NCBI GenBank assembly: GCA_944391405.1
Contig: CALXTN010000008.1
Coordinates: 1-64,000, forward strand
Direction of reading: 5' to 3'
From: an uncultured Alphaproteobacteria bacterium
GTDB taxonomy: Bacteria; Pseudomonadota; Alphaproteobacteria; RF32; CAG-239
DNA: 64,000 nucleotides
Both the position numbers and the translations under genes were made by a program. Positions 1 through 64,000 of this stretch are shown piece after piece. Below the pieces are notes generated by a model. The model had not been told where the DNA came from and did no database searches. It saw only the letters and a program-made list of their open reading frames with translations. How positions within the stretch are numbered: the first letter of the stretch is position 1; each line of letters begins with the position of its first letter.

Positions 1-200
1 GCTTAATGATATTTTACAAGATGCAAATTTATATGATGTTGATATATTAATCTTAACGCCTAGATGAATTCGTGAGCATAGCCAAACGACTAAATATTAA
101 AAAAGATGAAACAAAAAATTTTTCATTTATAAGAAATAAAGAAAACCAAACTAGATATTCTTATACAACCAAAGAATATGATAAAATATTTTTTCATTAA
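1..200 (+). pseudogene. 3' end of a frameshifted unknown gene
   Basis: The frame opening at base 2 reads about 21 sensible codons and then stops at 65-67. A different frame (codons from 60, stop 198-200) continues with plausible protein to an end of ...YDKIFFH. Together they look like one protein tail split by a single indel near base 60. The upstream part lies outside the window. The tail (basic, then a YTTKEYDKI-type ending) faintly recalls the C-terminus of sulfotransferase-like proteins, but this is a weak guess. A sequencing error could also explain the break. Confidence 0.35.
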
Positions 201-244
201 TAATGCAGTATATATTTTGAGCAAACAATTAATTATCGAACAGC

Positions 245-2092
245 TTATTTATGGCGTAATTTGCTAGCATTGAAAATGACAAATAAAGAACTAACGTTGT
301 GCAAAATAGCACCAGCTAAAGGGCCAATTAAACCAACAACAGAGATACTTACACACAATAAATTAAAGAATAAGGAAAATATAAGATTTTGTTTAATAGT
401 TCTCAAAGTGGCAATAGATAACTGCTTAAGTCTAGGCAATGCAGTTAAATTATTATCTATCAAAGCAATATCTGCTGCATCAACGGTAATATCATTTCCG
501 AGTTTACCCATAGCAATTCCGACATTAGCGACTTTAAGAGAAGGAGCGTCATTTATCCCATCACCGATCATACAAGTGTATGCCCCATCCTTTTGTAATG
601 ATTGAATAGCTAACACCTTATCAGTAGGTAATAAATTTGCATATACCTTGCTAATACCAACTTTACCACCTAAGTATTGCGCTGCTGCAAAATTATCGCC
701 TGACAGAATAACGATGTTTTTTGATAAAGGCTGAAGAGAATGAATAACATTTTTAGCATCTGGACGTACCGTATCTGATAGAGCAATATATCCAATCAAA
801 TCATTTTCTATTGCTGTAAGAATTAAGGTTTTCCCCTGATTTTGTGTTTGAGAAATTTGATAAAATTGCTCATCACTGATAGAAACGCGTTTGCTTTGAA
901 GAAAAGCAAGATTACCAGATATTAAGAATTTTCCTTTAATAATTCCAGACACACCTTTGCCTGGGATCATTTTAAAATCATCAATAGAAGAAAAAGTAAG
1001 ATTTGCTTCTAAAGCAGAAGTTATGACAGCTTTTGCCAGAGGATGCTCGGAATATTTTTCTAAGCTTGCCGTAAGGGACAAAATATCATTGCGAGAATAT
1101 CTGACATCAAATGATATAACATCAGTAACAGTTATATTTCCTTCTGTTAATGTGCCGGTTTTATCAAAAATAAAGGTATCAACTTTTCCCATCATTTCAA
1201 GTGCGGCTCCTGATTTTATTAAAATGCCGTTTTTAGAAGCTGATGTCATTGCTGAAATAACAGAAATTGGTGTAGCCAAAACCAAAGCACACGGGCAAAA
1301 CACAACTAAAATTGTAACAGCACGAATGATTTCTCCGGTAAAAAAATAAGTAGCTAAAGCAATTAATAGAGATGCAGGCACTAAAACAGAAGCAAGTTTA
1401 TCAATAAGTAATTCTGTAGGAGATTTATTCTTCTGAGCCTGCTCAATCAATGTAATCATTTTTTGCAAAAAAGTATCAGTAATTGCAGTAACGGTTATAT
1501 CAATAGAGCCAAAACAGTTTAATGTTCCAGCCATAACTGTATCATTAACAGTTTTATCAACAGGAATGGATTCTCCAGTTAAATTAGCCTGATTGATTGA
1601 TGTAGATCCAGAGATAATAATTCCATCAGTTGGAATAATTTCTCCTGGAAGAATGCGAAGAATATCGCCATTTTTAATTTGATGAATATCAACAATAAAA
1701 TCACCATCCTGTGTAATTTTTCGTCCCTGAGTTGGAGTAAGCTTCAATAAATTTTCTATTCCCTTTTTCGCTTTATCAACGGTAATATCTTCTAAAATTT
1801 CTCCAACTGCCATAATGAGAGCAACTTCACCCGCAGCAAAAATTTCACCAATAAATATAGAGGCAATCATCGCTGTTGTAATAAGCAAAGGAGATGTCAT
1901 TTTTCGCCGTACAAACAAGGCATTTAATGCTCGAAAAACAATAGGAATACCTGAAATAAAAATAGTTAACCAAACAGGATTAAAAAAAGGTTCCACATCT
2001 AAAATTAAACAAACAGGACTAAGCAATAAGCACAAAGCTGAAATGAGAGTCATTTTGATGCCGGCTAAAAATTCAATAAACTGCATAAACAT
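245..2092 (-). CDS. Heavy-metal translocating P1B-type ATPase
   Basis: This inner-membrane pump would export a transition-metal cation at the cost of ATP. The 615-aa protein shows the full P1B core: actuator TGE (E174), the metal-binding CPC motif in a membrane helix (C266-P-C268), phosphorylation site DKTGT (D310) and hinge GDGIND (D511). It has no N-terminal HMA or CxxC metal-binding domain and begins straight with membrane helices. The last helix carries HNVSS, which I cannot assign safely to Cu(I) or to Zn/Cd subtypes. The start at 2092 is chosen because AAAGGTG lies 5-6 nt upstream; a longer reading would run through the promoter. The CsoR-type gene just upstream and the operator in the promoter suggest metal-induced expression. 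Copper is the more likely substrate because the regulator has the Cys-His-Cys set, but this is inference. Confidence 0.9.
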   Translation of the reverse strand: MFMQFIEFLAGIKMTLISALCLLLSPVCLILDVEPFFNPVWLTIFISGIPIVFRALNALFVRRKMTSPLLITTAMIASIFIGEIFAAGEVALIMAVGEILEDITVDKAKKGIENLLKLTPTQGRKITQDGDFIVDIHQIKNGDILRILPGEIIPTDGIIISGSTSINQANLTGESIPVDKTVNDTVMAGTLNCFGSIDITVTAITDTFLQKMITLIEQAQKNKSPTELLIDKLASVLVPASLLIALATYFFTGEIIRAVTILVVFCPCALVLATPISVISAMTSASKNGILIKSGAALEMMGKVDTFIFDKTGTLTEGNITVTDVISFDVRYSRNDILSLTASLEKYSEHPLAKAVITSALEANLTFSSIDDFKMIPGKGVSGIIKGKFLISGNLAFLQSKRVSISDEQFYQISQTQNQGKTLILTAIENDLIGYIALSDTVRPDAKNVIHSLQPLSKNIVILSGDNFAAAQYLGGKVGISKVYANLLPTDKVLAIQSLQKDGAYTCMIGDGINDAPSLKVANVGIAMGKLGNDITVDAADIALIDNNLTALPRLKQLSIATLRTIKQNLIFSLFFNLLCVSISVVGLIGPLAGAILHNVSSLFVIFNASKLRHK

Positions 2093-2122
2093 GATAACAC
2101 CTTTCTGAAATACTATATGTAT

Positions 2123-2151
2123 ACTATATACCCTATATGGTATATTGTCAA
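2123..2151 (-). promoter_or_regulatory. Sigma-70 promoter with embedded repressor operator for the metal ATPase
   Basis: On the minus strand a -35 TTGACA (2151-2146), a 17-nt spacer and a -10 TATAGT (2128-2123) form a near-perfect promoter. A perfect 7-bp inverted repeat, ATATACC-N6-GGTATAT (2126-2145), fills the spacer and touches the -10. Its position predicts that a bound repressor blocks RNA polymerase. The CsoR/FrmR-type protein encoded immediately upstream is the obvious candidate. Confidence 0.8.
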
Positions 2152-2196
2152 GAAAAATGTTTATCCCCAAAATGTATGAAAGAAAATGAAGAAATA

Positions 2197-2469
2197 TTAG
2201 ATATTTGAAAAACGCTCAATAGCTTTAGCAAATTTTTTAATAGTATCTTCCGCATCACCATTTTGAATACCATCACGCACGCAACAACGCATATGACTTT
2301 CAAGAACAATTTGTCCAGCTTTATGAAGAGCCGATTTTGCAGCATTAATTTGAATAAGGATATCTTCGCAAGGCGTACCATCGTCAATCATACGACTAAT
2401 GGCATTAATTTGCCCAATAACGCGATTAAGTCTATTGTGAAGAGCCTTAGAATCAATACACCTATTCAT
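2197..2469 (-). CDS. csoR: CsoR/FrmR-family metal-sensing transcriptional repressor
   Basis: This 90-aa all-helical repressor releases DNA when it binds its effector. C34, H59 and C63 have the same spacing as the Cu(I) ligands C36-H61-C65 of CsoR. The N-terminal region (HNRLNRVIGQINAI) is the typical helix 1 of the family. The residue matching the CsoR second-shell Glu (about position 79) is Lys, so copper sensing is likely but not certain; Ni or formaldehyde sensors share the fold. AAGGA precedes the ATG by 7 nt. A possible promoter upstream is TTGCAA-17-CATACT. The gene lies directly upstream of the ATPase, which has its own operator-containing promoter. Confidence 0.88.
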   Translation of the reverse strand: MNRCIDSKALHNRLNRVIGQINAISRMIDDGTPCEDILIQINAAKSALHKAGQIVLESHMRCCVRDGIQNGDAEDTIKKFAKAIERFSNI

Positions 2470-2492
2470 TAAATTTTCCTTTTAAAATATCA

Positions 2493-2511
2493 ACAGCTAT
2501 CATCAAGCTGT
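2493..2511 (-). terminator. Weak hairpin after the acetyltransferase gene
   Basis: A 6-bp stem ACAGCT/AGCTGT with a 7-nt loop lies between the acetyltransferase stop and csoR. On the minus strand it is followed by an A/T-rich run without a real T tract. It could be a weak terminator, or a csoR leader element. Confidence 0.3.
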
Positions 2512-2553
2512 AGTATGAAACAAAAAAGTCTACTTTGCAAGATGAATAAATTA

Positions 2554-3180
2554 TTAAGTTGACATATGCTTTTTAAGTTCATGCAAATTATTGTTGCAAA
2601 GATAAGGAATAAGAGTGTCAATTTCACTTTCTGAACGATTATAGATTTGCAATTGCAATAATTCTTCAATAGTACTCTCATCAAATCTATTCTTTATAAA
2701 AACAGTGGGATTACCTCCAACAATACTATAAGGAGCCACATCTTTTGTAACCACGGAATTTGCAGCAATAACAGCGCCTTCACCAATCTGAACACCGGGC
2801 ATAATGATAGCACGCATACCAATCCAAACGCCATCGTGGATAATCGTATCGCCTTTACTTATATATGCATCTTTAATTTTCTCCATAAAAGGATAGCATG
2901 AGAACCAATCCATACGATGAGTATTATTTCCTCCCATTAAAATAATTGCTTCTGCACCGATGCAAACATAATTTCCAATGTAGAGTTTATCATAATTCCA
3001 TAGGGGCTGAAAATGTGAAAGAGAGTATTCATCGCCATATAAATAACGCACAACATAGTCTTCAAAATTAGGCGTATATGCATTACTATAATAGCTTTTA
3101 TTCCCTTTAATAATGATATTAGGATTTTTAACGGTTTCATGCAAATATTCAACTTTAGACCAATGTTTTGCTGTATCCAT
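2554..3180 (-). CDS. CatB/Vat-type xenobiotic O-acetyltransferase
   Basis: A 208-aa left-handed beta-helix (hexapeptide) acetyltransferase of the xenobiotic acetyltransferase group, which inactivates chloramphenicol or streptogramin A with acetyl-CoA. The family signature is clear: NTHRMDW with the presumed catalytic H88, then hexapeptide turns (VWIGMRAIIMPGVQIGEGAVI) and the VVGGNP ending of the coil. Length matches CatB (about 210 aa). AGGAG lies 5 nt before the ATG at 3180, two bases after the ABC gene stop, so it is translated from the same mRNA as the two exporters. The drug cannot be told from sequence; the enzyme could also act on an endogenous acceptor. Confidence 0.85.
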   Translation of the reverse strand: MDTAKHWSKVEYLHETVKNPNIIIKGNKSYYSNAYTPNFEDYVVRYLYGDEYSLSHFQPLWNYDKLYIGNYVCIGAEAIILMGGNNTHRMDWFSCYPFMEKIKDAYISKGDTIIHDGVWIGMRAIIMPGVQIGEGAVIAANSVVTKDVAPYSIVGGNPTVFIKNRFDESTIEELLQLQIYNRSESEIDTLIPYLCNNNLHELKKHMST

Positions 3181-3182
3181 AG

Positions 3183-4949
3183 TCACTCCTGTTGTAAATT
3201 CCATAGTTTTGCAAATTTTCCTTGTTTATCAAGAAGAGAAGCCGGAGTTCCTTCCTCAATAATCTTTCCTTTATCAAGTACAATAATTCTATCCATTTCT
3301 TTAAGCGTAGATAAACGATGCGCAATAGCAATAACGGTTTTATTGCACATTAATTCATTGATAGCTTCAATAACTTCATTTTCAGTTTCATTATCAAGAG
3401 CAGAAGTAGCTTCATCTAAAATAAGGATAGGAGATTTTTTAAGCAAAGCTCTTGCAATGGCAATACGTTGTCTTTGCCCACCGGAAAGTTTTACACCTCG
3501 TTCACCTGTAATAGTCAAATACCCATGAGGGGTTTGTTTGATGAAGTCATCAGCGAGTGCTTTTCGTGCGGCATAATAGATTTGCCGGTCAGAGGCATCA
3601 GGGGAACCAAATGCGATATTTTTTTTGATAGTACGGTGGAATAGCAGACTATCTTGCGCAATAATAGACAGAGCTTGTTTTAAGCTGTGGGTGGAAACTT
3701 GGGAGATGTCTTGTCCGTCAATTAAAATTGCACCTTTTTGTAAATCATAACTTCGTTGCAGAAGATTAATAAGCGTACTTTTGCCACTGCCTGATTTTCC
3801 GACAACGCCAATTTTTTCACCGGGCTGAATAGTCAAATTAAATCCATTGAAAACTTTTTTATGCGGTGTATAGCCAAAAACAAGATTTTTAAATTCAATT
3901 TTTCCTTTTTTAACCACAAGAGCAGGTGCTTGAGGAACATCAACAATGTCATGTGGTATCTGTAAAAATGTCAGCGCATCAGCAAGTTTCCCTAGAGATG
4001 TTCTGATATTGGTTATTTCCCAGAAAAAGCGCGAAAAATAAGTTAAAATGTCATCTAATAACAAGAGTACTAAAACAACTCCGGCAACATCAATTTTATT
4101 AAGTTGCCATAAATAAATAGCCATAAAAATTCCACAAATACGAAAAGTCATCAATAAAATTTCTTGGATGGCGTAAAGAGAAGATTCGGATTTTACCGCT
4201 TGAATATTGATACTATTGGCACGATTAATATCCTTTTGCAATTTATCGATTTCTCTGCGTTCTTGCCCAAATAATTTGATTAAAAGAATATTGGTAAGAG
4301 AGTCTATAACTTCTCCGCTGAATTGAGCATTTGCAGCGGCTCCTTGTTTATTAAGGGCAGTCGTTTTTTTAGATATGGCGATAGAAACGAGTATAGAACA
4401 AACCCCAAAGATAATAATAGGGATTAAAAACCATATACTAACCCTGCCGATATAAAACAAAGTAATAAGAATTAACCAAGTGCAAGAATTAAGTCTGGTG
4501 AAAGAAAAAAGTTGTCCCCAAGTTGCATGACTTAAAGAAATAATTCGTTGTGCAAGTTGTCCGGATTTTTGTTCTTTAAGATAAGCGGCAGAGTGCCCGG
4601 CAGCGTATGTAATCCCATACTCACGCACTCGCCAAGAAATAGTATTGCGAACATTTTCGTTAATATAATCTCTAACAAAACGGATAAGATTCGTTCCAAG
4701 AAACAAAGCTAAAATACCGCCAAGATAAAATAATGCTTTATTCCAAGAAAAATCGGCAACAGTAATAGAAGAAAAATAGCCAATCATAGCTGAAAAAACA
4801 ACCGCAACTGAAACTTTAAAAAGGCTGTTACAAAAAGCATATACAATTTCAAAAATAAAAAAGTGATAATAACCTTTACAAGCTGCAAAAATAAATTTAA
4901 GCGGTGTTTTGGGAGCGGAGGTTAAGGGTTTGTATTGGACATTAAACAT
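3183..4949 (-). CDS. ABC exporter half-transporter (permease-ATPase fusion), second of a pair
   Basis: A 588-aa protein with six predicted membrane helices (about residues 25-320) followed by a complete nucleotide-binding domain: Walker A GKSGSGKST (K390), signature LSGGQ, Walker B ILILDEATSALD and an H-loop in IAHRLS. It is a lipid, drug or peptide exporter of the MsbA/MDR type. AGGAGGT precedes the ATG by 4 nt and the start overlaps the previous ABC gene by 8 nt. The two half-transporters are therefore translationally coupled and probably form a heterodimer. The acetyltransferase that follows makes drug resistance the likeliest role. Confidence 0.9.
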   Translation of the reverse strand: MFNVQYKPLTSAPKTPLKFIFAACKGYYHFFIFEIVYAFCNSLFKVSVAVVFSAMIGYFSSITVADFSWNKALFYLGGILALFLGTNLIRFVRDYINENVRNTISWRVREYGITYAAGHSAAYLKEQKSGQLAQRIISLSHATWGQLFSFTRLNSCTWLILITLFYIGRVSIWFLIPIIIFGVCSILVSIAISKKTTALNKQGAAANAQFSGEVIDSLTNILLIKLFGQERREIDKLQKDINRANSINIQAVKSESSLYAIQEILLMTFRICGIFMAIYLWQLNKIDVAGVVLVLLLLDDILTYFSRFFWEITNIRTSLGKLADALTFLQIPHDIVDVPQAPALVVKKGKIEFKNLVFGYTPHKKVFNGFNLTIQPGEKIGVVGKSGSGKSTLINLLQRSYDLQKGAILIDGQDISQVSTHSLKQALSIIAQDSLLFHRTIKKNIAFGSPDASDRQIYYAARKALADDFIKQTPHGYLTITGERGVKLSGGQRQRIAIARALLKKSPILILDEATSALDNETENEVIEAINELMCNKTVIAIAHRLSTLKEMDRIIVLDKGKIIEEGTPASLLDKQGKFAKLWNLQQE

Positions 4950-6699
4950 TTTTACCTCCTTTCTTTTGCTGAGCTACATAAAGTTTGGCAAATCGCCCAC
5001 CTTGTTTCAATAAGTCGTTGAAAGTTCCTTCTTCAACAATTTTTCCTTTGTTTAAGACAATAATTCTATCCATATTTTTAAGCGTGGATAAACGGTGAGC
5101 AATAGCAATAACCGTTTGCTTTTGAATAAGGTTATCAATAGCTTTTTGAATAATTTGTTCAGATTCGCTGTCTAACGCAGAGGTCGCTTCATCTAAAATT
5201 AAGATTGGCGCATTTTTAAGAATAGCTCTCGCAATGGCAATACGCTGACGTTCACCGCCGGAAAGTAAGCACCCTCTGTCACCGGCGAAAAAGTTATAGC
5301 CATCATCTTTATCGGAAATAAAATCATGTGCATAGGCTTTTACGGCGGCAGCTTTTACCTTTTTATCAGATTTCGTATCTGTGCCAAAGGCAATATTGTC
5401 GGCGATACTGCGATTAAACATAACGGTATCTTGCGGAATTAAGCTGATATTATCATGCAAACTTTCTTGTGTAACATGAGTAATATTCTGCCCGTCAATT
5501 AAAATATCTCCGCTTTCAAGTTCGTATGAGCGTTGCAAAAGATGAACAAGTGTACTTTTTCCACTGCCGGAAGCGCCGACAATACCAATTTTTTCGCTAG
5601 ATTTAATATGCAAATTGAAATTCTTAAAGACATGCTTTTTCGCATTTTTATATTTGAAACAAACATTTTGAAAATCAATTGCGCCGCCTTTAACCTTAAG
5701 AGATTTTGCATGAACCGCATCGACAATACCATGAGGGATACTAAAAGGTTCCAAACCTTGCTCTATGGTAGCAATATCTTGGCGAATACGCTGTAACCCA
5801 TCTTGTAGTTCGCTCAAACCGTTAAGCCCATAAATAAGCGTCATTAAAATAAAAACAATATCTGCTGTCGTAATGGTTCCTTTACTCCACAGATAAACTG
5901 AAAGGAGCAATAGAGAAAAAGACATTAAACTGGTGATGGCACCGGTAAGATTATACTGTCCCCACCAAATAAACATGTTTTTCTTGTTTAAGGAAAACTC
6001 TTGAGCCAACAATGGATGAAGGCGTTTTTTTTCTTCTTCAATATTGTCAAATTGTTTAACAACAAGAAGATTATTAATAACATCCAAAATTCTTCCATCC
6101 ACAATGGCCGACATTTTAGCGCTGGCTTTAGAAATACGGGACAAACGTTTCGCGGAGCGCCGTCTAGGAAAAACAACCACGATGCAACAAATCAAATACC
6201 CCAATCCGATAAGCGGAGAAATACATAAGAGCATGATAATTTTGACCATAAGATCAAAAAATAATCGTAAATCCCAATTGATACGATTAAGCATAGCTGG
6301 AAGTTGTTTAACTTGTTCTTTCTGGCGGATAAGCATACCGCTCTGTTTTGTCGTGATATATTCGTAACTATGTCCGAGCAGATAGGAAAACAAATCTTTT
6401 TCCATACGCGTTTGGCAAGGAATAATAAATTTTGCGTCGTAATAATATCGTTGATACTGAGAAACAATAATCCCCAACGTTCCGAAAATCGTTAAAAGCC
6501 AAACATATTTCAACGCTACATTATAACTCTGAGCATCATTTATTTTAATAGCACCGGTAATTTCCGCAAAAAAGCGAATACTTAAGTTAGTCAAACCGGC
6601 ACTGAGGAGAAGCAAAATAAAAACACTACAAATTTGCCATTTAAAAATTTTAGCATAAATAAAGGAAAACGGCATAAATTTTTTAGGAAATGGTTGCAT
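4942..6699 (-). CDS. ABC exporter half-transporter (permease-ATPase fusion), first of a pair
   Basis: A 585-aa type I ABC half-exporter: membrane domain to about residue 310, then Walker A GASGSGKST (K381), signature LSGGE, Walker B ILILDEATSALD and IAHRLS. All catalytic motifs are intact in both partners, so neither ATP site looks degenerate. The start is uncertain. ATG 6699 is used here; a GTG four codons earlier (6711) is the alternative, and no strong ribosome site decides between them. It is the first gene of the three-gene operon with the second half-transporter and the acetyltransferase. Confidence 0.88.
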   Translation of the reverse strand: MQPFPKKFMPFSFIYAKIFKWQICSVFILLLLSAGLTNLSIRFFAEITGAIKINDAQSYNVALKYVWLLTIFGTLGIIVSQYQRYYYDAKFIIPCQTRMEKDLFSYLLGHSYEYITTKQSGMLIRQKEQVKQLPAMLNRINWDLRLFFDLMVKIIMLLCISPLIGLGYLICCIVVVFPRRRSAKRLSRISKASAKMSAIVDGRILDVINNLLVVKQFDNIEEEKKRLHPLLAQEFSLNKKNMFIWWGQYNLTGAITSLMSFSLLLLSVYLWSKGTITTADIVFILMTLIYGLNGLSELQDGLQRIRQDIATIEQGLEPFSIPHGIVDAVHAKSLKVKGGAIDFQNVCFKYKNAKKHVFKNFNLHIKSSEKIGIVGASGSGKSTLVHLLQRSYELESGDILIDGQNITHVTQESLHDNISLIPQDTVMFNRSIADNIAFGTDTKSDKKVKAAAVKAYAHDFISDKDDGYNFFAGDRGCLLSGGERQRIAIARAILKNAPILILDEATSALDSESEQIIQKAIDNLIQKQTVIAIAHRLSTLKNMDRIIVLNKGKIVEEGTFNDLLKQGGRFAKLYVAQQKKGGKNV

Positions 6700-6768
6700 G
6701 ATAAATCTCACAATAAAAATACGCCTATAATATAAAGATAAAGGGTTTATTTTTCGTAAAAATACAAA

Positions 6769-6797
6769 TTGACAAAATTAAAGAAAAAAGCTATAGA
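6769..6797 (+). promoter_or_regulatory. Sigma-70 promoter of the 77-aa gene
   Basis: TTGACA (6769-6774), 17 nt, TATAGA (6792-6797) reads rightwards. The expected transcription start near 6804 leaves a leader of about 38 nt before the ATG at 6843. Confidence 0.75.
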
Positions 6798-6842
6798 ACA
6801 ACAAGATACTTTATTATTGTTTCACACTAAATTTTAAGAATT

Positions 6843-7076
6843 ATGAAAACAGGTGTTGTATTATCCGTAACTCAAGAAGTAGGGAATGGAGTGATTGTAG
6901 AAATTGCAAGCCAAGGAAGTATACAAAAGTATTATGCTTGCACGCAAGATGGTTCAACGGCATTATCTTACCTTTATGTACAAGAAAAAGGTAAAACACT
7001 CGAAAATGAAGTAGTTATATTTGAAAACCGCGGAGATGATTTGGTGGCAATCAAGCTGCTTGAGGAAGATGATTAA
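6843..7076 (+). CDS. Small acidic protein of unknown function
   Basis: A 77-aa soluble protein without signal peptide or membrane segment, which I do not recognise. It is predicted to be mostly beta (alternating hydrophobics such as GVVLSVTQEVGNGVIVEIAS) and ends in an acidic LEEDD tail. This recalls a small OB-like or SH3-like barrel, but that is only an impression. It has its own strong promoter and its own terminator, so it is a single-gene unit. No clear Shine-Dalgarno precedes the ATG, unlike most genes in the window. Confidence 0.65.
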   Translation: MKTGVVLSVTQEVGNGVIVEIASQGSIQKYYACTQDGSTALSYLYVQEKGKTLENEVVIFENRGDDLVAIKLLEEDD

Positions 7077-7088
7077 GACACAAAAAAT

Positions 7089-7119
7089 AAGCCTCTTTTA
7101 CAATAAGTAAAAGGGGCTT
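7089..7119 (+). terminator. Hairpin terminator after the 77-aa gene
   Basis: A 13-bp stem with one G-T mismatch (AAGCCTCTTTTAC pairing GTAAAAGGGGCTT) and a 5-nt loop starts 12 nt after the stop. The T tract that follows is poor, so termination may be incomplete. Confidence 0.6.
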
Positions 7120-7127
7120 AATATGTC

Positions 7128-7156
7128 TTGACAAATATTGGAGATATTTTTATAAA
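7128..7156 (+). promoter_or_regulatory. Consensus-like promoter of the 280-aa gene
   Basis: TTGACA (7128-7133), 17 nt, TATAAA (7151-7156). The spacer holds a small inverted repeat, AAATAT-TGGAG-ATATTT (7133-7149), that could be an operator. The predicted leader is about 42 nt. Confidence 0.75.
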
Positions 7157-7204
7157 ACCAATACAAAGAACTATCATTATAACCCATTATTAAATTTTAT
7201 TTTT

Positions 7205-8047
7205 ATGAAACTACCAAAAACAGTTGCATTAAATTTGCTAGATAGCAAGATGCGTCATTTTTTTGCGAAAGAAAGTAACAAGTGGAATGAAAAAGGGCCT
7301 TGGAGATTTCCATCAGTCTGCTATACGTTAGAGCATAAATTAGCGTTTCTGGAGCGAGAGCATTATTTGACCGGACATTACTCTTTAAGAGGTATTTTTC
7401 ACGATTGGGAAAAGCCTTTTTTGTATTTAATACCGTGGATAAAGGAAGAAAAGAAAATACAAGAAATACATCGTAAATTTAGCCCTCATCATGTCGAATG
7501 TGCTCAAACTTCAAAAGCCGAGCATTTGATAGAGATGTATATAGATTGGGATTGTGCGGCAATAACAAAGCCGGATAAACCATTAAATGCATTTGAAACA
7601 CTATTGCATTGGTATCCTGAATATATAAATACCATGCTTCCAGTTTGTTTGGCGATGAATATAACGTCAGTCAAACCAGAAATTTATATTCATCCAAGGC
7701 ATGAGTTAAATAAAAATCATGAGTACAATGAATATATGTATAAACATGTGCAGCAAGTATTGGATGCAATAATTAGTCGTTTACCATCAAATAAAAATCA
7801 ACTTAAGTTAATGTTTAATCAAGTGCATGGAAAGAATATAATTTACTGCCATCCGACAGAGATTTTCCTTTTAGTCTTACAGAAACAACAACAAAATTTA
7901 GGATTTGAAGTCAATCTGCAAGATATTAGAAAAAAGCTGGAAGAAGTTACCGCAAAGTTCCGAGTAAAAAAATGTTTTACGCAGTGCGCACAGACACAGC
8001 CGATACATGATTATAAAAAAATTCAGAAAAGTGCATTTGCCGTATAG
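7205..8047 (+). CDS. Putative DUF5662-like, HD-type metal-binding protein
   Basis: A 280-aa cytoplasmic protein. The N-terminal half has the histidine/aspartate pattern of a metal-dependent hydrolase-like helical fold: LEHK near residue 43, GIFHDWEKP near 64-72, FSPHH near 92 and a later DWD. It resembles the DUF5662 group (HD-superfamily-like), usually in phages and accessory regions; I assign this from memory of the pattern, with moderate confidence. The C-terminal half is lysine-rich with no motif I recognise. It stands alone between its own promoter and a strong terminator, and has no clear Shine-Dalgarno. Enzymatic activity is not shown. Confidence 0.6.
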   Translation: MKLPKTVALNLLDSKMRHFFAKESNKWNEKGPWRFPSVCYTLEHKLAFLEREHYLTGHYSLRGIFHDWEKPFLYLIPWIKEEKKIQEIHRKFSPHHVECAQTSKAEHLIEMYIDWDCAAITKPDKPLNAFETLLHWYPEYINTMLPVCLAMNITSVKPEIYIHPRHELNKNHEYNEYMYKHVQQVLDAIISRLPSNKNQLKLMFNQVHGKNIIYCHPTEIFLLVLQKQQQNLGFEVNLQDIRKKLEEVTAKFRVKKCFTQCAQTQPIHDYKKIQKSAFAV

Positions 8048-8066
8048 CAAAATTGAAAATCTAAGA

Positions 8067-8098
8067 AAACACGCTTTTGTAATAAAGCGTGTTTTTTT
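8067..8098 (+). terminator. Intrinsic terminator after the 280-aa gene
   Basis: A perfect 11-bp stem (AAACACGCTTT pairing AAAGCGTGTTT) with a 6-nt loop is followed by a T run. It lies between convergent genes and could serve both. Confidence 0.85.
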
Positions 8099-8139
8099 GT
8101 GGTAAAATTTAAAATACACATACTTAACATACTAAAAAA

Positions 8140-9018
8140 TTATCCGGAACAATTACCACACTTTGAACATCCATTGCATAAGATTTTATAGCCACAGGTT
8201 TGGCAACGTTCGGCAAAAAATTTCACATACTGGGAAGTATGATTAAATAAGTCGGATTGTTCCAAAGGCATTAATTTAAAAACAGAAGGTTTACCTAAAA
8301 ATTGCAATCCTGATTTATAAGCCATAACACTTTGTAATTGTTTGCTGGGTAAATGATAAGTCTTTCCATCTTTAACAAAGTTTGTTCCTGTTTCCATAAA
8401 GCAAAAAGTAATATTAGCCTCGACACATTCTTGATATAAATTTAGGACCCATTGATAATCAAGAGGACGAGAGCCATCGTAATTTTCTCCACCGGCAATA
8501 ACTTGCTCAATTTGTTGAGAGGGCAAATATTTTTTAATACTGACCGGTGCTATAAAAGGAGCAACAAAAATTCCTTTATGTTTAAAAGGAAGTTGCAATA
8601 GGATAGGGATGCGCTCATCTGCGCGTATTTGATTTTCACAAGTTACATTAAGAAAAACATTTTCCCATCCATCTCCCCAATCAGGAGGTAAAACCTGAGC
8701 AATTCTTTCAGGGCGTTTGGTAATAAGAATAAAAACCACATCAGGTCTCTGTTTTATAATTTTCCAAGCATCTTTACGCCATTCATCGGCTTCTTCCAAA
8801 AAGAAATCAGAAGTCATGCAAACACGAATGTGCTCACCGCTTTTAATTTTGTAAGAGCCATCTTTATTTTTATTTAAAGGATAAGCAAAGTTGTTTTTAA
8901 CTTTATAAATATTTCGTCCATTACTGCCACGTTGCTTATCTAAAAAGTACATATAACAGTGCAGGCAACCTTCACTTTTTTTAATGCATCCGTGCCAAGG
9001 ATTCCAAATATCATGCAT
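8140..9018 (-). CDS. DUF5131 (phage Gp37/Gp68-like) protein with Cys-rich tail
   Basis: A 292-aa protein of the DUF5131 family. The start shows the family hallmark WNPWHGC followed by two more cysteines (GCLHCYM), a spacing that suggests a metal or iron-sulfur cluster; some treat the family as radical-SAM-like. Other conserved parts are VCMTSDFFLEEADEWR, ITKRPERI, NVTCENQ and AGGENYDGSRPL. The last about 25 residues contain six cysteines in CxxC-type pairs, which looks like a zinc ribbon. The start at 9018 places the hallmark at the N-terminus as in the family; AAGGG lies about 10 nt upstream. The family is common in phages and mobile regions and its reaction is not established. Confidence 0.82.
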   Translation of the reverse strand: MHDIWNPWHGCIKKSEGCLHCYMYFLDKQRGSNGRNIYKVKNNFAYPLNKNKDGSYKIKSGEHIRVCMTSDFFLEEADEWRKDAWKIIKQRPDVVFILITKRPERIAQVLPPDWGDGWENVFLNVTCENQIRADERIPILLQLPFKHKGIFVAPFIAPVSIKKYLPSQQIEQVIAGGENYDGSRPLDYQWVLNLYQECVEANITFCFMETGTNFVKDGKTYHLPSKQLQSVMAYKSGLQFLGKPSVFKLMPLEQSDLFNHTSQYVKFFAERCQTCGYKILCNGCSKCGNCSG

Positions 9019-9046
9019 AGCGATTAACCCTTTTTCAATAAAAAGC

Positions 9047-9075
9047 AGTATATAAAAAAAGTAGTTTAAAAGCAA
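9047..9075 (-). promoter_or_regulatory. Promoter of the DUF5131 gene
   Basis: On the minus strand TTGCTT (9075-9070), 17 nt, TATACT (9052-9047). The start of transcription would be near 9040, about 20 nt before the ATG at 9018. Confidence 0.7.
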
Positions 9076-9087
9076 GAGGAATGCAAT

Positions 9088-9495
9088 ATGGTAAATGAAG
9101 TTGAGTTATATCACCAAAGAAGAAGAGCGTTTATTATTGTGCCGCAAGTGGGCATAATTATAGCACAAAAGGGAAGTATAATGTCACACGTTGAAATTTT
9201 ACAATCACTGGGAATGTCACAAGAAAGAATAATGGAAACTATAAAAAATAATCCCCGCGGATATTTTATGGACAACACCTTAGTATTGTATCAAGGTGAT
9301 AATGTTAAAGAAAGCTCGTGTTGGGAGTTAAAGGAAGAAAATTACAAAGTAGTTGCGAAAAATTTTCCAGATATGCAAAAACTTTTTAGCCTTAACCAAG
9401 ATACACAAGTATATTTGGGCGTAAAGCGAGGAGAACTTGGTGCGATATGGGAAAGAGTACATCAAGTTCCGATAACATTTTTTGAAAAATATTAA
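9088..9495 (+). CDS. Small protein of unknown function, paired with an ASCH gene
   Basis: A 135-aa soluble protein with no domain I can name. The middle (MSHVEILQSLGMS ... NPRGYFMDNTLVLYQGDN) resembles a family of small accessory-region proteins that carry an RGY-x-NN/D-x-LV-YxGD pattern; this is recollection, not a database hit. AGAGGA lies 7 nt before the ATG at 9088. A second ATG at 9181 with AAGGGAA is an alternative start giving 104 aa. It is followed after 12 nt by the ASCH gene, so the two are probably cotranscribed, divergently from the DUF5131 gene. Confidence 0.6.
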   Translation: MVNEVELYHQRRRAFIIVPQVGIIIAQKGSIMSHVEILQSLGMSQERIMETIKNNPRGYFMDNTLVLYQGDNVKESSCWELKEENYKVVAKNFPDMQKLFSLNQDTQVYLGVKRGELGAIWERVHQVPITFFEKY

Positions 9496-9507
9496 GAGGA
9501 GAAATAA

Positions 9508-9843
9508 ATGCATCAAATGAAAGTGCGTCGCATTTATTATACCAAGCTAAAGGAAAAAACAAAGACGATAGAATTAAGATTGAACGATGAAAAGCGTCAA
9601 AAAATCAAAATCGGCGATAAAATAGAATTTAGTTGTGCTGAAAATCTAGAGGATAAACTTTTTGTAGAAGTGACCGCTCTTTATAAAGCTGCAAATTTTA
9701 AGGAGCTGAGTGGCAAGATTGATATAAAGAAAGCCGGATTTTCAGGAACACCGGAAGAAGTTCAGCAAATAATGGAAGAGTTCTATCCTTCAATAGAGCA
9801 ACAGAAATATGGTGTTTTGGGAATAGAAATAAAAAGGATATAA
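9508..9843 (+). CDS. ASCH-domain protein
   Basis: A 111-aa single-domain protein of the ASCH (PUA-like) superfamily, which binds RNA or modified nucleotides. The typical opening is visible: KTIELRLNDEKRQKIKIGDKIEF, where the ExRLND segment and the beta-barrel turn GDKIEF are characteristic. It also has VEVTALYKAANFKEL and a C-terminal LGIEIKRI strand. Some family members (YqfB) are N4-acetylcytidine amidohydrolases, but the substrate here is unknown. AGAGGAG stands 6 nt before the ATG. It follows the 135-aa gene and lies in the accessory stretch with DUF5131. Confidence 0.8.
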   Translation: MHQMKVRRIYYTKLKEKTKTIELRLNDEKRQKIKIGDKIEFSCAENLEDKLFVEVTALYKAANFKELSGKIDIKKAGFSGTPEEVQQIMEEFYPSIEQQKYGVLGIEIKRI

Positions 9844-9868
9844 AAAAACAGCCCAAGGACTGCTTTTT
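9843..9868 (+). terminator. Imperfect hairpin after the ASCH gene
   Basis: CAGCC and GG-A-CTG form a short bulged stem flanked by an A run and a T run just after the stop codon. It could act in both directions, since the lipoprotein gene converges here. Confidence 0.4.
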
Positions 9869-9886
9869 AAGTAAAGATAACATAAC

Positions 9887-10261
9887 TTATTCAAGAGCTT
9901 CTACCTCAATGATATTTTGATACATAGATAGAACACCGCTACGAACACCAAAAGTTTTGATACGATAATATTTACCTTTTTTCATCATACTGTAAATATC
10001 AGAACTGTTAAATCTACCTAAAATGAGAGAATCGTCAATTTTAAAAACTTCTTTATCCGTATAAATTAGATAATAGGAACGTTTACAAGGCTCTTCATCA
10101 AATTTAGGATCACCCTCATCATAATCAACAATATGCTCCTTACCGGTAACAGTAGCCGTAATTAGACTGTCAGTTTGATTTGAAGAAGGTGGTTCTCCGC
10201 AAGAAGATAAAAACACAACGCTCCAAAGAGCAAATACAAAATAAATAATTTTTTTATCCAT
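9887..10261 (-). CDS. Small lipoprotein of unknown function
   Basis: A 124-aa lipoprotein. The N-terminus has a basic start, a hydrophobic stretch and the lipobox LSSC (lipidated Cys about residue 21). The mature part, with ...YLIYTDKEVFKIDDSL..GRFNSSDIYSMMKKGKYYRIKTFG..... LSMYQNII, matches a widespread small lipoprotein/phage-like family with a conserved NSSDIY and SMY-NI pattern. Its function is unknown. It has its own promoter (10279-10307) and no obvious Shine-Dalgarno. Confidence 0.72.
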   Translation of the reverse strand: MDKKIIYFVFALWSVVFLSSCGEPPSSNQTDSLITATVTGKEHIVDYDEGDPKFDEEPCKRSYYLIYTDKEVFKIDDSLILGRFNSSDIYSMMKKGKYYRIKTFGVRSGVLSMYQNIIEVEALE

Positions 10262-10278
10262 AATCTATAAAGTTAAAT

Positions 10279-10307
10279 AATATAAAATCCTAACCATAGT
10301 ACTGCAA
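10279..10307 (-). promoter_or_regulatory. Promoter of the small lipoprotein gene
   Basis: On the minus strand TTGCAG (10307-10302), 17 nt, TATATT (10284-10279), giving a leader of about 12 nt before the ATG at 10261. Confidence 0.65.
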
Positions 10308-10362
10308 ATAGGCAGAGAGACAATATAAAATAAATAACAAAAAAAGGGGGGATAAGCAAAAA

Positions 10363-10386
10363 AAAAGACCACTAAAGTGGTCTTTT
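10363..10386 (-). terminator. Intrinsic terminator of the tRNA-Asp transcript
   Basis: A perfect 10-bp stem (AAAAGACCAC/GTGGTCTTTT) with a TAAA loop is followed on the minus strand by a long T run. It starts 8 nt after the tRNA CCA end. Confidence 0.85.
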
Positions 10387-10393
10387 GAACTAA

Positions 10394-10470
10394 TGGCGGG
10401 AGCGACGGGGCTCGAACCCGCGACCCCATGCGTGACAGGCATGTATTCTAACCAACTGAACTACGCCCCC
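10394..10470 (-). tRNA. tRNA-Asp (GTC)
   Basis: A 77-nt cloverleaf on the minus strand. The acceptor stem GGGGGCG pairs with CGCTCCC (one G-U), and the anticodon loop CTGTCAC gives anticodon GTC. The T-arm GCGGGTTCGAGCCCCGT is standard, the discriminator is G and the 3' CCA is encoded. It has its own promoter (10486-10514) and terminator (10363-10386). Confidence 0.97.
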
Positions 10471-10485
10471 ATCAGAACAAAAACA

Positions 10486-10514
10486 CTTATATATAACAAA
10501 AAAGATAAATGCAA
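10486..10514 (-). promoter_or_regulatory. Promoter of tRNA-Asp
   Basis: On the minus strand TTGCAT (10514-10509), 17 nt, TATAAG (10491-10486). Transcription would start about 8 nt before the mature 5' end. Confidence 0.7.
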
Positions 10515-10535
10515 GTATTTTTTTTATTTTTTTAA

Positions 10536-11606
10536 TTATTTTTCTCTTAACAAAGCTTCCTTAAGGGCAAGAGGTAAGTAAATACCTCTATATGTTGGAT
10601 TTTTTTGAATAAATTCATTCCATAAGCGAGCCTTAAAAGAGACATAATGTTGACGATATTCTTTAATAATCCACAATTTGAGATTGGTTTTGAGAATAAC
10701 ACAGCCGCCTAAAGTCATTTTATCACAGTTTCCATGCTCAAATTGATGAATAAGAGACAACAGAGATTCGGCTACGGGAAAATATTGGGATACACTTATA
10801 TTTTTAATAAGTGAGCCTAAGATATAAAATTTAATCTCATGGTGCCAACTTAAAAATTCCGTAAAATCAACAGAAAATCCAGAATTTCCCCATTGATGAA
10901 TTCTCGTACGTATAATCCGTTGAGCCGTATCTTCAATAAATGATTTTGTATTTTGCAAATTTTGTACGGCATACACAATTTTTTCAGGAGAGATACCCGT
11001 CTCTTGCTCTAAAATTGGTAAAAATTTCCTCATTTTCACGCGCAAGAAATCAGTACATTGATTCGATTCATCTTCAACCCATTGTAAATGATGTTCTGTT
11101 AGAAAATCTTTAAATAAACGTGGATGGACATTTAAAAAGGGACGTAAAAGAGTAATATTATCACGAACAGAAATCTCTTCCATTGCCGCCAGACCATAGA
11201 GACCGGAACCGCGCTGCAAACGCATTAAAAAAGTTTCTGCTTGGTCAAATAGATGATGAGCCAGAACCAGATGAGAAATAGAATGTACGTGGCACCAATT
11301 AAGCAGAAGATGATAACGAGCTTCGCGAGCTTTTTCTTCAATAGCAGAAGTTGGTTTTTCACCATCCCAATATAAAATATGGTGCTCAATTCCATATTTT
11401 TCCATTATACCAGCAACATACTGAGCTTCTCGGGAAGAAGTCGGACGCAAACCATGATCAACCGTCAGCGCTACAATCTGCAGAGTTGGGTATAATTCAT
11501 GAAAAATCAAAACAGAAGCCAAAGAATCAGCCCCACCGGAAACACCAAATGCTAAGGGTGTTTTTTCTAAATGATACTTATGAATAAAATTTTTTACTAT
11601 TTGCAC
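10536..11606 (-). CDS. tilS: tRNA(Ile)-lysidine synthase TilS
   Basis: TilS attaches lysine to C34 of the CAU-anticodon tRNA-Ile with ATP, so that it reads AUA; it is essential in the cytoplasm. The N-terminal PP-loop is SGGADS (residues 23-28), followed by VDHGLRPTSSREA and LAHHLFDQAETFLMRLQRGSG, both family-specific. With 356 aa it is shorter than the 432-aa E. coli enzyme, mostly in the C-terminal region. The start is a GTG at 11606 inside the last codons of the upstream cpoB (10-nt overlap), so translation is coupled. In many alphaproteobacteria ftsH follows tilS; here tRNA-Asp does. Confidence 0.94.
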   Translation of the reverse strand: MQIVKNFIHKYHLEKTPLAFGVSGGADSLASVLIFHELYPTLQIVALTVDHGLRPTSSREAQYVAGIMEKYGIEHHILYWDGEKPTSAIEEKAREARYHLLLNWCHVHSISHLVLAHHLFDQAETFLMRLQRGSGLYGLAAMEEISVRDNITLLRPFLNVHPRLFKDFLTEHHLQWVEDESNQCTDFLRVKMRKFLPILEQETGISPEKIVYAVQNLQNTKSFIEDTAQRIIRTRIHQWGNSGFSVDFTEFLSWHHEIKFYILGSLIKNISVSQYFPVAESLLSLIHQFEHGNCDKMTLGGCVILKTNLKLWIIKEYRQHYVSFKARLWNEFIQKNPTYRGIYLPLALKEALLREK

Positions 11607-12418
11607 CCTAAAGCCTCAGCCTCTTTTTTTGCTTTAGAAGAAATATCATTTGAAACTTTATCAAAAACTGCCGGAAGGTTGACAAAAGCCGTACAAGCTT
11701 CTTCTTTTTTACCGAGGGCTTTCATGGACATTCCAAGTTTCAGCAAGCAATCTGGTCCTTTAGTACCTTGAGGGTATTTACTGTAACCATCCTTAAATGC
11801 AACTGCAGCCTTAGCAAAATTTTGCTGTTTATAATAGACTTCTCCTAACCAATATTGTGCATTTCCGGCAAGATTATCATTGGGATAGGATATTAAAAAT
11901 TGCGAAAGTTTATTTTCAGCATCTGTCAGTTTATTATTTTTCAAATTAGTTAAAGCATTTTCATACAATTCCTTAGCAGGAACAGTTGTTGAAGTTTTAG
12001 AAATTTGAGATTTTTTTACGGCATTGTTTGCTGCTTTGGATTTATTATCTTTAGCAGCGGCTTTTGGGGCAGGGGAAGCAGTTACTTGCTTTTTAAATTG
12101 TTCAAATCTCAAATCAATATCTTTATCAAATGTTTCTATTTTCTTTTCGATATTTTTTAATCTGAATTCAATATTCTCAATTTTACCATTCATGTCACGG
12201 ATCATTTGGTCATATTCGCCCAAACGCATCTGAAAATTAGACACCGATTCTGTTGGCACTGTAGAATCATTTTTATCGCGATATAATTGACGTTGAATAA
12301 CGACAATATCACTTTTAATTTGATCAAGCTGATCCTGTATATATTGCTCTTCAGCATAAGCGTTAAAAGCATAACAAGACAACAAAATTCCGAGTGATAA
12401 GTAATAAGTTTTTTTCAT
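11597..12418 (-). CDS. cpoB: Cell division coordinator CpoB (YbgF)
   Basis: A 273-aa periplasmic protein of the Tol-Pal system that coordinates peptidoglycan synthesis with outer-membrane constriction. The signal peptide ends in AYA. A coiled-coil follows (about residues 20-115, many Q/K/E heptads), then an Ala/Lys-rich linker and TPR repeats (LYENALTNLKNNKLTDAENKLSQF, NAQYWLGEVYYKQQNFAKAAVAF). GAGGGT stands 5 nt before ATG 12418. It lies downstream of pal and upstream of tilS, the usual alphaproteobacterial order. tolQRA and tolB are not in this window. Confidence 0.93.
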   Translation of the reverse strand: MKKTYYLSLGILLSCYAFNAYAEEQYIQDQLDQIKSDIVVIQRQLYRDKNDSTVPTESVSNFQMRLGEYDQMIRDMNGKIENIEFRLKNIEKKIETFDKDIDLRFEQFKKQVTASPAPKAAAKDNKSKAANNAVKKSQISKTSTTVPAKELYENALTNLKNNKLTDAENKLSQFLISYPNDNLAGNAQYWLGEVYYKQQNFAKAAVAFKDGYSKYPQGTKGPDCLLKLGMSMKALGKKEEACTAFVNLPAVFDKVSNDISSKAKKEAEALGCK

Positions 12419-12481
12419 GTGACCCTCATTTAAAAAAAACAATATATATAGAATATAGGCTAAATATTTTATAACACAACA

Positions 12482-12511
12482 AAAAAACGTATTCTTTCGA
12501 ATACGTTTTTT
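12482..12511 (-). terminator. Intrinsic terminator after pal
   Basis: A stem CGTATTC/GAATACG with A/T flanking pairs and a TTTC loop is bordered by A and T runs on both sides. It separates pal from cpoB-tilS and could work in both directions. Confidence 0.8.
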
Positions 12512-12529
12512 CTAAGAAGTCAAATTAAA

Positions 12530-12982
12530 TTATTTGCTTAATTCAACAACAGTTACACCACGACGGCTTTTAGCATAAGCTTCTTCTGTATCACCAGGGA
12601 AAGCATATTCTTTACCGTATGAAACAGTCGCTACTCTCTCAGCAGAAATGCCCTGAGATACCAAATACTGTTTTACGGCATCAGCACGACGTTCACCCAA
12701 AGCTAAGTTGTATTCAGCAGTACCTCTCTTATCGCAGTAACCTTGAACAACAACATTTACTTTAGAATTCTTCTTCAACCATGCAATTTGAGAATCCAAA
12801 GCTGCAACAGCTTCAGATGACAAAGCAGAGCTATCAAAAGCGAAATAAACTGTTGTATCTGCATTTTCAGCAAATTCACGAGCGAGTTTAGATTGACAAT
12901 CGCTACCACCAAACCAACTACTTGTTGTAGAACAGCCTGATAATAAAACAACTGCACAAAGCAAGCTTAAAAGTTTTTTCAT
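12530..12982 (-). CDS. pal: Peptidoglycan-associated lipoprotein Pal
   Basis: A 150-aa outer-membrane lipoprotein that anchors the outer membrane to peptidoglycan as part of Tol-Pal. The lipobox LSGC gives a lipidated Cys17. The OmpA-like domain follows (about 40-150): VYFAFDSSAL, VVVQGYCDKRGTAEYNLALGERRADAV, with the Asp and Arg that bind diaminopimelate. Its length is typical. It is preceded by 158 bp without another gene, which must hold the promoter, and followed by a terminator. The usual upstream neighbour tolB is absent; ftsI lies there instead. Confidence 0.96.
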   Translation of the reverse strand: MKKLLSLLCAVVLLSGCSTTSSWFGGSDCQSKLAREFAENADTTVYFAFDSSALSSEAVAALDSQIAWLKKNSKVNVVVQGYCDKRGTAEYNLALGERRADAVKQYLVSQGISAERVATVSYGKEYAFPGDTEEAYAKSRRGVTVVELSK

Positions 12983-13140
12983 TTATTTTCTCCATATGGT
13001 TAAAAAAACTTGGTTGTTTATTGAGTGACCCCATAATCAACTAGACACATATAACTTAAGTAACAAAAGTAAATATTTCAATAACAAACTATACTATTTG
13101 TGTATAAACTTATGATTTATTTGCGGTATAACTCAAAACA

Positions 13141-14886
13141 TTAGTCTTTTTCAGTATAACTTTTGTATACGTGTAGCCTTTGAGTACTTAAATCATAGTT
13201 AGGTTGAACATTAAGAAGCGGAGCGACCTTAGAGATAATGTTAGCACCAGTAGGAACCGCATTCCACCCAGAAGTCGTAAATCCCCAAGTTTCTTTAGAT
13301 CCTTTAGGCGCATCAAGAACTACAATAAGCGCATATTTGGGATCTGAAACAGGAAAAGCTGCTACAAAAGAAGTGATATTTTTACCTTTAACATATTTAC
13401 CATTTTCAAGTTTATTTGCTGTACCTGTTTTGCCAGCAACTTCATAACCATCAATATTAGCATTTTTAGCAGAACCATAGATAACTACATCTCGCAAAAG
13501 TTTACGCATATCTTTTGAAGTTTGAGTTGAAATCACACGTTTACTTTTCCGATGAGATTCAAAAGTTAATGTTGGTGGTGTATAAATTCCCCCATTTAAG
13601 ATGGATGAAAAAGCAGTGATAATATGAATAGGAGTAACTGAAATTCCATAACCATAAGCGGTGGTGGCTACGGTATCGTCTTGCCAATAGTTTTCACTTC
13701 GATGTAAAGGACGACCTTTTTCGTAAATTTCCAAATTTTCAATTTTATCAAATAAACCAAGATTTTTTAAAAATTTAATTTGTAAGTTTTTTCCAACTTT
13801 AAGAGCCATTAATGCTGATGCAATATTGGAAGAATGAATAAGAGTTTCACCCACTGTTAACCATTTTGCCGGAACGCGATAATCAGTAATTAAATGGCGC
13901 CCCATTTTTAATGGTTTTGTAGCATCAAAACTATCAGTAATTTTTATTTTTCCACTATCTAGGCCAAGAGCAGTATTAAATACTTTAAAAACAGAGCCAG
14001 GCTCATAAACGCCAAGAGTTGCAAAATTAAATTTAATATTCTTATCCTTAAAACCACGTTTGTTTAAGTCATAATCCGGAACGGAAGATAATGCGATAAT
14101 TTCAGAAGTATTAATATCCATAAGAATAGCTGTTGCACGCTCTGCTTTAAATTTATCTTTTGCATGGATAAGTTCCTCACGAATGACATATTGAACTCCT
14201 AAATCAATCGTAAGCCGTAAATCCTTTGTAGAGGTACTCAAACGTTCGTTTAGAGATTTTTCAAGTCCTGCAATACCGTTATTATCAATATCAGTATTAC
14301 CAAGTACGTGAGCTAATAATTCTTTTTGTGGATAAACCCGAACTTCACTGGGTTGAAATTCCAATTCTGGAAATCCTAAAGCATTAACTTTTGCTTGCTG
14401 TTGTGGAGAAATATTACGTTTTAAATAAACAAAGCTAGAACGTCTGGTGAGTTTAATTAAAAAATCTTCATAAGAAATATCTGGAAAAATTTCAGAAAGT
14501 TTCTTAGCAATTAGTTTTGCATTGCTAACTTTCTTAGGATTAGTAAATAAATTAACAGTAGGGAGGTTCGTTGCAATAACAATACCATGTCTGTCAGTAA
14601 TATTCGCTCTATGTACAGGAAATGTTAAACCTGATCTGGGTCTATAATAAGAAATAGCTTCACGATTAATTTGGATGCCATCAACTAAACAAACATGAAA
14701 TAAGCGAATTATAATAACTAAATAAATAAATAAAAAGAGCCCAATGATAATAAAAATACGATTGCGGCAGATATTAACCGTTTCATCTTCAGTTTCCCAA
14801 CCAAAGGATCCTGAGGAAAAATAAATCTCTTGTCCAGGAGCATAAGTATAATTATTTTTCTTTTTTGATAAGCTAACTTTCAACAC
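13141..14886 (-). CDS. ftsI: Septal transpeptidase FtsI (PBP3)
   Basis: A class B penicillin-binding protein, 581 aa, that cross-links septal peptidoglycan. One N-terminal membrane anchor (about residues 44-66) is followed by the dimerisation domain and the transpeptidase domain with S298-x-x-K301 (GSVFK), SSN near 352 and K486-T-G. FtsI and its family are targets of beta-lactams. The GTG start at 14886 has GGGA close upstream and lies 12 nt after ftsL. It ends the mraZ-rsmH-ftsL-ftsI cluster; murE and the rest of the usual dcw cluster do not follow. Confidence 0.96.
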   Translation of the reverse strand: MLKVSLSKKKNNYTYAPGQEIYFSSGSFGWETEDETVNICRNRIFIIIGLFLFIYLVIIIRLFHVCLVDGIQINREAISYYRPRSGLTFPVHRANITDRHGIVIATNLPTVNLFTNPKKVSNAKLIAKKLSEIFPDISYEDFLIKLTRRSSFVYLKRNISPQQQAKVNALGFPELEFQPSEVRVYPQKELLAHVLGNTDIDNNGIAGLEKSLNERLSTSTKDLRLTIDLGVQYVIREELIHAKDKFKAERATAILMDINTSEIIALSSVPDYDLNKRGFKDKNIKFNFATLGVYEPGSVFKVFNTALGLDSGKIKITDSFDATKPLKMGRHLITDYRVPAKWLTVGETLIHSSNIASALMALKVGKNLQIKFLKNLGLFDKIENLEIYEKGRPLHRSENYWQDDTVATTAYGYGISVTPIHIITAFSSILNGGIYTPPTLTFESHRKSKRVISTQTSKDMRKLLRDVVIYGSAKNANIDGYEVAGKTGTANKLENGKYVKGKNITSFVAAFPVSDPKYALIVVLDAPKGSKETWGFTTSGWNAVPTGANIISKVAPLLNVQPNYDLSTQRLHVYKSYTEKD

Positions 14887-14898
14887 GATATCCCATTA

Positions 14899-15258
14899 TT
14901 AACGTTCAGAATTAGCAAGCTGACGCAATCCTTTGGTGTTTTTTGCAAACATTGTCGGATTCTCAAACAACTCACCTTCTAATGGTAAAGCAGAATAGTT
15001 AATAATTTGTTCAGGTTTAATAAAATCTAGAGAAATATATTTTCCCGCCAAAACCTTAAGTCGCTCAGGATTATTTAATTCACTCCAATCCGCCTCTAAA
15101 ATATGAATATCACGAATGTCACTTTCAATATCGCGGTTAATTTGAGCCAGCTCCTTCTCTAGATTCTGCACGTCATTCGTCAATACGAAGTAATAAGAAC
15201 CAATAACAATAGTAAATAAAAACCATAAAATAGAAAGAGCTGTCTTTACATTACTCAT
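14899..15258 (-). CDS. ftsL: Cell division protein FtsL
   Basis: A 119-aa bitopic division protein assigned from position and architecture: a short cytoplasmic tail, one membrane helix (about residues 8-27), a short periplasmic coiled-coil (NLEKELAQINRDIESDIRDI), then an alpha-type extension (LNNPERLKVLAGKYI). FtsL recruits the FtsWI septal synthase together with FtsB and FtsQ. It overlaps the end of rsmH by 8 nt and precedes ftsI, as in other dcw clusters. Sequence conservation in this family is low. Confidence 0.85.
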   Translation of the reverse strand: MSNVKTALSILWFLFTIVIGSYYFVLTNDVQNLEKELAQINRDIESDIRDIHILEADWSELNNPERLKVLAGKYISLDFIKPEQIINYSALPLEGELFENPTMFAKNTKGLRQLANSER

Positions 15259-16189
15259 GGGGGGATTCCTTTCGTTTAATGGCGTATCTAAGCTTTGCTG
15301 AGCGTGCGCGAGGGTTCATAGAACATTCTTCTTCTGAAGGCATAATAGCTTTAGAAGCAAAATTAAAAGGTTTTGAAGAGGAGTTCTTTTCAATATCATC
15401 AGTATTTTTGTAACGAGAGATATGAACTTTTTTATCTGAATTTTCAGTAAAGAAAGATTTTACGATTCTATCTTCAAGAGAGTGAAAATCAACAACAACA
15501 ATTCGTCCTTCTGGAAGGGTGATATTAAGAGCTCCAATTAAGCCATCTTCTAACTGTTGTAATTCATCATTAACGGCAATACGAATTGCTTGAAAAGTTC
15601 TAGTAGCTGGATCAATTTGTTCTCTTTTTTTAGGCAAAACGGAATAAATAATCTGAGCTAATTCAGTCGTTGTTTCAATAGGCTTCTGATTGCGATACAA
15701 AACAATCGCATGAGCAATTTGACGAGATTTTCTTTCTTCACCATATTTGTAAATTAAATCAGCCAAATCTTGCTCATTCATAGTGTTGACTATGTCTTTG
15801 GCAGATAATCCAGCCTGAGACATTCTCATATCAAGAGGAGCTTCTTTGGAAAAAGAAAAACCTCTTTCGGGATTATCTAATTGCATAGATGAAACGCCAA
15901 TGTCGAAAACAACACCATTAACCGGAGAAGAAATGAGTGTGTCAATTTGGCTAAATGTCCCACTAACAAATGTAAAGCGATCTCCATAAATGGATTTTAA
16001 TTCTTCCGCTCTTTCTAAAACGAAAGGATCTCTGTCAATTGAAATAACATGACAATTTGCGCTTTTTAAGATAGCTTCTGTATAGCCTCCATTGCCAAAT
16101 GTGGCGTCAATATAGGTTTCCCCATCGCGAGGAGCTAAGGCTTGTAAAACTTCATTAAGCATAACCGGAATGTGTTTTGAGGATACCAT
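15251..16189 (-). CDS. rsmH: 16S rRNA m4C1402 methyltransferase RsmH (MraW)
   Basis: A 312-aa SAM-dependent enzyme that N4-methylates C1402 of 16S rRNA. The opening HIPVMLNEVLQAL, the SAM loop DATFGNGGYTEAIL and the conserved GVVFDIGVSSMQLDNPERGFSF and FHSLEDRIVK are diagnostic. The C-terminus ends with the typical NPRARSAKLR. The ATG overlaps the mraZ stop by one base (TAATG), so the two are translationally coupled. Confidence 0.97.
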   Translation of the reverse strand: MVSSKHIPVMLNEVLQALAPRDGETYIDATFGNGGYTEAILKSANCHVISIDRDPFVLERAEELKSIYGDRFTFVSGTFSQIDTLISSPVNGVVFDIGVSSMQLDNPERGFSFSKEAPLDMRMSQAGLSAKDIVNTMNEQDLADLIYKYGEERKSRQIAHAIVLYRNQKPIETTTELAQIIYSVLPKKREQIDPATRTFQAIRIAVNDELQQLEDGLIGALNITLPEGRIVVVDFHSLEDRIVKSFFTENSDKKVHISRYKNTDDIEKNSSSKPFNFASKAIMPSEEECSMNPRARSAKLRYAIKRKESPHE

Positions 16190-16650
16190 TATTTACTCTC
16201 CTCTTTAAGCGATGGACGGTTAAGCTTAATTTTTTCTCTTAATCTGGCTTCTTCTGCTGCCCAATTAGCTTCACTCCAGATTTGAAATTTACGTCCTTTT
16301 CCAACAAAGACGGCAGTATCGGTAATGTCAGCGTGCTTCAAAAGTTTTTCTGTGAGCATAATGCGACCGGTACTGTCAAAGGAAAAACGTTTTGCGTCAC
16401 CAAAAATAAGATTGGTTAAATCGTCTTGTGTTTCAGAAAAGAAATCGGTGCTGTTTTCAATGTCGGTTGCAAGTTTTTCTAATAAATCTTCGGTACACCC
16501 CTCAATACAAGGAGCTGTTAAGCTTCTATAACAAACGATTTCTGTTGAGAGTTCTTTAACGATTGCGCGATAGTCTGCCGGTAAGGAAACGCGTCCTTTC
16601 GCGTCTACTTTATTGGCAACTGTATCTAAGAATAAAAAACTTTTGCGCAT
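16189..16650 (-). CDS. mraZ: Transcriptional regulator MraZ
   Basis: A DNA-binding AbrB-like double-domain protein (153 aa) that forms rings and represses its own dcw operon in bacteria where it has been studied. The first repeat holds NKVDAKGRVSLP and the second DSTGRIMLTEKL. The start at 16650 is preferred because the promoter at 16682-16710 would start RNA near 16675, which leaves a short leader; the earlier ATG at 16674 would be almost leaderless. First gene of mraZ-rsmH-ftsL-ftsI. A set of TGG repeats over its promoter is the likely autoregulatory site. Confidence 0.94.
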   Translation of the reverse strand: MRKSFLFLDTVANKVDAKGRVSLPADYRAIVKELSTEIVCYRSLTAPCIEGCTEDLLEKLATDIENSTDFFSETQDDLTNLIFGDAKRFSFDSTGRIMLTEKLLKHADITDTAVFVGKGRKFQIWSEANWAAEEARLREKIKLNRPSLKEESK

Positions 16651-16680
16651 AGTTAAAATCTTTCGTGTACACATTACTTA

Positions 16681-16716
16681 TGGTATAACATGGTATTTTA
16701 TGGGAATCAATGGAAA
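16681..16716. repeat. Four 10-bp-phased TGG repeats, candidate MraZ operator
   Basis: On the plus strand TGGTAT, TGGTAT, TGGGAA and TGGAAA start exactly at 16681, 16691, 16701 and 16711. E. coli MraZ binds TGGGN repeats separated by 5 nt, the same 10-bp period. Here the repeats lie on the strand opposite to the mraZ coding strand and cover the whole promoter from -10 to -35, which fits repression. Confidence 0.6.
16682..16710 (-). promoter_or_regulatory. mraZ promoter with GANTC at the -35
   Basis: On the minus strand -35 TTGATT (16710-16705), 17 nt, -10 TATACC (16687-16682) with an upstream TG that makes an extended -10. A GANTC methylation site (16704-16708) overlaps the -35. GcrA, encoded in this window, acts in Caulobacter at sigma-70 promoters carrying methylated GANTC, so cell-cycle control is plausible. 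Confidence 0.65.
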
Positions 16717-16789
16717 TTTTTAGATTTTTATCAAAAAATTAACTTTTTTGTGGTTTTAAGCCGGAAATAAATCTTTTCAAACAGTTAAA

Positions 16790-16810
16790 TGTGGATAACC
16801 TTGTTGATAA
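16790..16810. promoter_or_regulatory. Pair of DnaA boxes upstream of mraZ
   Basis: On the minus strand a perfect DnaA box TTATCCACA (16798-16790) and a one-mismatch box TTATCAACA (16810-16802) lie 12 bp apart in the same orientation, about 80-100 bp upstream of the mraZ -35. Two boxes suit a DnaA-regulated promoter better than an origin. Confidence 0.55.
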
Positions 16811-16857
16811 ATTTAAAAACAAGGGAGCCCTGTTAGTAGAAACTGAAAAAAACACAA

Positions 16858-16889
16858 AAAAACACCGACTCGAATGAATCGGTGTTTTT
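16858..16889 (-). terminator. Intrinsic terminator after fabG
   Basis: A stem ACACCGA/TCGGTGT with flanking A-T pairs starts about 20 nt after the fabG stop and is followed on the minus strand by a T run. It insulates mraZ from fabG readthrough. Two GANTC sites (16867, 16876) fall in the loop region. Confidence 0.8.
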
Positions 16890-16909
16890 AATCCTTTTAG
16901 GAAAAGGAA

Positions 16910-17647
16910 TTAAATCATAGCCATACCGCCGTTAACGTGCAAAGTTTGACCTGTGATATATTGAGCTTCATCAGAAGCCAAGAAAGCAACTGCGTTAGCA
17001 ATATCTTGAGCTTCACCAAGTTTCCCTTCTGGAATTTTACTTAACAATTGAGCTTTAACGTCATCAGGCAAAACATCTGTCATCGGAGTTCTGATAAAGC
17101 CTGGAGCGATAGAGTTAACAGTAATACCACGAGAGCCAACTTCTTGAGCTAAACATTTATTCATAGCAATCATACCAGCTTTAGAAGCAGAGTAGTTAGC
17201 TTGTCCGGCATTGCCCATAACGCCAACAACAGAAGCGATACCGATGATACGACCGTATCTTCTCTTCATCATGCCGCGAATAGCGGCTTTAGCCAATTTG
17301 AAGCCGGCAGAAAGGTTGACATCCAAAACTAATTGCCAATCTTCGTCGCTCATACGCATAAAGAGGTTATCACGAGTAAGTCCAGCATTGTTTACTAAAA
17401 TATCAATACGGCCCATTTTTTCTTCAACGTTTTTAACCAAATTGTGAACATCATCAGAGTTTGTTAAATTTGCGACAAAGCATTCAACGCGAGAGCCTAA
17501 TTCAGCTTTCAACTTCTCCATTGGTTCAGCGCGCATATCTGTCAAAGCAAGAGTAGCACCTTGAGCATGTAATGTTCGAGCGATTTTGTCACCAAGACCA
17601 CCAGCTGCACCGGTGATTAAAGCAATTTTACCATCTAAATTAAACAT
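16910..17647 (-). CDS. fabG: 3-oxoacyl-ACP reductase FabG
   Basis: A 245-aa short-chain dehydrogenase that reduces 3-oxoacyl-ACP with NADPH in fatty-acid elongation. The glycine motif TGAAGGLG (12-19), NNAG (86-89) and the catalytic set N111, S139, Y152, K156 are all present. The C-terminal TGQTLHVNGGMAMI is the standard FabG ending. It follows fabD by 24 nt in the same direction, forming a fatty-acid operon that ends in the terminator at 16858-16889. Confidence 0.96.
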   Translation of the reverse strand: MFNLDGKIALITGAAGGLGDKIARTLHAQGATLALTDMRAEPMEKLKAELGSRVECFVANLTNSDDVHNLVKNVEEKMGRIDILVNNAGLTRDNLFMRMSDEDWQLVLDVNLSAGFKLAKAAIRGMMKRRYGRIIGIASVVGVMGNAGQANYSASKAGMIAMNKCLAQEVGSRGITVNSIAPGFIRTPMTDVLPDDVKAQLLSKIPEGKLGEAQDIANAVAFLASDEAQYITGQTLHVNGGMAMI

Positions 17648-17671
17648 AGCAAATATCCTTTCTGCAGAGAG

Positions 17672-18616
17672 TTATAAATTTTTTGCAAGTTCCTCAATTT
17701 CTTGAGCAGAACAAACAGAAACAGAGTTAATGTTTTTCAAACTACGCTTAGCAAGGCCGGAAAGAACTTTTCCTGCTCCAATTTCAACAAGGTCAGTAAC
17801 ACCGTCAGAATCAAAGAAAGACATTGTCTCCCTCCATCTAACAGTACCGGTAACTTGCTCAATCAAGTTTTTGATAATTTCTTTTTTTTCAGTTTCAGGC
17901 GCAGCCAAAACATTGGCAACAATTGGAATTTGAGCATTTTCTGCCTGTACTTCCATAAAAGCTCTAGCCATAGTTTCTGCAGCCGGTTGCATAAGAGGAC
18001 TATGGAACGGTGCAGATACAGGTAATTTTAAACAACGTTTTGCGCCAAATTCTGAAGCAATTTCAACAGCTTTTTCAATAGCCTGAATGTGCCCGGATAA
18101 AACAACCTGCCCATCTGAGTTATCATTTGCTGCAACACAAAAATGATTTTCATCATTGCAAGCTTCAACCAATGCGCCGACATCTTTATAAGAAAGTCCC
18201 AAAACGGCTGCCATTCCCCCAACACCTACTGGAACAGCTTGTTGCATGGCATCACCACGAATACGTAATAACTTCGCTGTATCAGAAAGAGAGAAAACAC
18301 CGGCAGCACAAGCTGCAGAGTATTCACCTAAGGAGTGTCCTGCAACATAAGCGGCTTTATCTTTAAGATTGATACCGAATTCTTTTTCCAAAACTCTAAC
18401 AACCGCCATAGAAACAGCCATCAAAGCAGGTTGCGTATTAGTCGTCAAAGTCAGTTCGGAATCAGGACCTTCAACCATAACTTTGTATAAATCTTGCCCG
18501 AGAGCTTGATTAACTTCTTCAAAAACATCTTTGGCAGAAGAAAAATTTTCCGCCAATTCTTTTCCCATACCGACAAACTGAGAACCTTGTCCGGGAAAAA
18601 CAAAAGCGTATTTCAT
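17672..18616 (-). CDS. fabD: Malonyl-CoA:ACP transacylase FabD
   Basis: A 314-aa enzyme that loads malonate onto acyl carrier protein. The GQGSQ oxyanion motif (9-13), nucleophile elbow GHSLGEYSA (S95) and catalytic His in APFHSPLM are visible. It is the first gene of fabD-fabG and is transcribed divergently from ftsK across 204 bp. That intergenic region has a short inverted repeat, CTTGA-AAG-TCAAG (18667-18679), overlapping a possible minus-strand -35 TTGACT. Confidence 0.96.
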   Translation of the reverse strand: MKYAFVFPGQGSQFVGMGKELAENFSSAKDVFEEVNQALGQDLYKVMVEGPDSELTLTTNTQPALMAVSMAVVRVLEKEFGINLKDKAAYVAGHSLGEYSAACAAGVFSLSDTAKLLRIRGDAMQQAVPVGVGGMAAVLGLSYKDVGALVEACNDENHFCVAANDNSDGQVVLSGHIQAIEKAVEIASEFGAKRCLKLPVSAPFHSPLMQPAAETMARAFMEVQAENAQIPIVANVLAAPETEKKEIIKNLIEQVTGTVRWRETMSFFDSDGVTDLVEIGAGKVLSGLAKRSLKNINSVSVCSAQEIEELAKNL

Positions 18617-18820
18617 ATAAGCTTATCTCCAAATTTATTTTTCTGCCCATAAGCTAAAGGACTGCTCTTGAAAGTCAAGTTTAAATCCATAACGTGTGCA
18701 TAGCTTACTCTGTAAAATTAAAATAAGAATATCTGAGAACAAAAGGAGAATATTAAGATTTTATTTAAAAATAGCTAGTAAGCTAAAATAAGAAGATACT
18801 ATCTGAATAATGAGGAAAAA

Positions 18821-21187
18821 ATGGCCAAAAGAACAAAGAGCAAAGAAAATAAAACAGATGCAAAAAGTATATGCATAAAAATTATCGGGATATTGTCTGG
18901 AGTACTGTTGATAGCATTCTGCATAAGTTTAGTGCTAAGTATGGTGGGTTATAATCCGTCAGACGAATCATTTAATGTATCCAATTCTGAAAAAATAAGC
19001 AATTTTATGGGGAAATTTGGTTCATATAGCGCCGATTTCATTGTAAACAGTTACGGCATTGCCATATACATTTTTCTGATACCTATACTAGTTTGGGGGT
19101 ATTTACTGATAAAACATCAGAAAATTCTGGAAGTTAAAATTAGAATCTTTGCCGTATTGTTGGGTATTATCTCTTTATCAGGTGTTTTTTATCAAACCAT
19201 TTCAACCCCTCTTGAAAAGATAAATCTGTTAGGGAAATTTAGTCATTTAGTACCAGAAGCCATGATAAGAATGTTTTCATCATGGAAACTTAATGGGTAT
19301 GAAGATGTTTTAACACTAAGTTTACTATCTATTATTGCTCTTATGTCGTTTAATTTAGCTGCTGGTATAAATTTTAAACACTGGGGAAATGGTATTAAAA
19401 GAGTATCTCATTTAATCTATACATTAAGCAAAGGTATATATGCATTTGTAAACAGATTAATACATCCACAAGCACTTTTTGAAAGAGAAGAGAATGAAAC
19501 AGCTGAAGTTGCAAATAATGCAAAAGAAAAAATAAGAAAAGAACCCACCTTATCGGCAACTCCGGAACCTGAACAAAAAACGGTTAAAGAAGAAAGAAAA
19601 GTAGAGAAAAAAGCAGAAAAAGAAAAAGTAAAATCAGCAGAAGTCGTATCTTTTGCAAATAAAAAGGCAGAAAAGAACAGTGGTTACCAATATCCGGATA
19701 TAAATTTATTGAAGAAACCAAAAGAAAAATTAGGTTTGAGCGTTAGTGAAAAAGAACTTAATGAAACGGCGCGCGCACTTGAAGGAGTATTAGAAGAGTT
19801 TGGAGTACATGGAGAAATTGTAAAAATTCGCCCTGGACCAGTTGTAACTTTATTTGAATTAGAACCAGCACCCGGCACAAAAACCTCTCGCGTTATAAGT
19901 CTTGCGGACGATATTGCTCGTTCAATGTCTGCAGTTTCAGTACGTATTGCGGTGGTACCGGGCTCAAATACAATCGGTATTGAAATTCCTAATGCGAAAA
20001 GAGAAATTGTCTGGCTGAGGGATTTGTTGGAAGATACCAATTTTATTGATAGTAAGAATGTTCTTAATGTTGTTTTAGGAAAAGATATTGGCGGTAAAAA
20101 TGTCTACGCAGATTTGGCGAAAATGCCTCACTTGCTTGTAGCGGGGACTACCGGTTCCGGTAAATCTGTAGGTGTAAACTCAATGATTTTATCGTTGTTA
20201 TACAGAATGACACCGGAAGAATGCAAATTTATCTTAATCGATCCGAAAATGTTGGAATTTTCAATGTATAACGGAATTCCTCATTTGTTAACACCGGTTA
20301 TTACAGATCCGGCAAAAGCTGTCATCGGATTAAAGTGGGCAGTTCGTGAGATGGAAGAAAGATATAGAGCGATGGCCTGTTTGTCTGTACGCAATATTAA
20401 CGGATACAATTTAAAGTTAAAAGAATTGCGAGAAAAAGGAGAACAACCGATGCGAACTATTCAAGTTGGCTTTGATCCAGAAACCGGCAAACCGAAATAC
20501 GAACAGCAAATGCTAGATACGAAACCTCTACCATATATAGTTATTGTAGTAGATGAAATGGCAGATTTAATGCTCGTAGCAGGTAAAGAAGTGGAGGCAG
20601 CCATTCAACGTTTGGCGCAAATGGCTCGTGCTGCAGGTATTCACTTAATTATGTCGACACAACGTCCATCTGTGGATGTGATTACAGGTACAATTAAGTC
20701 TAACTTCCCAACGCGTATCAGCTTTCAAGTGACTTCTAAAATTGATAGCCGTACAATTTTAGGGGAACAAGGTGCTGAACAACTTTTGGGTAAAGGTGAT
20801 ATGCTATATATGCCGGCAGGTCTTCGTCCGCAACGTATCCATGCTGGATTTGTTGAAGATGCAGAGGTTGAAGCTGTAGTGGAATTTTTGAAATCACAAA
20901 GTAAGCCTGAATATGTGGAAGGAATTACCGAAGGCGAATTGGATATGAAAGGAAAAGATGCGGGAGCTCTATTTGATAGAACATCAATGGGAGCATCTGG
21001 TAACAGCAAGGACGATTTATATGAACAAGCAGTTGCCATCGTTCGTAATGATAAAAAAGCCTCAACGAGTTATATTCAACGGCGTTTAGGAATAGGATAC
21101 AATAAAGCAGCCTCAATTATCGAAAGAATGGAGGCAGAAGGGGTTGTATCACCTGCAGATCATGTAGGGCGTCGAGAGGTTATTTAA
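18821..21187 (+). CDS. ftsK: DNA translocase FtsK
   Basis: A 788-aa septum-located DNA pump that clears and resolves chromosome termini. The N-terminal membrane part (about residues 20-180, four to five helices) is followed by a charged Lys/Glu linker (about 225-290), then the RecA-like motor with Walker A GTTGSGKS (K448) and Walker B VIVVDEMADL. The C-terminal gamma winged-helix domain (from about 722; SYIQRRLGIGYNKAASIIERME) binds KOPS-type sequences. The linker is much shorter than in E. coli. It stands alone, divergent from fabD, with its own terminator. Confidence 0.96.
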   Translation: MAKRTKSKENKTDAKSICIKIIGILSGVLLIAFCISLVLSMVGYNPSDESFNVSNSEKISNFMGKFGSYSADFIVNSYGIAIYIFLIPILVWGYLLIKHQKILEVKIRIFAVLLGIISLSGVFYQTISTPLEKINLLGKFSHLVPEAMIRMFSSWKLNGYEDVLTLSLLSIIALMSFNLAAGINFKHWGNGIKRVSHLIYTLSKGIYAFVNRLIHPQALFEREENETAEVANNAKEKIRKEPTLSATPEPEQKTVKEERKVEKKAEKEKVKSAEVVSFANKKAEKNSGYQYPDINLLKKPKEKLGLSVSEKELNETARALEGVLEEFGVHGEIVKIRPGPVVTLFELEPAPGTKTSRVISLADDIARSMSAVSVRIAVVPGSNTIGIEIPNAKREIVWLRDLLEDTNFIDSKNVLNVVLGKDIGGKNVYADLAKMPHLLVAGTTGSGKSVGVNSMILSLLYRMTPEECKFILIDPKMLEFSMYNGIPHLLTPVITDPAKAVIGLKWAVREMEERYRAMACLSVRNINGYNLKLKELREKGEQPMRTIQVGFDPETGKPKYEQQMLDTKPLPYIVIVVDEMADLMLVAGKEVEAAIQRLAQMARAAGIHLIMSTQRPSVDVITGTIKSNFPTRISFQVTSKIDSRTILGEQGAEQLLGKGDMLYMPAGLRPQRIHAGFVEDAEVEAVVEFLKSQSKPEYVEGITEGELDMKGKDAGALFDRTSMGASGNSKDDLYEQAVAIVRNDKKASTSYIQRRLGIGYNKAASIIERMEAEGVVSPADHVGRREVI

Positions 21188-21203
21188 CGATTGCCAAAAA
21201 AGG

Positions 21204-21233
21204 AAAAGCAGCCAACGAGTGCTGCTTTTTTTT
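21204..21233 (+). terminator. Intrinsic terminator after ftsK
   Basis: A 9-bp stem AAAAGCAGC/GCTGCTTTT with an 8-nt loop and a T run, 17 nt after the stop codon. Confidence 0.85.
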
Positions 21234-21252
21234 ATATAATAGAGTGTAATGC

Positions 21253-22593
21253 TTAAGCGCGCCAAGCCTTCATGACTTTATCAATACTGTTATTAACAAT
21301 AGTAATTTCTTGTTGCAATTTTTTAGTTTCATAGACTTTTAGAGCAGACTGATAATAATCAATGGCTTCAGCAAAAGCATTTTTATTTCTTCCATTCTTA
21401 CCAATATTGTAGTAAACATTAGCGATATTTTCCTGAATTTTAGCCCACATAACCGGATATAATTCTTTACGATAAACTTGTTGTTTATTTTTATAGCTCC
21501 GAATAGCCAACATAGAAATATCATCGCTTTTAGAGAATAATCCTAATAAAGATAAATAAAATCCCAAATATCCTTCGATTTTCGACCATAATTCGGGAAA
21601 GGTTATTTGAGTATATGTTTTCTCGGCTTCGCGCAAGAAATAAACAGCATCACGCAATGCTTGAACATCATTGCTAAATTTCCAATACTGAAAATATAAC
21701 TGCGATAATTTAAAAGATATCTGTGAAAAATCGTAAGGATAGTTATAATGATCAAGGTATTTTTGCGCTGTGCGATAGTTTGTAATTGCTTCTCTAAACA
21801 AAAGCCAGTAACCACTTAAATCTTGCCTGAGAGCAATTTCATAGAGCTGTGCAAGATTTTTATAAATACAACCTATATGAACGTTTTGCATAATTTGTTT
21901 TTGATTAGCTAACGCATTAAGAAACAGCTCTTTTATATCATTAAAAATTTTTAGAGAAAGTTCCTTTTGATAAAAAGCAAGATAAATTAATCCAACCGAA
22001 TTTAGAATATAAGGAGAAAACATAAAATTTTTATTATTAGCTGGTTTTTCAGACATCAAATTATTAATAACATTTTTCAATAATTTCTGTTTTAAGTGCT
22101 TTAAATCAATTCGTTGTTCGCTAATTGAGGCAGCAATAACACCTGTAATAAGATTCGTCAATATTTCTGGAAAAAAATTAATATGCTCAAAATATTCAGC
22201 AGGAACAAACAAACTATCTAAAACAGAACAAGAAATATTATCCCAATCTGAATAAGCATTAGCGGTTTGAAAATTTAAGCGAATATTCTCATTTTCCTGA
22301 TATCCCCAAACAATGATATCGGCATTGAGCTTTTGCAAAATAGTATTACCAGCATCAACTAAATCAAAAAAGTTACGCCCTTGAAGATTTAAAAAATTTT
22401 TATCAAAAGGTTCATCAAAAAGTCGGACATTAAAATTAGGATTTTTTTGCAAAAGTCTGGTAAGAGCCTCAGCAAAACCATAATCACCATATTCAACAAA
22501 ATCAACCACTACAACTTTTAGCGTTTCAACTCTAGGTAAAACACGCTTTTTATGGGAATCTTTTCCAAATAAAACTTGAATAAAATTAACCAT
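21253..22593 (-). CDS. TPR-like protein of unknown function
   Basis: A 446-aa protein I cannot assign. No signal peptide; the first 25 residues are basic. An N-terminal alpha/beta part (about 25-130: LKVVVVDFVEYGDYG, ADIIVWGYQENENIRLNF) resembles a small Rossmann-like or FlgO/LpoB-like fold. The rest is helical with TPR-like repeats (GYWLLFREAITNYRTAQKYL, ALRDAVYFLREAEKTY, AFAEAIDYYQSALKVYE). AGGTGGAG stands 4 nt before ATG 22593. It follows an unrecognised membrane protein by 24 nt, so the two probably work together. ADIIVWG plus TPRs is seen in adaptor-like proteins, but I infer no function. Confidence 0.65.
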   Translation of the reverse strand: MVNFIQVLFGKDSHKKRVLPRVETLKVVVVDFVEYGDYGFAEALTRLLQKNPNFNVRLFDEPFDKNFLNLQGRNFFDLVDAGNTILQKLNADIIVWGYQENENIRLNFQTANAYSDWDNISCSVLDSLFVPAEYFEHINFFPEILTNLITGVIAASISEQRIDLKHLKQKLLKNVINNLMSEKPANNKNFMFSPYILNSVGLIYLAFYQKELSLKIFNDIKELFLNALANQKQIMQNVHIGCIYKNLAQLYEIALRQDLSGYWLLFREAITNYRTAQKYLDHYNYPYDFSQISFKLSQLYFQYWKFSNDVQALRDAVYFLREAEKTYTQITFPELWSKIEGYLGFYLSLLGLFSKSDDISMLAIRSYKNKQQVYRKELYPVMWAKIQENIANVYYNIGKNGRNKNAFAEAIDYYQSALKVYETKKLQQEITIVNNSIDKVMKAWRA

Positions 22594-22617
22594 TAGCTCC
22601 ACCTGAATTTATATGAC

Positions 22618-23748
22618 TTAATTTTTTTTACGAGTTTTTCGCTTTTTAGTTGTTTGAGGTTTTGTTTCAACATTATTATCAACAAACTTTTCCTGCGTAG
22701 AAGTTTTATTTTTTTTAAAGATATATTTTAAAGTATTTTTACCCCATCTAGAAAAAGATAACAACTCTTCTGGTTTAGTATCCCCAGATAAGATAGAAAG
22801 TAGCCATAAATCAAATGCAATTGCAAAAACAGGTAAAGCCAGCCGTTCATAGGCGACAATTTGAAATAAAGATAAAATTAAATTAACAAACAAAATTTTA
22901 GCGATAGAAAAAGCTAAAGATTTTTCAGAAGCACCCATTTCTAGTAAACGATAATAAAAAGTATCCATAAACCAAAATTGATGTTTTTTATACAAAATAA
23001 AACGATTATAAAAAGCACACCCTAATTCTGTGAACAAATAAGCTGTAGCAATAAACATTGACGCGTCAGAAAATTCTACGGAAGCATCAAGCATCAAGCA
23101 AGCCATAATAAAGCCGAGAGCAGAAAAACCACCATTACTAATAATAATTTTTTCAGGGGGCCAACTAAGAAAAGTAAAAGCAAGCATAATTCCTAAATAA
23201 GCCAAAGCAAAAGAACCTAAAATTTGAGGTAAAATACCGAAATAAGTCAAAAGAAAAGCGGACAACATCACTACAACAAATTGAGTAGACGCAATTCCAC
23301 CGGATCCATTGAGGTATCCCAAACCTTTCGATATAAAAAAGATCAATAAAGCAACAATGAATTTATCTTGTAATGGAGAAAAATACTCGGGAAATAAAAC
23401 AAAATCATCAGATTGCATAAAAGCAATACAAAGAGCAAGAGTATAGGTAATCAGATTCGTTAACCAAGGTACGTCAAGTAAATAACAAAAGTAAATCAGA
23501 GCAGAAAAGATGACCGGTAAAGTAAAGTTTAATAAAGTATAAGTTTTTATTGTATCAACACCAACAGGTTGAAGGTAATAAACACTAACGGAAGTCAAAA
23601 GAAAGAGGCCAAATAAATACCAAAAAGGATCTAATTTGAATTCATATTCTTCAGGAAAAACATCTGTTTTAATTCGCGTTAAGACAAAAGTCGATAAAAC
23701 GAAGCAAACCAATAAAAAGCCAATACCTAAAATAAAACTCTCGCCCAT
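22618..23748 (-). CDS. Polytopic membrane protein of unknown function
   Basis: A 376-aa inner-membrane protein with about ten predicted helices and a basic C-terminal tail (KTRKKN). I recognise no family. A middle section, KGLGYLNGSGGIASTQFVVVMLSAFLL, is glycine-rich and might be a re-entrant segment. It is the first gene of a pair with the TPR-like protein; the pair lies between ftsK and rsmB, both transcribed separately. Confidence 0.65.
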   Translation of the reverse strand: MGESFILGIGFLLVCFVLSTFVLTRIKTDVFPEEYEFKLDPFWYLFGLFLLTSVSVYYLQPVGVDTIKTYTLLNFTLPVIFSALIYFCYLLDVPWLTNLITYTLALCIAFMQSDDFVLFPEYFSPLQDKFIVALLIFFISKGLGYLNGSGGIASTQFVVVMLSAFLLTYFGILPQILGSFALAYLGIMLAFTFLSWPPEKIIISNGGFSALGFIMACLMLDASVEFSDASMFIATAYLFTELGCAFYNRFILYKKHQFWFMDTFYYRLLEMGASEKSLAFSIAKILFVNLILSLFQIVAYERLALPVFAIAFDLWLLSILSGDTKPEELLSFSRWGKNTLKYIFKKNKTSTQEKFVDNNVETKPQTTKKRKTRKKN

Positions 23749-23797
23749 ATTATCACCTTTAGCATGATTAAATTTTAATAACTATAACACTAGATTA

Positions 23798-25066
23798 TTA
23801 AATTTTCCTTTGCAAATGTGCAATAAAAAATCCATCTGCGCCAGATAAATTAGTTTGTCCATCAATAACAAAAGTTTGAGGTAAAATACGAAGATATCCT
23901 TCTTTGGTACGCATTTTTTCAGTACCGAAGATAGAAATAGGTTTAATTTCAAAATCTGTATGAGATTTAAGGAAATCATCAATTTGCTTTTCTCCTTCTA
24001 ATTTAGCTAAAGAGCAAGTGACATAAAGAATTTCCCCTTTAGGAGCCAATAATGATATGGCACGATTAAGAATTTTTTTCTGAAGTTCAGCCTGTTGTAT
24101 AACATCTTGAAGAGATTTGGTATGAATAATTTCAGGATGTCTTCTGAATGTACCTGTAGCAGAGCACGGAGCGTCAATTAAAATAATGTCAAATTTTTTA
24201 GAGGAATTAAAATTTAAGGCATCCGAACAAACAACAGTAAGGCGCTCAGCTAAATGCAATCGGTTTATATTTGTTTCTAAGGTTTCAAGTCTCTCTTGAG
24301 AAATATCAACAGCAGTGACAAAAGCCCCTTCATCTAAAAGTTGAGCTGTTTTTCCCCCAGGTGCAGCACACAAATCTAAAACAGATTTTCCATGAAGATT
24401 ATTCAAAGAACGGACGGCAAGAGCCGCCGCAGCATCTTGTACCCACCAAATTCCATCATTATAAGCAGGAAGTTCAGCAACCTTAGTATTAGCTTCTAAT
24501 CGAATAGAACCAGTTGGTAAAATTATCCCCTGAGAAAAAGGATTCTTTGCTGATTTTTTTAGAGTAATATCTAAAGCCGGTTCAATAGAAACAAAATGCT
24601 CCATTTGCTTAATTTCATCTTTAGAATAATCATTCTTTAAAATTTTTAAGAACTCTGCACCAAAATAAGTATTTCGGTGCGCAGCCAATAAGTCACTTTT
24701 TTGTCGCAGGATATTTCTCAAAACAGCATTAACAAAATTGGCTCCAAATTTATCTGTAAATTTTTTAGCAATATCAACATAAGAATTAATAACAGCGTAA
24801 TCGGGAGTATTTAAGAATAGGAGTTCAGTGATACTCAAATAAAAAATATAATTTAATATTTTCTGTTTAGATGGAATTTTCTTTTGAATGAAACGTGGTA
24901 AAACTGTATTTTTAATAAAAGTCATCTGCCGAAAAGTGGTTAAAAAAAGCATATTAAAAAAGCTTTTTTGCCCATCAGGAATGGTATCTTTAAAAAAGCT
25001 TAAAGGAACATTTGAAGTTAAAATTTTCTGCAAAATTTCGACATATTCTGCTCGTTCGTTTTTCAT
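23798..25066 (-). CDS. rsmB: 16S rRNA m5C967 methyltransferase RsmB
   Basis: A 422-aa RNA cytosine-C5 methyltransferase. The N-terminal NusB-like RNA-binding domain (about 1-140) leads into the SAM domain with the motif CAAPGGKT, the DAPCS motif (C301) and the TCSL nucleophile motif (C351), the two-cysteine arrangement of this family. The C-terminus GADGFFIAHLQRK is standard. It could also be annotated simply as an RsmB/NOP-type enzyme, since target choice cannot be read from sequence. It is divergent from the TolC operon. Confidence 0.92.
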   Translation of the reverse strand: MKNERAEYVEILQKILTSNVPLSFFKDTIPDGQKSFFNMLFLTTFRQMTFIKNTVLPRFIQKKIPSKQKILNYIFYLSITELLFLNTPDYAVINSYVDIAKKFTDKFGANFVNAVLRNILRQKSDLLAAHRNTYFGAEFLKILKNDYSKDEIKQMEHFVSIEPALDITLKKSAKNPFSQGIILPTGSIRLEANTKVAELPAYNDGIWWVQDAAAALAVRSLNNLHGKSVLDLCAAPGGKTAQLLDEGAFVTAVDISQERLETLETNINRLHLAERLTVVCSDALNFNSSKKFDIILIDAPCSATGTFRRHPEIIHTKSLQDVIQQAELQKKILNRAISLLAPKGEILYVTCSLAKLEGEKQIDDFLKSHTDFEIKPISIFGTEKMRTKEGYLRILPQTFVIDGQTNLSGADGFFIAHLQRKI

Positions 25067-25173
25067 AAAAAATCCTTTAAATATAAAACATTATGCAAGA
25101 GCATTAAACTTTTATTAAAAAATACTGCCATAAATTTAATGCATATTTTTATAGAAGTAAAGGATAAAAGGAA

Positions 25174-26526
25174 ATGAAGAGTCGACGATTTTTATTATCG
25201 TTAATGCTGGGAACAACTCTATGTGCCACACAAGTACAAGCCATTGATGTTTTTAATGTATATACACATAAAGCACCAGAAGGATGTTTAGAAAAAGATT
25301 TAAGTATAAATAAAGAAGTGTCATTGATAGATTTAATCAAAATAGGAATATGCAATAACCCTGAATTAAGAGTAGATTATATGAGCTTAAAAGGTTCTGA
25401 AGCTAATTTAGGTGCAGCAAAGTCTGAATATTTTCCAAGTGTAGATTTAAATGGAAATATCAGTAAAAACAGTCAAAAGTTTCAAGGAAATCATAGTTCT
25501 GAAAACAGCCCATATAATGTAAATATCGGGCTTTCGTTGTTATTGTATGACTTTGGAGGGAGAACGGCTCGTGTAGACAGTTTTAAGTCATATTTGGCAG
25601 AAGCAGGGTTTAACTATAACAGTTCTCTACAAGACTTGATATTGTCGATAAATACGGCATACTTCAAGCTGTTAGGAGCAAAAGAGGATTTAAAAAGTGC
25701 AAAAGCCAACGAAGCAATGTACAAAAAATCATATGATGAGGCAAGTCGCAAATATGACGTAGGTATGGCGGCATTAAATGATAAATTACAGACGCAAACA
25801 AGTTATGAGCAATCAAAACTAAAAGTAATAGAAATGGAAAACGCTGTAAAGCAATATGAAGGAGACTTAGCAACTATTTTGAATTTACCTCCGCAGACAA
25901 CATTTAAATTAAAATTACCACCGACAGATAGAGATTTAACAGCATTAGGCAAAAAAGATACATTAGATAAGATGATAGAAATAGCCGCTCGTGAAAGAGA
26001 TGAGGTAAAAGCCCAAGAAATGCTAGTTAACGCAGCAAATTCATCTTTGCAAGAATTGCGAGCATCTCGTTATGGTTCTTTTAATTTATCGGCTCAAAGC
26101 GGATACAATAATAATTGGAAACCTGAGAGAAGTTACGAAAGAGATAATTCAATCAGTCTTAATTACAGCGTACCGTTATTTAGTGGTTTTGAAACAAGCT
26201 ATAAAATATCGGCAGCGAAATACAAACGAGAGCAAGAAAGATATGCTTTAGATAAAATAAAAAACGATATAAAAAATGAAGTCTGGGGAGCATATCACGA
26301 TTACCAAACTTCAATTAAATCATATGAAGTTAGTAAAGAAGTACTAAAGAGTGCAGAAGAAAATGAGAGAGTAGCCTTTACTTCGTATGAAATAGGAAAA
26401 ACAGATATCATAAATTTATTAACGGCAGAGTCTCAATTAGCGGATGCCAGAGATTCTTTAGTAAATGCATTTTACACGGTTTTAATAAATAAAGCGACAT
26501 TATATAGAGCAATAGGGAGATTTTAA
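25174..26526 (+). CDS. tolC: TolC-family outer-membrane efflux protein
   Basis: A 450-aa exported outer-membrane channel (signal peptide cleaved after VQA, about residue 23). It has the duplicated TolC fold: long alternating helices (e.g. GSEANLGAAKSEYFPSVDL ... DLILSINTAYFKLLGAKEDL) and beta strands ending in SLNYSVPLFSGFETSYKI, a typical outer-membrane strand. It provides the exit duct for the MacA/MacB pump downstream. Its last base overlaps the next start (TAATG), so the four genes form a coupled operon. Confidence 0.93.
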   Translation: MKSRRFLLSLMLGTTLCATQVQAIDVFNVYTHKAPEGCLEKDLSINKEVSLIDLIKIGICNNPELRVDYMSLKGSEANLGAAKSEYFPSVDLNGNISKNSQKFQGNHSSENSPYNVNIGLSLLLYDFGGRTARVDSFKSYLAEAGFNYNSSLQDLILSINTAYFKLLGAKEDLKSAKANEAMYKKSYDEASRKYDVGMAALNDKLQTQTSYEQSKLKVIEMENAVKQYEGDLATILNLPPQTTFKLKLPPTDRDLTALGKKDTLDKMIEIAARERDEVKAQEMLVNAANSSLQELRASRYGSFNLSAQSGYNNNWKPERSYERDNSISLNYSVPLFSGFETSYKISAAKYKREQERYALDKIKNDIKNEVWGAYHDYQTSIKSYEVSKEVLKSAEENERVAFTSYEIGKTDIINLLTAESQLADARDSLVNAFYTVLINKATLYRAIGRF

Positions 26527-27644
26527 TGATAAACAAAAAGTTAGGAGCAGCAGTCATTTTAGTTTTGGCAGGGGGATATTATTTTTATTCTGGAACCAGA
26601 AAAGAGGAGTTAAAGGCCGAAAATTTTGAAATGAGCCAAGTAAAAAGAGGAACCTTAACATATGAGGTAACGGCGACTGGAACAATCAATCCAATAAATA
26701 CTGTATTGGTGGGTACGCAAGTTTCCGGTATGGTGGAAACAGTATTGGCAGATTATAATGACGATGTCAAAAAGGGACAAGTGTTAGCTTTATTGGATTC
26801 ATCAACATTAAAAGAAACGATGGAAAAATCTGCGGCAAGTTATGAGTTAGCTCAGGCCAAAGAAAGAAAAGCAAAATTAAATTATGATCGTATCAAAAAG
26901 TTGTTTCAAGACAAGTTAACCTCATCAGCATCATTGGAAGACGCTGAAATAGAGTATAAAGAAGCATCGGCAAATGTTTTGAGTGCAAAAGCAGACTATA
27001 ACATTGCTAAAAAGAATTTTGAATATGCAACAATTACATCGCCGGTATCTGGAACGGTCATATCAAAAGAAATAGAACAAGGTCAGACTGTGGCTGCAAG
27101 TTTTTCAACGCCAACATTGTTTGAGGTGGCGGAAGATTTGTCTAAAATGCAAATTGAAGCAAGTGTATCAGAAGCAGACATTGGCTACATAAAAAAAGAA
27201 ATGCCGATAACGTTTACGGTGGATGCGTATCCAAATGATACATTTACAGGAAAAGTTCAGCAAGTAAGACTATCTCCGACAGAAGACGAAAATGTTGTGA
27301 TGTATACGGTAATTATTGAAATAGATAATTCAAGCCGCAAACTCTTACCAGGCATGACTGCATCCGTAACGGTAAAGGCAGACGAAGCAAAGGATGTTTT
27401 AATGATATCCGCAATGGCGTTACAATATAAGCCTTCTGCTGCCATAAAAGAAAAAATAGAAATCAAAAAGATAGACGACATCGGCGAAAATCAAGATGTG
27501 GTATTCTTATTTGAAAATGGAAAAATTATTCCCAAAGTTGTCACCAAAGGTCTTTCAGATATGACGAATATAGAGATAAAAGATGGCTTAAAAGAGGGGG
27601 ATCAAGTAATTGTAGAGGCATTATTTGAGCAAAGGCGGAAATAA
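26526..27644 (+). CDS. macA: MacA-type periplasmic adaptor (HlyD/RND membrane-fusion protein)
   Basis: A 372-aa membrane-fusion protein with one N-terminal membrane segment (about 7-22). The lipoyl domain is visible (VGTQVSGMVETVLADYNDDVKKGQVLALLD), then a helical hairpin (about 95-150), then TITSPVSGTVISKEIEQGQTVAA and a beta-barrel. It links the inner-membrane MacB parts to TolC. The start overlaps the tolC stop and its stop overlaps the ATPase start. Confidence 0.92.
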   Translation: MINKKLGAAVILVLAGGYYFYSGTRKEELKAENFEMSQVKRGTLTYEVTATGTINPINTVLVGTQVSGMVETVLADYNDDVKKGQVLALLDSSTLKETMEKSAASYELAQAKERKAKLNYDRIKKLFQDKLTSSASLEDAEIEYKEASANVLSAKADYNIAKKNFEYATITSPVSGTVISKEIEQGQTVAASFSTPTLFEVAEDLSKMQIEASVSEADIGYIKKEMPITFTVDAYPNDTFTGKVQQVRLSPTEDENVVMYTVIIEIDNSSRKLLPGMTASVTVKADEAKDVLMISAMALQYKPSAAIKEKIEIKKIDDIGENQDVVFLFENGKIIPKVVTKGLSDMTNIEIKDGLKEGDQVIVEALFEQRRK

Positions 27645-28369
27645 TGACAGAAAAAACAGTAATAGACGTTCAACACGTATGTAAAACATATTTTATGGAA
27701 GGTGGAACGAGTCAATCCGTATTGAAAGATATTAACTTTCAAATTAAATCTGGAGAGTTCGTGGCTATCATGGGACCATCCGGCTCAGGAAAATCAACTT
27801 TGATGAACATATTAGGATGCTTAGATAAGCCCACTAGTGGAAAGTACATTCTGGAAGGATATGATATTGCATCAAAAGATGATAAAGAGTTGGCCATCAT
27901 CAGAGGAAAGACGATAGGTTTCGTTTTCCAAAACTTCAATCTGATGATGAAGAGAACAATCGCAGATAATGTATCGCTCCCATTGATATATCAAAAAGTA
28001 GGGGAAGCAGAAAGATATAATCGTGCGGTGGAGATGTTGAAAAAAGTCAATTTGATAGGTTATCAAAACCGTCCGCCGTCACAAATTTCTGGAGGTATGC
28101 AGCAAAGAGTGGCCATAGCTAGAGCTTTGATAAATAATCCAGCAATAATTTTTGCTGATGAACCGACAGGAAACCTAGATAGTAAAACATCTGATGAAAT
28201 TATGGAACTATTTACATTTTTGAACAAGCAAGGCATCACGATAGTATTAGTAACTCACGAAGATGACGTGGCAGACTATGCAACGCGTATGATAAAAATA
28301 AGCGACGGACATAAAGTGTATGATGGTCTGCGCAAAGAATACAGCAAGGAAAAGGAAATAAAATGCTGA
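27644..28369 (+). CDS. macB: MacB/LolD-type ABC transporter ATPase
   Basis: A 241-aa ATPase subunit. Walker [11 protein letters not shown]-loop QNFNLM, signature [14 protein letters not shown] and Walker [13 protein letters not shown] are intact. In E. coli this domain is fused to the permease in MacB; here it is a separate gene. It energises MacA-TolC export of antibiotics, peptides or lipids; the substrate is unknown. A 7-nt overlap couples it to the permease gene. Confidence 0.9.
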
Positions 28370-29580
28370 CAGCGATAATAAAAGAAGCATGGATATCAAT
28401 AGCATCATACAAGCTGAGAACATTTTTAACCATGCTCGGCATCATGATAGGTGTGGCAGCGGTAGTGATGATGGTATCGGCAGGACAAGCCGTACAAAAC
28501 CGCATTACGGATACTTTTGCATCAATGGGAAGTAATTTGATTTTGATAGGTCCTGCGGAATTAGTAACCGGAGGCGTAAGAGGAGGAAGAGGCTTACCAA
28601 GCGTAACGGTGGCAGACGTTGCCGCATTAAAAACTCTAAAGGATGTAGAAACAACCTCATATCTGATGAATGCCGCGGTTCAAGCCGTATATGGTTCTAG
28701 AAACTATGGTGTAAGCGTAAAAGGAACAAATCCTGATTATTTGGCGGTAAACAACTGGGAAATAGAAGATGGTATTATGTTTACCGAAAAAGATGTCCGT
28801 GCAGCTAAGCCTTATGCGGTAATAGGGCAAACAGTTGTGGATGAGCTGTTTGGTTTACAAAACCCGATAGGCAAAACGATACGTTTAAAGGGAAAGCCAT
28901 TTACCGTAATAGGAACCCTGCGTGAAAAAGGCGATGGTTTAATGGGGGATGATCAAGACAATATTATCTTGATGCCATCAACAACAGTTCGACAGAGGAT
29001 AGCGGGTTCCCCTCGTCCGCAATATACGGGAATAGCTTTTGTTAAAGCAACGTCCGAAGATAAGATGGAGTTGGTGGCAAAGCGTGTGGAATATATGTTG
29101 CGAACCAGACATAGATTGAAAGATGGTGAAAAAAATGATTTTACCGTAAGATTGATGACGGAAATGGTAGAAAAAGTTCGTAGTGTAGGCTTTGTATTAT
29201 CGGCATTATTGGCAGCGATTGCTTCCATTTCTTTGATTGTCGGTAGTATTGGGATTATGAATATGATGCTTGTATCTGTAACCGAGCGCACAAGAGAAAT
29301 AGGTACCAGAAAGGCACTGGGCGCGCCAAACAGTTGGATAATGATGCAATTTTTGGCTGAATCGGTGTTAATTTCGTTTATTGGTAGCTTTGTCGGCATG
29401 GTGTTTGGAATAGCCTTTTCGCAATTAGGCGGACATTTGTTCGGCTATGAAGTACCGATTTCCATTTGGTCAGTTATCGTATCGGTAACGGTTGCGGTGG
29501 TAGTAGGTATTGTTTCGGGACTAATGCCGGCCTTAAAAGCGATGCGTTTGAATCCAATAGATGCGTTGAGGTATCAATAA
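28363..29580 (+). CDS. MacB-type FtsX-like ABC permease
   Basis: A 405-aa mechanotransmission permease: one membrane helix at about 20-40, a large periplasmic MacB domain (about 45-275), then three helices (about 280-400) with the FtsX motif SLIVGSIGIMNMMLVSVTER and the conserved TREIGTRKALGA coupling segment. It forms the split MacB with the preceding ATPase and closes the tolC-macA-macB operon. Confidence 0.9.
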   Translation: MLTAIIKEAWISIASYKLRTFLTMLGIMIGVAAVVMMVSAGQAVQNRITDTFASMGSNLILIGPAELVTGGVRGGRGLPSVTVADVAALKTLKDVETTSYLMNAAVQAVYGSRNYGVSVKGTNPDYLAVNNWEIEDGIMFTEKDVRAAKPYAVIGQTVVDELFGLQNPIGKTIRLKGKPFTVIGTLREKGDGLMGDDQDNIILMPSTTVRQRIAGSPRPQYTGIAFVKATSEDKMELVAKRVEYMLRTRHRLKDGEKNDFTVRLMTEMVEKVRSVGFVLSALLAAIASISLIVGSIGIMNMMLVSVTERTREIGTRKALGAPNSWIMMQFLAESVLISFIGSFVGMVFGIAFSQLGGHLFGYEVPISIWSVIVSVTVAVVVGIVSGLMPALKAMRLNPIDALRYQ

Positions 29581-29603
29581 ACAAAAAATAGCCAAATTTT
29601 TGC

Positions 29604-29632
29604 TTGCCAGAGTCTCGATTCTATGGTATTAT
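29604..29632 (+). promoter_or_regulatory. Helicase promoter with two GANTC sites in the spacer
   Basis: TTGCCA (29604-29609), 17 nt, TATTAT (29627-29632). The spacer contains GAGTC (29610-29614) and GATTC (29617-29621), both GANTC, the alphaproteobacterial CcrM methylation motif. Expected leader about 26 nt before ATG 29665. GcrA-controlled promoters in Caulobacter carry such sites between or near the -35 and -10. Confidence 0.65.
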
Positions 29633-29664
29633 CAATTAGTTTTTTAAACAAAAGAGGACGAGAA

Positions 29665-32100
29665 ATGCCGATAGATACAGAAACATTAGCCAAAATAGAA
29701 GCCAACAAAAGACAATGGCGTGAAGGTATAGCGCAAGAAAAAAACAGTGAAACAAGAGAGCGTCAAGAAAGTTTTCGCGCACTCAAAGAAGGTATCATCA
29801 AAAAGTTTGTAGCCAACGAGCTGGATTTGGAAGACCGCCAAGAGGAAAGCATATTAAAGCTGGTAGATAAAGATAGCGCGGAAGATGCTTCTTTAAGCCA
29901 TGGTTATTTCCACGCGTGTACGGCGTTTGGCAAAACCTATTTAATGATGGCAATGGCAGAGGGTTATCGAGCGGAAGCACCTCATAAAAAGATTATCATC
30001 TTAGAAGAAAATACCAAAGTCTTAGAGCAAGTTAAGCAAGATTTTATAGATAAAACCGGCTTTTCGGCTTCGGAGATTGGGGCTTTTTACGGCAAAGAAA
30101 AAACAGCCGATACGCCGATAGTTGTGGGTACTTATGCCTCAATGGAAAAAATGATAAATGCGGTCGGTAAAGAAAATATCGGGTTGGTATTATGCGATGA
30201 AGCGCATCATATTTTATCAGAAAACCGCCGTCGCGTGGCGCAAGTGTTTAACAGTTCCTGCCTTTATGGCTTTACCGCCACTCCGGAATATGACAAAGAT
30301 AAAGATTGCGCGGACGTGTTTGGCAAAGTAATCGATTCGGTAACCTTGCGAGAAGGTGTGGAAGAAGGCTTGCTTTGCAGTTTCAAAAATGGTCTGTTCG
30401 TTTCAAAAATTCCGGTAGATTTAACGGATGCGATAAACAGCAGTGGTGACTATGACGGAGAAAAACTTGCAGAAATCCTTAAACAGTCACACTTGCATGG
30501 CATAAGAGAAGAATTGGCAGATTATTACTTAACCTCTTCAGACCCTGTTATCGGGCAAATCAAGGGCAAACCCACAATAATCAACGTTCCAAACCAACAT
30601 GAAGCAGATGAACTGGCAACAGTGTTTAATCAAAAAGCGGGTTATAATATAGCGCAAGCCTATCATACCAACAGCGGAGAAAGTCCGTTGCAAGAATTTA
30701 ATTCCGGCAAGTTTCCGGTCTTGATACAAGTCAATCGTGTCACCGAAGGATATTCAAATAAAAAAGTAGAAGTCTGCATCAACTACCCGACAGCGAGCAA
30801 GGTCAAAGCTGCGCAAAGAGGTGGCAGAGCTCTTCGTCAAGATAAGGAAAATCCGGATAAAGTAGCGTTGATAATGGATATAGCGTTTAAGAGAAGCAAC
30901 AACAAAAGCACGTTGGAAGAAATTCGTGAAAACGGGCAAGTTCTGTTTATGGATATAGCCGAAGACGTCGCCATTATATCTTCCAATATGCGTCCCAAAA
31001 TAGCAGAGATAAATAAAAGCCGTCACAAAAATACGAACCAAGATAAGGATGAGGTTGACACAACGCATCTATTTGATGTTGTGGTGGATATGGAAGATTT
31101 ATATGACATGAACTTCACCAAACTTATTCATGAAGAAGAAAACATGCCACAGCGCAATAAGTTGGATACCGATTTAATAAGTAGTGTATTCCAACACCAA
31201 TGGATTTTGAAGCAAAATGGTAAATCATTAAGCGAGGATGAAAAAAGCAACTTATGGAAACAAATTATTCAAGCAAAGCTGGAATTATTTACCTATGTCC
31301 AAGCAGGAAAAACACGACAAGCATATGTGATAAGCCAAGAGCAACAAAGTGCTTTCAAACAATACTTGCAAGAGCAGGGTTATGACGTAACCTCCCCGGA
31401 TGAAAAATATCAAAGCGTTGAACGTAATAAGTTGGATACTGATTTAGGTAATACTGTATTTCGAGACCAATGGAGTTTGAAACAAAACGGTAAATCTTTA
31501 AGTCCAAAAGAAAAAAGCAACTTATGGAAACAAATTCAAACGAAGCTGAAATTATTTACCTATGTTCAATCAGGAATACAACAAGCATATGTGATAAGCC
31601 AAGAAAAACAAAATGCTTTCAAACAATATTTGCAAGAGCAAGGTTATGACGTAACCACACCGGATGAAAAAGTGCAAAGCATTGAACGTGATAAGTTAGA
31701 TACCGATTTAGTAAATACTGTATTTCGAGGTAAATGGAGTTTGAAAAAAAATGGTAAATCATTAAGCAATGATGAAAAAAGCAACTTATGGAAACAAATT
31801 TACCAAGCAAAGCCAGAATTATTTACCCAGATTCAAGCAAGACGCAATCAAACGTATGTGATAAGTAAAGAAAAGCAACAAGCATTCAAACAATATTTGC
31901 AAGAGCAAGGCTATGACGTAACCACACCGTATGATAAATTGCATGAGGCGCAAGAACAAGCCACTCAGGCAAAAACACCGGAAGAGCGGAAAAAATATCT
32001 GGCAAAAGCCAAAAAGATATTTGAATCCCTCAATCCGAAAATAGCCAAAGATAAAACTTGTGAAATATGTTTGAACAAAATCTCTCAATCCCGCGAATAA
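29665..32100 (+). CDS. DEAH-box SF2 helicase with three tandem C-terminal repeats
   Basis: An 811-aa cytoplasmic superfamily 2 helicase resembling the ResIII/type III restriction helicase group. Motif I is TAFGKT (K90), motif II DEAH (D178), motif III GFTATP, and motif VI QRGGRALRQD is near 387. After the motor (to about 440) come three near-identical repeats of about 88 residues starting at residues 497, 587 and 675, each opening with KLDTDL and closing with YLQEQGYDVT. A short tail follows (EAQEQATQAKTPEERKKYL) with a CEIC pair. I recognise no nuclease or methyltransferase domain. The repeats may be DNA- or protein-binding modules. GAGGA precedes ATG 29665. It is monocistronic, with its own promoter and terminator. 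Function is unknown; nucleic-acid defence or repair are possible. Confidence 0.8.
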   Translation: MPIDTETLAKIEANKRQWREGIAQEKNSETRERQESFRALKEGIIKKFVANELDLEDRQEESILKLVDKDSAEDASLSHGYFHACTAFGKTYLMMAMAEGYRAEAPHKKIIILEENTKVLEQVKQDFIDKTGFSASEIGAFYGKEKTADTPIVVGTYASMEKMINAVGKENIGLVLCDEAHHILSENRRRVAQVFNSSCLYGFTATPEYDKDKDCADVFGKVIDSVTLREGVEEGLLCSFKNGLFVSKIPVDLTDAINSSGDYDGEKLAEILKQSHLHGIREELADYYLTSSDPVIGQIKGKPTIINVPNQHEADELATVFNQKAGYNIAQAYHTNSGESPLQEFNSGKFPVLIQVNRVTEGYSNKKVEVCINYPTASKVKAAQRGGRALRQDKENPDKVALIMDIAFKRSNNKSTLEEIRENGQVLFMDIAEDVAIISSNMRPKIAEINKSRHKNTNQDKDEVDTTHLFDVVVDMEDLYDMNFTKLIHEEENMPQRNKLDTDLISSVFQHQWILKQNGKSLSEDEKSNLWKQIIQAKLELFTYVQAGKTRQAYVISQEQQSAFKQYLQEQGYDVTSPDEKYQSVERNKLDTDLGNTVFRDQWSLKQNGKSLSPKEKSNLWKQIQTKLKLFTYVQSGIQQAYVISQEKQNAFKQYLQEQGYDVTTPDEKVQSIERDKLDTDLVNTVFRGKWSLKKNGKSLSNDEKSNLWKQIYQAKPELFTQIQARRNQTYVISKEKQQAFKQYLQEQGYDVTTPYDKLHEAQEQATQAKTPEERKKYLAKAKKIFESLNPKIAKDKTCEICLNKISQSRE
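31153..31940 (+). repeat. Three tandem 264-270-bp coding repeats
   Basis: Copies begin at 31153, 31423 and 31687, all in frame. Their nucleotide identity is visibly high, for example the shared stretch AAAAAGCAACTTATGGAAAC in all three, so the expansion looks recent and copy number may vary between strains. Confidence 0.9.
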
Positions 32101-32158
32101 GGATAAAGTTAAGGGAATAGGAATTCTGTTTTTGATTATTTAATCAAGCTCTAAAACA

Positions 32159-32186
32159 AAAAAAGCCTCAATGAAGAGGCTTTTTT
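32159..32186. terminator. Bidirectional terminator between helicase and gltX
   Basis: A stem GCCTC/GAGGC extended by A-T pairs with an AATGAA loop, with an A run on one side and a T run on the other, between convergent genes. Confidence 0.85.
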
Positions 32187-32208
32187 ATTTATCCGCAATA
32201 AAGAAAGA

Positions 32209-33531
32209 TTATGCTTTCTCCCCGTTAAGACGCAAATAAGCCTTTTCTCTGCCGATAAGCGGCAACAAAGTTTTTAATTCCGGTCCATTTGCCTGAGCAG
32301 TGAGAGCCATACGAATAGGGTGGAATAAATCCTTACCTTTTCTGCCGGTTGCTTCTTTGAGTTTATTCATCCAATTATTGAAAGTGGCATCATCAAAATC
32401 GCCTTCGGGAAGCATTTGCGCAGCTTGAGCCGTAAAGTCAGCATCTTCCATAATCGGTTCAATCTCTTTGTTGCAAATATTATCCCACAACAAAACATCT
32501 TTGGCAACTTCAAGATTTCCTTTAACATCGTTCCAGAAAGTTTCGCTCACACCAAAATTATCTTTAAGTGCGCCATAAGGCATATTGTGAACGAGTTTAG
32601 TATTAAATTTCTTCAACTCTTCTTCGTCAAATTTCGGCTGAGCGTGTCCGATTTTGCTAAAATCAAGAGTTTGAGCCAAATCATCTAAAGAATAAAAAGG
32701 TTCAATCGCTTCAGAAGTGCCGAGCTTTGCCAAGAATGAGCAAATTGCCATAGCTTCAATGCCGTCTTCACGCAATTCACGCACACCAAGACTGCCGAGT
32801 CGTTTAGAGAGTTTTCCCTCTTTACCGGTCAAAAGCGGCAAGTGCGCAAATGTCGGAACATTTCCGCCAATAGCCTTAAACATTTGAATTTGTGCAGCTG
32901 TATTGGTAACGTGATCTTCACCTCTTACAATGTGGGTAATTTTGAAATCCACATCATCAATAACAGAAGGCAAGTGATACAAATAGCTACCGTCTTCACG
33001 AATGATAATCGGGTCAGAAAGTTTACTTGCTTCATAGCGGCAAGTTCCTCTGACAACATCATCCCAAGCGATTTCTTCATCAATCAACTTAAAGCGATAG
33101 TGTGGCTTACGTCCTTCAGCCTGAAAGCGAGCAATATCAGCTTCTGTATAAGACAAAGCCTGTCTGTCGTAAATCGGTGGTAATCCTCTGGAGAGTAATC
33201 TCTTGCGCTTAAATTCCAACTCCTCAGGTGTGTCATAACATGCATAAATTCGCCCTTCTTGTTTTAATTTTTCAACAACTTCATCATAGCGAGCAAAACG
33301 AGCGGATTGTCTTGCTTCTTCATCCCAAGAGATACCCAACCAAGTCAACGCATCTCTGATACCGTCTTCATATTCTTTTTTCGAGCGAAGTTTATCTGTA
33401 TCATCAATTCTCAACAACAACTTACCGCCCATCTTCTTTGTCCAAAGATAGTTAAACAAGGCGGTTCTGGTATTACCGATATGCATCCAGCCGGTAGGGC
33501 TTGGTGCAAATCTGACTTTAATATTTGACAT
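32209..33531 (-). CDS. gltX: Glutamyl-tRNA synthetase
   Basis: A 440-aa class I synthetase that charges tRNA-Glu. The HIGH-type motif is HIGN (17-20) in PSPTGWMHIGNTRTALF, and the KMSKS-type motif is KLSKR in GKEGKLSKRLGS. It also has YDRQALSY and HIVRGEDHVTNTA. Many alphaproteobacteria carry two gltX paralogues, one of which can prefer tRNA-Gln; which this is cannot be told here. At 440 aa it is slightly short. It converges with the helicase gene. Confidence 0.95.
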   Translation of the reverse strand: MSNIKVRFAPSPTGWMHIGNTRTALFNYLWTKKMGGKLLLRIDDTDKLRSKKEYEDGIRDALTWLGISWDEEARQSARFARYDEVVEKLKQEGRIYACYDTPEELEFKRKRLLSRGLPPIYDRQALSYTEADIARFQAEGRKPHYRFKLIDEEIAWDDVVRGTCRYEASKLSDPIIIREDGSYLYHLPSVIDDVDFKITHIVRGEDHVTNTAAQIQMFKAIGGNVPTFAHLPLLTGKEGKLSKRLGSLGVRELREDGIEAMAICSFLAKLGTSEAIEPFYSLDDLAQTLDFSKIGHAQPKFDEEELKKFNTKLVHNMPYGALKDNFGVSETFWNDVKGNLEVAKDVLLWDNICNKEIEPIMEDADFTAQAAQMLPEGDFDDATFNNWMNKLKEATGRKGKDLFHPIRMALTAQANGPELKTLLPLIGREKAYLRLNGEKA

Positions 33532-33633
33532 TTGTTATTCCCCAATAAAAAATCAATTAGGCAAATAATACTTCGAAATTTTATAATTTCAATCTTAAAA
33601 TCAAGAAAGCGTATATGAAAAATAATTTTTTAC

Positions 33634-33660
33634 TTGCAATTAGCGCGGATTGCATATAAA
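33634..33660 (+). promoter_or_regulatory. Ferredoxin promoter with inverted repeat
   Basis: TTGCAA (33634-33639), 15 nt, TATAAA (33655-33660). A perfect inverted repeat TGCAAT-N8-ATTGCA (33635-33654) fills the spacer and may be a regulator site. Confidence 0.5.
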
Positions 33661-33698
33661 TAAAGCGATGATGAATTTTAATTTTTAGGAGAAACAAT

Positions 33699-33935
33699 AT
33701 GCCTTCAGTTGTAAATGGCGATTTGTGCATCAAATGCGGAACATGCGCAGGTGTGTGCCCGGTAGAAGCTTTTCATGTTTGTGATGAACAATATGTCGTA
33801 GATCCAGATACCTGCATTGACTGCGGCGTTTGCATTTCTGAATGCCCGCAAAGTGCAATCACATCTGATGATGAAGCAGAAGAAAAATGGGTAAAAGTAA
33901 ACGCTGAACAAGCAAAGAGCTGCCCAAGCGCTTAA
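33699..33935 (+). CDS. 2[4Fe-4S] ferredoxin
   Basis: A 78-aa electron carrier with two complete cluster motifs: C10-x2-C13-x2-C16-x3-C20-P and C39-x2-C42-x2-C45-x3-C49-P. The compact pseudo-symmetric form resembles clostridial-type and FdxA-like low-potential ferredoxins, which suggests anaerobic or microaerobic metabolism (inference). GGAG precedes the ATG. It has its own promoter and a strong terminator, so it is monocistronic; its partner enzyme is not in the window. Confidence 0.95.
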   Translation: MPSVVNGDLCIKCGTCAGVCPVEAFHVCDEQYVVDPDTCIDCGVCISECPQSAITSDDEAEEKWVKVNAEQAKSCPSA

Positions 33936-33961
33936 TCTATTAAACAGATAGGATACAAAAG

Positions 33962-34000
33962 AAGGGCTTAAGAGGGATAAACCTTTTTAAGCCTTTTGTT
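33962..34000 (+). terminator. Terminator after the ferredoxin gene
   Basis: A long stem (GGCTTAA/TTAAGCC core, extended by wobble and G-C pairs to a 5-nt loop) followed by TTTTGTTTT. The methyltransferase start is 15 nt further on, so that gene may need readthrough or a promoter inside this region. Confidence 0.75.
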
Positions 34001-34014
34001 TTAGGAACAAAACT

Positions 34015-34767
34015 ATGGCTAATTTTACCAATGATTATTTGCTGGATAAACAAGTAAAGATTTACCAACCGACGGATGGCTATCGTGCCTCAACAGATGC
34101 TGTGTTTTTATCATCTTTGGTGGATGAGAAAAAATTAAAAAACGGAGCTAAAATTTTGGATGTTGGTTCGGGAACGGGAGCTATCTCGCTATGTTTAGCA
34201 GCAAGGATGAAAGATAAAAACGTAAAAATTAAGGGGCTTGATATTCAAAAAGAGCTGGTGGAATTATCTAACCAAAGTGCAAAGGCAAATAATTTTCAAG
34301 ATATTTTATCGTACGAACATTTTGATATACGAGAAGATAGAAAAGACGAGCTAAATACCTATGATATTGTAATCACAAATCCGCCATATAGCGATCATGA
34401 TATGCCATCGCCGAATGAAAGTAAAAAATTAGCTCATAATCATCAAAACTTTGATTTAACAGGATGGTTGATTTTTTGCATAAAAATGCTAAAATCAAAA
34501 GGAGAGTTGTATTTGATAAACAGAGCTGAGGCAATTAATGAAATATTGCTGGCATTGCATAATCGTGCCGGGGATATAAGGATTTTGCCGCTCTATTCAA
34601 AATATGGCCAAGAGGCCAAAAGAGTAGTGATAATTGCCAAGAGGGGAGCGAGAGGAGTAACAAAAATTTTGCCTCCTTTTTATGTGCATAATCAAGACGG
34701 TACTTATACGGAAAAAGCACAAAGAATTTTACGGCTGGGCAAGAATTTTTTTGACGAGAGTGAATGA
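34015..34767 (+). CDS. TrmN6-like (YfiC) N6-adenine methyltransferase
   Basis: A 250-aa SAM-dependent enzyme of the 'small-domain' type. Motif I is ILDVGSGTGAISLCLA (about 45-60), and the catalytic NPPY (about 122-125) is the N6-adenine signature. The N-terminal YQPTDGYRASTDAVFL is typical of tRNA1(Val) A37 N6-methyltransferase homologues. The target is an inference; a ribosomal or other RNA is possible. It lies just after the ferredoxin terminator and before a decayed gene. Confidence 0.82.
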   Translation: MANFTNDYLLDKQVKIYQPTDGYRASTDAVFLSSLVDEKKLKNGAKILDVGSGTGAISLCLAARMKDKNVKIKGLDIQKELVELSNQSAKANNFQDILSYEHFDIREDRKDELNTYDIVITNPPYSDHDMPSPNESKKLAHNHQNFDLTGWLIFCIKMLKSKGELYLINRAEAINEILLALHNRAGDIRILPLYSKYGQEAKRVVIIAKRGARGVTKILPPFYVHNQDGTYTEKAQRILRLGKNFFDESE

Positions 34768-34809
34768 TTAAAATTATGAGATTACCATAAACGAGGAAAG
34801 GAGCCTTCT

Positions 34810-35453
34810 ATGTCGTAACTCATTTTTCTAAAGATATAGATTTCAGCAACTTGCAGAAATTATGGCGTGTATTGATAGAGCAATCAGATTTGAACAATAC
34901 TGAAAATATGTTTTTTTTCGCAAGGTGCGGAAAGGGGATTGTTTTATATAGATGGAAAAACACGATTACCGCAAAATTTTAGATTATCATCGTTTGCCAA
35001 TATAGTCTTGCTAGAACTAAATCAGGATAATATAGAAAAGATAAAAATATTTCCGGAAAAGGTTCAAACTTTAAGTATTCGCAACTAACATATGCAAGAA
35101 AAGTGCTGGACTTAAGCAGTATAAAAGCGTGTGAAAAAATAGAATTTCAAAATTCATTGTTAAGTAGGTTGGACACGATAAAATTTTCTCAAAATATCCA
35201 AGAAATCAGTTTTAAAGATTGTAAAACTATGCCCGAGCAACTGAATCTGAATATAGAAGGCTTAAAATGTGTAGTACTAAGTGATGAAACAGGGAGAAAT
35301 GCTCCGTTATGTCAACTAATTTTACCTCAAGATAAAAATATAGAATTAAAAATTGAAGAGCAAAACACAAAACCTAAGATATACTACGGAGCCAAGCCGC
35401 TATCTTCGATGCAAAAAATGATGAGTAAGATAAAAAATAACTTTTCACGATAA
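34810..35453 (+). pseudogene. Multiply frameshifted leucine-rich-repeat-like gene
   Basis: A ribosome site GGAAAGGAG precedes ATG 34810, but the frame stops after two codons. The next frame (from 34812) reads VVTHFSKDIDFSNLQKLWRV up to about 34935. A third stretch (GLFYIDGKTRLPQNF ... VQTLSIRN) runs to about 35085. The last piece, 116 codons from about 35094 to 35453, reads LDLSSIKACEKIEF ... KIKNNFSR. Three indels therefore split what looks like one protein of roughly 210 aa with LRR/BspA-like rhythm. Two breaks are near homopolymers, so sequencing errors are possible, but decay seems more likely with three. This explains the 34768-35102 gap. Confidence 0.6.
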
Positions 35454-35493
35454 GATCATAAATTAAGTGATAAAATATTATCAAATTACAAAA

Positions 35494-35521
35494 GAACCCC
35501 CTATCCGAAGATAGGGGGTTC
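35494..35521 (-). terminator. Terminator after ptsN
   Basis: A perfect 12-bp stem GAACCCCCTATC/GATAGGGGGTTC with a CGAA tetraloop lies 15 nt after the ptsN stop; the minus-strand tail begins TTTTG. Confidence 0.8.
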
Positions 35522-35535
35522 CCTAAATGGAATAA

Positions 35536-35979
35536 TTAAGCATTTAATATTGCATAAATCTCGTCAATGGAACGAGCTTTTCTCAACTTTTCGCAACTTC
35601 CTTCTGTTTTCAAAATACGAGAAAGAGCAGCCAAAGCCGTCAAGTGATCAGCACCACTATTTTCCGGACTAATAAGCAAAAAAACCAAATCAACAGGCTT
35701 TCCGTCCAAAGAATCAAAATCAACAGGTTCTTCCAGTCTTGCAAACATACCACAAACTTTATCTAAGCCTTCTATTCTGGCATGCGGAAAAGCAACACCT
35801 TCACCATAACCTGTGGAACCAAGATTCTCACGTTCCCAAACAGCGTCAAAAACAGCGCGTTCATCTAATCCAGAAAGAGCGGAAACGCGTTCAGATAAAA
35901 CCTGAACAAGCTCACGCTTATTTGCTGCTTGAAGATTATCAAGAACAGCATCTTTAGAAATTATGTCTGCAATATTCAT
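35536..35979 (-). CDS. ptsN: Nitrogen-type PTS enzyme IIA PtsN
   Basis: A 147-aa phosphocarrier that tunes potassium, nitrogen and stress responses. The phosphorylated His is H66 in GEGVAFPHARI. The start at 35979 is chosen over a TTG five codons earlier because GAGGA lies 9 nt upstream. It follows hpf by 18 nt, as in many proteobacteria, and ends the LPS-transport/hpf operon. Confidence 0.93.
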   Translation of the reverse strand: MNIADIISKDAVLDNLQAANKRELVQVLSERVSALSGLDERAVFDAVWERENLGSTGYGEGVAFPHARIEGLDKVCGMFARLEEPVDFDSLDGKPVDLVFLLISPENSGADHLTALAALSRILKTEGSCEKLRKARSIDEIYAILNA

Positions 35980-35997
35980 TGGCTTATTCCTCAAAAA

Positions 35998-36564
35998 TTA
36001 GTTATCAGCTTTCGGTTCAACCCAACCGATATTACCGTCTTTACGACGATATACCATACTAATATGGTTATTAGCGCTGTTTCTGAACATTTGAGCCCCT
36101 TCGTTGCTCAAATCCATCAACATAACAGCTTCACTAACAGTACATACAGGAATATTAGCATCTGTTTCAGCAATAGTCAACGGAGCATCTTCGTTAACAT
36201 CAACTTCTTCGTCTTGTTCAACTAAGGGGAGAACAGCAGAATAAGCTAATTCTGCCAAACCGATTTTACTCTTGTGTCCACTCAATTTTGTTTTATGACG
36301 GCGCAAACGAGTCGCAATATGTTCATTAGCATTATCAAAAGCAGAATAAGGATCTGCTGCAGAACCTGAACCTTTCAACACAATGTTTTTAGCAGGATGA
36401 ACGGTAATTTCCGCACCAAAATCTTCACCTTCTTTAGAAAAAGCAACAGAGCAGCTGATAGGAGCGCTGAAATACTTTGAAACAGAAGCTTCAACACCTT
36501 CTTCAACGTGTTTACGCAATTTATCGCTAATATCAACTTGTTTTCCTGACAATGTAACTTTCAT
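35998..36564 (-). CDS. hpf: Ribosome hibernation promoting factor (long form)
   Basis: A 188-aa protein. The N-terminal domain (about 1-100; MKVTLSGKQVDISDKLRKHVEE) binds the 30S decoding region and the C-terminal domain (about 130-188; PVCTVSEAVMLMDLSNEGAQMFRN) dimerises ribosomes into 100S particles. The long form lets it act without RMF. AAGGGA precedes ATG 36564. It sits between lptB and ptsN where rpoN would normally intervene upstream. Confidence 0.94.
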   Translation of the reverse strand: MKVTLSGKQVDISDKLRKHVEEGVEASVSKYFSAPISCSVAFSKEGEDFGAEITVHPAKNIVLKGSGSAADPYSAFDNANEHIATRLRRHKTKLSGHKSKIGLAELAYSAVLPLVEQDEEVDVNEDAPLTIAETDANIPVCTVSEAVMLMDLSNEGAQMFRNSANNHISMVYRRKDGNIGWVEPKADN

Positions 36565-36647
36565 AACATTTCCCTTCAATCGTTTATTATTTTTCTAAAC
36601 AAATCATATCTCGAATAACAACAAAAAGTCAATAAAAAAGGCCTATT

Positions 36648-37394
36648 TTATATTGAAAAATTGTCACCAAGATAAACTTTTCTCACTTCCTCACTAGCAA
36701 CAATTTCACTAGGAGTTCCTTCCATTAGAACAGCCCCTCCGTGCAATATATAAGCTCTATCAATAATATCCAAGGTTTCACGAACATTGTGATCGGTAAT
36801 AAGTACACCTAAGCCTCGATTCTTCAATTGGGAAACAAGTTCACGAATTTCCCCAACAGCAATAGGATCAATACCTGCGAGTGGCTCATCCAAAAGAATG
36901 TAATTAGGTTGCCCAGCAAGTGCGCGAGCAATTTCAAGACGTCGGCGTTCACCACCGGATAACGCAATAGAAGGAGATTTTCTCAAATGAGCAATAGAGA
37001 ATTCATTTAAGAGGTCTTCAAGCATTACACTTCTTTTTTCTTTGTCATCAACCACAATTTCTAAAACGGCTTTAATGTTATCTTCAACACTTAGATTGCG
37101 GAAGATAGAGGCCTCTTGAGGCAAATAACCAATTCCCATTCTAGCTCGTTTATACATCGGCAAATAAGTAATATCCTGACCATCAATATGTACATCTCCA
37201 TAGTCAGGAGTAATCAGTCCTGTAACACAATAAAAGCAAGTTGTTTTACCAGCTCCATTCGGTCCTAACAAGCCAACAGCCTCACCTCTTTTAACATTCA
37301 AGGAAACATTACGCAAAACACTTCTGTTCTTATATCTTTTACCGATATTAAATACTTCCAAAATAGAATTTTGTGTATCAGAACCTTTATTCAT
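36648..37394 (-). CDS. lptB: LPS export ABC ATPase LptB
   Basis: A 248-aa ATPase of the LptB2FGC lipopolysaccharide extractor at the inner membrane. Walker [10 protein letters not shown], the Q-loop YLPQEASIFRNLSVEDN typical of LptB, signature ALSGGERRRLEIARAL and Walker B YILLDEPLAGIDP are intact. AAGGA lies 8-9 nt before ATG 37394, one base after the lptC-lptA stop. lptF, lptG and lptD are not in the window. Confidence 0.96.
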   Translation of the reverse strand: MNKGSDTQNSILEVFNIGKRYKNRSVLRNVSLNVKRGEAVGLLGPNGAGKTTCFYCVTGLITPDYGDVHIDGQDITYLPMYKRARMGIGYLPQEASIFRNLSVEDNIKAVLEIVVDDKEKRSVMLEDLLNEFSIAHLRKSPSIALSGGERRRLEIARALAGQPNYILLDEPLAGIDPIAVGEIRELVSQLKNRGLGVLITDHNVRETLDIIDRAYILHGGAVLMEGTPSEIVASEEVRKVYLGDNFSI

Positions 37395-37395
37395 A

Positions 37396-38802
37396 TTACT
37401 TATCCTTTTCCTCTCTAAGAGTGCTCTCAATTAATTTACCGGAAATTCTTCCACCCTTTTTAGCAATAAGCCGACTTTTCGATGTAGTAAAATCAGAAAT
37501 AGCCTTATCACCTTTAACCATATTGCCGTTTTTAGTAATAACCACATTACCTTCAAGTTCGGCAATATTCTTTTTAACAAAATAAACACCGCTATTTGCT
37601 GTTGCCGTATTATCAGCTTGTATAACTCTGACATCATCATAAAATCTGAATTCGTCTTTTGATTGGAAATAAATAGCTTTAGGAGCTGTAATGACATTTG
37701 TTCCTTTATCAATTTTTACATTCTTTTTTAAGGTAAATGTTTTTTTATTTAAGTCATAAATGCCATTTTCTGCAATAGCTGTATAGCCATTTTTATCTTT
37801 AACTTTCACATTCTTCTCTAAAGTGAAAAGTTTCTTTTTACTGTTATAAATTCCAAAATCAGCCGTAGCAGTGTAACCGTTGCTGTCAACAATTTTAACA
37901 TTATCAAAAAGTTTAACCAAGCCAGTGGAAACCTGATATTCTCCTCTATCGGCAAAAGCTTTCTTCTCATCGGAATAGATTTCAGTATGCCCGTTACTAT
38001 AAGCCTTATCAATATCAAAACTCGTCATGTCTTTAAAGAAAGCTGTAACAGTATCACCTTTTAAGATATCTTTTCCTTTTTTGACGGTGGCGTTTGTGGA
38101 AATAAATTTATTATCATTAAGAAAAAAAGTAGCCTTATCTGGAGACATTAATTCAAAGTCTTTACTTTTAAGAACAACGTTTTTAATAAGAGATCCAACA
38201 CCATTTTTCTTATCAAAGGTAAATTTATCCGCTTCAAAATGTCCGCGTTCACCATAGCCGATAATTTTTTCATTACCAAAACCATATTCTTTGGCAAAAT
38301 CATAAGTGGCGCTATTTGTATGAGCTTCCATCTCTTGATTATAGTTAGCAACGACATCTTTTTTTAGATTTAAAATTTGTTGCTGTTGATTATAAGTCCC
38401 TTGCTTAGCAGATAAAGTAATAATTTTATTTTTATCTAAAGTTTTAGCATTAGGATTAACCAAATTATATAACTTCTTACCAGGCTCAATCTCTTCAACA
38501 ATATCTGCACGGAGCGTGCTGAGCTGATTATCTTTTTCCGTAATTTCAAATACTGTATTTTTCATACGGAATTTTTCAAAATAAATTTTTTCATCATCAG
38601 CTAAAGGTATTGCTGTATCAGTAGAGGTATCGAAATCGAACAAAGCAATACCAACACCTAGAGAAAGAGCAGTCAGACAAGGAAGAAAAAGTTTAAGAAA
38701 ACGTACAATCTTAGTTCGCCTGCTAATATAAACTTTCTCTTCCTCGTCAAGAAGATTCTTTTCACCGCTAAAAAAGCTATCTATTTTTTGAGTTTCAAAC
38801 AA
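37396..38802 (-). CDS. LptC-LptA fusion: LPS transport periplasmic bridge
   Basis: A 468-aa protein that appears to join two usually separate components. Residues about 20-190 look like LptC: a membrane anchor (FLKLFLPCLTALSLGVGIAL), then a beta-jellyroll. Residues about 200-450 look like LptA/OstA repeats (GYTATADFGIYNSKKKLFTLEKNVKV and two further similar units, ending GNVVITKNGNMVKGD). The usual order is lptC-lptA-lptB; here one frame spans both, with no second start or signal peptide between. Start codon TTG: 38802 lies right after the kdsD stop with GGAG upstream, and a TTG nine codons earlier (38829) in a duplicated TTGTTTGAA is the alternative. Confidence 0.8.
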   Translation of the reverse strand: MFETQKIDSFFSGEKNLLDEEEKVYISRRTKIVRFLKLFLPCLTALSLGVGIALFDFDTSTDTAIPLADDEKIYFEKFRMKNTVFEITEKDNQLSTLRADIVEEIEPGKKLYNLVNPNAKTLDKNKIITLSAKQGTYNQQQQILNLKKDVVANYNQEMEAHTNSATYDFAKEYGFGNEKIIGYGERGHFEADKFTFDKKNGVGSLIKNVVLKSKDFELMSPDKATFFLNDNKFISTNATVKKGKDILKGDTVTAFFKDMTSFDIDKAYSNGHTEIYSDEKKAFADRGEYQVSTGLVKLFDNVKIVDSNGYTATADFGIYNSKKKLFTLEKNVKVKDKNGYTAIAENGIYDLNKKTFTLKKNVKIDKGTNVITAPKAIYFQSKDEFRFYDDVRVIQADNTATANSGVYFVKKNIAELEGNVVITKNGNMVKGDKAISDFTTSKSRLIAKKGGRISGKLIESTLREEKDK

Positions 38803-38804
38803 TC

Positions 38805-39797
38805 TTAAGCAACTCCGGCTTTCAAACAATCGTGGATATGGATAACCCCAACAGGTTTTTTATCTTGAACAACAAAAAGATTTGTAATTCCACGCCCCGT
38901 ATTATTCATTATGTTAACAGCATCAACAATTAAGGCGTCAGGGCTAATAACTTTAGGATTCTTTGTCATAACTTTTGAAACCTTTTCTGTAATTAAATTC
39001 GGAGACATCCAACGTCTTAAGTCCCCATCCGTAATGATCCCCGTCAAATTACCATTATTATCGACAATTCCAACACATCCCAACATTTTTTCGCTCATCA
39101 CTAGCAAAGCTTCTTGCATATCAGCATTTTCGTCAAGTAAAGGCATTTCATTGTCTTTATGCATAATATCAGAAACTTTACAAAGAATAGCCCCCAATTT
39201 TCCACCAGGATGCCTTTGCCGAAAATCAGTTGCAGAAAATCCTCTACGTTCCATTAAATCAACTGCAAGAACATCACCTAAAACGATAGTAGCAGTTGTT
39301 GATGATGTTGGCGCCAAACCAAGAGGACAAGCCTCACCATTATCAGGAAGTTTTAATACAAGAGTTGAATTTTTTCCCAATGCACTTTGAGGATTTTTAG
39401 TAATTGCAATTAGTGGAATATTATGCCGTTTTGCATACATAAGAATATCTGAAAGTTCTCTGGATTCACCACTATAAGAAATTGCAATAATAACATCATC
39501 ATCGGAAATCATTCCCAAATCACCATGACTAGCTTCAGCTGGATGAACGAAAAAAGAAACAGTTCCAGTAGAAGCAAATGTAGCAGCCATTTTACGTGCA
39601 ATATGTCCAGATTTACCCATACCAGTAACAATAACACGTCCCTTTGTGTTTTGTAACAAATCTAATGCGACAGAAAGATTTTCATCTAAACTGTTTTTTA
39701 AAATCTGAAGAGTTTCTATTTCACGATCAATAGTTTCAACAGCATGCTTCAAATCGTCATATTGAAGATTGTTATTAGCTGTCTGTAAATTAGTCAT
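38805..39797 (-). CDS. kdsD: Arabinose-5-phosphate isomerase KdsD
   Basis: A 330-aa isomerase that makes arabinose-5-phosphate for Kdo, the first sugar of LPS core. The SIS domain (about 45-190) has RVIVTGMGKSGHIARKMAATFASTGT and HPAEASHGDLGMI. Two CBS domains (about 210-330) follow. GGGGGA precedes ATG 39797. Its stop is two bases before the lptC-lptA start, so LPS sugar supply and transport are in one operon. Confidence 0.94.
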   Translation of the reverse strand: MTNLQTANNNLQYDDLKHAVETIDREIETLQILKNSLDENLSVALDLLQNTKGRVIVTGMGKSGHIARKMAATFASTGTVSFFVHPAEASHGDLGMISDDDVIIAISYSGESRELSDILMYAKRHNIPLIAITKNPQSALGKNSTLVLKLPDNGEACPLGLAPTSSTTATIVLGDVLAVDLMERRGFSATDFRQRHPGGKLGAILCKVSDIMHKDNEMPLLDENADMQEALLVMSEKMLGCVGIVDNNGNLTGIITDGDLRRWMSPNLITEKVSKVMTKNPKVISPDALIVDAVNIMNNTGRGITNLFVVQDKKPVGVIHIHDCLKAGVA

Positions 39798-39901
39798 ATT
39801 AAATCCCCCAAAAAATATCGTTGCACAGATGATGCCATAAAAAAACAAATTGTGCAAGTTTTATTTGAGAATATACTTAGATGAGAAGTTCCAAAATGAA
39901 A

Positions 39902-40357
39902 TTATACTTTCTGCTCAAAACTTCCTTTTTCATTTTGTTGCCAATAATGCAAATCTTCTGTTATTGACTTAATTTTTTTCCAATAAGTTCTTGCATTACT
40001 TAATGCAATTTCATCATTTCCATCAAAAATATTCAGGATTCTATCGTATTGAGATAAAATTTCAAGAGAGGGCATGGCGCCATCAGCAAGAATTAACAAC
40101 TGTGCATTATTTGCGTTATTTTCATCTGCTGAGATAAAAATAGGTTGGTTTTCAATAAATCCATCTTTTTTCGATCCGTGGGGTAAGAAAGAATCTTCTG
40201 CGTATGTCCAAAGCAGGGAGTTAACAAACTCAACCCGTTCATCGTTTCCAAGTAGTATTTTTATATGCTTACCTGTAGCATAAGCTTTTTCACACAGTTT
40301 TGGTAAAACTTGTTCCAAAGGTGCTTTCTGTAAATGATAAAAATCAACTCTAGTCAT
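39902..40357 (-). CDS. holC: DNA polymerase III chi subunit HolC
   Basis: A 151-aa clamp-loader accessory subunit that links the polymerase to single-stranded-DNA-binding protein. The opening TRVDFYHL and later LWTYAEDSFLPHG and NQPIFISADENNAN are typical of HolC. The start overlaps the degP stop by 8 nt. pepA, the common neighbour of holC, is absent. Confidence 0.9.
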   Translation of the reverse strand: MTRVDFYHLQKAPLEQVLPKLCEKAYATGKHIKILLGNDERVEFVNSLLWTYAEDSFLPHGSKKDGFIENQPIFISADENNANNAQLLILADGAMPSLEILSQYDRILNIFDGNDEIALSNARTYWKKIKSITEDLHYWQQNEKGSFEQKV

Positions 40358-41708
40358 TTTCTTTTTCCAGTTCTATAGTGGAATAAAAAGTATTGTTAAC
40401 AGATTGAATGAACAGCGTTAATGGACGGTAATCATCAAAAACAGCATATTGAATACTTTCAAGTAGATTTTCTGCAGAATAAACTTCTGAGCGATCCGCC
40501 TCCAGAATAATATCTCCAACGCTAATCCCCTTTTCTTGTAAAGGAGAATGAGATTCTATTTTAACAATTGTTAATCCTCGAGGTGAAGCTTCTTTAACCG
40601 CAATTTTTAACTCAGAAATATAAACAACGTCATCATTATTGCCTTCATGATAGTATTTACTGCTTTCATTTAAGGCTTTATTTGTGATATTTTTCAATTC
40701 ACGTTCAGGCATCTCTTGAATTTTAATAACATTTCTGATTTCTTCACCATAGCTTAGTGTTTTTAAGCGTAAAGTCTGTCCTGGTTCCATTGTTTCCGTA
40801 AATCTCTGAAAATCAGAAACATCATCTGCCGGTTTATCGTTATATGAAATGATAATCTCGCCAACTCGAAGTCCTTCTTTATAAGCGGAGGATTCTTCAT
40901 CTATTGACGTAATAACAAAGCCTGATTTGTCGGTATACTTATCAAAACCATAAGCAACCTCTAGTCCTAACCATCCACGACGGACTTTTCCTGTTTCAAT
41001 AATTTGAGAAGATATCCAATTAGCAATATTAGAAGGAAGTGAAAAGCCGACACCACTAGCGCCGTGCATGGTAAAGATAGCGGCATTAACACCAATAACT
41101 TCTCCATTTAAGTTAAACATGGGGCCACCTGAATTTCCTCGATTAATTGCAGCATCTGTTTGTAAATATTGTTGCTCACCTAAACCAATATTGCGAGATT
41201 TTGCAGAAATAATACCAGAAGTGACACTAACACCTAGACCATAAGGATTTCCAAAAGCCAAAATTTTATCACCAATTCGAACTTTCTCAGCATCACCAAA
41301 AATAATAGATTTAAAACTCAGAGAAGGCTCTTTGTTGTTTATCTTATTGTCAATTTTTAAAACGGCCAAATCGCTAGGTTTGTCAATTCCGACAACAGAA
41401 GCGGCAAAGGTTTTATTATCATTAGTGACAACAGTAATTTTCTTTGCTCCGTCAATAACATGATAATTTGTTAAAATATATCCATTACTTCGAATAAAAA
41501 AACCAGAGCCTAGCGCTTCTCTTCCTTGTAACATAGGGTCGAGCATAACGTTTTCAATATTACTTTCTTTGACGTCTATAACTTCTTTTTCTGTTGAAAT
41601 GTTAACAACAGAAGGCATAAGTTCTTCAACAAGATCAGCATAAGAATCAAGTGCGAGAACCTGAAATGGAAGTAGAAAACAACCAATAAGAAAAAAAGAA
41701 AAGCGCAT
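40350..41708 (-). CDS. degP: DegP/HtrA-family periplasmic serine protease
   Basis: A 452-aa periplasmic protease-chaperone. The signal peptide (about 1-19) is followed by the trypsin-like domain with H83 (NYHVI), D113 (PSDLAVLKID) and S193 (GNSGGP). Two PDZ domains follow (about 240-330 and 360-445). GAGG stands about 9 nt before ATG 41708. It follows hflK-hflC, a standard alphaproteobacterial arrangement, and probably acts in the same envelope protein quality control. Confidence 0.95.
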   Translation of the reverse strand: MRFSFFLIGCFLLPFQVLALDSYADLVEELMPSVVNISTEKEVIDVKESNIENVMLDPMLQGREALGSGFFIRSNGYILTNYHVIDGAKKITVVTNDNKTFAASVVGIDKPSDLAVLKIDNKINNKEPSLSFKSIIFGDAEKVRIGDKILAFGNPYGLGVSVTSGIISAKSRNIGLGEQQYLQTDAAINRGNSGGPMFNLNGEVIGVNAAIFTMHGASGVGFSLPSNIANWISSQIIETGKVRRGWLGLEVAYGFDKYTDKSGFVITSIDEESSAYKEGLRVGEIIISYNDKPADDVSDFQRFTETMEPGQTLRLKTLSYGEEIRNVIKIQEMPERELKNITNKALNESSKYYHEGNNDDVVYISELKIAVKEASPRGLTIVKIESHSPLQEKGISVGDIILEADRSEVYSAENLLESIQYAVFDDYRPLTLFIQSVNNTFYSTIELEKEND

Positions 41709-41721
41709 AATTCCCAACCTC

Positions 41722-42582
41722 TTATTTTAAGGATCTGCCAAAATAATTAAAGAATTCTCCTTCAGGGGCTAAAACTAAAGATGTGTCTTCATCAAAAGAG
41801 TTGCGATAAGCTTCAAGAGAACGATAAAAAGCATAAAAATCAGGATCTACACTGATGGCACTATTCCAAATTTCGGTTGCTTTCCTATCGCCTTCACCTT
41901 TAATTTGTTGAGCTTCTTTTTCTGCATTTGCCACGGTGATTGTTGCTTCTTTATCAGCGGTTGCTCGAATTTCTTGAGCAGTCTTTTCTCCATCGGCTCT
42001 GTACCCCTTAGCTTCACGAATGCGTTCGGTTTTCATTCGGTCATTAATGGCTTGAGAAACTTGAATAGGTAAATCGGCACGACGAATTCTTACGTCAATA
42101 ACGTCAACACCTAATTGCGCTGCGTCTGTTTTTACAGCATCACTGATTTGTTTCATAATTTCAGTTCTTTTTTCAGATAAAAGTTCCTTAAGCGTAAAAG
42201 TGGCCAAAACATTTCGTGCAGAAGAATTTACAATTTCTTGTAAACGGTTCTGTGCTTGATATTCATTACGAACAGTTTTATAAAATGTCAAAGGTTCAAC
42301 AATCCTGTAACGCGAAAAAGTATCGACATCTAAACGTTTTTTATCTTTTAAAACAACTTCCTGTGCAGGAGGCTCTAAATTTAATAATCTTTTATCGTAA
42401 AATACAACATTCTGAATAAAAGGAACTTTTATCTTTAAGCCTGGTTCTTGAACCAATCTAACAGGGTCACCGAATTGTAAAACTATGGCTTGTTCCGGTT
42501 GTTGAACAATATAAAGAGACTGTGACGCTAAAAACAACAAAATAACAGCGCCAACAAGAATAATGTGTAAATTTTTTTTCAT
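41722..42582 (-). CDS. hflC: HflC, modulator of FtsH protease
   Basis: A 286-aa SPFH/band-7 membrane protein with one N-terminal helix (about 5-24) and the prohibitin-like domain, ending in a coiled-coil (EKTAQEIRATADKEATITVAN). It forms a cage with HflK around FtsH. The start at 42582 has GGAG 6 nt upstream; a GTG at 42594 would overlap the hflK stop. Located between hflK and degP. Confidence 0.94.
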   Translation of the reverse strand: MKKNLHIILVGAVILLFLASQSLYIVQQPEQAIVLQFGDPVRLVQEPGLKIKVPFIQNVVFYDKRLLNLEPPAQEVVLKDKKRLDVDTFSRYRIVEPLTFYKTVRNEYQAQNRLQEIVNSSARNVLATFTLKELLSEKRTEIMKQISDAVKTDAAQLGVDVIDVRIRRADLPIQVSQAINDRMKTERIREAKGYRADGEKTAQEIRATADKEATITVANAEKEAQQIKGEGDRKATEIWNSAISVDPDFYAFYRSLEAYRNSFDEDTSLVLAPEGEFFNYFGRSLK

Positions 42583-42593
42583 ATTCAACTCCA

Positions 42594-43619
42594 CTATTTA
42601 AGAGGTAAAATAGGCATCATATTAGAATTATTTTGCCCTGGCTCCATAATAACTTTTTTAGACTTTTTCAAAACATCTTCCATTGTTTCCAGGTATAGTC
42701 TTTTTGAAGTAATCTGTTTACCTGTTTTATAAGCGTTATATACAGAACTAAAGCGCTGAGCTTCACCTTCTGCTTTGCTGATAACAGCTTCTCTGTATGC
42801 TTCAGCCTCTTGCTTACGCTTAATTGCTTCACCTTCTGCTTTGGGAAGAACTTCATTAGCATAAGCTTCTGCTTCATTTTTAAAACGTTCCGCATCGGTT
42901 TTAGCTCTTTGAACTTCATTAAAGGCATCAACAACTTGTTTTGGAGGGTCGGCTTTTTGAAGTTTAACACGAACAATATTGACGCCAGTTTTGAAATTGT
43001 CCAAAAGGGCTTGTAATTCCTTTTTAGTATCATTTTCAATTTTATTACGATCGCCGGTAATTACATCTTCCATTTTAGATTGTCCGATAATTTCCCTTAA
43101 AACAGACTGGGCGGCAACTTTAACGGTAGAGTCTGGTGTTCTTGTCTTAAACAAATAATCTTTTGCATCCTTAATATTCCAAACAACTGTAAGGTTAATA
43201 TCAACAATGTTTTCATCTCCAGTAAGCATATGACTCTCAGTTAGTTCATTGGAAGAAACTTCACGGAAAGAATTTTCATTAACACCAAGATTAATGCTTC
43301 TTTCTTTACTGACATCAACAATATAAGCTTTCTCAAAGGGAAAAGGTAAATGATAATGCAAGCCGGCATCTGTTGTTTCAACATATTTCCCCAAACGTAA
43401 AATTAATCCTTGTTCACTAGGTTGAACTTGATAAAAACCAGAAATAAGCCACAAAAAAAGAATAATTCCAATGATTAGTTTGTATAAACCATCGAAATTA
43501 TCTTTGTTATTTTGCATTTTAGTAATTCTAGCAGTAAAATCAACAACCTTCGCTTTAGAAGAGCTGTCATTGGCGCTATCCCAAGGGTTAACATCCAAAA
43601 CGGTTAATTTTTCACTCAT
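42594..43619 (-). CDS. hflK: HflK, modulator of FtsH protease
   Basis: A 341-aa partner of HflC. A cytoplasmic N-terminal tail with NPWDS is followed by one membrane helix (about 46-62), the SPFH domain with VQPSEQGLILRLGKYVET, and a long coiled-coil of Ala/Lys/Glu (AKTDAERFKNEAEAYANEVL). First gene of hflK-hflC-degP-holC. Divergent from mrp across 130 bp that contains a repeated 13-mer (see findings). Confidence 0.94.
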   Translation of the reverse strand: MSEKLTVLDVNPWDSANDSSSKAKVVDFTARITKMQNNKDNFDGLYKLIIGIILFLWLISGFYQVQPSEQGLILRLGKYVETTDAGLHYHLPFPFEKAYIVDVSKERSINLGVNENSFREVSSNELTESHMLTGDENIVDINLTVVWNIKDAKDYLFKTRTPDSTVKVAAQSVLREIIGQSKMEDVITGDRNKIENDTKKELQALLDNFKTGVNIVRVKLQKADPPKQVVDAFNEVQRAKTDAERFKNEAEAYANEVLPKAEGEAIKRKQEAEAYREAVISKAEGEAQRFSSVYNAYKTGKQITSKRLYLETMEDVLKKSKKVIMEPGQNNSNMMPILPLK

Positions 43620-43749
43620 TAATCAAAACCTCTAAAAAATATCGAAAAAAACATATTTTCGGTAGAAAAATAATATAAAGCTTGTATAAAAACAATATCG
43701 AAAAAATAATATCCACATTAGAGGGGTTATATTAGAAAGTGAGAATGTA

Positions 43750-44739
43750 ATGATGGAAAATAATATAAAGCTGATAAAAAAATATTTTCATCAAGAAAAT
43801 GTTGTTGTAAAAGAATTAGGTGGTCGTCTGATTGTAACAATTAAGGAGCCAGAAAGAGCAGACCTTGCAGAGGTTTTAAAAAAAGAGTTGGAACAGATAA
43901 ATCCATCTAAAAAAGTAAGCATTATATTTGTATCCCCCCATAAAGATAGTGAAATAAAAAATGATAAATGGCAAATAAAGGGGGTTAAGCATATAATAGC
44001 GGTTGCATCAGGCAAAGGTGGTGTTGGAAAATCAACAACATCAGTAAATTTGGCTCTGGCATTATCTAACTTAAAATTAAATGTGGCCTTATTTGATGCG
44101 GATATTTATGGCCCATCAGTACCCATGATGCTAGGTTATAATAAAATACCGCCGAGTTCATATGATGGAGTAACGTTTCAGCCGTTCAAAGAATGTGGTA
44201 TCGAGTCTATGTCTATCGGCAGTATGATCGCAAATGATACGGCATTGATCTGGAGAGGTGCAAAAGCCTGTGGGGCAATTGAACAGCTCTTAACCCAAAC
44301 AGCATGGAATGATATTGATATAATGGTTATTGATATGCCTCCAGGAACGGGGGATATACAAATAACTATGTCTCAAAAAATAGATTTTTCAGGAGCGATA
44401 ATTGTTTCTACTCCTCAAGATATTGCCTTAATTGATGCTGTTAAAGGAATTGGGTTGTTCAATAAAATCGGAGTGCCGATTCTAGGGGTGATTGAAAATA
44501 TGAGCTACTACATCTGCGAGAAATGTGGTCATCGTGCAGACATATTTGGTCATGCTGGAGCTGAAAAAACGGCTGAAAGATTTGGAGTGGATTTTCTGGG
44601 AGAAATACCTCTGCACTATGATATCCGAGTAAACTCGGATGCAGGAACGCCAATAGTTCAGAGTGAACCAGATAGTCCATATGCAGAAGCATACGAAAAG
44701 ATTGCACAAAAAATCGCACAAAAACTTAATTTAAAATAA
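43750..44739 (+). CDS. mrp: Mrp/ApbC-type Fe-S cluster carrier ATPase
   Basis: A 329-aa P-loop ATPase that carries iron-sulfur clusters to apoproteins. The deviant Walker A is SGKGGVGKST (K94), and the C-terminal cluster-binding pair is C-x2-C in YICEKCGH. The N-terminal DUF59/MIP18-like domain is reduced (about 1-65). GVIENMSYYIC is diagnostic. ATG 43750 or 43753 could start it. Confidence 0.94.
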   Translation: MMENNIKLIKKYFHQENVVVKELGGRLIVTIKEPERADLAEVLKKELEQINPSKKVSIIFVSPHKDSEIKNDKWQIKGVKHIIAVASGKGGVGKSTTSVNLALALSNLKLNVALFDADIYGPSVPMMLGYNKIPPSSYDGVTFQPFKECGIESMSIGSMIANDTALIWRGAKACGAIEQLLTQTAWNDIDIMVIDMPPGTGDIQITMSQKIDFSGAIIVSTPQDIALIDAVKGIGLFNKIGVPILGVIENMSYYICEKCGHRADIFGHAGAEKTAERFGVDFLGEIPLHYDIRVNSDAGTPIVQSEPDSPYAEAYEKIAQKIAQKLNLK

Positions 44740-44772
44740 ACGAACTCGGTAAAATAATTAAACCGCAAAGAG

Positions 44773-45471
44773 TTATTTGTTGACCTTAAAGAACTCTTTA
44801 CGATTTTTTCTTCCCATGCTCCAAAGATTACCCCACCCATTTATAGGCTGAATGGTATATTGTGAAGGAAAGTTAAAATCTCTGCTAAAGAACAAAGATG
44901 TTGTTTTGGTGTAGTTATTCATTGGGCAAAATCCATAAAAATCTACTTGTAAAAGATTTGCTTGTTTTAAATAATGAACAGCATCAACATATTCCTTGCT
45001 GGTATTAATACGGTCGCTGTCATCAAGAATTATGAGACCGCCGGTATGAAGTGCTTGAACAGCGGTGCGTGCGCAATCGGCACGACGTTTTCCGTCAACA
45101 ATAATGATATCGTATTTTTTGTTGTCTTCAAAAATAGCATTAAAATATCCGTCTCCTTCATCCCGCCAACGAACATCAAGATTGTCGCAAACAAATTCTT
45201 TTTTCCACTTTTCAAACCAAGTAGGATTATCTTCAATGCTGGTTACTTGTTTGGCGCGTTTAGCCCAAAATAGAGAAGAGTTGCCACAGCCGAATTCAAA
45301 AACTTCTTTATCGGAAACATCAAATTGGGCTATGTACTCAATAGCTGGATAGGTGTACCATGGAATAGGATTGCCATCTCTGTCAATGCAAACTTTTTCA
45401 TCAATGGTCCGTTCTATAGCAAACTCCTTTTGCCACATTTCTATGAATTTTGTAAATTTTTCACTATACAT
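44773..45471 (-). CDS. SAM-dependent class I methyltransferase
   Basis: A 232-aa soluble enzyme. The nucleotide-binding loop is VFEFGCGNSSLFWAKRA (about 57-73), followed by the acidic VTSIEDNPTWFEKW and YDIIIVDGKRRADC. The form resembles FkbM- or small-molecule methyltransferases; the substrate is unknown. It converges with mrp, and both stops are 34 bp apart without a clear terminator. Confidence 0.75.
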   Translation of the reverse strand: MYSEKFTKFIEMWQKEFAIERTIDEKVCIDRDGNPIPWYTYPAIEYIAQFDVSDKEVFEFGCGNSSLFWAKRAKQVTSIEDNPTWFEKWKKEFVCDNLDVRWRDEGDGYFNAIFEDNKKYDIIIVDGKRRADCARTAVQALHTGGLIILDDSDRINTSKEYVDAVHYLKQANLLQVDFYGFCPMNNYTKTTSLFFSRDFNFPSQYTIQPINGWGNLWSMGRKNRKEFFKVNK

Positions 45472-45493
45472 TAAAGTCTTACCTGAAAAATAA

Positions 45494-45514
45494 GGCGCGC
45501 TAAAATGGCGCGCC
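45494..45514 (-). terminator. GC-rich hairpin after gcrA
   Basis: A 7-bp stem GGCGCGC/GCGCGCC with a 7-nt loop lies 21 nt after the gcrA stop, striking in this AT-rich window. No T run follows at once, so it may be a rho-dependent or 3'-end-stabilising element. Confidence 0.5.
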
Positions 45515-45535
45515 AGTAAAATAAAAAATCAACAA

Positions 45536-46024
45536 TTATATTTTTTTACCGGGCTTAACATAAGCAACAGCTGCATGTTCTTCACAATAAGTTTGTCCTG
45601 TTTTAACTCTTTTTCCGCAAAAACAAAAATCATCATCACGAGGATCTCCCAGAGGCCATCTACAAGTATGATTATCTAATTTAATTAAAGGAATATTTGT
45701 TTCTTCAATGGAGGATATATCCTTGGCTAATGTGGATTTTTCTTCATCTTTAAGAGGGATGTCACTAACATTTTTGCTAAGTTTTTTAGAGGATTTCTCA
45801 TTAGTTTCTTGAGAAGAATTAACATCAGATTTAATGGTTTTAGAAATATTTTTAGATGTTGCTGATTTTTTTATAGGAGAAGGACGCGCAGTTAGACATA
45901 AACGATGAACTTTGCCGATAATTGAGTTTTTAGTAACATTTAAGGCTTTAGCTATTTGCCCCGTAGTCATACCTTTATCCCACATCTTTTTTAGTTCTTC
46001 GACGGCTTCATCAGTCCAAATCAT
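45536..46024 (-). CDS. gcrA: Cell-cycle regulator GcrA
   Basis: A 162-aa alphaproteobacterial master regulator that binds sigma-70 RNA polymerase and activates promoters with methylated GANTC. The N-terminal DNA-binding domain is clear (MIWTDEAVEELKKMWDKG, then GQIAKALNVTKNSIIGKVHRL). A low-complexity Ser/Lys-rich linker follows (about 55-105). The C-terminal polymerase-binding module has CRWPLGDPRDDDFCFCG and YCEEHAAVAY. GGAG precedes ATG 46024. Its presence supports reading the GANTC-containing promoters at 16682 and 29604 as cell-cycle-linked. Confidence 0.95.
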   Translation of the reverse strand: MIWTDEAVEELKKMWDKGMTTGQIAKALNVTKNSIIGKVHRLCLTARPSPIKKSATSKNISKTIKSDVNSSQETNEKSSKKLSKNVSDIPLKDEEKSTLAKDISSIEETNIPLIKLDNHTCRWPLGDPRDDDFCFCGKRVKTGQTYCEEHAAVAYVKPGKKI

Positions 46025-46156
46025 TTTTTTACTCCATAACATTATTAGATATTCTCAACAAAGAAGCATAATCTATTTGCATTTAAAATGCAAGTATAAC
46101 GTTTTTTTAAATTCTTTTTTTCTAGAATAAATAATCATATATGAGAGGTGAGTGGC

Positions 46157-47422
46157 ATGAAAAAAATTCTATTTTGTATAGCCTTATTAATAATAGGAGA
46201 AAGCAATGCTTGGGCAAAGGTATCAGATTATGATAAATACTTTCGTGTAGATATGAAGATGGAAATACCAGAAATAGATGAGTACATCAAAAAATTAGAT
46301 TCAAAATATACTCTATATGACAAGGGTTACGATTCGCGTTTCAAGATGGGAAATAGTTTTAAAAAAGAATTTAGTCGAACCATCAGATCTTATGGAATGA
46401 GTGAAAACCGTATAAAAAATAGTTATGAAGATGATTTAATGGATCTTTTAAATTGGCTTCCTAAAGAAAGTTATCAATACATAGGGCCAATGCTACATCA
46501 AATACCAGGAATGTCTGAAAAAATATTAAATATGCCAGGAATAAAAGAAACTAAAAATAAATTTCCGAAAGATGTGGCGGAAAGGATGAAAGGAATAGAA
46601 AATATAGAGTTTTTATCTCCATCATTATATTTTTTATTGATGCCGGAAATTTGGGGAGAAAAAAGACCGGAAAATTTGGATAAACCTAAATCAAAACGCG
46701 TAAAAAAGCCCAAAATAAACGTGGATTTACCAGATTATCTCAAAGAAAAATTAGATATGCCAATAAAAGTGGCGGAAAAAAAGCCATCATCAGCAATAAA
46801 GAAACAAAGACCAGCATCAGTTATGGCGGGAAAACTAAGAACGTTATCACCAAGTTTGACATCTCCTCTGACAACAAAAGATGTAGGAGCTTTCATAAAT
46901 ACAATAGATTCTATTATAGATTTTGGGATGAAAGACAATATGCGAAATTTTTCAAAATTAATAATAGGCGAAAGTTTGTTGGATATTTGGGAGCAGGAAC
47001 AAGGAGTGGCACTAAGGCAAAATTCATTAAAAGATATTGTAAATCCCTGTCAGAGATTGGTGCTTAAAACAAGATTTGCAGGTTTGTATGATGAATTTGC
47101 ATCTATTGTTGTGAAAGAAGGGTTTAGTCCAGAAGAATGGGCGTATACTTGTGATAAAACAATAAAAGCGTTTAGAGTGCTGGAGGCAAACCAAAGTATA
47201 GCTTATGCTGTTAGCTATCATAGGCGAGGGTATTATGATCAATACATCAATCAAATGCCCTCAAAATGGCGAGAAGAAATGTATGCGACCGAAGCAGCCA
47301 TTATAAAGATGTATACAGTGTTTAAAGAGGATGTGGAAGCTGTGCGCCCATATCATAAAGAATTATCAAAAAGATTATTAAAAAACAAAGGGATGATACT
47401 GACGGCTCCTATATTTTACTAA
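46157..47422 (+). CDS. Exported protein of unknown function
   Basis: A 421-aa protein with a signal peptide (MKKILFCIALLIIGESNAWA, cleavage about residue 20). The mature protein is basic and Lys-rich. It has a helical N-terminal half, a Pro/Lys/Ser linker (about 180-225) and a helical C-terminal half with NPCQRLVLKTRF and WAYTCDKTIKAF, where two Cys could form a disulfide. I recognise no family. GAGAGGTGAG precedes ATG 46157. It stands alone between gcrA (divergent) and rpoZ. Confidence 0.65.
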   Translation: MKKILFCIALLIIGESNAWAKVSDYDKYFRVDMKMEIPEIDEYIKKLDSKYTLYDKGYDSRFKMGNSFKKEFSRTIRSYGMSENRIKNSYEDDLMDLLNWLPKESYQYIGPMLHQIPGMSEKILNMPGIKETKNKFPKDVAERMKGIENIEFLSPSLYFLLMPEIWGEKRPENLDKPKSKRVKKPKINVDLPDYLKEKLDMPIKVAEKKPSSAIKKQRPASVMAGKLRTLSPSLTSPLTTKDVGAFINTIDSIIDFGMKDNMRNFSKLIIGESLLDIWEQEQGVALRQNSLKDIVNPCQRLVLKTRFAGLYDEFASIVVKEGFSPEEWAYTCDKTIKAFRVLEANQSIAYAVSYHRRGYYDQYINQMPSKWREEMYATEAAIIKMYTVFKEDVEAVRPYHKELSKRLLKNKGMILTAPIFY

Positions 47423-47441
47423 AGTTTTTGAAAAAAAATAG

Positions 47442-47470
47442 TTGCAATTCATAACTATCTTGTATATAAA
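47442..47470 (+). promoter_or_regulatory. rpoZ promoter
   Basis: TTGCAA (47442-47447), 17 nt, TATAAA (47465-47470), about 34 nt of leader before the rpoZ ATG. Confidence 0.75.
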
Positions 47471-47510
47471 TCACCCAAAATGATAAAACTAACTTTAAGG
47501 ATGGATTAAA

Positions 47511-47996
47511 ATGGCACGTGTAACAGTTGAGGACTGCATAGAGAAAATTCCTAATCGCTATGAATTGTTGTTGGTGGCAGCACAACGCGCGAAAGATATA
47601 GAAGCTGGAGCTCCCATTAAAGTAGATAGAGATAATGATAAAAACTCGGTTGTTGCTCTTCGTGAAATTGCAGAAGGAAAGGCAGATATTGAAGATTTGC
47701 AGAAGTCGTTAGTGATGGGACTTCAGAAGTATGTTGAAGTAGAAGAACCTGAAGAGGAAGAATTAGAGATATTAGCGGCAGAGAAAGAATTGTCTGGCTT
47801 GGATTCTCAATTTGATGGAGATACGATATTAGACGCTGCACTGGCAGATAATATGCAAATTCAGGATTCGGAAGGAGAAACATTAGATATAGAAGGAGAT
47901 GATTTGTCCTTAGATGATATGGATGCTGATTTGGATGACGATTTATTAGATGGTGGAGATGATTTTTCTGAAAATCTAGATGATATAGATGACTAA
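47511..47996 (+). CDS. rpoZ: RNA polymerase omega subunit with acidic extension
   Basis: A 161-aa omega subunit that helps assemble RNA polymerase and forms part of a (p)ppGpp site. The canonical part is residues 1-80 ([41 protein letters not shown]). The rest, about 80 residues, is strongly acidic and Asp-rich ([17 protein letters not shown]), nearly doubling the usual length. The rsh gene follows 108 bp downstream after a terminator, the common rpoZ-spoT neighbourhood. Confidence 0.95.
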
Positions 47997-48023
47997 AGAA
48001 TTTAGTAAATTTTAAGAAAAGAT

Positions 48024-48058
48024 AAAGCAAGATAGAACAAACTATCTTGCTTTTTTTT
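48024..48058 (+). terminator. Intrinsic terminator after rpoZ
   Basis: A perfect 12-bp stem AAAGCAAGATAG/CTATCTTGCTTT with an AACAAA loop and a T run of eight. Confidence 0.9.
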
Positions 48059-48103
48059 ATTAATGCGCTATAAACAATAAATGGGGGTAAAAGAAGAGGA
48101 CGC

Positions 48104-50233
48104 ATGTTAAGACAGTATGAATTAGTAGATTTAGTAAAATCATATGATCCAAATGCTGATGAAGATGCATTAAACAGAGCATATGTTTTTGCAATGAAAA
48201 AACACGGTGCACAATTACGAACATCAGGAGATCCGTATTACTCACACCCTATAGAAGTTGCCGGAATATTAACAAAATTTCGCTTAGATTGTAATTCAAT
48301 TATAGCAGGACTCTTGCATGATACAGTTGAGGATACAGATACAACAGTCGAAGAAATAAAAGAATTGTTTGGACCTCAAGTTGCAGCTATCGTTGATGGC
48401 GTAACTAAACTAGCCATTATTGAGCAGAAATCTGGTTCTAGTAAACAAGCTGAAAATTTCCGTAAATTGCTGTTGGCAATGTCAGAAGACATCAGAGTCT
48501 TATTAATTAAATTGGCAGATCGCTTGCACAACATTAGAACATTGCATTTTTGTCCGGAAGAAAAAAGAAAAAGAATAGCCAAAGAAACTCTGGATATATA
48601 TGCTCCGCTGGCTGAACGTATCGGAATGCAAGAGATAAAAACAGAATTAGAAGAAATAGCTTTCGCAGAATTACATAAGGAAGCTCATGATTCTATTGTG
48701 GCACGCTTAAATTTTTTAAGAGAACAGGGGAGTAATCTTGTTCCGAAGATTATAAGCCAATTAGAAAAAGATATGGCAGAAAATGGAGTAAAAGCAACCG
48801 TTACCGGAAGAGAAAAATCTCCATATTCAATTTGGCGTAAAATGCAGCTAAAAAATGCATCGTTTGAACAATTATCTGATATTATGGCATTTCGTATATG
48901 TGTGGAAGATATTGCATCTTGCTATCAAGCTTTAGGCATTATTCATAGTAAATATCATATGGTTCCGCGCCGTTTTAAAGATTATATATCAACGCCCAAA
49001 CCAAATGGATACCAGTCAATACACACAGGGGTAATAGGTCCTGAAAATACTAGAATTGAAATACAGATTCGCACATATGAAATGCATGAAATCAATGAAA
49101 AGGGTGTAGCCGCACACTGGGCGTATAAACAGGGGCAAAAGGTTGAGGGGAAAAGTTTTCGCTGGATACGTGAGCTTCTGGAAATTTTGGAACAAGCACA
49201 AAATCCAGATGAGTTTTTGGAAAATACCAAATTAGAGATGTATAACGACCAAGTATTCTGCTTTACTCCCAAAGGAGATTTAATAGGATTGCCTTATGGT
49301 TCAACCCCAGTAGATTTTGCATATGCGGTTCACTCAAGTGTAGGCGATAGATGTGTTGGTGCTAAAATTAATGGTGAAATTAAACCTTTAAGAAGTGTGT
49401 TGCAAAATGGAGATCAAGTAGAGGTTTTAACATCCAAAGCGCAGCATCCTTCCACGGAATGGGAACGTTTTGTTGTTACCGGAAAAGCAAAAGCAGCGAT
49501 TCGCAGATATGTTCGAGCATGTAAGCGTGAGCAATTTTTATCCTTAGGGAAAGATATTCTGGAAAAACTCTTCAAGCAAGAAAATTTAGAATTTAATGAA
49601 AAGGCAATATATGCTACTTTACCACATTTTGAATGTGAGAGCATGGAAGATTTGTATGCTAAAGTAGGAGAAGGTTTGGTAACAGGTTGGGATGTATTAA
49701 GAACAGTATATCCTGCATATAAACAGTCTAAGATTACGCAAGTTGTTAATTCAATTAAATTATCATCAAAAGCAAAAAAGAAGAAAAATAACACATTAAA
49801 AATAGAAGGTTTAATTACTGGAATGGCAGTGCATTTTGCTGGTTGCTGTCATCCAATTCCTGGAGATAGAATTGTAGGTATTGTCACAACAGGTAAAGGT
49901 GTAGCTGTTCATTCTCTATCATGTAAAGCATTAGAAAAATATGCAGACGAACCTGAGCGATGGTTGGATATTTCATGGGGAAAAGATGCTGAAACAGAAA
50001 ACCATACCGCTCGTATCAAAGTAATGATAAGTAATGAGCCGGGAACACTTGGCGAATTGTCCAATTTGATAGCAAGGCAGAATGCAAATATTGCCAACTT
50101 GAATATTGTCTACAGAACGATTAGTTATTTTGAGATACTAATAGATGTTGATGTCAAGAATACAGATCATTTAAATGATATTATAGCAGCGCTAAAGGCA
50201 TCAAAGGTAGTAAGTTTTGTTTCAAGAGTATAA
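48104..50233 (+). CDS. rsh: Bifunctional (p)ppGpp synthetase/hydrolase Rsh
   Basis: A 709-aa RelA/SpoT homologue that makes and degrades (p)ppGpp. The hydrolase domain is intact (H72-D73 in LLHDTVEDTD). The synthetase domain has RFKDYISTPKPNGYQSIHT. Then come the TGS (VFCFTPKGDLIGLPYGSTPVDFAY), zinc-finger/helical and C-terminal ACT (ARIKVMISNEPGTLGELSNLI) domains. A single bifunctional enzyme is the rule in alphaproteobacteria. It heads rsh-DUF2062-acpS. Confidence 0.96.
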   Translation: MLRQYELVDLVKSYDPNADEDALNRAYVFAMKKHGAQLRTSGDPYYSHPIEVAGILTKFRLDCNSIIAGLLHDTVEDTDTTVEEIKELFGPQVAAIVDGVTKLAIIEQKSGSSKQAENFRKLLLAMSEDIRVLLIKLADRLHNIRTLHFCPEEKRKRIAKETLDIYAPLAERIGMQEIKTELEEIAFAELHKEAHDSIVARLNFLREQGSNLVPKIISQLEKDMAENGVKATVTGREKSPYSIWRKMQLKNASFEQLSDIMAFRICVEDIASCYQALGIIHSKYHMVPRRFKDYISTPKPNGYQSIHTGVIGPENTRIEIQIRTYEMHEINEKGVAAHWAYKQGQKVEGKSFRWIRELLEILEQAQNPDEFLENTKLEMYNDQVFCFTPKGDLIGLPYGSTPVDFAYAVHSSVGDRCVGAKINGEIKPLRSVLQNGDQVEVLTSKAQHPSTEWERFVVTGKAKAAIRRYVRACKREQFLSLGKDILEKLFKQENLEFNEKAIYATLPHFECESMEDLYAKVGEGLVTGWDVLRTVYPAYKQSKITQVVNSIKLSSKAKKKKNNTLKIEGLITGMAVHFAGCCHPIPGDRIVGIVTTGKGVAVHSLSCKALEKYADEPERWLDISWGKDAETENHTARIKVMISNEPGTLGELSNLIARQNANIANLNIVYRTISYFEILIDVDVKNTDHLNDIIAALKASKVVSFVSRV

Positions 50234-50242
50234 GGAGGCATA

Positions 50243-50743
50243 ATGTCCCAAGTAAAAAAAGAGGGACGTGGACTGCAAAAACTATATGTAACAATAATAG
50301 AAAAATTAACATCAATAAAAGGAACACCAAATGCAATAGCGAAAGGTTTTGCAACAGGTGTAGCTATGTCCTTTACGCCGTTCGTAGGTTTTCATTTATT
50401 GTTATGTTTGTTTATTAGTAAAATAACCAAACAGAATAGTGTTGCAGGGGCATTAGGGACAATAGCTGGTAATCCATGGACCTTTCCTTTTATTTGGTAT
50501 TTTGTTTTTCATACCGGTATATTTATTCTAGGGCATGATGCTCCCCAACAAGAAATTGATTTTAAGAGTTTATTTAAAGAGTTATTTCATTGTGTGGTAA
50601 ATCTTGACTTTAGTCATTTTTGGGTGGATATTTGGCCTGTATTTTATCCGATGCTAGTTGGATGCATTCCGTTATATTTTATAGTATGGCAAATTATATA
50701 CCATACCATAAAGCAGGTGCTTAATAAAAAAACAAATGAGTAA
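50243..50743 (+). CDS. DUF2062 membrane protein
   Basis: A 166-aa inner-membrane protein with three to four helices. The family signature KGFATGVAMSFTPFVGFHLLL and GTIAGNPWTFPFIWY is clear. Function is unknown; the family often lies beside rsh/acpS or glycosyltransferases. AGGAGG lies 5 nt before the ATG. Gaps to both neighbours are under 20 nt, so it is cotranscribed with rsh and acpS. Confidence 0.88.
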   Translation: MSQVKKEGRGLQKLYVTIIEKLTSIKGTPNAIAKGFATGVAMSFTPFVGFHLLLCLFISKITKQNSVAGALGTIAGNPWTFPFIWYFVFHTGIFILGHDAPQQEIDFKSLFKELFHCVVNLDFSHFWVDIWPVFYPMLVGCIPLYFIVWQIIYHTIKQVLNKKTNE

Positions 50744-50758
50744 GAAGGGAAAATAGGA

Positions 50759-51163
50759 ATGATAATGGGACTTGGTTGTGATATCGTTCAAGTATCACGA
50801 TTTGCAAAAGGAGAAATTTTTTTATTAAAATTCATAAAGAAATATTTTACTCACAATGAGATTGCAGAATTAGAACAGAAGGCGGCATATGAAGACACAG
50901 AAAATTTAGTCCTGGCAGTGGCAACAAGATTTTCCGCAAAAGAAGCTGTGTCCAAAGCTTTAGGAAGTGGTTTTCGAGGAGGAATTACACTGAAAGATAT
51001 AGAAATAGTTCACGATTCTTTAGGGTGTCCTCAAGTTAATTTATATGGGAAAGCTTTAGCACGAGCATATTATGTATCTAAAAATCAAAATATAAAAATG
51101 CATCTAACAATCTCTAATGAACGAGAGTATGTAAATGCTGTAGCTGTTCTTGAAAGTTTATAA
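50759..51163 (+). CDS. acpS: Holo-[acyl-carrier-protein] synthase AcpS
   Basis: A 134-aa enzyme that transfers phosphopantetheine from CoA to ACP. MIMGLGCDIVQVSRF with metal ligand D8 and RFSAKEAVSKALG (second ligand Glu) are diagnostic. The first ATG (50759) aligns with the family's MIIGIGTDIV opening. In alphaproteobacteria acpS often precedes lepB, rnc and era; here the operon ends. Confidence 0.93.
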   Translation: MIMGLGCDIVQVSRFAKGEIFLLKFIKKYFTHNEIAELEQKAAYEDTENLVLAVATRFSAKEAVSKALGSGFRGGITLKDIEIVHDSLGCPQVNLYGKALARAYYVSKNQNIKMHLTISNEREYVNAVAVLESL

Positions 51164-51242
51164 AATGAAGAGAAATAGAAACTCTATATTATTTCAATGT
51201 ATGATATTTTTTAACGAGTTAAGCTGTTTATAATAATCTACA

Positions 51243-51269
51243 AAAAAATCGGGTATAAAACCCGATTTT
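51243..51269 (-). terminator. Terminator after rpmJ
   Basis: A perfect 10-bp stem AAAATCGGGT/ACCCGATTTT with a 5-nt loop and flanking A and T runs. It lies between convergent acpS and rpmJ and can serve both. Confidence 0.85.
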
Positions 51270-51290
51270 AAGATTTCATAAACGTCCAAA

Positions 51291-51416
51291 CTAACCTTGA
51301 CGAGCCTTATATTTAGGTTCTCTTTTGTTAATAACATAAAGACGACCTTTACGACGAACCAATTTACAACCTCTAACCCGGTCCTTTTTAGACTTCAAAG
51401 AGCTATATATTTTCAT
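51291..51416 (-). CDS. rpmJ: Ribosomal protein bL36
   Basis: A 41-aa ribosomal protein: [20 protein letters not shown], then [20 protein letters not shown] and G. This is the alpha-type L36 without the full zinc-ribbon Cys set (only one Cys). Position and length match the family exactly. Confidence 0.97.
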
Positions 51417-51551
51417 TTTTCTTATTCCTTACACAAAAGTTTGAGCGAAACATACGATAAATGTTTTAATTTGTCAAATAATTTTTTCACTTGAATTAGA
51501 TTTATTTGCCATTATAATAGCTAATGTTAAGAAAACAAACAAAGAGATACG

Positions 51552-52091
51552 ATGAAATTTAGCATAATTATATGTGTAGTAATGTGTATATTTTCATTTC
51601 CTACACATGCGTCAAGTTATTTGGAAGATGTGAGAAATTTAGGGTATGTATCAGGTGAAGGATTAGCCTGTGGTGCTTCACGATATCCATCATATGAATT
51701 AATAGCAAGAGCTTATCTTGTGAGTAAAGCACAAAGTGATCAAGAACAGGCTGAGGGAATGTATGAATATAATAAAGCAAAAGCAACAGCATACATGGAG
51801 AAAAGAGGTGCTGATTACTTAGGATGCGATGATGTTAATCAAAGATTTAATAATCAAAAAATATTTAGGTCAACATTATATAAGAATGGCACAATAAAGT
51901 TACCGGATGGTAAGATACTAAAGCCGAGAAAAGAATACGATGTAACGTTGGTGTATAATCGCCAAGAAGATGAACGAAGCAAATTAAATGCATTTTACGA
52001 TAAGGTAATGGCTAAAAAACGCCAAAGAGCAGCAAAAGAAGGAATATATCAAAAAATAAAACAAGAAGAAATGAAACTTCGTCAATATTAA
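51552..52091 (+). CDS. Small exported protein of unknown function
   Basis: A 179-aa protein with a signal peptide (cleavage after THA, about residue 20). The mature part has three Cys (GLACGAS and LGCDD) and a very basic, helical C-terminus (KKRQRAAKEGIYQKIKQEEMKL). I recognise no family. AAGAGA precedes the ATG. It lies 37 nt before ettA and may share its transcript. Confidence 0.65.
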   Translation: MKFSIIICVVMCIFSFPTHASSYLEDVRNLGYVSGEGLACGASRYPSYELIARAYLVSKAQSDQEQAEGMYEYNKAKATAYMEKRGADYLGCDDVNQRFNNQKIFRSTLYKNGTIKLPDGKILKPRKEYDVTLVYNRQEDERSKLNAFYDKVMAKKRQRAAKEGIYQKIKQEEMKLRQY

Positions 52092-52128
52092 TTAAATAGT
52101 ATAATCTAAAGCGTAAAGGAAGAAAATA

Positions 52129-53808
52129 ATGGCATCATATCAGTACATTTATGTTATGCAAAATTTAAGTAAAGTATTTCCAGGTGGAAAAGAATTATTC
52201 AAAAACATAAGCTTATCATTTTTTCCTGGAGCTAAAATTGGTGTATTGGGTGTTAATGGAGCCGGAAAATCTACTTTATTAAAAATCATGGCAGGGGTTG
52301 ATAAAGAATTTAATGGAGAAGCATGGGCTGCCGAAGGTGTAAAGGTTGGATATTTAGAGCAAGAACCGAAATTAGATCCATCTAAAAACGTTATGGAAAA
52401 TGTGATGGACGGTTTAGGCGAGACGGTTGCTTTATTAAAACGTTTTGAAGAGGTTTCTATGAAGTTTGCAGAACCTATGTCAGATGATGAAATGAATGCG
52501 CTGATAGAGGAACAAGCTTCATTACAAGAAAAAATTGATGCGGCAAATGGATGGGATATTGAAAGAACCGTTCAGATTGCGATGGATGCGCTTCGTTGTC
52601 CTCCGGCAGATGCTGATGTAACTAAATTATCAGGAGGAGAAAAAAGACGCGTTGCATTGTGTCGTTTATTGCTATCAAAACCAGATATGCTATTGCTGGA
52701 CGAACCGACGAACCATTTGGATGCGGAGTCTGTTGCATGGTTAGAACATCATTTACGTGATTACAAAGGAACGGTTGTGATGGTAACTCATGACAGATAT
52801 TTCTTAGACAACGTAACAGGGTGGATATTAGAATTAGATAGAGGACAAGGTATTCCATATGAAGGCAACTATACTTCTTGGTTAGAGCAAAAACAAAAGC
52901 GTATAGAGCAAGAAGCACGTGAAGAAAGCGCACGCCAAAAGACTTTGGCAAACGAATTGGAATGGATTCGTAAAAATCCAAAAGCAAGACAAGCGAAATC
53001 AAAAGCTCGTATTAATGCTTATGAAGAGTTATTGGCAGAAACCTCCAAAGAACAAATAACCCAAGCATATATCAATATTCCAATGAGTGAAAGATTGGGC
53101 GATATGGTAATAGAAGCCAAAAATATTTCAAAATCATTTGGAGACAGAGTGCTTATAGATAATTTGTCCTTTAAGATTCCGAAAGGTGCAATTGTTGGTA
53201 TCATTGGTCCGAATGGAGCAGGTAAAACAACTTTATTTAGAATGATAACAGGACAAGAGAAACCAGATTCTGGAGAGATTATTATTGGTGAAACAGTGGA
53301 TTTAGGTTATGTGGATCAGAGTCGAGATGAGCTAGATGCTAACAAAACGATATGGGAAGAAATATCAGATGGATTAGACATTATCGAACTCGGAAAAAAA
53401 CAAATGCCATCAAGAGCATATGTTGGTCAATTTAATTTCAAAGGAACAGATCAGCAAAAGAAAATAGGGCAATTATCTGGTGGAGAAAGAAATCGTGTAC
53501 ATTTAGCAAAAATGTTGAAGAAAGGCGCAAATGTAATCCTGTTGGATGAACCTACAAATGATCTGGACGTAGATACATTACGTTCTCTTGAAGAAGGAAT
53601 TATGAATTATCCGGGATGTGTTTTGGTAACATCACACGACAGATGGTTCTTAGACCGCTTGGCAACGCATATTTTAGCTTATGAAGACGATGGTCATGTT
53701 GAATGGTTTGAAGGAAATTTTGAGGATTATGAAAAGGATAAGATTCGCCGCTTAGGTGAAGATGCATGCAATCCACATCGTATCAGATATAAAAAGTTAG
53801 AACGATAG
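52129..53808 (+). CDS. ettA: Energy-dependent translational throttle EttA (ABC-F)
   Basis: A 559-aa ABC-F protein that binds the ribosomal E site and gates early elongation according to ATP/ADP. Two ATPase domains have Walker [10 protein letters not shown] and GPNGAGKTT, signatures [16 protein letters not shown] and [15 protein letters not shown], and Walker [12 protein letters not shown] and [11 protein letters not shown]. The linker between them and the arm in domain 1 are of EttA type. No membrane segments, so it is not a transporter. Confidence 0.95.
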
Positions 53809-53815
53809 AATTAAG

Positions 53816-53845
53816 AAAACCGGTAGCAATACCGGTTTTATTTTA
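53816..53845 (+). terminator. Terminator after ettA
   Basis: A perfect 10-bp stem AAAACCGGTA/TACCGGTTTT with a GCAA tetraloop and a T-rich tail; lies between convergent ettA and the DUF4340 gene and overlaps the latter's stop. Confidence 0.85.
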
Positions 53846-54787
53846 TAACACAAATTCAGAAATAATAGCACCTTTGTCAGGATCAATTTTGAAAAACCAA
53901 CCATCATATAATAAACTGTTTTCTTTTATATGTTGTAAAGAGGATTTTTTGATTAAACCTTCTCTGTTAAGACGAACAGAAATCCAATAATCTTCATTTA
54001 AGGAATAAAGATTAATTTCATAAATAATCCCATTAAACAGGGTAATAAAAAATTGCTTGTGCTGAGAAAATTTTTCAGCATCAAAATGAGCTGTTTTTTT
54101 AATTTCAGTTGCACTTAAATACCAAAAATTGTCAATAAATTGTTGCAAATGAGTATATTCACTAGAAGAATTTACATCTTTGAAATTCTCATTATCAAAA
54201 CGTCGATAAACTTCAAAATTGTCAGTTTTAATGCGCTTAACATGAGAAAGATTAAAAGTGAACAAAGGCATTTGCACCCAATCCATAACGTTAGAAGATA
54301 ATTCAAAATTACTATTGAGTTGATAAAGAAAATTATCATTATTCAACAAAGCATAATAGTATTTATTACTTTCTTTTAGAGGAGCAATTGAAGCATCATC
54401 TATAACATTGCCCTTTGCGTCTCGACTGATAATTTTCAAAGGATTTTGAAATAAGGTCGCCTCTTTTTCATTAAGAGTATCCGCACGATAAATAACAGTA
54501 TTACGAATTAAATTAACAAGAGCATTAATTTTAGCAAAAGCTGCGAAATAGCCATCAGCTTCTTTAATTCTCCAAAAATCATCAATTTTTTCAATTTGTA
54601 TAGAAGATTTATTTGGAAAGATAAGTTGAATACTGGCAACATCAGCCCGATTTCTGGTTAAATCAAAAAAGTAATTACCTCTGGAAAGAAGGTGCACACG
54701 AGTACTGTTTAAGTAAGTCCCATAAATAAACAATGGGACAACACAAAGGAGTAGAATAAGTGCGAATTTAATGTGTTTGAGCAGCAT
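53843..54787 (-). CDS. DUF4340 periplasmic protein
   Basis: A 314-aa protein with one N-terminal membrane helix (about 8-26) and a periplasmic beta-rich domain of the DUF4340 type (VASIQLIFPNKSSIQIEKIDDFWRI). The family sits with Gld-like ABC transporters and its role is unknown. AGGAG lies 8 nt before ATG 54787, and the gene overlaps the end of the fused permease by 20 nt. Last gene of the operon. Confidence 0.85.
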   Translation of the reverse strand: MLLKHIKFALILLLCVVPLFIYGTYLNSTRVHLLSRGNYFFDLTRNRADVASIQLIFPNKSSIQIEKIDDFWRIKEADGYFAAFAKINALVNLIRNTVIYRADTLNEKEATLFQNPLKIISRDAKGNVIDDASIAPLKESNKYYYALLNNDNFLYQLNSNFELSSNVMDWVQMPLFTFNLSHVKRIKTDNFEVYRRFDNENFKDVNSSSEYTHLQQFIDNFWYLSATEIKKTAHFDAEKFSQHKQFFITLFNGIIYEINLYSLNEDYWISVRLNREGLIKKSSLQHIKENSLLYDGWFFKIDPDKGAIISEFVL

Positions 54788-57143
54788 CAATTAGTCTCCT
54801 AATTTTTTGTACGCGAATTTTCTTCATAGAGATATTAAAGATAATCAAAATACCCAAAATTAACAAAGGTACAACGAACGTTAAAATAACAGTAAAAATC
54901 ATAATGGCAGATTGATAGTCTCGAGCAATATCCGATTTTATTTTGTAAAGTTGATTTTGGTTTTCATCAATTTTCTGCTCTATAGAACTAATATCTCCAA
55001 TATTTTTAATAGAAGCAAAACCTCGAGATTTAAGATTATTGTAAAAATCTTCTTTTCGCTTGTTATAGAGTCTAATATTGGCTTCTAGTTTTTGAATTTG
55101 GTCTTTGTGATATTGATTAATATAATCCAAAATAGCATTTCCGATGCTAGATTTATTAAGCGCATAATGATTATATGAGAGAGAATTTTCAATATTTGCG
55201 TTAGCAGCAAAATCAAACAATCTCAATAAAAATAACATATTGTCAGCAGTCGGAACAATTTGATAAAAATCTGTACCTTTAGATTCGGAAGAAACAAAAA
55301 GATAATCTTTAAGCAAATCCGTATCATAGAAAAACAAGACACGCCCATCTTGAATAGATGACGGCTCAATATGCTGTCCATCTAAAGCCATATTGAGATA
55401 ATTTGATGTATATTTCCCCTCAGAGATTGCTGCAGATACTGCATTAGAAGTTTTTAATATGGGAAGGATTTTGTAAGTTTCACCGTTTTTAAAATTAATT
55501 TTCCCCGCTTCATTAACAATAACAGAACGAATATCCTGATTTAAATTATCATAACTAACATTCGAAGGAAATACCGTTACATGATTTTCCGTTAGATTGT
55601 CTTTAATAATTTCAGCCGGAACAGGAGAAATTCCAAAATTCTGTAAGAAGTTAATTAGAGGTTTGCCTTGACTAGCATTAAGCATTTTAGGCTCAGCAAA
55701 AACAATTAAAGTGCCACCATTAAGAATATATTGTTCCATTGCCAATAAAGCTTCAGTCGATAGTTCTAAAGGATTTATTACAATTACGAATTTATACTCA
55801 GGAGGAATAAAAAACGGAGGTTTGTCAACATATTTAACTTGATAAAATTCTTGTAGAATTCCTTGGAAAGCACGCATTTCATTTAAATCTTTTTCAGAGG
55901 CAACAACAACAGCTTGTGGGCGATATGCGTTAAAAATTTTAAGTGCGCGCATCAAATCTGTTTCTAACAAATTCTGTCGAAGGTTGCTAAAAGCATTGAT
56001 AAAGTATGTCCCCCCTTCATTACTGGAAAATTCGGCAGCCATAAAAATTTTCTGCTCAAATTTATCTGTTTCAAAAGGAATATTATGTTTGTGAACCAAA
56101 CGTTGTTCTAATTGACTGAATGGTTCAACCCAGACAGTCTCGATGCGAACAGCACCTTCGGAATACTTTTCAATAAGTTTCAAAATTTTTTCTATAAAAG
56201 TAGCGTAAACGGCATAGCTCGAATTTGCATTTTGCCGTTGGTTTTTAGATTCGTAGAGAGTTATATCAATACGCTTATCCAAATTTTGTAAGAAAGCTTT
56301 ATCAGCGGAATTAAGGGTATATTTTTTCTCATCGGTAATATCAAAAGATTGATTCCAAATAAAGGCAACACTCAAAACACTACAGAAGAATAAAGAAAAG
56401 AGCAAAAATGTAAAAAAATAAAAACATTTTTTATCAATAGACGTATTTGTGCGTTTATACTCCAAAGCCACAATATTGAGCCACAGACAGAGCAAAATTC
56501 CAATGACAAAGTAAAAAACATTATTCCATGCTAAGATTCCGCTTAAGAATGCATTATAATTGTATTCAAAATTTAAGTCAGATAGAGGGATGGCATGTAG
56601 GGAAGTAAGCTCAAATTGTGTCAGAACAAACAGGGCAAAAATAGTATAAATGTAACTCAAAATGTTATTTTTGCATAATGCAGAAATCAAACATCCGATA
56701 GCCGTAAATAGAGCACCACAAAGCAATAAGCCACAATATCCGGAATAGATTATTCCATAATCAAGGACAGAGAATAACGAAGACATCCAAAATAGAAATA
56801 CAGAGGATATTATTAACAAAACAAAAAACAAAAAAGCTGCGCCAAATTTTGCTAAAACAAGCTTAAAAAAACTAATTGGTTGAGTAAACAAAAGTTCTAA
56901 TGTGCCACTCTTAGATTCTTCAGCCCACAAGCGCATAGTAATTGCTGGAATAATCAAAGTGAGCATAATAGGTTGCAGAGAGAAAAAAGCGTTCATAATT
57001 TCGGATTCTCTTAAAAAGTAATCTCCAATGTAAAAAGTGGAAAACATAGAAAAAATATAATACGCGGCAACAATAATATATGCGCTCACACTACAAAAGA
57101 GCGTTTGAAATTCTTTTGAAAACTGCACAAAAAATTGTTTCAT
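54768..57143 (-). CDS. GldF-GldG-type fused ABC permease and auxiliary protein
   Basis: A 791-aa inner-membrane protein that fuses two parts usually encoded apart. Residues 1-240 are an ABC-2 permease with six helices (MRLWAEESKSGTLELLFTQPIS is the typical conserved loop). Residues about 245-770 are a GldG-like part: a helix, a large periplasmic domain (ERLVHKHNIPFETDKF..., VFAEPKMLN), and a C-terminal helix. In Flavobacterium GldA-GldF-GldG take part in gliding, but similar systems are common in non-gliding bacteria. The start overlaps the ATPase stop (ATGA). Confidence 0.88.
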   Translation of the reverse strand: MKQFFVQFSKEFQTLFCSVSAYIIVAAYYIFSMFSTFYIGDYFLRESEIMNAFFSLQPIMLTLIIPAITMRLWAEESKSGTLELLFTQPISFFKLVLAKFGAAFLFFVLLIISSVFLFWMSSLFSVLDYGIIYSGYCGLLLCGALFTAIGCLISALCKNNILSYIYTIFALFVLTQFELTSLHAIPLSDLNFEYNYNAFLSGILAWNNVFYFVIGILLCLWLNIVALEYKRTNTSIDKKCFYFFTFLLFSLFFCSVLSVAFIWNQSFDITDEKKYTLNSADKAFLQNLDKRIDITLYESKNQRQNANSSYAVYATFIEKILKLIEKYSEGAVRIETVWVEPFSQLEQRLVHKHNIPFETDKFEQKIFMAAEFSSNEGGTYFINAFSNLRQNLLETDLMRALKIFNAYRPQAVVVASEKDLNEMRAFQGILQEFYQVKYVDKPPFFIPPEYKFVIVINPLELSTEALLAMEQYILNGGTLIVFAEPKMLNASQGKPLINFLQNFGISPVPAEIIKDNLTENHVTVFPSNVSYDNLNQDIRSVIVNEAGKINFKNGETYKILPILKTSNAVSAAISEGKYTSNYLNMALDGQHIEPSSIQDGRVLFFYDTDLLKDYLFVSSESKGTDFYQIVPTADNMLFLLRLFDFAANANIENSLSYNHYALNKSSIGNAILDYINQYHKDQIQKLEANIRLYNKRKEDFYNNLKSRGFASIKNIGDISSIEQKIDENQNQLYKIKSDIARDYQSAIMIFTVILTFVVPLLILGILIIFNISMKKIRVQKIRRLIDAAQTH

Positions 57144-57859
57144 TTTTTCTCCTTTTTTGCAGAACTAAGGATTTTAAAAGCATCATTAAGATTACCTGTT
57201 TTAGAAATCTTTTTAAAATCTTTCATAGTCATATTGCCGATAAGTTTTCCGCAAGAAAGCATAACAACGCGATTCGCAATTTCGGCATCTTCTAAAACAT
57301 GAGTAGAAACAAGAACTAAATTATCTTTAGCATAAGATTTCATAAAATCACGAATATGTTGTTTTTGATTTGGATCAAGACCATCAGTTGGTTCATCCAA
57401 AATAAGAATTTTAGGATGGTGCAAAATAGCCGAAGCAATTTCCACTCTTTTCTTATAGCCTTTTGATAATGTTTCTATTTTATCTGCTAAAACATCGACA
57501 ATCTGCATTTGTTTGGCAGCATTAGTAATAGCCGTTTCCCAATCAGGAATATTCCATAAACAGGCAATCCATTTCAAAAAATCAAAAACAATCATATCCC
57601 CATATAGTGAAGATATTTCAGGCACATATCCAATATAACGCAGTGCTTGAATACGACTAGATTCAATGCTGTGATCAAAAATTTTTATACATCCTGAAGT
57701 TGATTTAATATAGCCACAAATAATCCGCATTAAAGTAGATTTACCGGCACCATTCTCACCAATAAGAGCCACAACTTCCCCTAGTTTAAGAGATAAAGAA
57801 ATATTCTCAAGAGCAATCTTAGAGCCAAACTTTTGAGTTACATCTTGTATTTCAATCAT
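57140..57859 (-). CDS. GldA-like ABC transporter ATPase
   Basis: A 239-aa ATPase. Walker A GENGAGKST, signature LSKGYKKRVEIASAIL (LSKGY replaces LSGGQ, common in ABC-2 exporters) and Walker B ILILDEPTDGLDP are present. It powers the fused GldF-GldG permease next to it. Substrate unknown. First gene of the operon, divergent from mlaD. Confidence 0.9.
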   Translation of the reverse strand: MIEIQDVTQKFGSKIALENISLSLKLGEVVALIGENGAGKSTLMRIICGYIKSTSGCIKIFDHSIESSRIQALRYIGYVPEISSLYGDMIVFDFLKWIACLWNIPDWETAITNAAKQMQIVDVLADKIETLSKGYKKRVEIASAILHHPKILILDEPTDGLDPNQKQHIRDFMKSYAKDNLVLVSTHVLEDAEIANRVVMLSCGKLIGNMTMKDFKKISKTGNLNDAFKILSSAKKEKK

Positions 57860-57952
57860 AGAAAAAACCTTAAAAATAAATTTTATTAACTAATTCTATA
57901 GCAAAAAATGTTTAAAAATTTCACAATTTCGTTTCAAATAATAAAACTAATG

Positions 57953-57981
57953 ATGACAAAAAATTATTTATAGGATATAAG
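57953..57981 (+). promoter_or_regulatory. Promoter of the mlaD-mlaD-DUF2155 operon
   Basis: ATGACA (57953-57958), 17 nt, TATAAG (57976-57981), about 28 nt of leader before the TTG start at 58015. Confidence 0.6.
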
Positions 57982-58014
57982 GTAAAAAATTAGTAGTCTA
58001 AAGGGAGAAATACA

Positions 58015-58527
58015 TTGGAAGAAAAATATACCAAAGAAGAGATGAAAACGATTCGCATCGGTATAACATCTCTGATGGCCATATTAATAGGTGTGTTTAT
58101 AACAATTTCCCATAATGCCTCAATAAAAGGGCAACAAGATGGAGAAACATATAATATATATGCAAGTTTCGGACGTACGGATGGTTTAAACGTCGGAGAT
58201 GCCGTACGCTTATCTGGGGTAAATATTGGAAGAGTAACAGCAGCAGAATTAGATAAAGATTTTCGGACCAAACTAACAATGGAAATAGGTAGAGAATATA
58301 AAATACCCGAAGATAGCAGTGCCTCCATTATCAGCTTTGGGCTTATAGGTGGTAAGTACGTAGAAATAGATGTAGGCGGTGCTGAAGAGTATCTGCAACC
58401 GAATGGACACATAGGATTTACGCAAGACGCAATGGTATTGGAAGAATTATTAGATAGAATTATATCACTTGGAAAAAGCAAAAAAGCGAAACAAGCGTCA
58501 GAAGATCAAACAGTAAAAGGAGAATGA
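58015..58527 (+). CDS. mlaD: MlaD-type MCE protein, first copy
   Basis: A 170-aa inner-membrane-anchored MCE protein (helix about 14-33) of the phospholipid transport system that keeps outer-membrane lipid asymmetry. The MCE core GRTDGLNVGDAVRLSGVNIGRV and IISFGLIGGKYVEI are diagnostic. The start is a TTG with GGAG 8 nt upstream. MlaE and MlaF are not in the window. Confidence 0.88.
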   Translation: MEEKYTKEEMKTIRIGITSLMAILIGVFITISHNASIKGQQDGETYNIYASFGRTDGLNVGDAVRLSGVNIGRVTAAELDKDFRTKLTMEIGREYKIPEDSSASIISFGLIGGKYVEIDVGGAEEYLQPNGHIGFTQDAMVLEELLDRIISLGKSKKAKQASEDQTVKGE

Positions 58528-58528
58528 A

Positions 58529-58987
58529 ATGAATAAAAAACCGGTAGAAACAATAATGGGGCTGGTCGTGCTGGCAGTAGCAGCCCTTTTTATGGTGTTT
58601 GCATATAGGGTATCAGATTTGCAAGTTGTAAAAGGGTATGAAGTTAATGCTAGATTCTTAAAAGTCGGAGGCTTAAATACCGGAGCAGACGTGCGTATCA
58701 ATGGTATTAAAGTAGGGACCGTTCTATCCCAATCCATTAATCCTGAAGATTATATGGTCGATGTGAAAATGAGTTTGAGACCAGATATTATTCTCCCAGA
58801 AGACAGTGAGGTTACCATTGTCGGAGATGGATTAATGGGAGATAAATTCATAAAAATCGAACCGGGACAATCTCCAAATAAATTAACACCGGGAAGTACC
58901 GCATCAAATACAAAAGACGCAAAATCTTTAGAAGATATGGTCGGAGAAATTATATTTATGGTAACAGGTGATGATAATGAAAAATAA
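58529..58987 (+). CDS. mlaD: MlaD-type MCE protein, second copy
   Basis: A 152-aa MCE protein with an N-terminal helix (about 7-25) and LKVGGLNTGADVRINGIKVGTV and TIVGDGLMGDKFIKI. It is a divergent paralogue of the first copy, two genes in tandem with a one-base gap. AGGAG lies 6 nt before the ATG. Two MCE subunits could form a mixed ring or serve separate complexes. Confidence 0.88.
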   Translation: MNKKPVETIMGLVVLAVAALFMVFAYRVSDLQVVKGYEVNARFLKVGGLNTGADVRINGIKVGTVLSQSINPEDYMVDVKMSLRPDIILPEDSEVTIVGDGLMGDKFIKIEPGQSPNKLTPGSTASNTKDAKSLEDMVGEIIFMVTGDDNEK

Positions 58988-59756
58988 GATAATGACAGCA
59001 TCCGTACTTATATGTTTAAGTATTACAAGTCAGGCAATGGCAGCGGAAATTTCGACAAATGCGGCATTAATGCAAGCGATGGACAAAGTAACAGGCAGAG
59101 TTAATAAGATTACCATACCTGTAAATTCTAAAATTTCTTTTGGTGATTTCTCACTTGTATTAAGATCTTGTAAAAAACGTCCGGCAGAAGAAACACCAGA
59201 AAATTTTGCATTTATAGATGTTACAGATAAGAGTTTTGGAACTGATGAATACAATATATTCAGAGGTTGGATAGTGTCATCAACTCCGGGAATAAATGCC
59301 ATAGAGCACCCAATATATGATGTTTGGTTGTTAGAATGTATTGATACTGATGTTGACGCTTCTAAATTAATGAGTGAGGAAGAATTAAAAGAAAGAGATA
59401 ATTTACCTGCAAAAGATACAATTCAAAGCAAAGCGACACCTAAAGTTATTGAAAATTCCTCTGATGACGAAGCCAAAGGAAAAGAAAAAGTAATTCGCAT
59501 TCAAGAATTCATGCAGCAAGATAGAGATATTGAGAAAGATATTCGAGAAACTCCTGCATATATTTCTGAACCCTCTGCAGCGTATGTTAGTGATATAGAA
59601 GAAGGAGCCGAACCTCAAAATTTACTGCAGTTTACAAAAATGCAGGAAGTTTCTACAATATCTGAAAAAGAAATAAAGCAACCAACTTCTTCAACTGGAG
59701 GAGATGATGATATATCAGATGCGATAGATGAAGAATTGCGTTATTTAAATCAATAA
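58977..59756 (+). CDS. DUF2155 periplasmic protein
   Basis: A 259-aa exported protein (signal peptide to about residue 21). The DUF2155 core (about 35-125) has VTGRVNKITIPVNSKISFGDFSLVLRSC and FRGWIVSSTPGINAIEHPIYDVWLLEC, where two Cys probably pair. The C-terminal half is low-complexity and acidic. The family is alphaproteobacterial and usually lies beside MCE genes, as here. AGGTG stands 6 nt before ATG 58977. It overlaps the second mlaD by 11 nt. Confidence 0.9.
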   Translation: MKNKIMTASVLICLSITSQAMAAEISTNAALMQAMDKVTGRVNKITIPVNSKISFGDFSLVLRSCKKRPAEETPENFAFIDVTDKSFGTDEYNIFRGWIVSSTPGINAIEHPIYDVWLLECIDTDVDASKLMSEEELKERDNLPAKDTIQSKATPKVIENSSDDEAKGKEKVIRIQEFMQQDRDIEKDIRETPAYISEPSAAYVSDIEEGAEPQNLLQFTKMQEVSTISEKEIKQPTSSTGGDDDISDAIDEELRYLNQ

Positions 59757-59758
59757 AA

Positions 59759-61336
59759 TCAAAATCCGTAAGTACAAATAAAACAAGAAATGACGGCGTA
59801 GATCATTGCAAAGGCAAGCAAAATGTTTGCCTTTTTTTGTTGTGAAAAATAAGAAGTTTTATCTAATGTTGTAGTTATAAGAATTATCTCCGGAATCATT
59901 AATAATGCAAATAAACGGAAATCAGAAGAACAAACAAATGGATAATCCATAGCATATTTAAAGCTATATCCCCACAATGTGAAATATAAAATTATAAAAA
60001 ATGCGCTAATTGGACTGAATGAAAACTTTCTTTTTAAGGAAGTATAGATGATGAAGCAGCAAGAAATTAAAACTGCAATTTTTAGAAGAAGATTAAGTGA
60101 ATATAAGACTATTGCCGGATATAATAAAAATGAGTGAGCTAAGGATAAATCCCACTCCCCGAAAAGTTCTGTTTTAATAAGTGCTAACCACATGTTTGCA
60201 TCAACAAGAGTTGGAGACTGAATAAAAGGTGAAAGCAATTGGGAGAAATCTAAAATTCTCTCAGAAAACGTTAAATAATAAAAGTTTTGCCCTTGAGGTG
60301 AAGTATCAGGAACATTATAAAATTGCATATCAAAAAGAATATGATTACGAACAATCCAACTTAAAGCCAATGGAACAGCAATGATAATAAAGAGATCTAT
60401 ATCTAACCAAATAGAGCGCGCAAACTGATTACGATATAGCTTATAGATAAATAAAAAAGATAAGGCCGGTGCTAGCATTAATAAAGATAGTTTGGTTAAT
60501 ACTCCCAGAGCAAAGCATAAGGCGCATGCAACAATATATGATGTCTTTTCTTGGTTGAACCATTTTAAGGCAAAATATATAACACAACATCCCCAAAAAA
60601 GAACAGGCGTATCATCAGAAATATATCCGGAAAAGAGAAACAGTGTAGGATTAAATCCCAAAAGTAAAAGAGCAAAAAGATATAGAGATGAGGCAAGTTT
60701 TAATTCTTTAAGAATAACGGCCATGACCAAAGTTGTTGCAGTAACAAAAAATAGAGATAGATATTGCAATGTTTCTTGAGCAAGGGATACAGAATTCCAA
60801 AGAGCAACACTAAAATTAAAAAGATAAGCTTGTATCCAAAAATGTAATGGCTGATGAAAAAGATAATACATCGACCATGGATTAAAATTTCTCCAGTTAA
60901 AACCTTCTTGAGATATCTTATTCATATATAAAAGAATGCCGTTAAGATCGTGTTGGTACTGGTTTACTGAAATAGATTGAATATAAAATAAATGACAGCA
61001 AAAAGATGCCGCTAAAATGAAAAATAAGAGTGTCTGATTTTTTTGAGAATGTAAATAGCAACAAGAGCTCAGAGTAATGAGCTCCGCAATGAGTAAGTAT
61101 AGTGGAGATAGTTCAAAAACTAAATAAATCAAACAGCAAAAAAGCGATAATACAAATACCAAAAATCTTTGAAAAACGGATTCAGATATGAACGCACAAA
61201 TGATAGAAATAATCAAAAAAGATGCTTCAAAAGTGGAAATATAGGCAGACCCAAAAAATGTGCCTGCTGCTAAAAATAACAGCAAGCACACTGTAAAAAT
61301 AAACGAAAATGGATATTTAAAAACAGTTTCCAACAC
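59759..61336 (-). CDS. GT-C-type membrane glycosyltransferase (PMT/ArnT-like)
   Basis: A 525-aa inner-membrane protein with about 11-12 helices. The acidic loop after the first helices (YQHDLNGILLYMN) and the FHQPLHFWIQAYLF segment recall polyprenyl-phosphate-sugar glycosyltransferases of the GT-C fold, which use a lipid-linked sugar on the periplasmic side. The acceptor is unknown. It begins 14 bp after the TolC/Ig-like lipoprotein and is probably in its operon. Confidence 0.7.
   Translation of the reverse strand: MLETVFKYPFSFIFTVCLLLFLAAGTFFGSAYISTFEASFLIISIICAFISESVFQRFLVFVLSLFCCLIYLVFELSPLYLLIAELITLSSCCYLHSQKNQTLLFFILAASFCCHLFYIQSISVNQYQHDLNGILLYMNKISQEGFNWRNFNPWSMYYLFHQPLHFWIQAYLFNFSVALWNSVSLAQETLQYLSLFFVTATTLVMAVILKELKLASSLYLFALLLLGFNPTLFLFSGYISDDTPVLFWGCCVIYFALKWFNQEKTSYIVACALCFALGVLTKLSLLMLAPALSFLFIYKLYRNQFARSIWLDIDLFIIIAVPLALSWIVRNHILFDMQFYNVPDTSPQGQNFYYLTFSERILDFSQLLSPFIQSPTLVDANMWLALIKTELFGEWDLSLAHSFLLYPAIVLYSLNLLLKIAVLISCCFIIYTSLKRKFSFSPISAFFIILYFTLWGYSFKYAMDYPFVCSSDFRLFALLMIPEIILITTTLDKTSYFSQQKKANILLAFAMIYAVISCFICTYGF
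59810..59838 (+). terminator. Terminator of the mlaD operon inside the convergent gene
   Basis: AAAGGCAAGC pairing GTTTGCCTTT (one G-T) with a 5-nt loop and a T run of seven. It lies about 55 nt past the DUF2155 stop, within the 3' end of the glycosyltransferase coding region. Confidence 0.6.
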
Positions 61337-61350
61337 GTCTATTCACCGCC

Positions 61351-63207
61351 TTAAATATCTCCTTTAGCGCAAGGGGCTCCAGGGGTGCATTTATGGTAAA
61401 CCTTAGCTCTTCTATATCCTGTTAATCCTTTATATTCCATAGTCTGAATATAAATATTATCAACTGTTATCGTAAAACTAAGCACAGCAGAATTTCCCGA
61501 TTTATCCATTGCGTAAACTTTAATTTTGTGAGAACCTTCGTCGTCTATGGTCGGGGTTCCTGTGAATGTATGAGTTTTACTGTCATACTTTAACCATTTA
61601 GGTAACCCTGCATCGTCCAAAGATCCTGCAATCGTTGAATATTCACCATTCCAATTAACAACTTCAAAGACTTCATCAGGAATTTGAATATTTACTTTCG
61701 AACCTGTACCAACAACAATATCAGGCACCAAAGTTGGAGAAGAAATATCTACGGGAGGCTTTCTGATAGATAAGGATGTTGAAACATTTTTTGGAGATGT
61801 TACAAAAATACCATCTTTCCATTTATCCAAAGTTTCTCTAATTTGAACAGCAATAGCTGATGGGGTGTCATTCAGCATGTCAGAAGGAACAGCATCCATA
61901 CCAACACTAGCATACAATTTACCAATAGCTTCTTGTACATCAATATATGCTAAGAACGCATTAGCCTCATCAATAATAGCTTGAGCAGATTCTAAATGAC
62001 TAATAGCTTTATTGGCTCCTTCTTTATCAGTAATATCTTCAGCAATATCCTCAGATGTTGTAGCAACACTCATATTGAGAAGATAGTTTTCAACAGCAGA
62101 TTGATACATAGCCCAAGAGAGATATACTTGGTTTAAGATAATATTAGTCATCCTCTGCCGAGCAAGAGAATTATATGTGCTAATACCGGGATGTCTGATC
62201 TCTTCAAAAATATTCATTGATAAATCGTTAGATTCTTTAGTCCACTTTCTATTATAATAGTTAGGATCTTGTCTGTAATCGCTATTATCAACATCATCAA
62301 AATCTTTAATAACCAATTCAAATTCTTCCTTTGAAGATATTTGGTCAAAAGTTCTTAACTCAGGACGATTCGTTAGCGCTAACCATTCTAATTGCTGTAT
62401 TTTAGCTCTCATAGACGGAATTGTAAAATTACCATATTCTGCACCAGCTAATTTTATTTCTGTAGAAGGATAAAAACCAAGAAGACCAGCAAATTCAGCC
62501 TGAGCTGTATCTAATTTACGTCTCAAATCAGATAACTGTTTAATACTTTCCAAGTATTTACGTTTTTTTAAAAGAAGATTTGTTGAAGGAGTATTTCCTT
62601 TTTTAATCATCTCATTAGAGCGAGCATTAAGTTCATCTACAACACGAACCAAGTATTCGTTCATATCATCAATAACGGGAATAAGTCTTTGAGCAGCTAA
62701 AGCTTTCCAGTAAAGTGAACGAGTTTCTTGCAAAATATTATTAACAACCTTACGACTTTGCTCTTGAGCAGTTAATTCAGGCGCAGACAAATTATTCTGA
62801 TAATAAAGTGAGGATAAATCCAAAAGGTTCCATGATAACTTTAAGTCTGCCGGAATAGTAGAAGATTGAGTGGCTGTATCATATCCCAAATTTTCAGCCA
62901 TTGTAGGCAAAGAAGCCGGATTTATATTTCCTTTAATCAAATTTTCTTGATAAGAAGCCAGCCTCCTTGTATAATTATACTTCAGCGCCAAAGCCATGGC
63001 CATGTACATATCAATAGGTCTGGTAATTTTTGAAGGAGTACCTATATACATATTTTGCATATCAACATCAGCGCGGACGGCTCGGTCCCAATCAGAATAA
63101 TAAGCAGACATAACTGGAGCTTCAACAACTTGCTGCTGCGAAGTTGTGGAGGAGCAAGAAGCCAGTAATCCTGTACAAGCTCCTAAAAAGCAGATAAATT
63201 TTTTCAT
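61351..63207 (-). CDS. TolC-like outer-membrane lipoprotein with C-terminal Ig-like domain
   Basis: A 618-aa lipoprotein (lipobox LASC, Cys about 18). The central part (about 50-460) is TolC-like: long helices (SRKVVNNILQETRSLYWKAL, KKRKYLESIKQLSDLRRKL) and GLLGFYPSTEIKL. Residues about 494-592 form a cadherin/He_PIG-type Ig-like domain (LPKWLKYDSKTHTFTGTPTI, GSHKIKVYAMDKSGNSAV). The Cys-containing tail ends CTPGAPCAKGDI. A TolC fold joined to this domain is not something I know. GAGGG stands about 9 nt before ATG 63207. The operon continues with the GT-C gene and is divergent from a VirB8-like gene. Confidence 0.72.
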   Translation of the reverse strand: MKKFICFLGACTGLLASCSSTTSQQQVVEAPVMSAYYSDWDRAVRADVDMQNMYIGTPSKITRPIDMYMAMALALKYNYTRRLASYQENLIKGNINPASLPTMAENLGYDTATQSSTIPADLKLSWNLLDLSSLYYQNNLSAPELTAQEQSRKVVNNILQETRSLYWKALAAQRLIPVIDDMNEYLVRVVDELNARSNEMIKKGNTPSTNLLLKKRKYLESIKQLSDLRRKLDTAQAEFAGLLGFYPSTEIKLAGAEYGNFTIPSMRAKIQQLEWLALTNRPELRTFDQISSKEEFELVIKDFDDVDNSDYRQDPNYYNRKWTKESNDLSMNIFEEIRHPGISTYNSLARQRMTNIILNQVYLSWAMYQSAVENYLLNMSVATTSEDIAEDITDKEGANKAISHLESAQAIIDEANAFLAYIDVQEAIGKLYASVGMDAVPSDMLNDTPSAIAVQIRETLDKWKDGIFVTSPKNVSTSLSIRKPPVDISSPTLVPDIVVGTGSKVNIQIPDEVFEVVNWNGEYSTIAGSLDDAGLPKWLKYDSKTHTFTGTPTIDDEGSHKIKVYAMDKSGNSAVLSFTITVDNIYIQTMEYKGLTGYRRAKVYHKCTPGAPCAKGDI

Positions 63208-63262
63208 TACACCATCCCTCAAATATTTCACTTATATAATGTCTACACCAAATATTTTTTAA

Positions 63263-63290
63263 TTGATAGTATTTTATTTGATTTTATACA
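63263..63290 (+). promoter_or_regulatory. Promoter of the VirB8-like gene
   Basis: TTGATA (63263-63268), 16 nt, TATACA (63285-63290), about 45 nt of leader before ATG 63342. Confidence 0.6.
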
Positions 63291-63341
63291 ACTTTAATGT
63301 AAAATAGTCCCAATAGGGAAATATATATAGGTGGCTGATGC

Positions 63342-64000
63342 ATGTTTGATTTATTTTATACATTGTTTAAATATAAAGAAAAAGCTCAGAAAGATGAGTT
63401 AGGATATTATCCGGAAAAAGTAGATGTACGAGCTTTTCCAGAAAGAAGATTCCTATGGACATCAAGGTTTTTAGCTGTAGTATCGTGTTTGAGCTTATGT
63501 TTAAGTATGATATTAGGCTCTGCATTATGTATTATAATTCCACTTAAAAAAGTTAAAATTATCCCCATGCAAATAGATTATACACGATATCAAGTTACAC
63601 TGATGGAAAGTTCTGAAAGTGAAGCTTTTGCAGGAGATTTAGTAACAGAGAGTATACTAGATGATTATATCAAAAAGAGATACACAATAGGGGATAGTCT
63701 TGAAGAAATGCAATATAGATTAGGAGAAAAGGAATTCATACAATTAGCCTCAAGTGAAGAAATATATAATTCTTTTATGAATACAGAATATCCTTACTTC
63801 GAAGCTTTGCAAAAAAAAGGAATACGCCGACAAGTTGAAACAACACTGATATATCCAGTTTCATTTGATTTTTGGCAGGTCCGCTTTAATATAATAGAAA
63901 CAGGTCCGGATATTGAAAAACCAATAATAAGTCATTGGATAGCAACCATAAGAATGAGATTTGAATTTGATAAATATGATAATAAAGATTTAGGATTGAT
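63342..64000 (+). CDS. VirB8/TrbF-like type IV secretion protein (partial, 5' end)
   Basis: The gene runs off the window; 219 codons are visible. A cytoplasmic N-terminus (about 1-38), one membrane helix (about 40-64) and a periplasmic domain fit a VirB8/TrbF-type assembly factor. The stretches LDDYIKKRYTIG and the later WIATIRMRFEF recall the VirB8 cystatin-like fold, where YIxxRxxY near the start and a paired strand near the end are typical. Assignment rests on architecture and partial motifs. AGGTGG precedes the ATG. It is read from its own promoter. Confidence 0.55.
   Translation, partial: MFDLFYTLFKYKEKAQKDELGYYPEKVDVRAFPERRFLWTSRFLAVVSCLSLCLSMILGSALCIIIPLKKVKIIPMQIDYTRYQVTLMESSESEAFAGDLVTESILDDYIKKRYTIGDSLEEMQYRLGEKEFIQLASSEEIYNSFMNTEYPYFEALQKKGIRRQVETTLIYPVSFDFWQVRFNIIETGPDIEKPIISHWIATIRMRFEFDKYDNKDLGL

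Follow-up and report, generated by a model that had tools for sequence, protein, structure and literature searches.

The stretch of DNA analysed here, in the following called the window, comprises 64,000 nucleotides of an uncultured alphaproteobacterium (contig CALXTN010000008.1) and encodes a DEAH helicase whose C-terminal part is an array of three related units. In every unit the same four positions are hypervariable, which is the main feature beyond those described in a first-pass annotation of this DNA. We suggest, with slightly more confidence than doubt, that the protein is a solo motor aimed by a modular, diversifying array, that the ligand is likely DNA and that conflict with mobile DNA is the likely reason for the diversification. 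That the array is a recognition array under diversification we hold more firmly than this reading as a whole, and a role in anti-phage or anti-plasmid defence less firmly.

The gene is located at positions 29665–32100 of the window (plus strand, as all features given below; stop codon included) and according to the list of open reading frames and Pfam codes for a helicase of 811 amino acids. The reading frame, which ends at 32100, may start at 29623 or at 29665; AGAGGACGAGAA upstream of the ATG at 29665 is a plausible ribosome-binding site, and the alignable part in the relatives begins at this start with MPIDTETLAK. Both motor domains, ResIII/DEAD (29821–30288, Pfam ResIII 1.6e-22) and Helicase_C (30562–30837, Pfam 8e-9), score above the Pfam cut-offs and place the protein among the SF2 DEAH helicases/translocases of the ResIII superfamily. 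The Walker A motif CTAFGKT (TAFGKT at 29920–29937, read from the sequence), the DEAH box (Walker B, 30196–30207), GFTATP and QRGGRALR (motif VI), with which the second domain ends, are all in place; the DEAH box as well as the G and the K of Walker A are invariant in six relatives. Judged by these motifs the motor is an intact SF2 DEAH motor, in agreement with the ResIII-like motor of the first-pass annotation. Its best sequence matches in the PDB are XPBII (1.6e-6) and UvsW (9e-6), with ∼120–175 residues aligned; we know of no such array in XPB/Rad25 or UvsW helicases. It had also been claimed that no nuclease or methyltransferase is attached or adjacent. This claim holds: scans with Pfam, NCBIfam, and PADLOC found neither domain in the protein, and among the neighbouring genes compared and read by eye there was no accompanying nuclease or methyltransferase gene and no restriction partner (Mod/HsdM/HsdS, specificity subunit). 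In PADLOC the protein gave partial motor-domain matches only (PbeA 5e-13, mREase_IV, REase_I), and no PADLOC model of a known anti-phage defence system covers it.

The array comprises unit 1 (31159–31428), unit 2 (31429–31692), and unit 3 (31693–31959), each of ∼88 residues, the starts being spaced by 270 and 264 nt. The residues at the hypervariable columns 9, 13, 51, and 52 form a four-letter word for each unit, S-H-T-R, T-D-I-Q, and T-G-R-N, respectively. Columns 9 and 13 lie in the predicted helix 1, at 31183–31197 in unit 1 (column 9 at 31183–31185, column 13 at 31195–31197), 31453–31467 in unit 2, and 31717–31731 in unit 3, and columns 51–52 at the tip of a predicted hairpin or wing (31309–31317, 31576–31581, and 31843–31848, respectively). 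The units score 105–110 bits against the unit profile, so that the repetition is far beyond chance. With pairwise identities of 80–86% at the nucleotide level and 73–79% at the amino acid level, the three previously described copies are real, but the wording "nearly identical" was too strong. As the longest exact run common to two units is 30 nt, short-read collapse of the array is unlikely, and an assembly artefact as its source was rejected. The net charge of the array is +11 and that of the motor −20; column 52 is R/K/N/Q/H in 77% of the units, and some individual units have a net charge near zero or are negative. The array is followed by a conserved C-terminal tail (31960–32097) with a CxxC motif (CEIC, 32059–32070). 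This tail, with the consensus TPEERKKYL..A..IF..LNP.....C..C, is found after the array in helicases (the window and locus L057) and in one stand-alone array (L046), which suggests from the sequence a shared capping or metal-binding end.

No known domain was recognised in the unit. A database search with the repeat unit had been named as the test that could refute its novelty; a single unit passed no curated cut-off in Pfam, nor did the array in NCBIfam, and the matches of the unit in Pfam, NCBIfam, PADLOC, and PHROGs were sub-threshold or inflated by the repeats. UPF0180 (33 bits), NYN (25 bits), NusG, and ATG5_HBR were set aside because only the multi-unit array passed the cut-off by summing short pieces, and HSDR_N (23.7 bits) because it stayed below the cut-off. 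The suggested structure prediction yielded a confident AlphaFold2 model of a single unit (33 rows; mean pLDDT 91.6, pTM 0.81) with a helix at 12–18, a strand at 20–23, a helix at 30–43, a hairpin at 49–52/58–62, a helix at 64–76, and a strand at 79–82 (numbered such that K5 is column 1). In this model columns 9 and 13 (model residues 13 and 17) would share one face of helix 1, columns 51 and 52 lie in the hairpin turn, and column 26 starts helix 2. The model of three units has linkers at low confidence, which is consistent with beads on a string. Foldseek gave no significant match for the single unit or the three-unit model; the weak matches of the unit were winged-helix regulators (PadR with DNA, PefR, MepR, TubR, SarA) and procarboxypeptidase propeptides. 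Thus, the winged-helix label that we use for the unit is a reading and not proven homology.

The combination of motor and array, pointed out in the first-pass annotation as a build without known family, is confirmed by four sister species that carry the motor and the same unit type at the same place. Where aligned, the motor of the window is 97–98% identical to theirs in amino acid sequence, the synonymous difference is 0.11–0.13 and dN/dS is 0.08–0.11; the motor is under purifying selection among the sister species. The arrays have 5 (L032), 6 (L033), 5 (L034), and 4 units (L035) compared with 3 in the window. Reading columns 9, 13, 51, and 52, the window array is SHTR-TDIQ-TGRN, L032 is SHTR-TDTQ-SSAN-YNTR-TNQH, L033 is SNGR-DSSK-NHPK-NNPQ-VRAN-SNKH, L034 is NSNN-TGPK-SQNK-RDTN-TAKH, and L035 is TKSN-SKTQ-SSTQ-TSQH. 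Among these 23 units 22 distinct words are found, compared with an average of 6.9 for four random other columns, a count that is descriptive as the four columns were picked for their variability. In the window, unit 3 is a mosaic made from L032 units 3 and 5, with the tail following unit 5; copies have therefore probably been lost by recombination between units. The earlier suggestion of a recent expansion or an ongoing change in copy number thus holds for the change, as the five sister species have 3, 4, 5, 5, and 6 copies, but probably not for the expansion: from its sequence the array of the window seems to be a mosaic left by contraction and not a recent gain of units. In a further relative (G006, L060:7962-8687) a natural allele has an in-frame deletion extending between the DEAH box and the tail, its junction marked by a short direct repeat, and in two genomes (G012 and G009) macB and gltX are direct neighbours, so that the site is empty. 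The interval between macB and gltX (29578–32211 in the window; also L149, L150, L152, and L153) is a hot spot which, where it lacks the helicase, holds other, differing genes or is empty (L151 and L154).

Columns 9, 13, 51, and 52 are the most variable ones in five lineages of arrays (permutation P < 1e-5); the arrays of these lineages (I–V) are 61–83% identical apart from the hypervariable columns. As in modular DNA-binding tandem repeat proteins, the window-type arrays show the same few hypervariable positions on an otherwise conserved scaffold. When the columns were chosen in four lineages and scored in the fifth, dN/dS was 1.8–3.7 at these columns versus 0.2–0.5 elsewhere. In a parsimony count of ancestral changes on unit trees, 132 nonsynonymous changes fall on the hypervariable columns, where the synonymous rate of the whole array would predict 73 (P 3e-10); omega is above 1 at columns 8, 9, 13, 26, 51, 52, and 54. 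Taken by themselves, the hypervariable codons have an N/S that does not exceed the neutral expectation (P 0.21), since synonymous changes are also somewhat raised at these codons, and the smallest lineage V with its four units is not significant alone (P 0.39). All these statistics come from lineages that are related to each other and from units that recombine.

Helicases of the same clade from two other alphaproteobacterial families bear arrays of their own with 4–7 HTH-like modules. In one family (L102, L128, L129, and L130) the arrays have 6, 7, 7, and 5 units, respectively, of ∼72 amino acids each that read roughly WLTADELxxYF.G..KIL.KL.EL...MPxKI...SGxxTPLCLH..ALDEF..LSGL, and the most variable columns across the arrays include 9, 15–17 at the start of the second helix and 42 at the wing tip. 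Because most of these arrays are close to saturation at synonymous sites, we make no selection claim for them; the units matched no Pfam HTH family. In further genomes of the second family, such 72-residue HTH-like arrays also occur with no helicase attached (L133:5431-6366, L134:171-1388 near a contig end, and L135:3-1094, which is cut by the contig end). The other family (L101 and L136–L142) has units such as GYTSGDVAKVLGVSQQTATLLIELY... whose variation is located where the recognition helix begins and in the surroundings of the wing tip. By its Pfam matches the array of L141 is an HTH array (HTH_23 5e-12 and HTH_17 8e-12, above the cut-offs when summed over the repeats). Profiles link several of the sister-array types together at 79–90%; none joins the window-type unit to the HTH-like sister arrays. 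DNA as the ligand is hinted at most strongly by this common plan, in which one type of motor is combined with several types of HTH-like modules varying at the helix and the wing tip.

The window-type units were found in 14 of the 153 genomes of the order, and no such unit was detected beyond one family in wider samples of the class and the phylum. Phylum-wide searches yielded no further window-type array and only weak matches to the motor. A scan with the motor of 84,980 species genomes gave ten loci, nine in uncultured Alphaproteobacteria and one (L061, JAISFX010000171.1) titled "Lactobacillus sp."; the latter, whose record is probably a mislabelled MAG, is the same contig as that of genome G031 and is thus placed in the alphaproteobacterial family of the window. 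More divergent copies are present at other places: one (L038) is close to an infA-like gene, two are in G011, and another (L057) has four divergent units, with a profile link of 94%. In addition, stand-alone proteins consist of units only (L044 and L045 with 8 units, L046 with 5, and L047, which is cut by the contig end). The repeats break short-read assemblies in relatives with arrays: contigs of G011, G013, and G014 (L037, L040, L042, and L048–L050) end inside arrays, so that the unit counts there are minimum values and public genomes probably contain more such genes than are counted.

The helicase gene stands alone between a TolC/MacA/MacB-like export operon and gltX. Generally, it is a solo gene in housekeeping neighbourhoods outside of defence islands, and its presence is patchy with empty sites in the same genus. 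When neighbours were cross-compared and read by eye, no constant partner gene was found across families beyond close relatives and some large surface-protein-like genes. The latter open reading frames (1398–2036 amino acids; L045:534-6641, L102:12290-16483, and L142:7826-12103), mutually similar by blastp, lie next to or near array genes in three families; genes of this kind may be frequent in the genomes concerned, so that their position is possibly due to chance. Searches of viral contigs, phages, and plasmids yielded no relatives of helicase or array apart from ordinary helicases; the plasmid helicases matched at 22–28% identity, and the one from Waddlia is a short protein with no room for an array.

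HA-domain helicases consist of an SF2 helicase followed by several small helical domains which are thought to bind nucleic acid. The window protein likewise joins an SF2 helicase to several copies of a small domain, but its unit is longer, has a beta hairpin, and did not match PF03457, which is absent from the matches down to E = 1; to our knowledge diversifying positions are not a feature of HA-domain helicases. With TALEs, STAR, MOON, and pTERF the array shares a build from tandem near-copies of a single domain, each with a few hypervariable positions, for example, the RVD-like positions 12 and 13 in STAR and the hypervariable positions in MOON (Hu et al. 2024, PMC11417379). In contrast to their short helical repeats, the window unit is ∼80–90 residues long and winged-helix-like, and it is fused to a DEAH motor, a fusion absent from the main text of that study; DNA binding is in its case predicted. 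An assignment to the TALEs themselves was rejected, as a unit of ∼88 residues with an alpha/beta model differs from helical repeats of 33–35 residues with the RVD at 12–13. The zinc-finger arrays of PRDM9 and KRAB proteins are similar in being a coding minisatellite with unit shuffling, fast-changing DNA-reading residues, and a conserved effector part (PMC3890296 and others). On the other hand, the domain of the window protein is unrelated, bacterial, and joined to a helicase motor instead of a methyltransferase or repressor domain, and positive selection is less firmly shown here. Thus, the protein resembles TALE, STAR, and PRDM9 in evolutionary logic and is a member of none of them; what is new compared with the modular tandem-repeat recognition proteins is the fusion to a motor. 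A literature search for a recognition array fused to a helicase motor found none.

We suggest the following mechanism. A constant SF2 DEAH motor would carry a C-terminal string of compact winged-helix-like domains on short flexible linkers, and the ligand would be read by four variable side chains in each unit, of which one pair lies on a single face of helix 1 and the other at the tip of the beta-hairpin wing. The ligand would most likely be double-stranded DNA with several base pairs per unit, so that 3–6 units make up a long composite site. Recombination between units would alter their number and shuffle them while selection alters the readout residues; the recognised site would then differ between sister species with the motor unchanged. 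Once docked, the motor may use ATP to translocate on or remodel the DNA at the site, for example, by stripping proteins from a phage, plasmid, or transposon or by blocking its replication or transcription. DNA as the ligand, base reading by the four residues, the ATP-driven action, and the benefit in defence against mobile DNA are what we infer, and nothing speaks decisively for DNA maintenance or for defence, both of which are likewise inferred. In favour of the motor–array reading are the frozen motor, the turnover of the array, the shared hypervariable positions with their excess of nonsynonymous change, the basic array, the unit model, the HTH-like sister arrays, and the patchy presence. 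Counting against it are the lack of a significant Foldseek match and of a profile link to the sister arrays, the within-codon N/S, the housekeeping neighbourhoods without an effector partner, and the units with a charge near zero or negative.

Alternatively, the array could be a diversifying binder of proteins or peptides which recruits the motor to variable partner proteins of phage or host instead of a DNA sequence. Repeats with variable patches are typical of protein recognition too, and neither Pfam nor Foldseek offers a proven DNA-binding homologue of the window unit. We nevertheless consider a protein ligand unlikely: the same type of motor carries HTH-like sister arrays whose variation is found around the recognition helix and the wing tip, R/K/N/Q/H predominate at column 52, and a basic array is attached to an acidic motor. 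The solo gene, its housekeeping neighbourhoods, and its absence from the viral, phage, and plasmid records searched would fit a chromosomal regulator or maintenance protein whose array binds fast-changing host repeats or promoters, following a KZNF- or PRDM9-like logic without any role against invaders; the motor-less stand-alone arrays could be such regulators. This is slightly less likely still in our view, since patchy presence with empty sites in the same genus indicates a dispensable gene, and a simple regulator needs no motor.

It could also be argued that nothing is recognised and that units expand, contract, and recombine neutrally, the variable positions being unconstrained surface sites. 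The copy number does change readily, N/S within the hypervariable codons is compatible with neutrality, and in G006 an in-frame loss has removed the array together with part of the motor. Against this, nonsynonymous change at the hypervariable columns is faster than synonymous change over the array as a whole, the remainder of the unit is constrained (dN/dS 0.2–0.5), and five lineages single out the same few positions, which makes a neutral origin improbable. Finally, the first-pass annotation had considered a decayed restriction subunit for the case that orthologues lack the array; such a subunit would be of Type I or III, and its tail would have expanded. The ResIII motor domain is indeed shared with the motor subunits HsdR and Res, and the allele of G006 is decayed. 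But the array is kept together with the motor in four sister species and in the wider helicase family, the motor motifs are intact and under purifying selection (dN/dS about 0.1), and in contrast to HsdR and Res the gene has no nuclease, methyltransferase, or specificity partner. An identity as Type I/III restriction enzyme was rejected, since neither a nuclease domain nor a neighbouring Mod/HsdM/HsdS partner was found, and decay from such an enzyme is hardly credible.

Returning to the motor aimed by a diversifying array, these gut-type Alphaproteobacteria combine a frozen motor with a tail that changes its number of units and four key residues between sister species, and this tail resembles what a retargetable array for DNA recognition, similar to zinc fingers or TALEs, would look like in bacteria. 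Modular code-like recognition of DNA by proteins is known in few systems, and we know of none in which a helicase motor is attached. Should DNA be read by the four positions, these arrays would be natural binders, already diversified, on a new scaffold; their several unit types, spread over three bacterial families, could then serve to derive a recognition code. More tentatively, and with more doubt than confidence, we propose a new class of bacterial immunity or genome-conflict protein, in which a stand-alone DEAH motor carries a retargetable winged-helix array and protein residues, four per unit in 3–7 units, encode a DNA address that is rewritten by recombination and selection. If this is true, protein modules would do what CRISPR does with spacers, and the array might be reprogrammed like TALEs with a motor attached. 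A frozen motor (dN/dS about 0.1) whose tail is rewritten between sister species would point to an active conflict or fast adaptation even if the array does not bind DNA. The finding makes it testable whether bacteria run an arms race of the PRDM9 or KZNF kind in protein, and what its target is.
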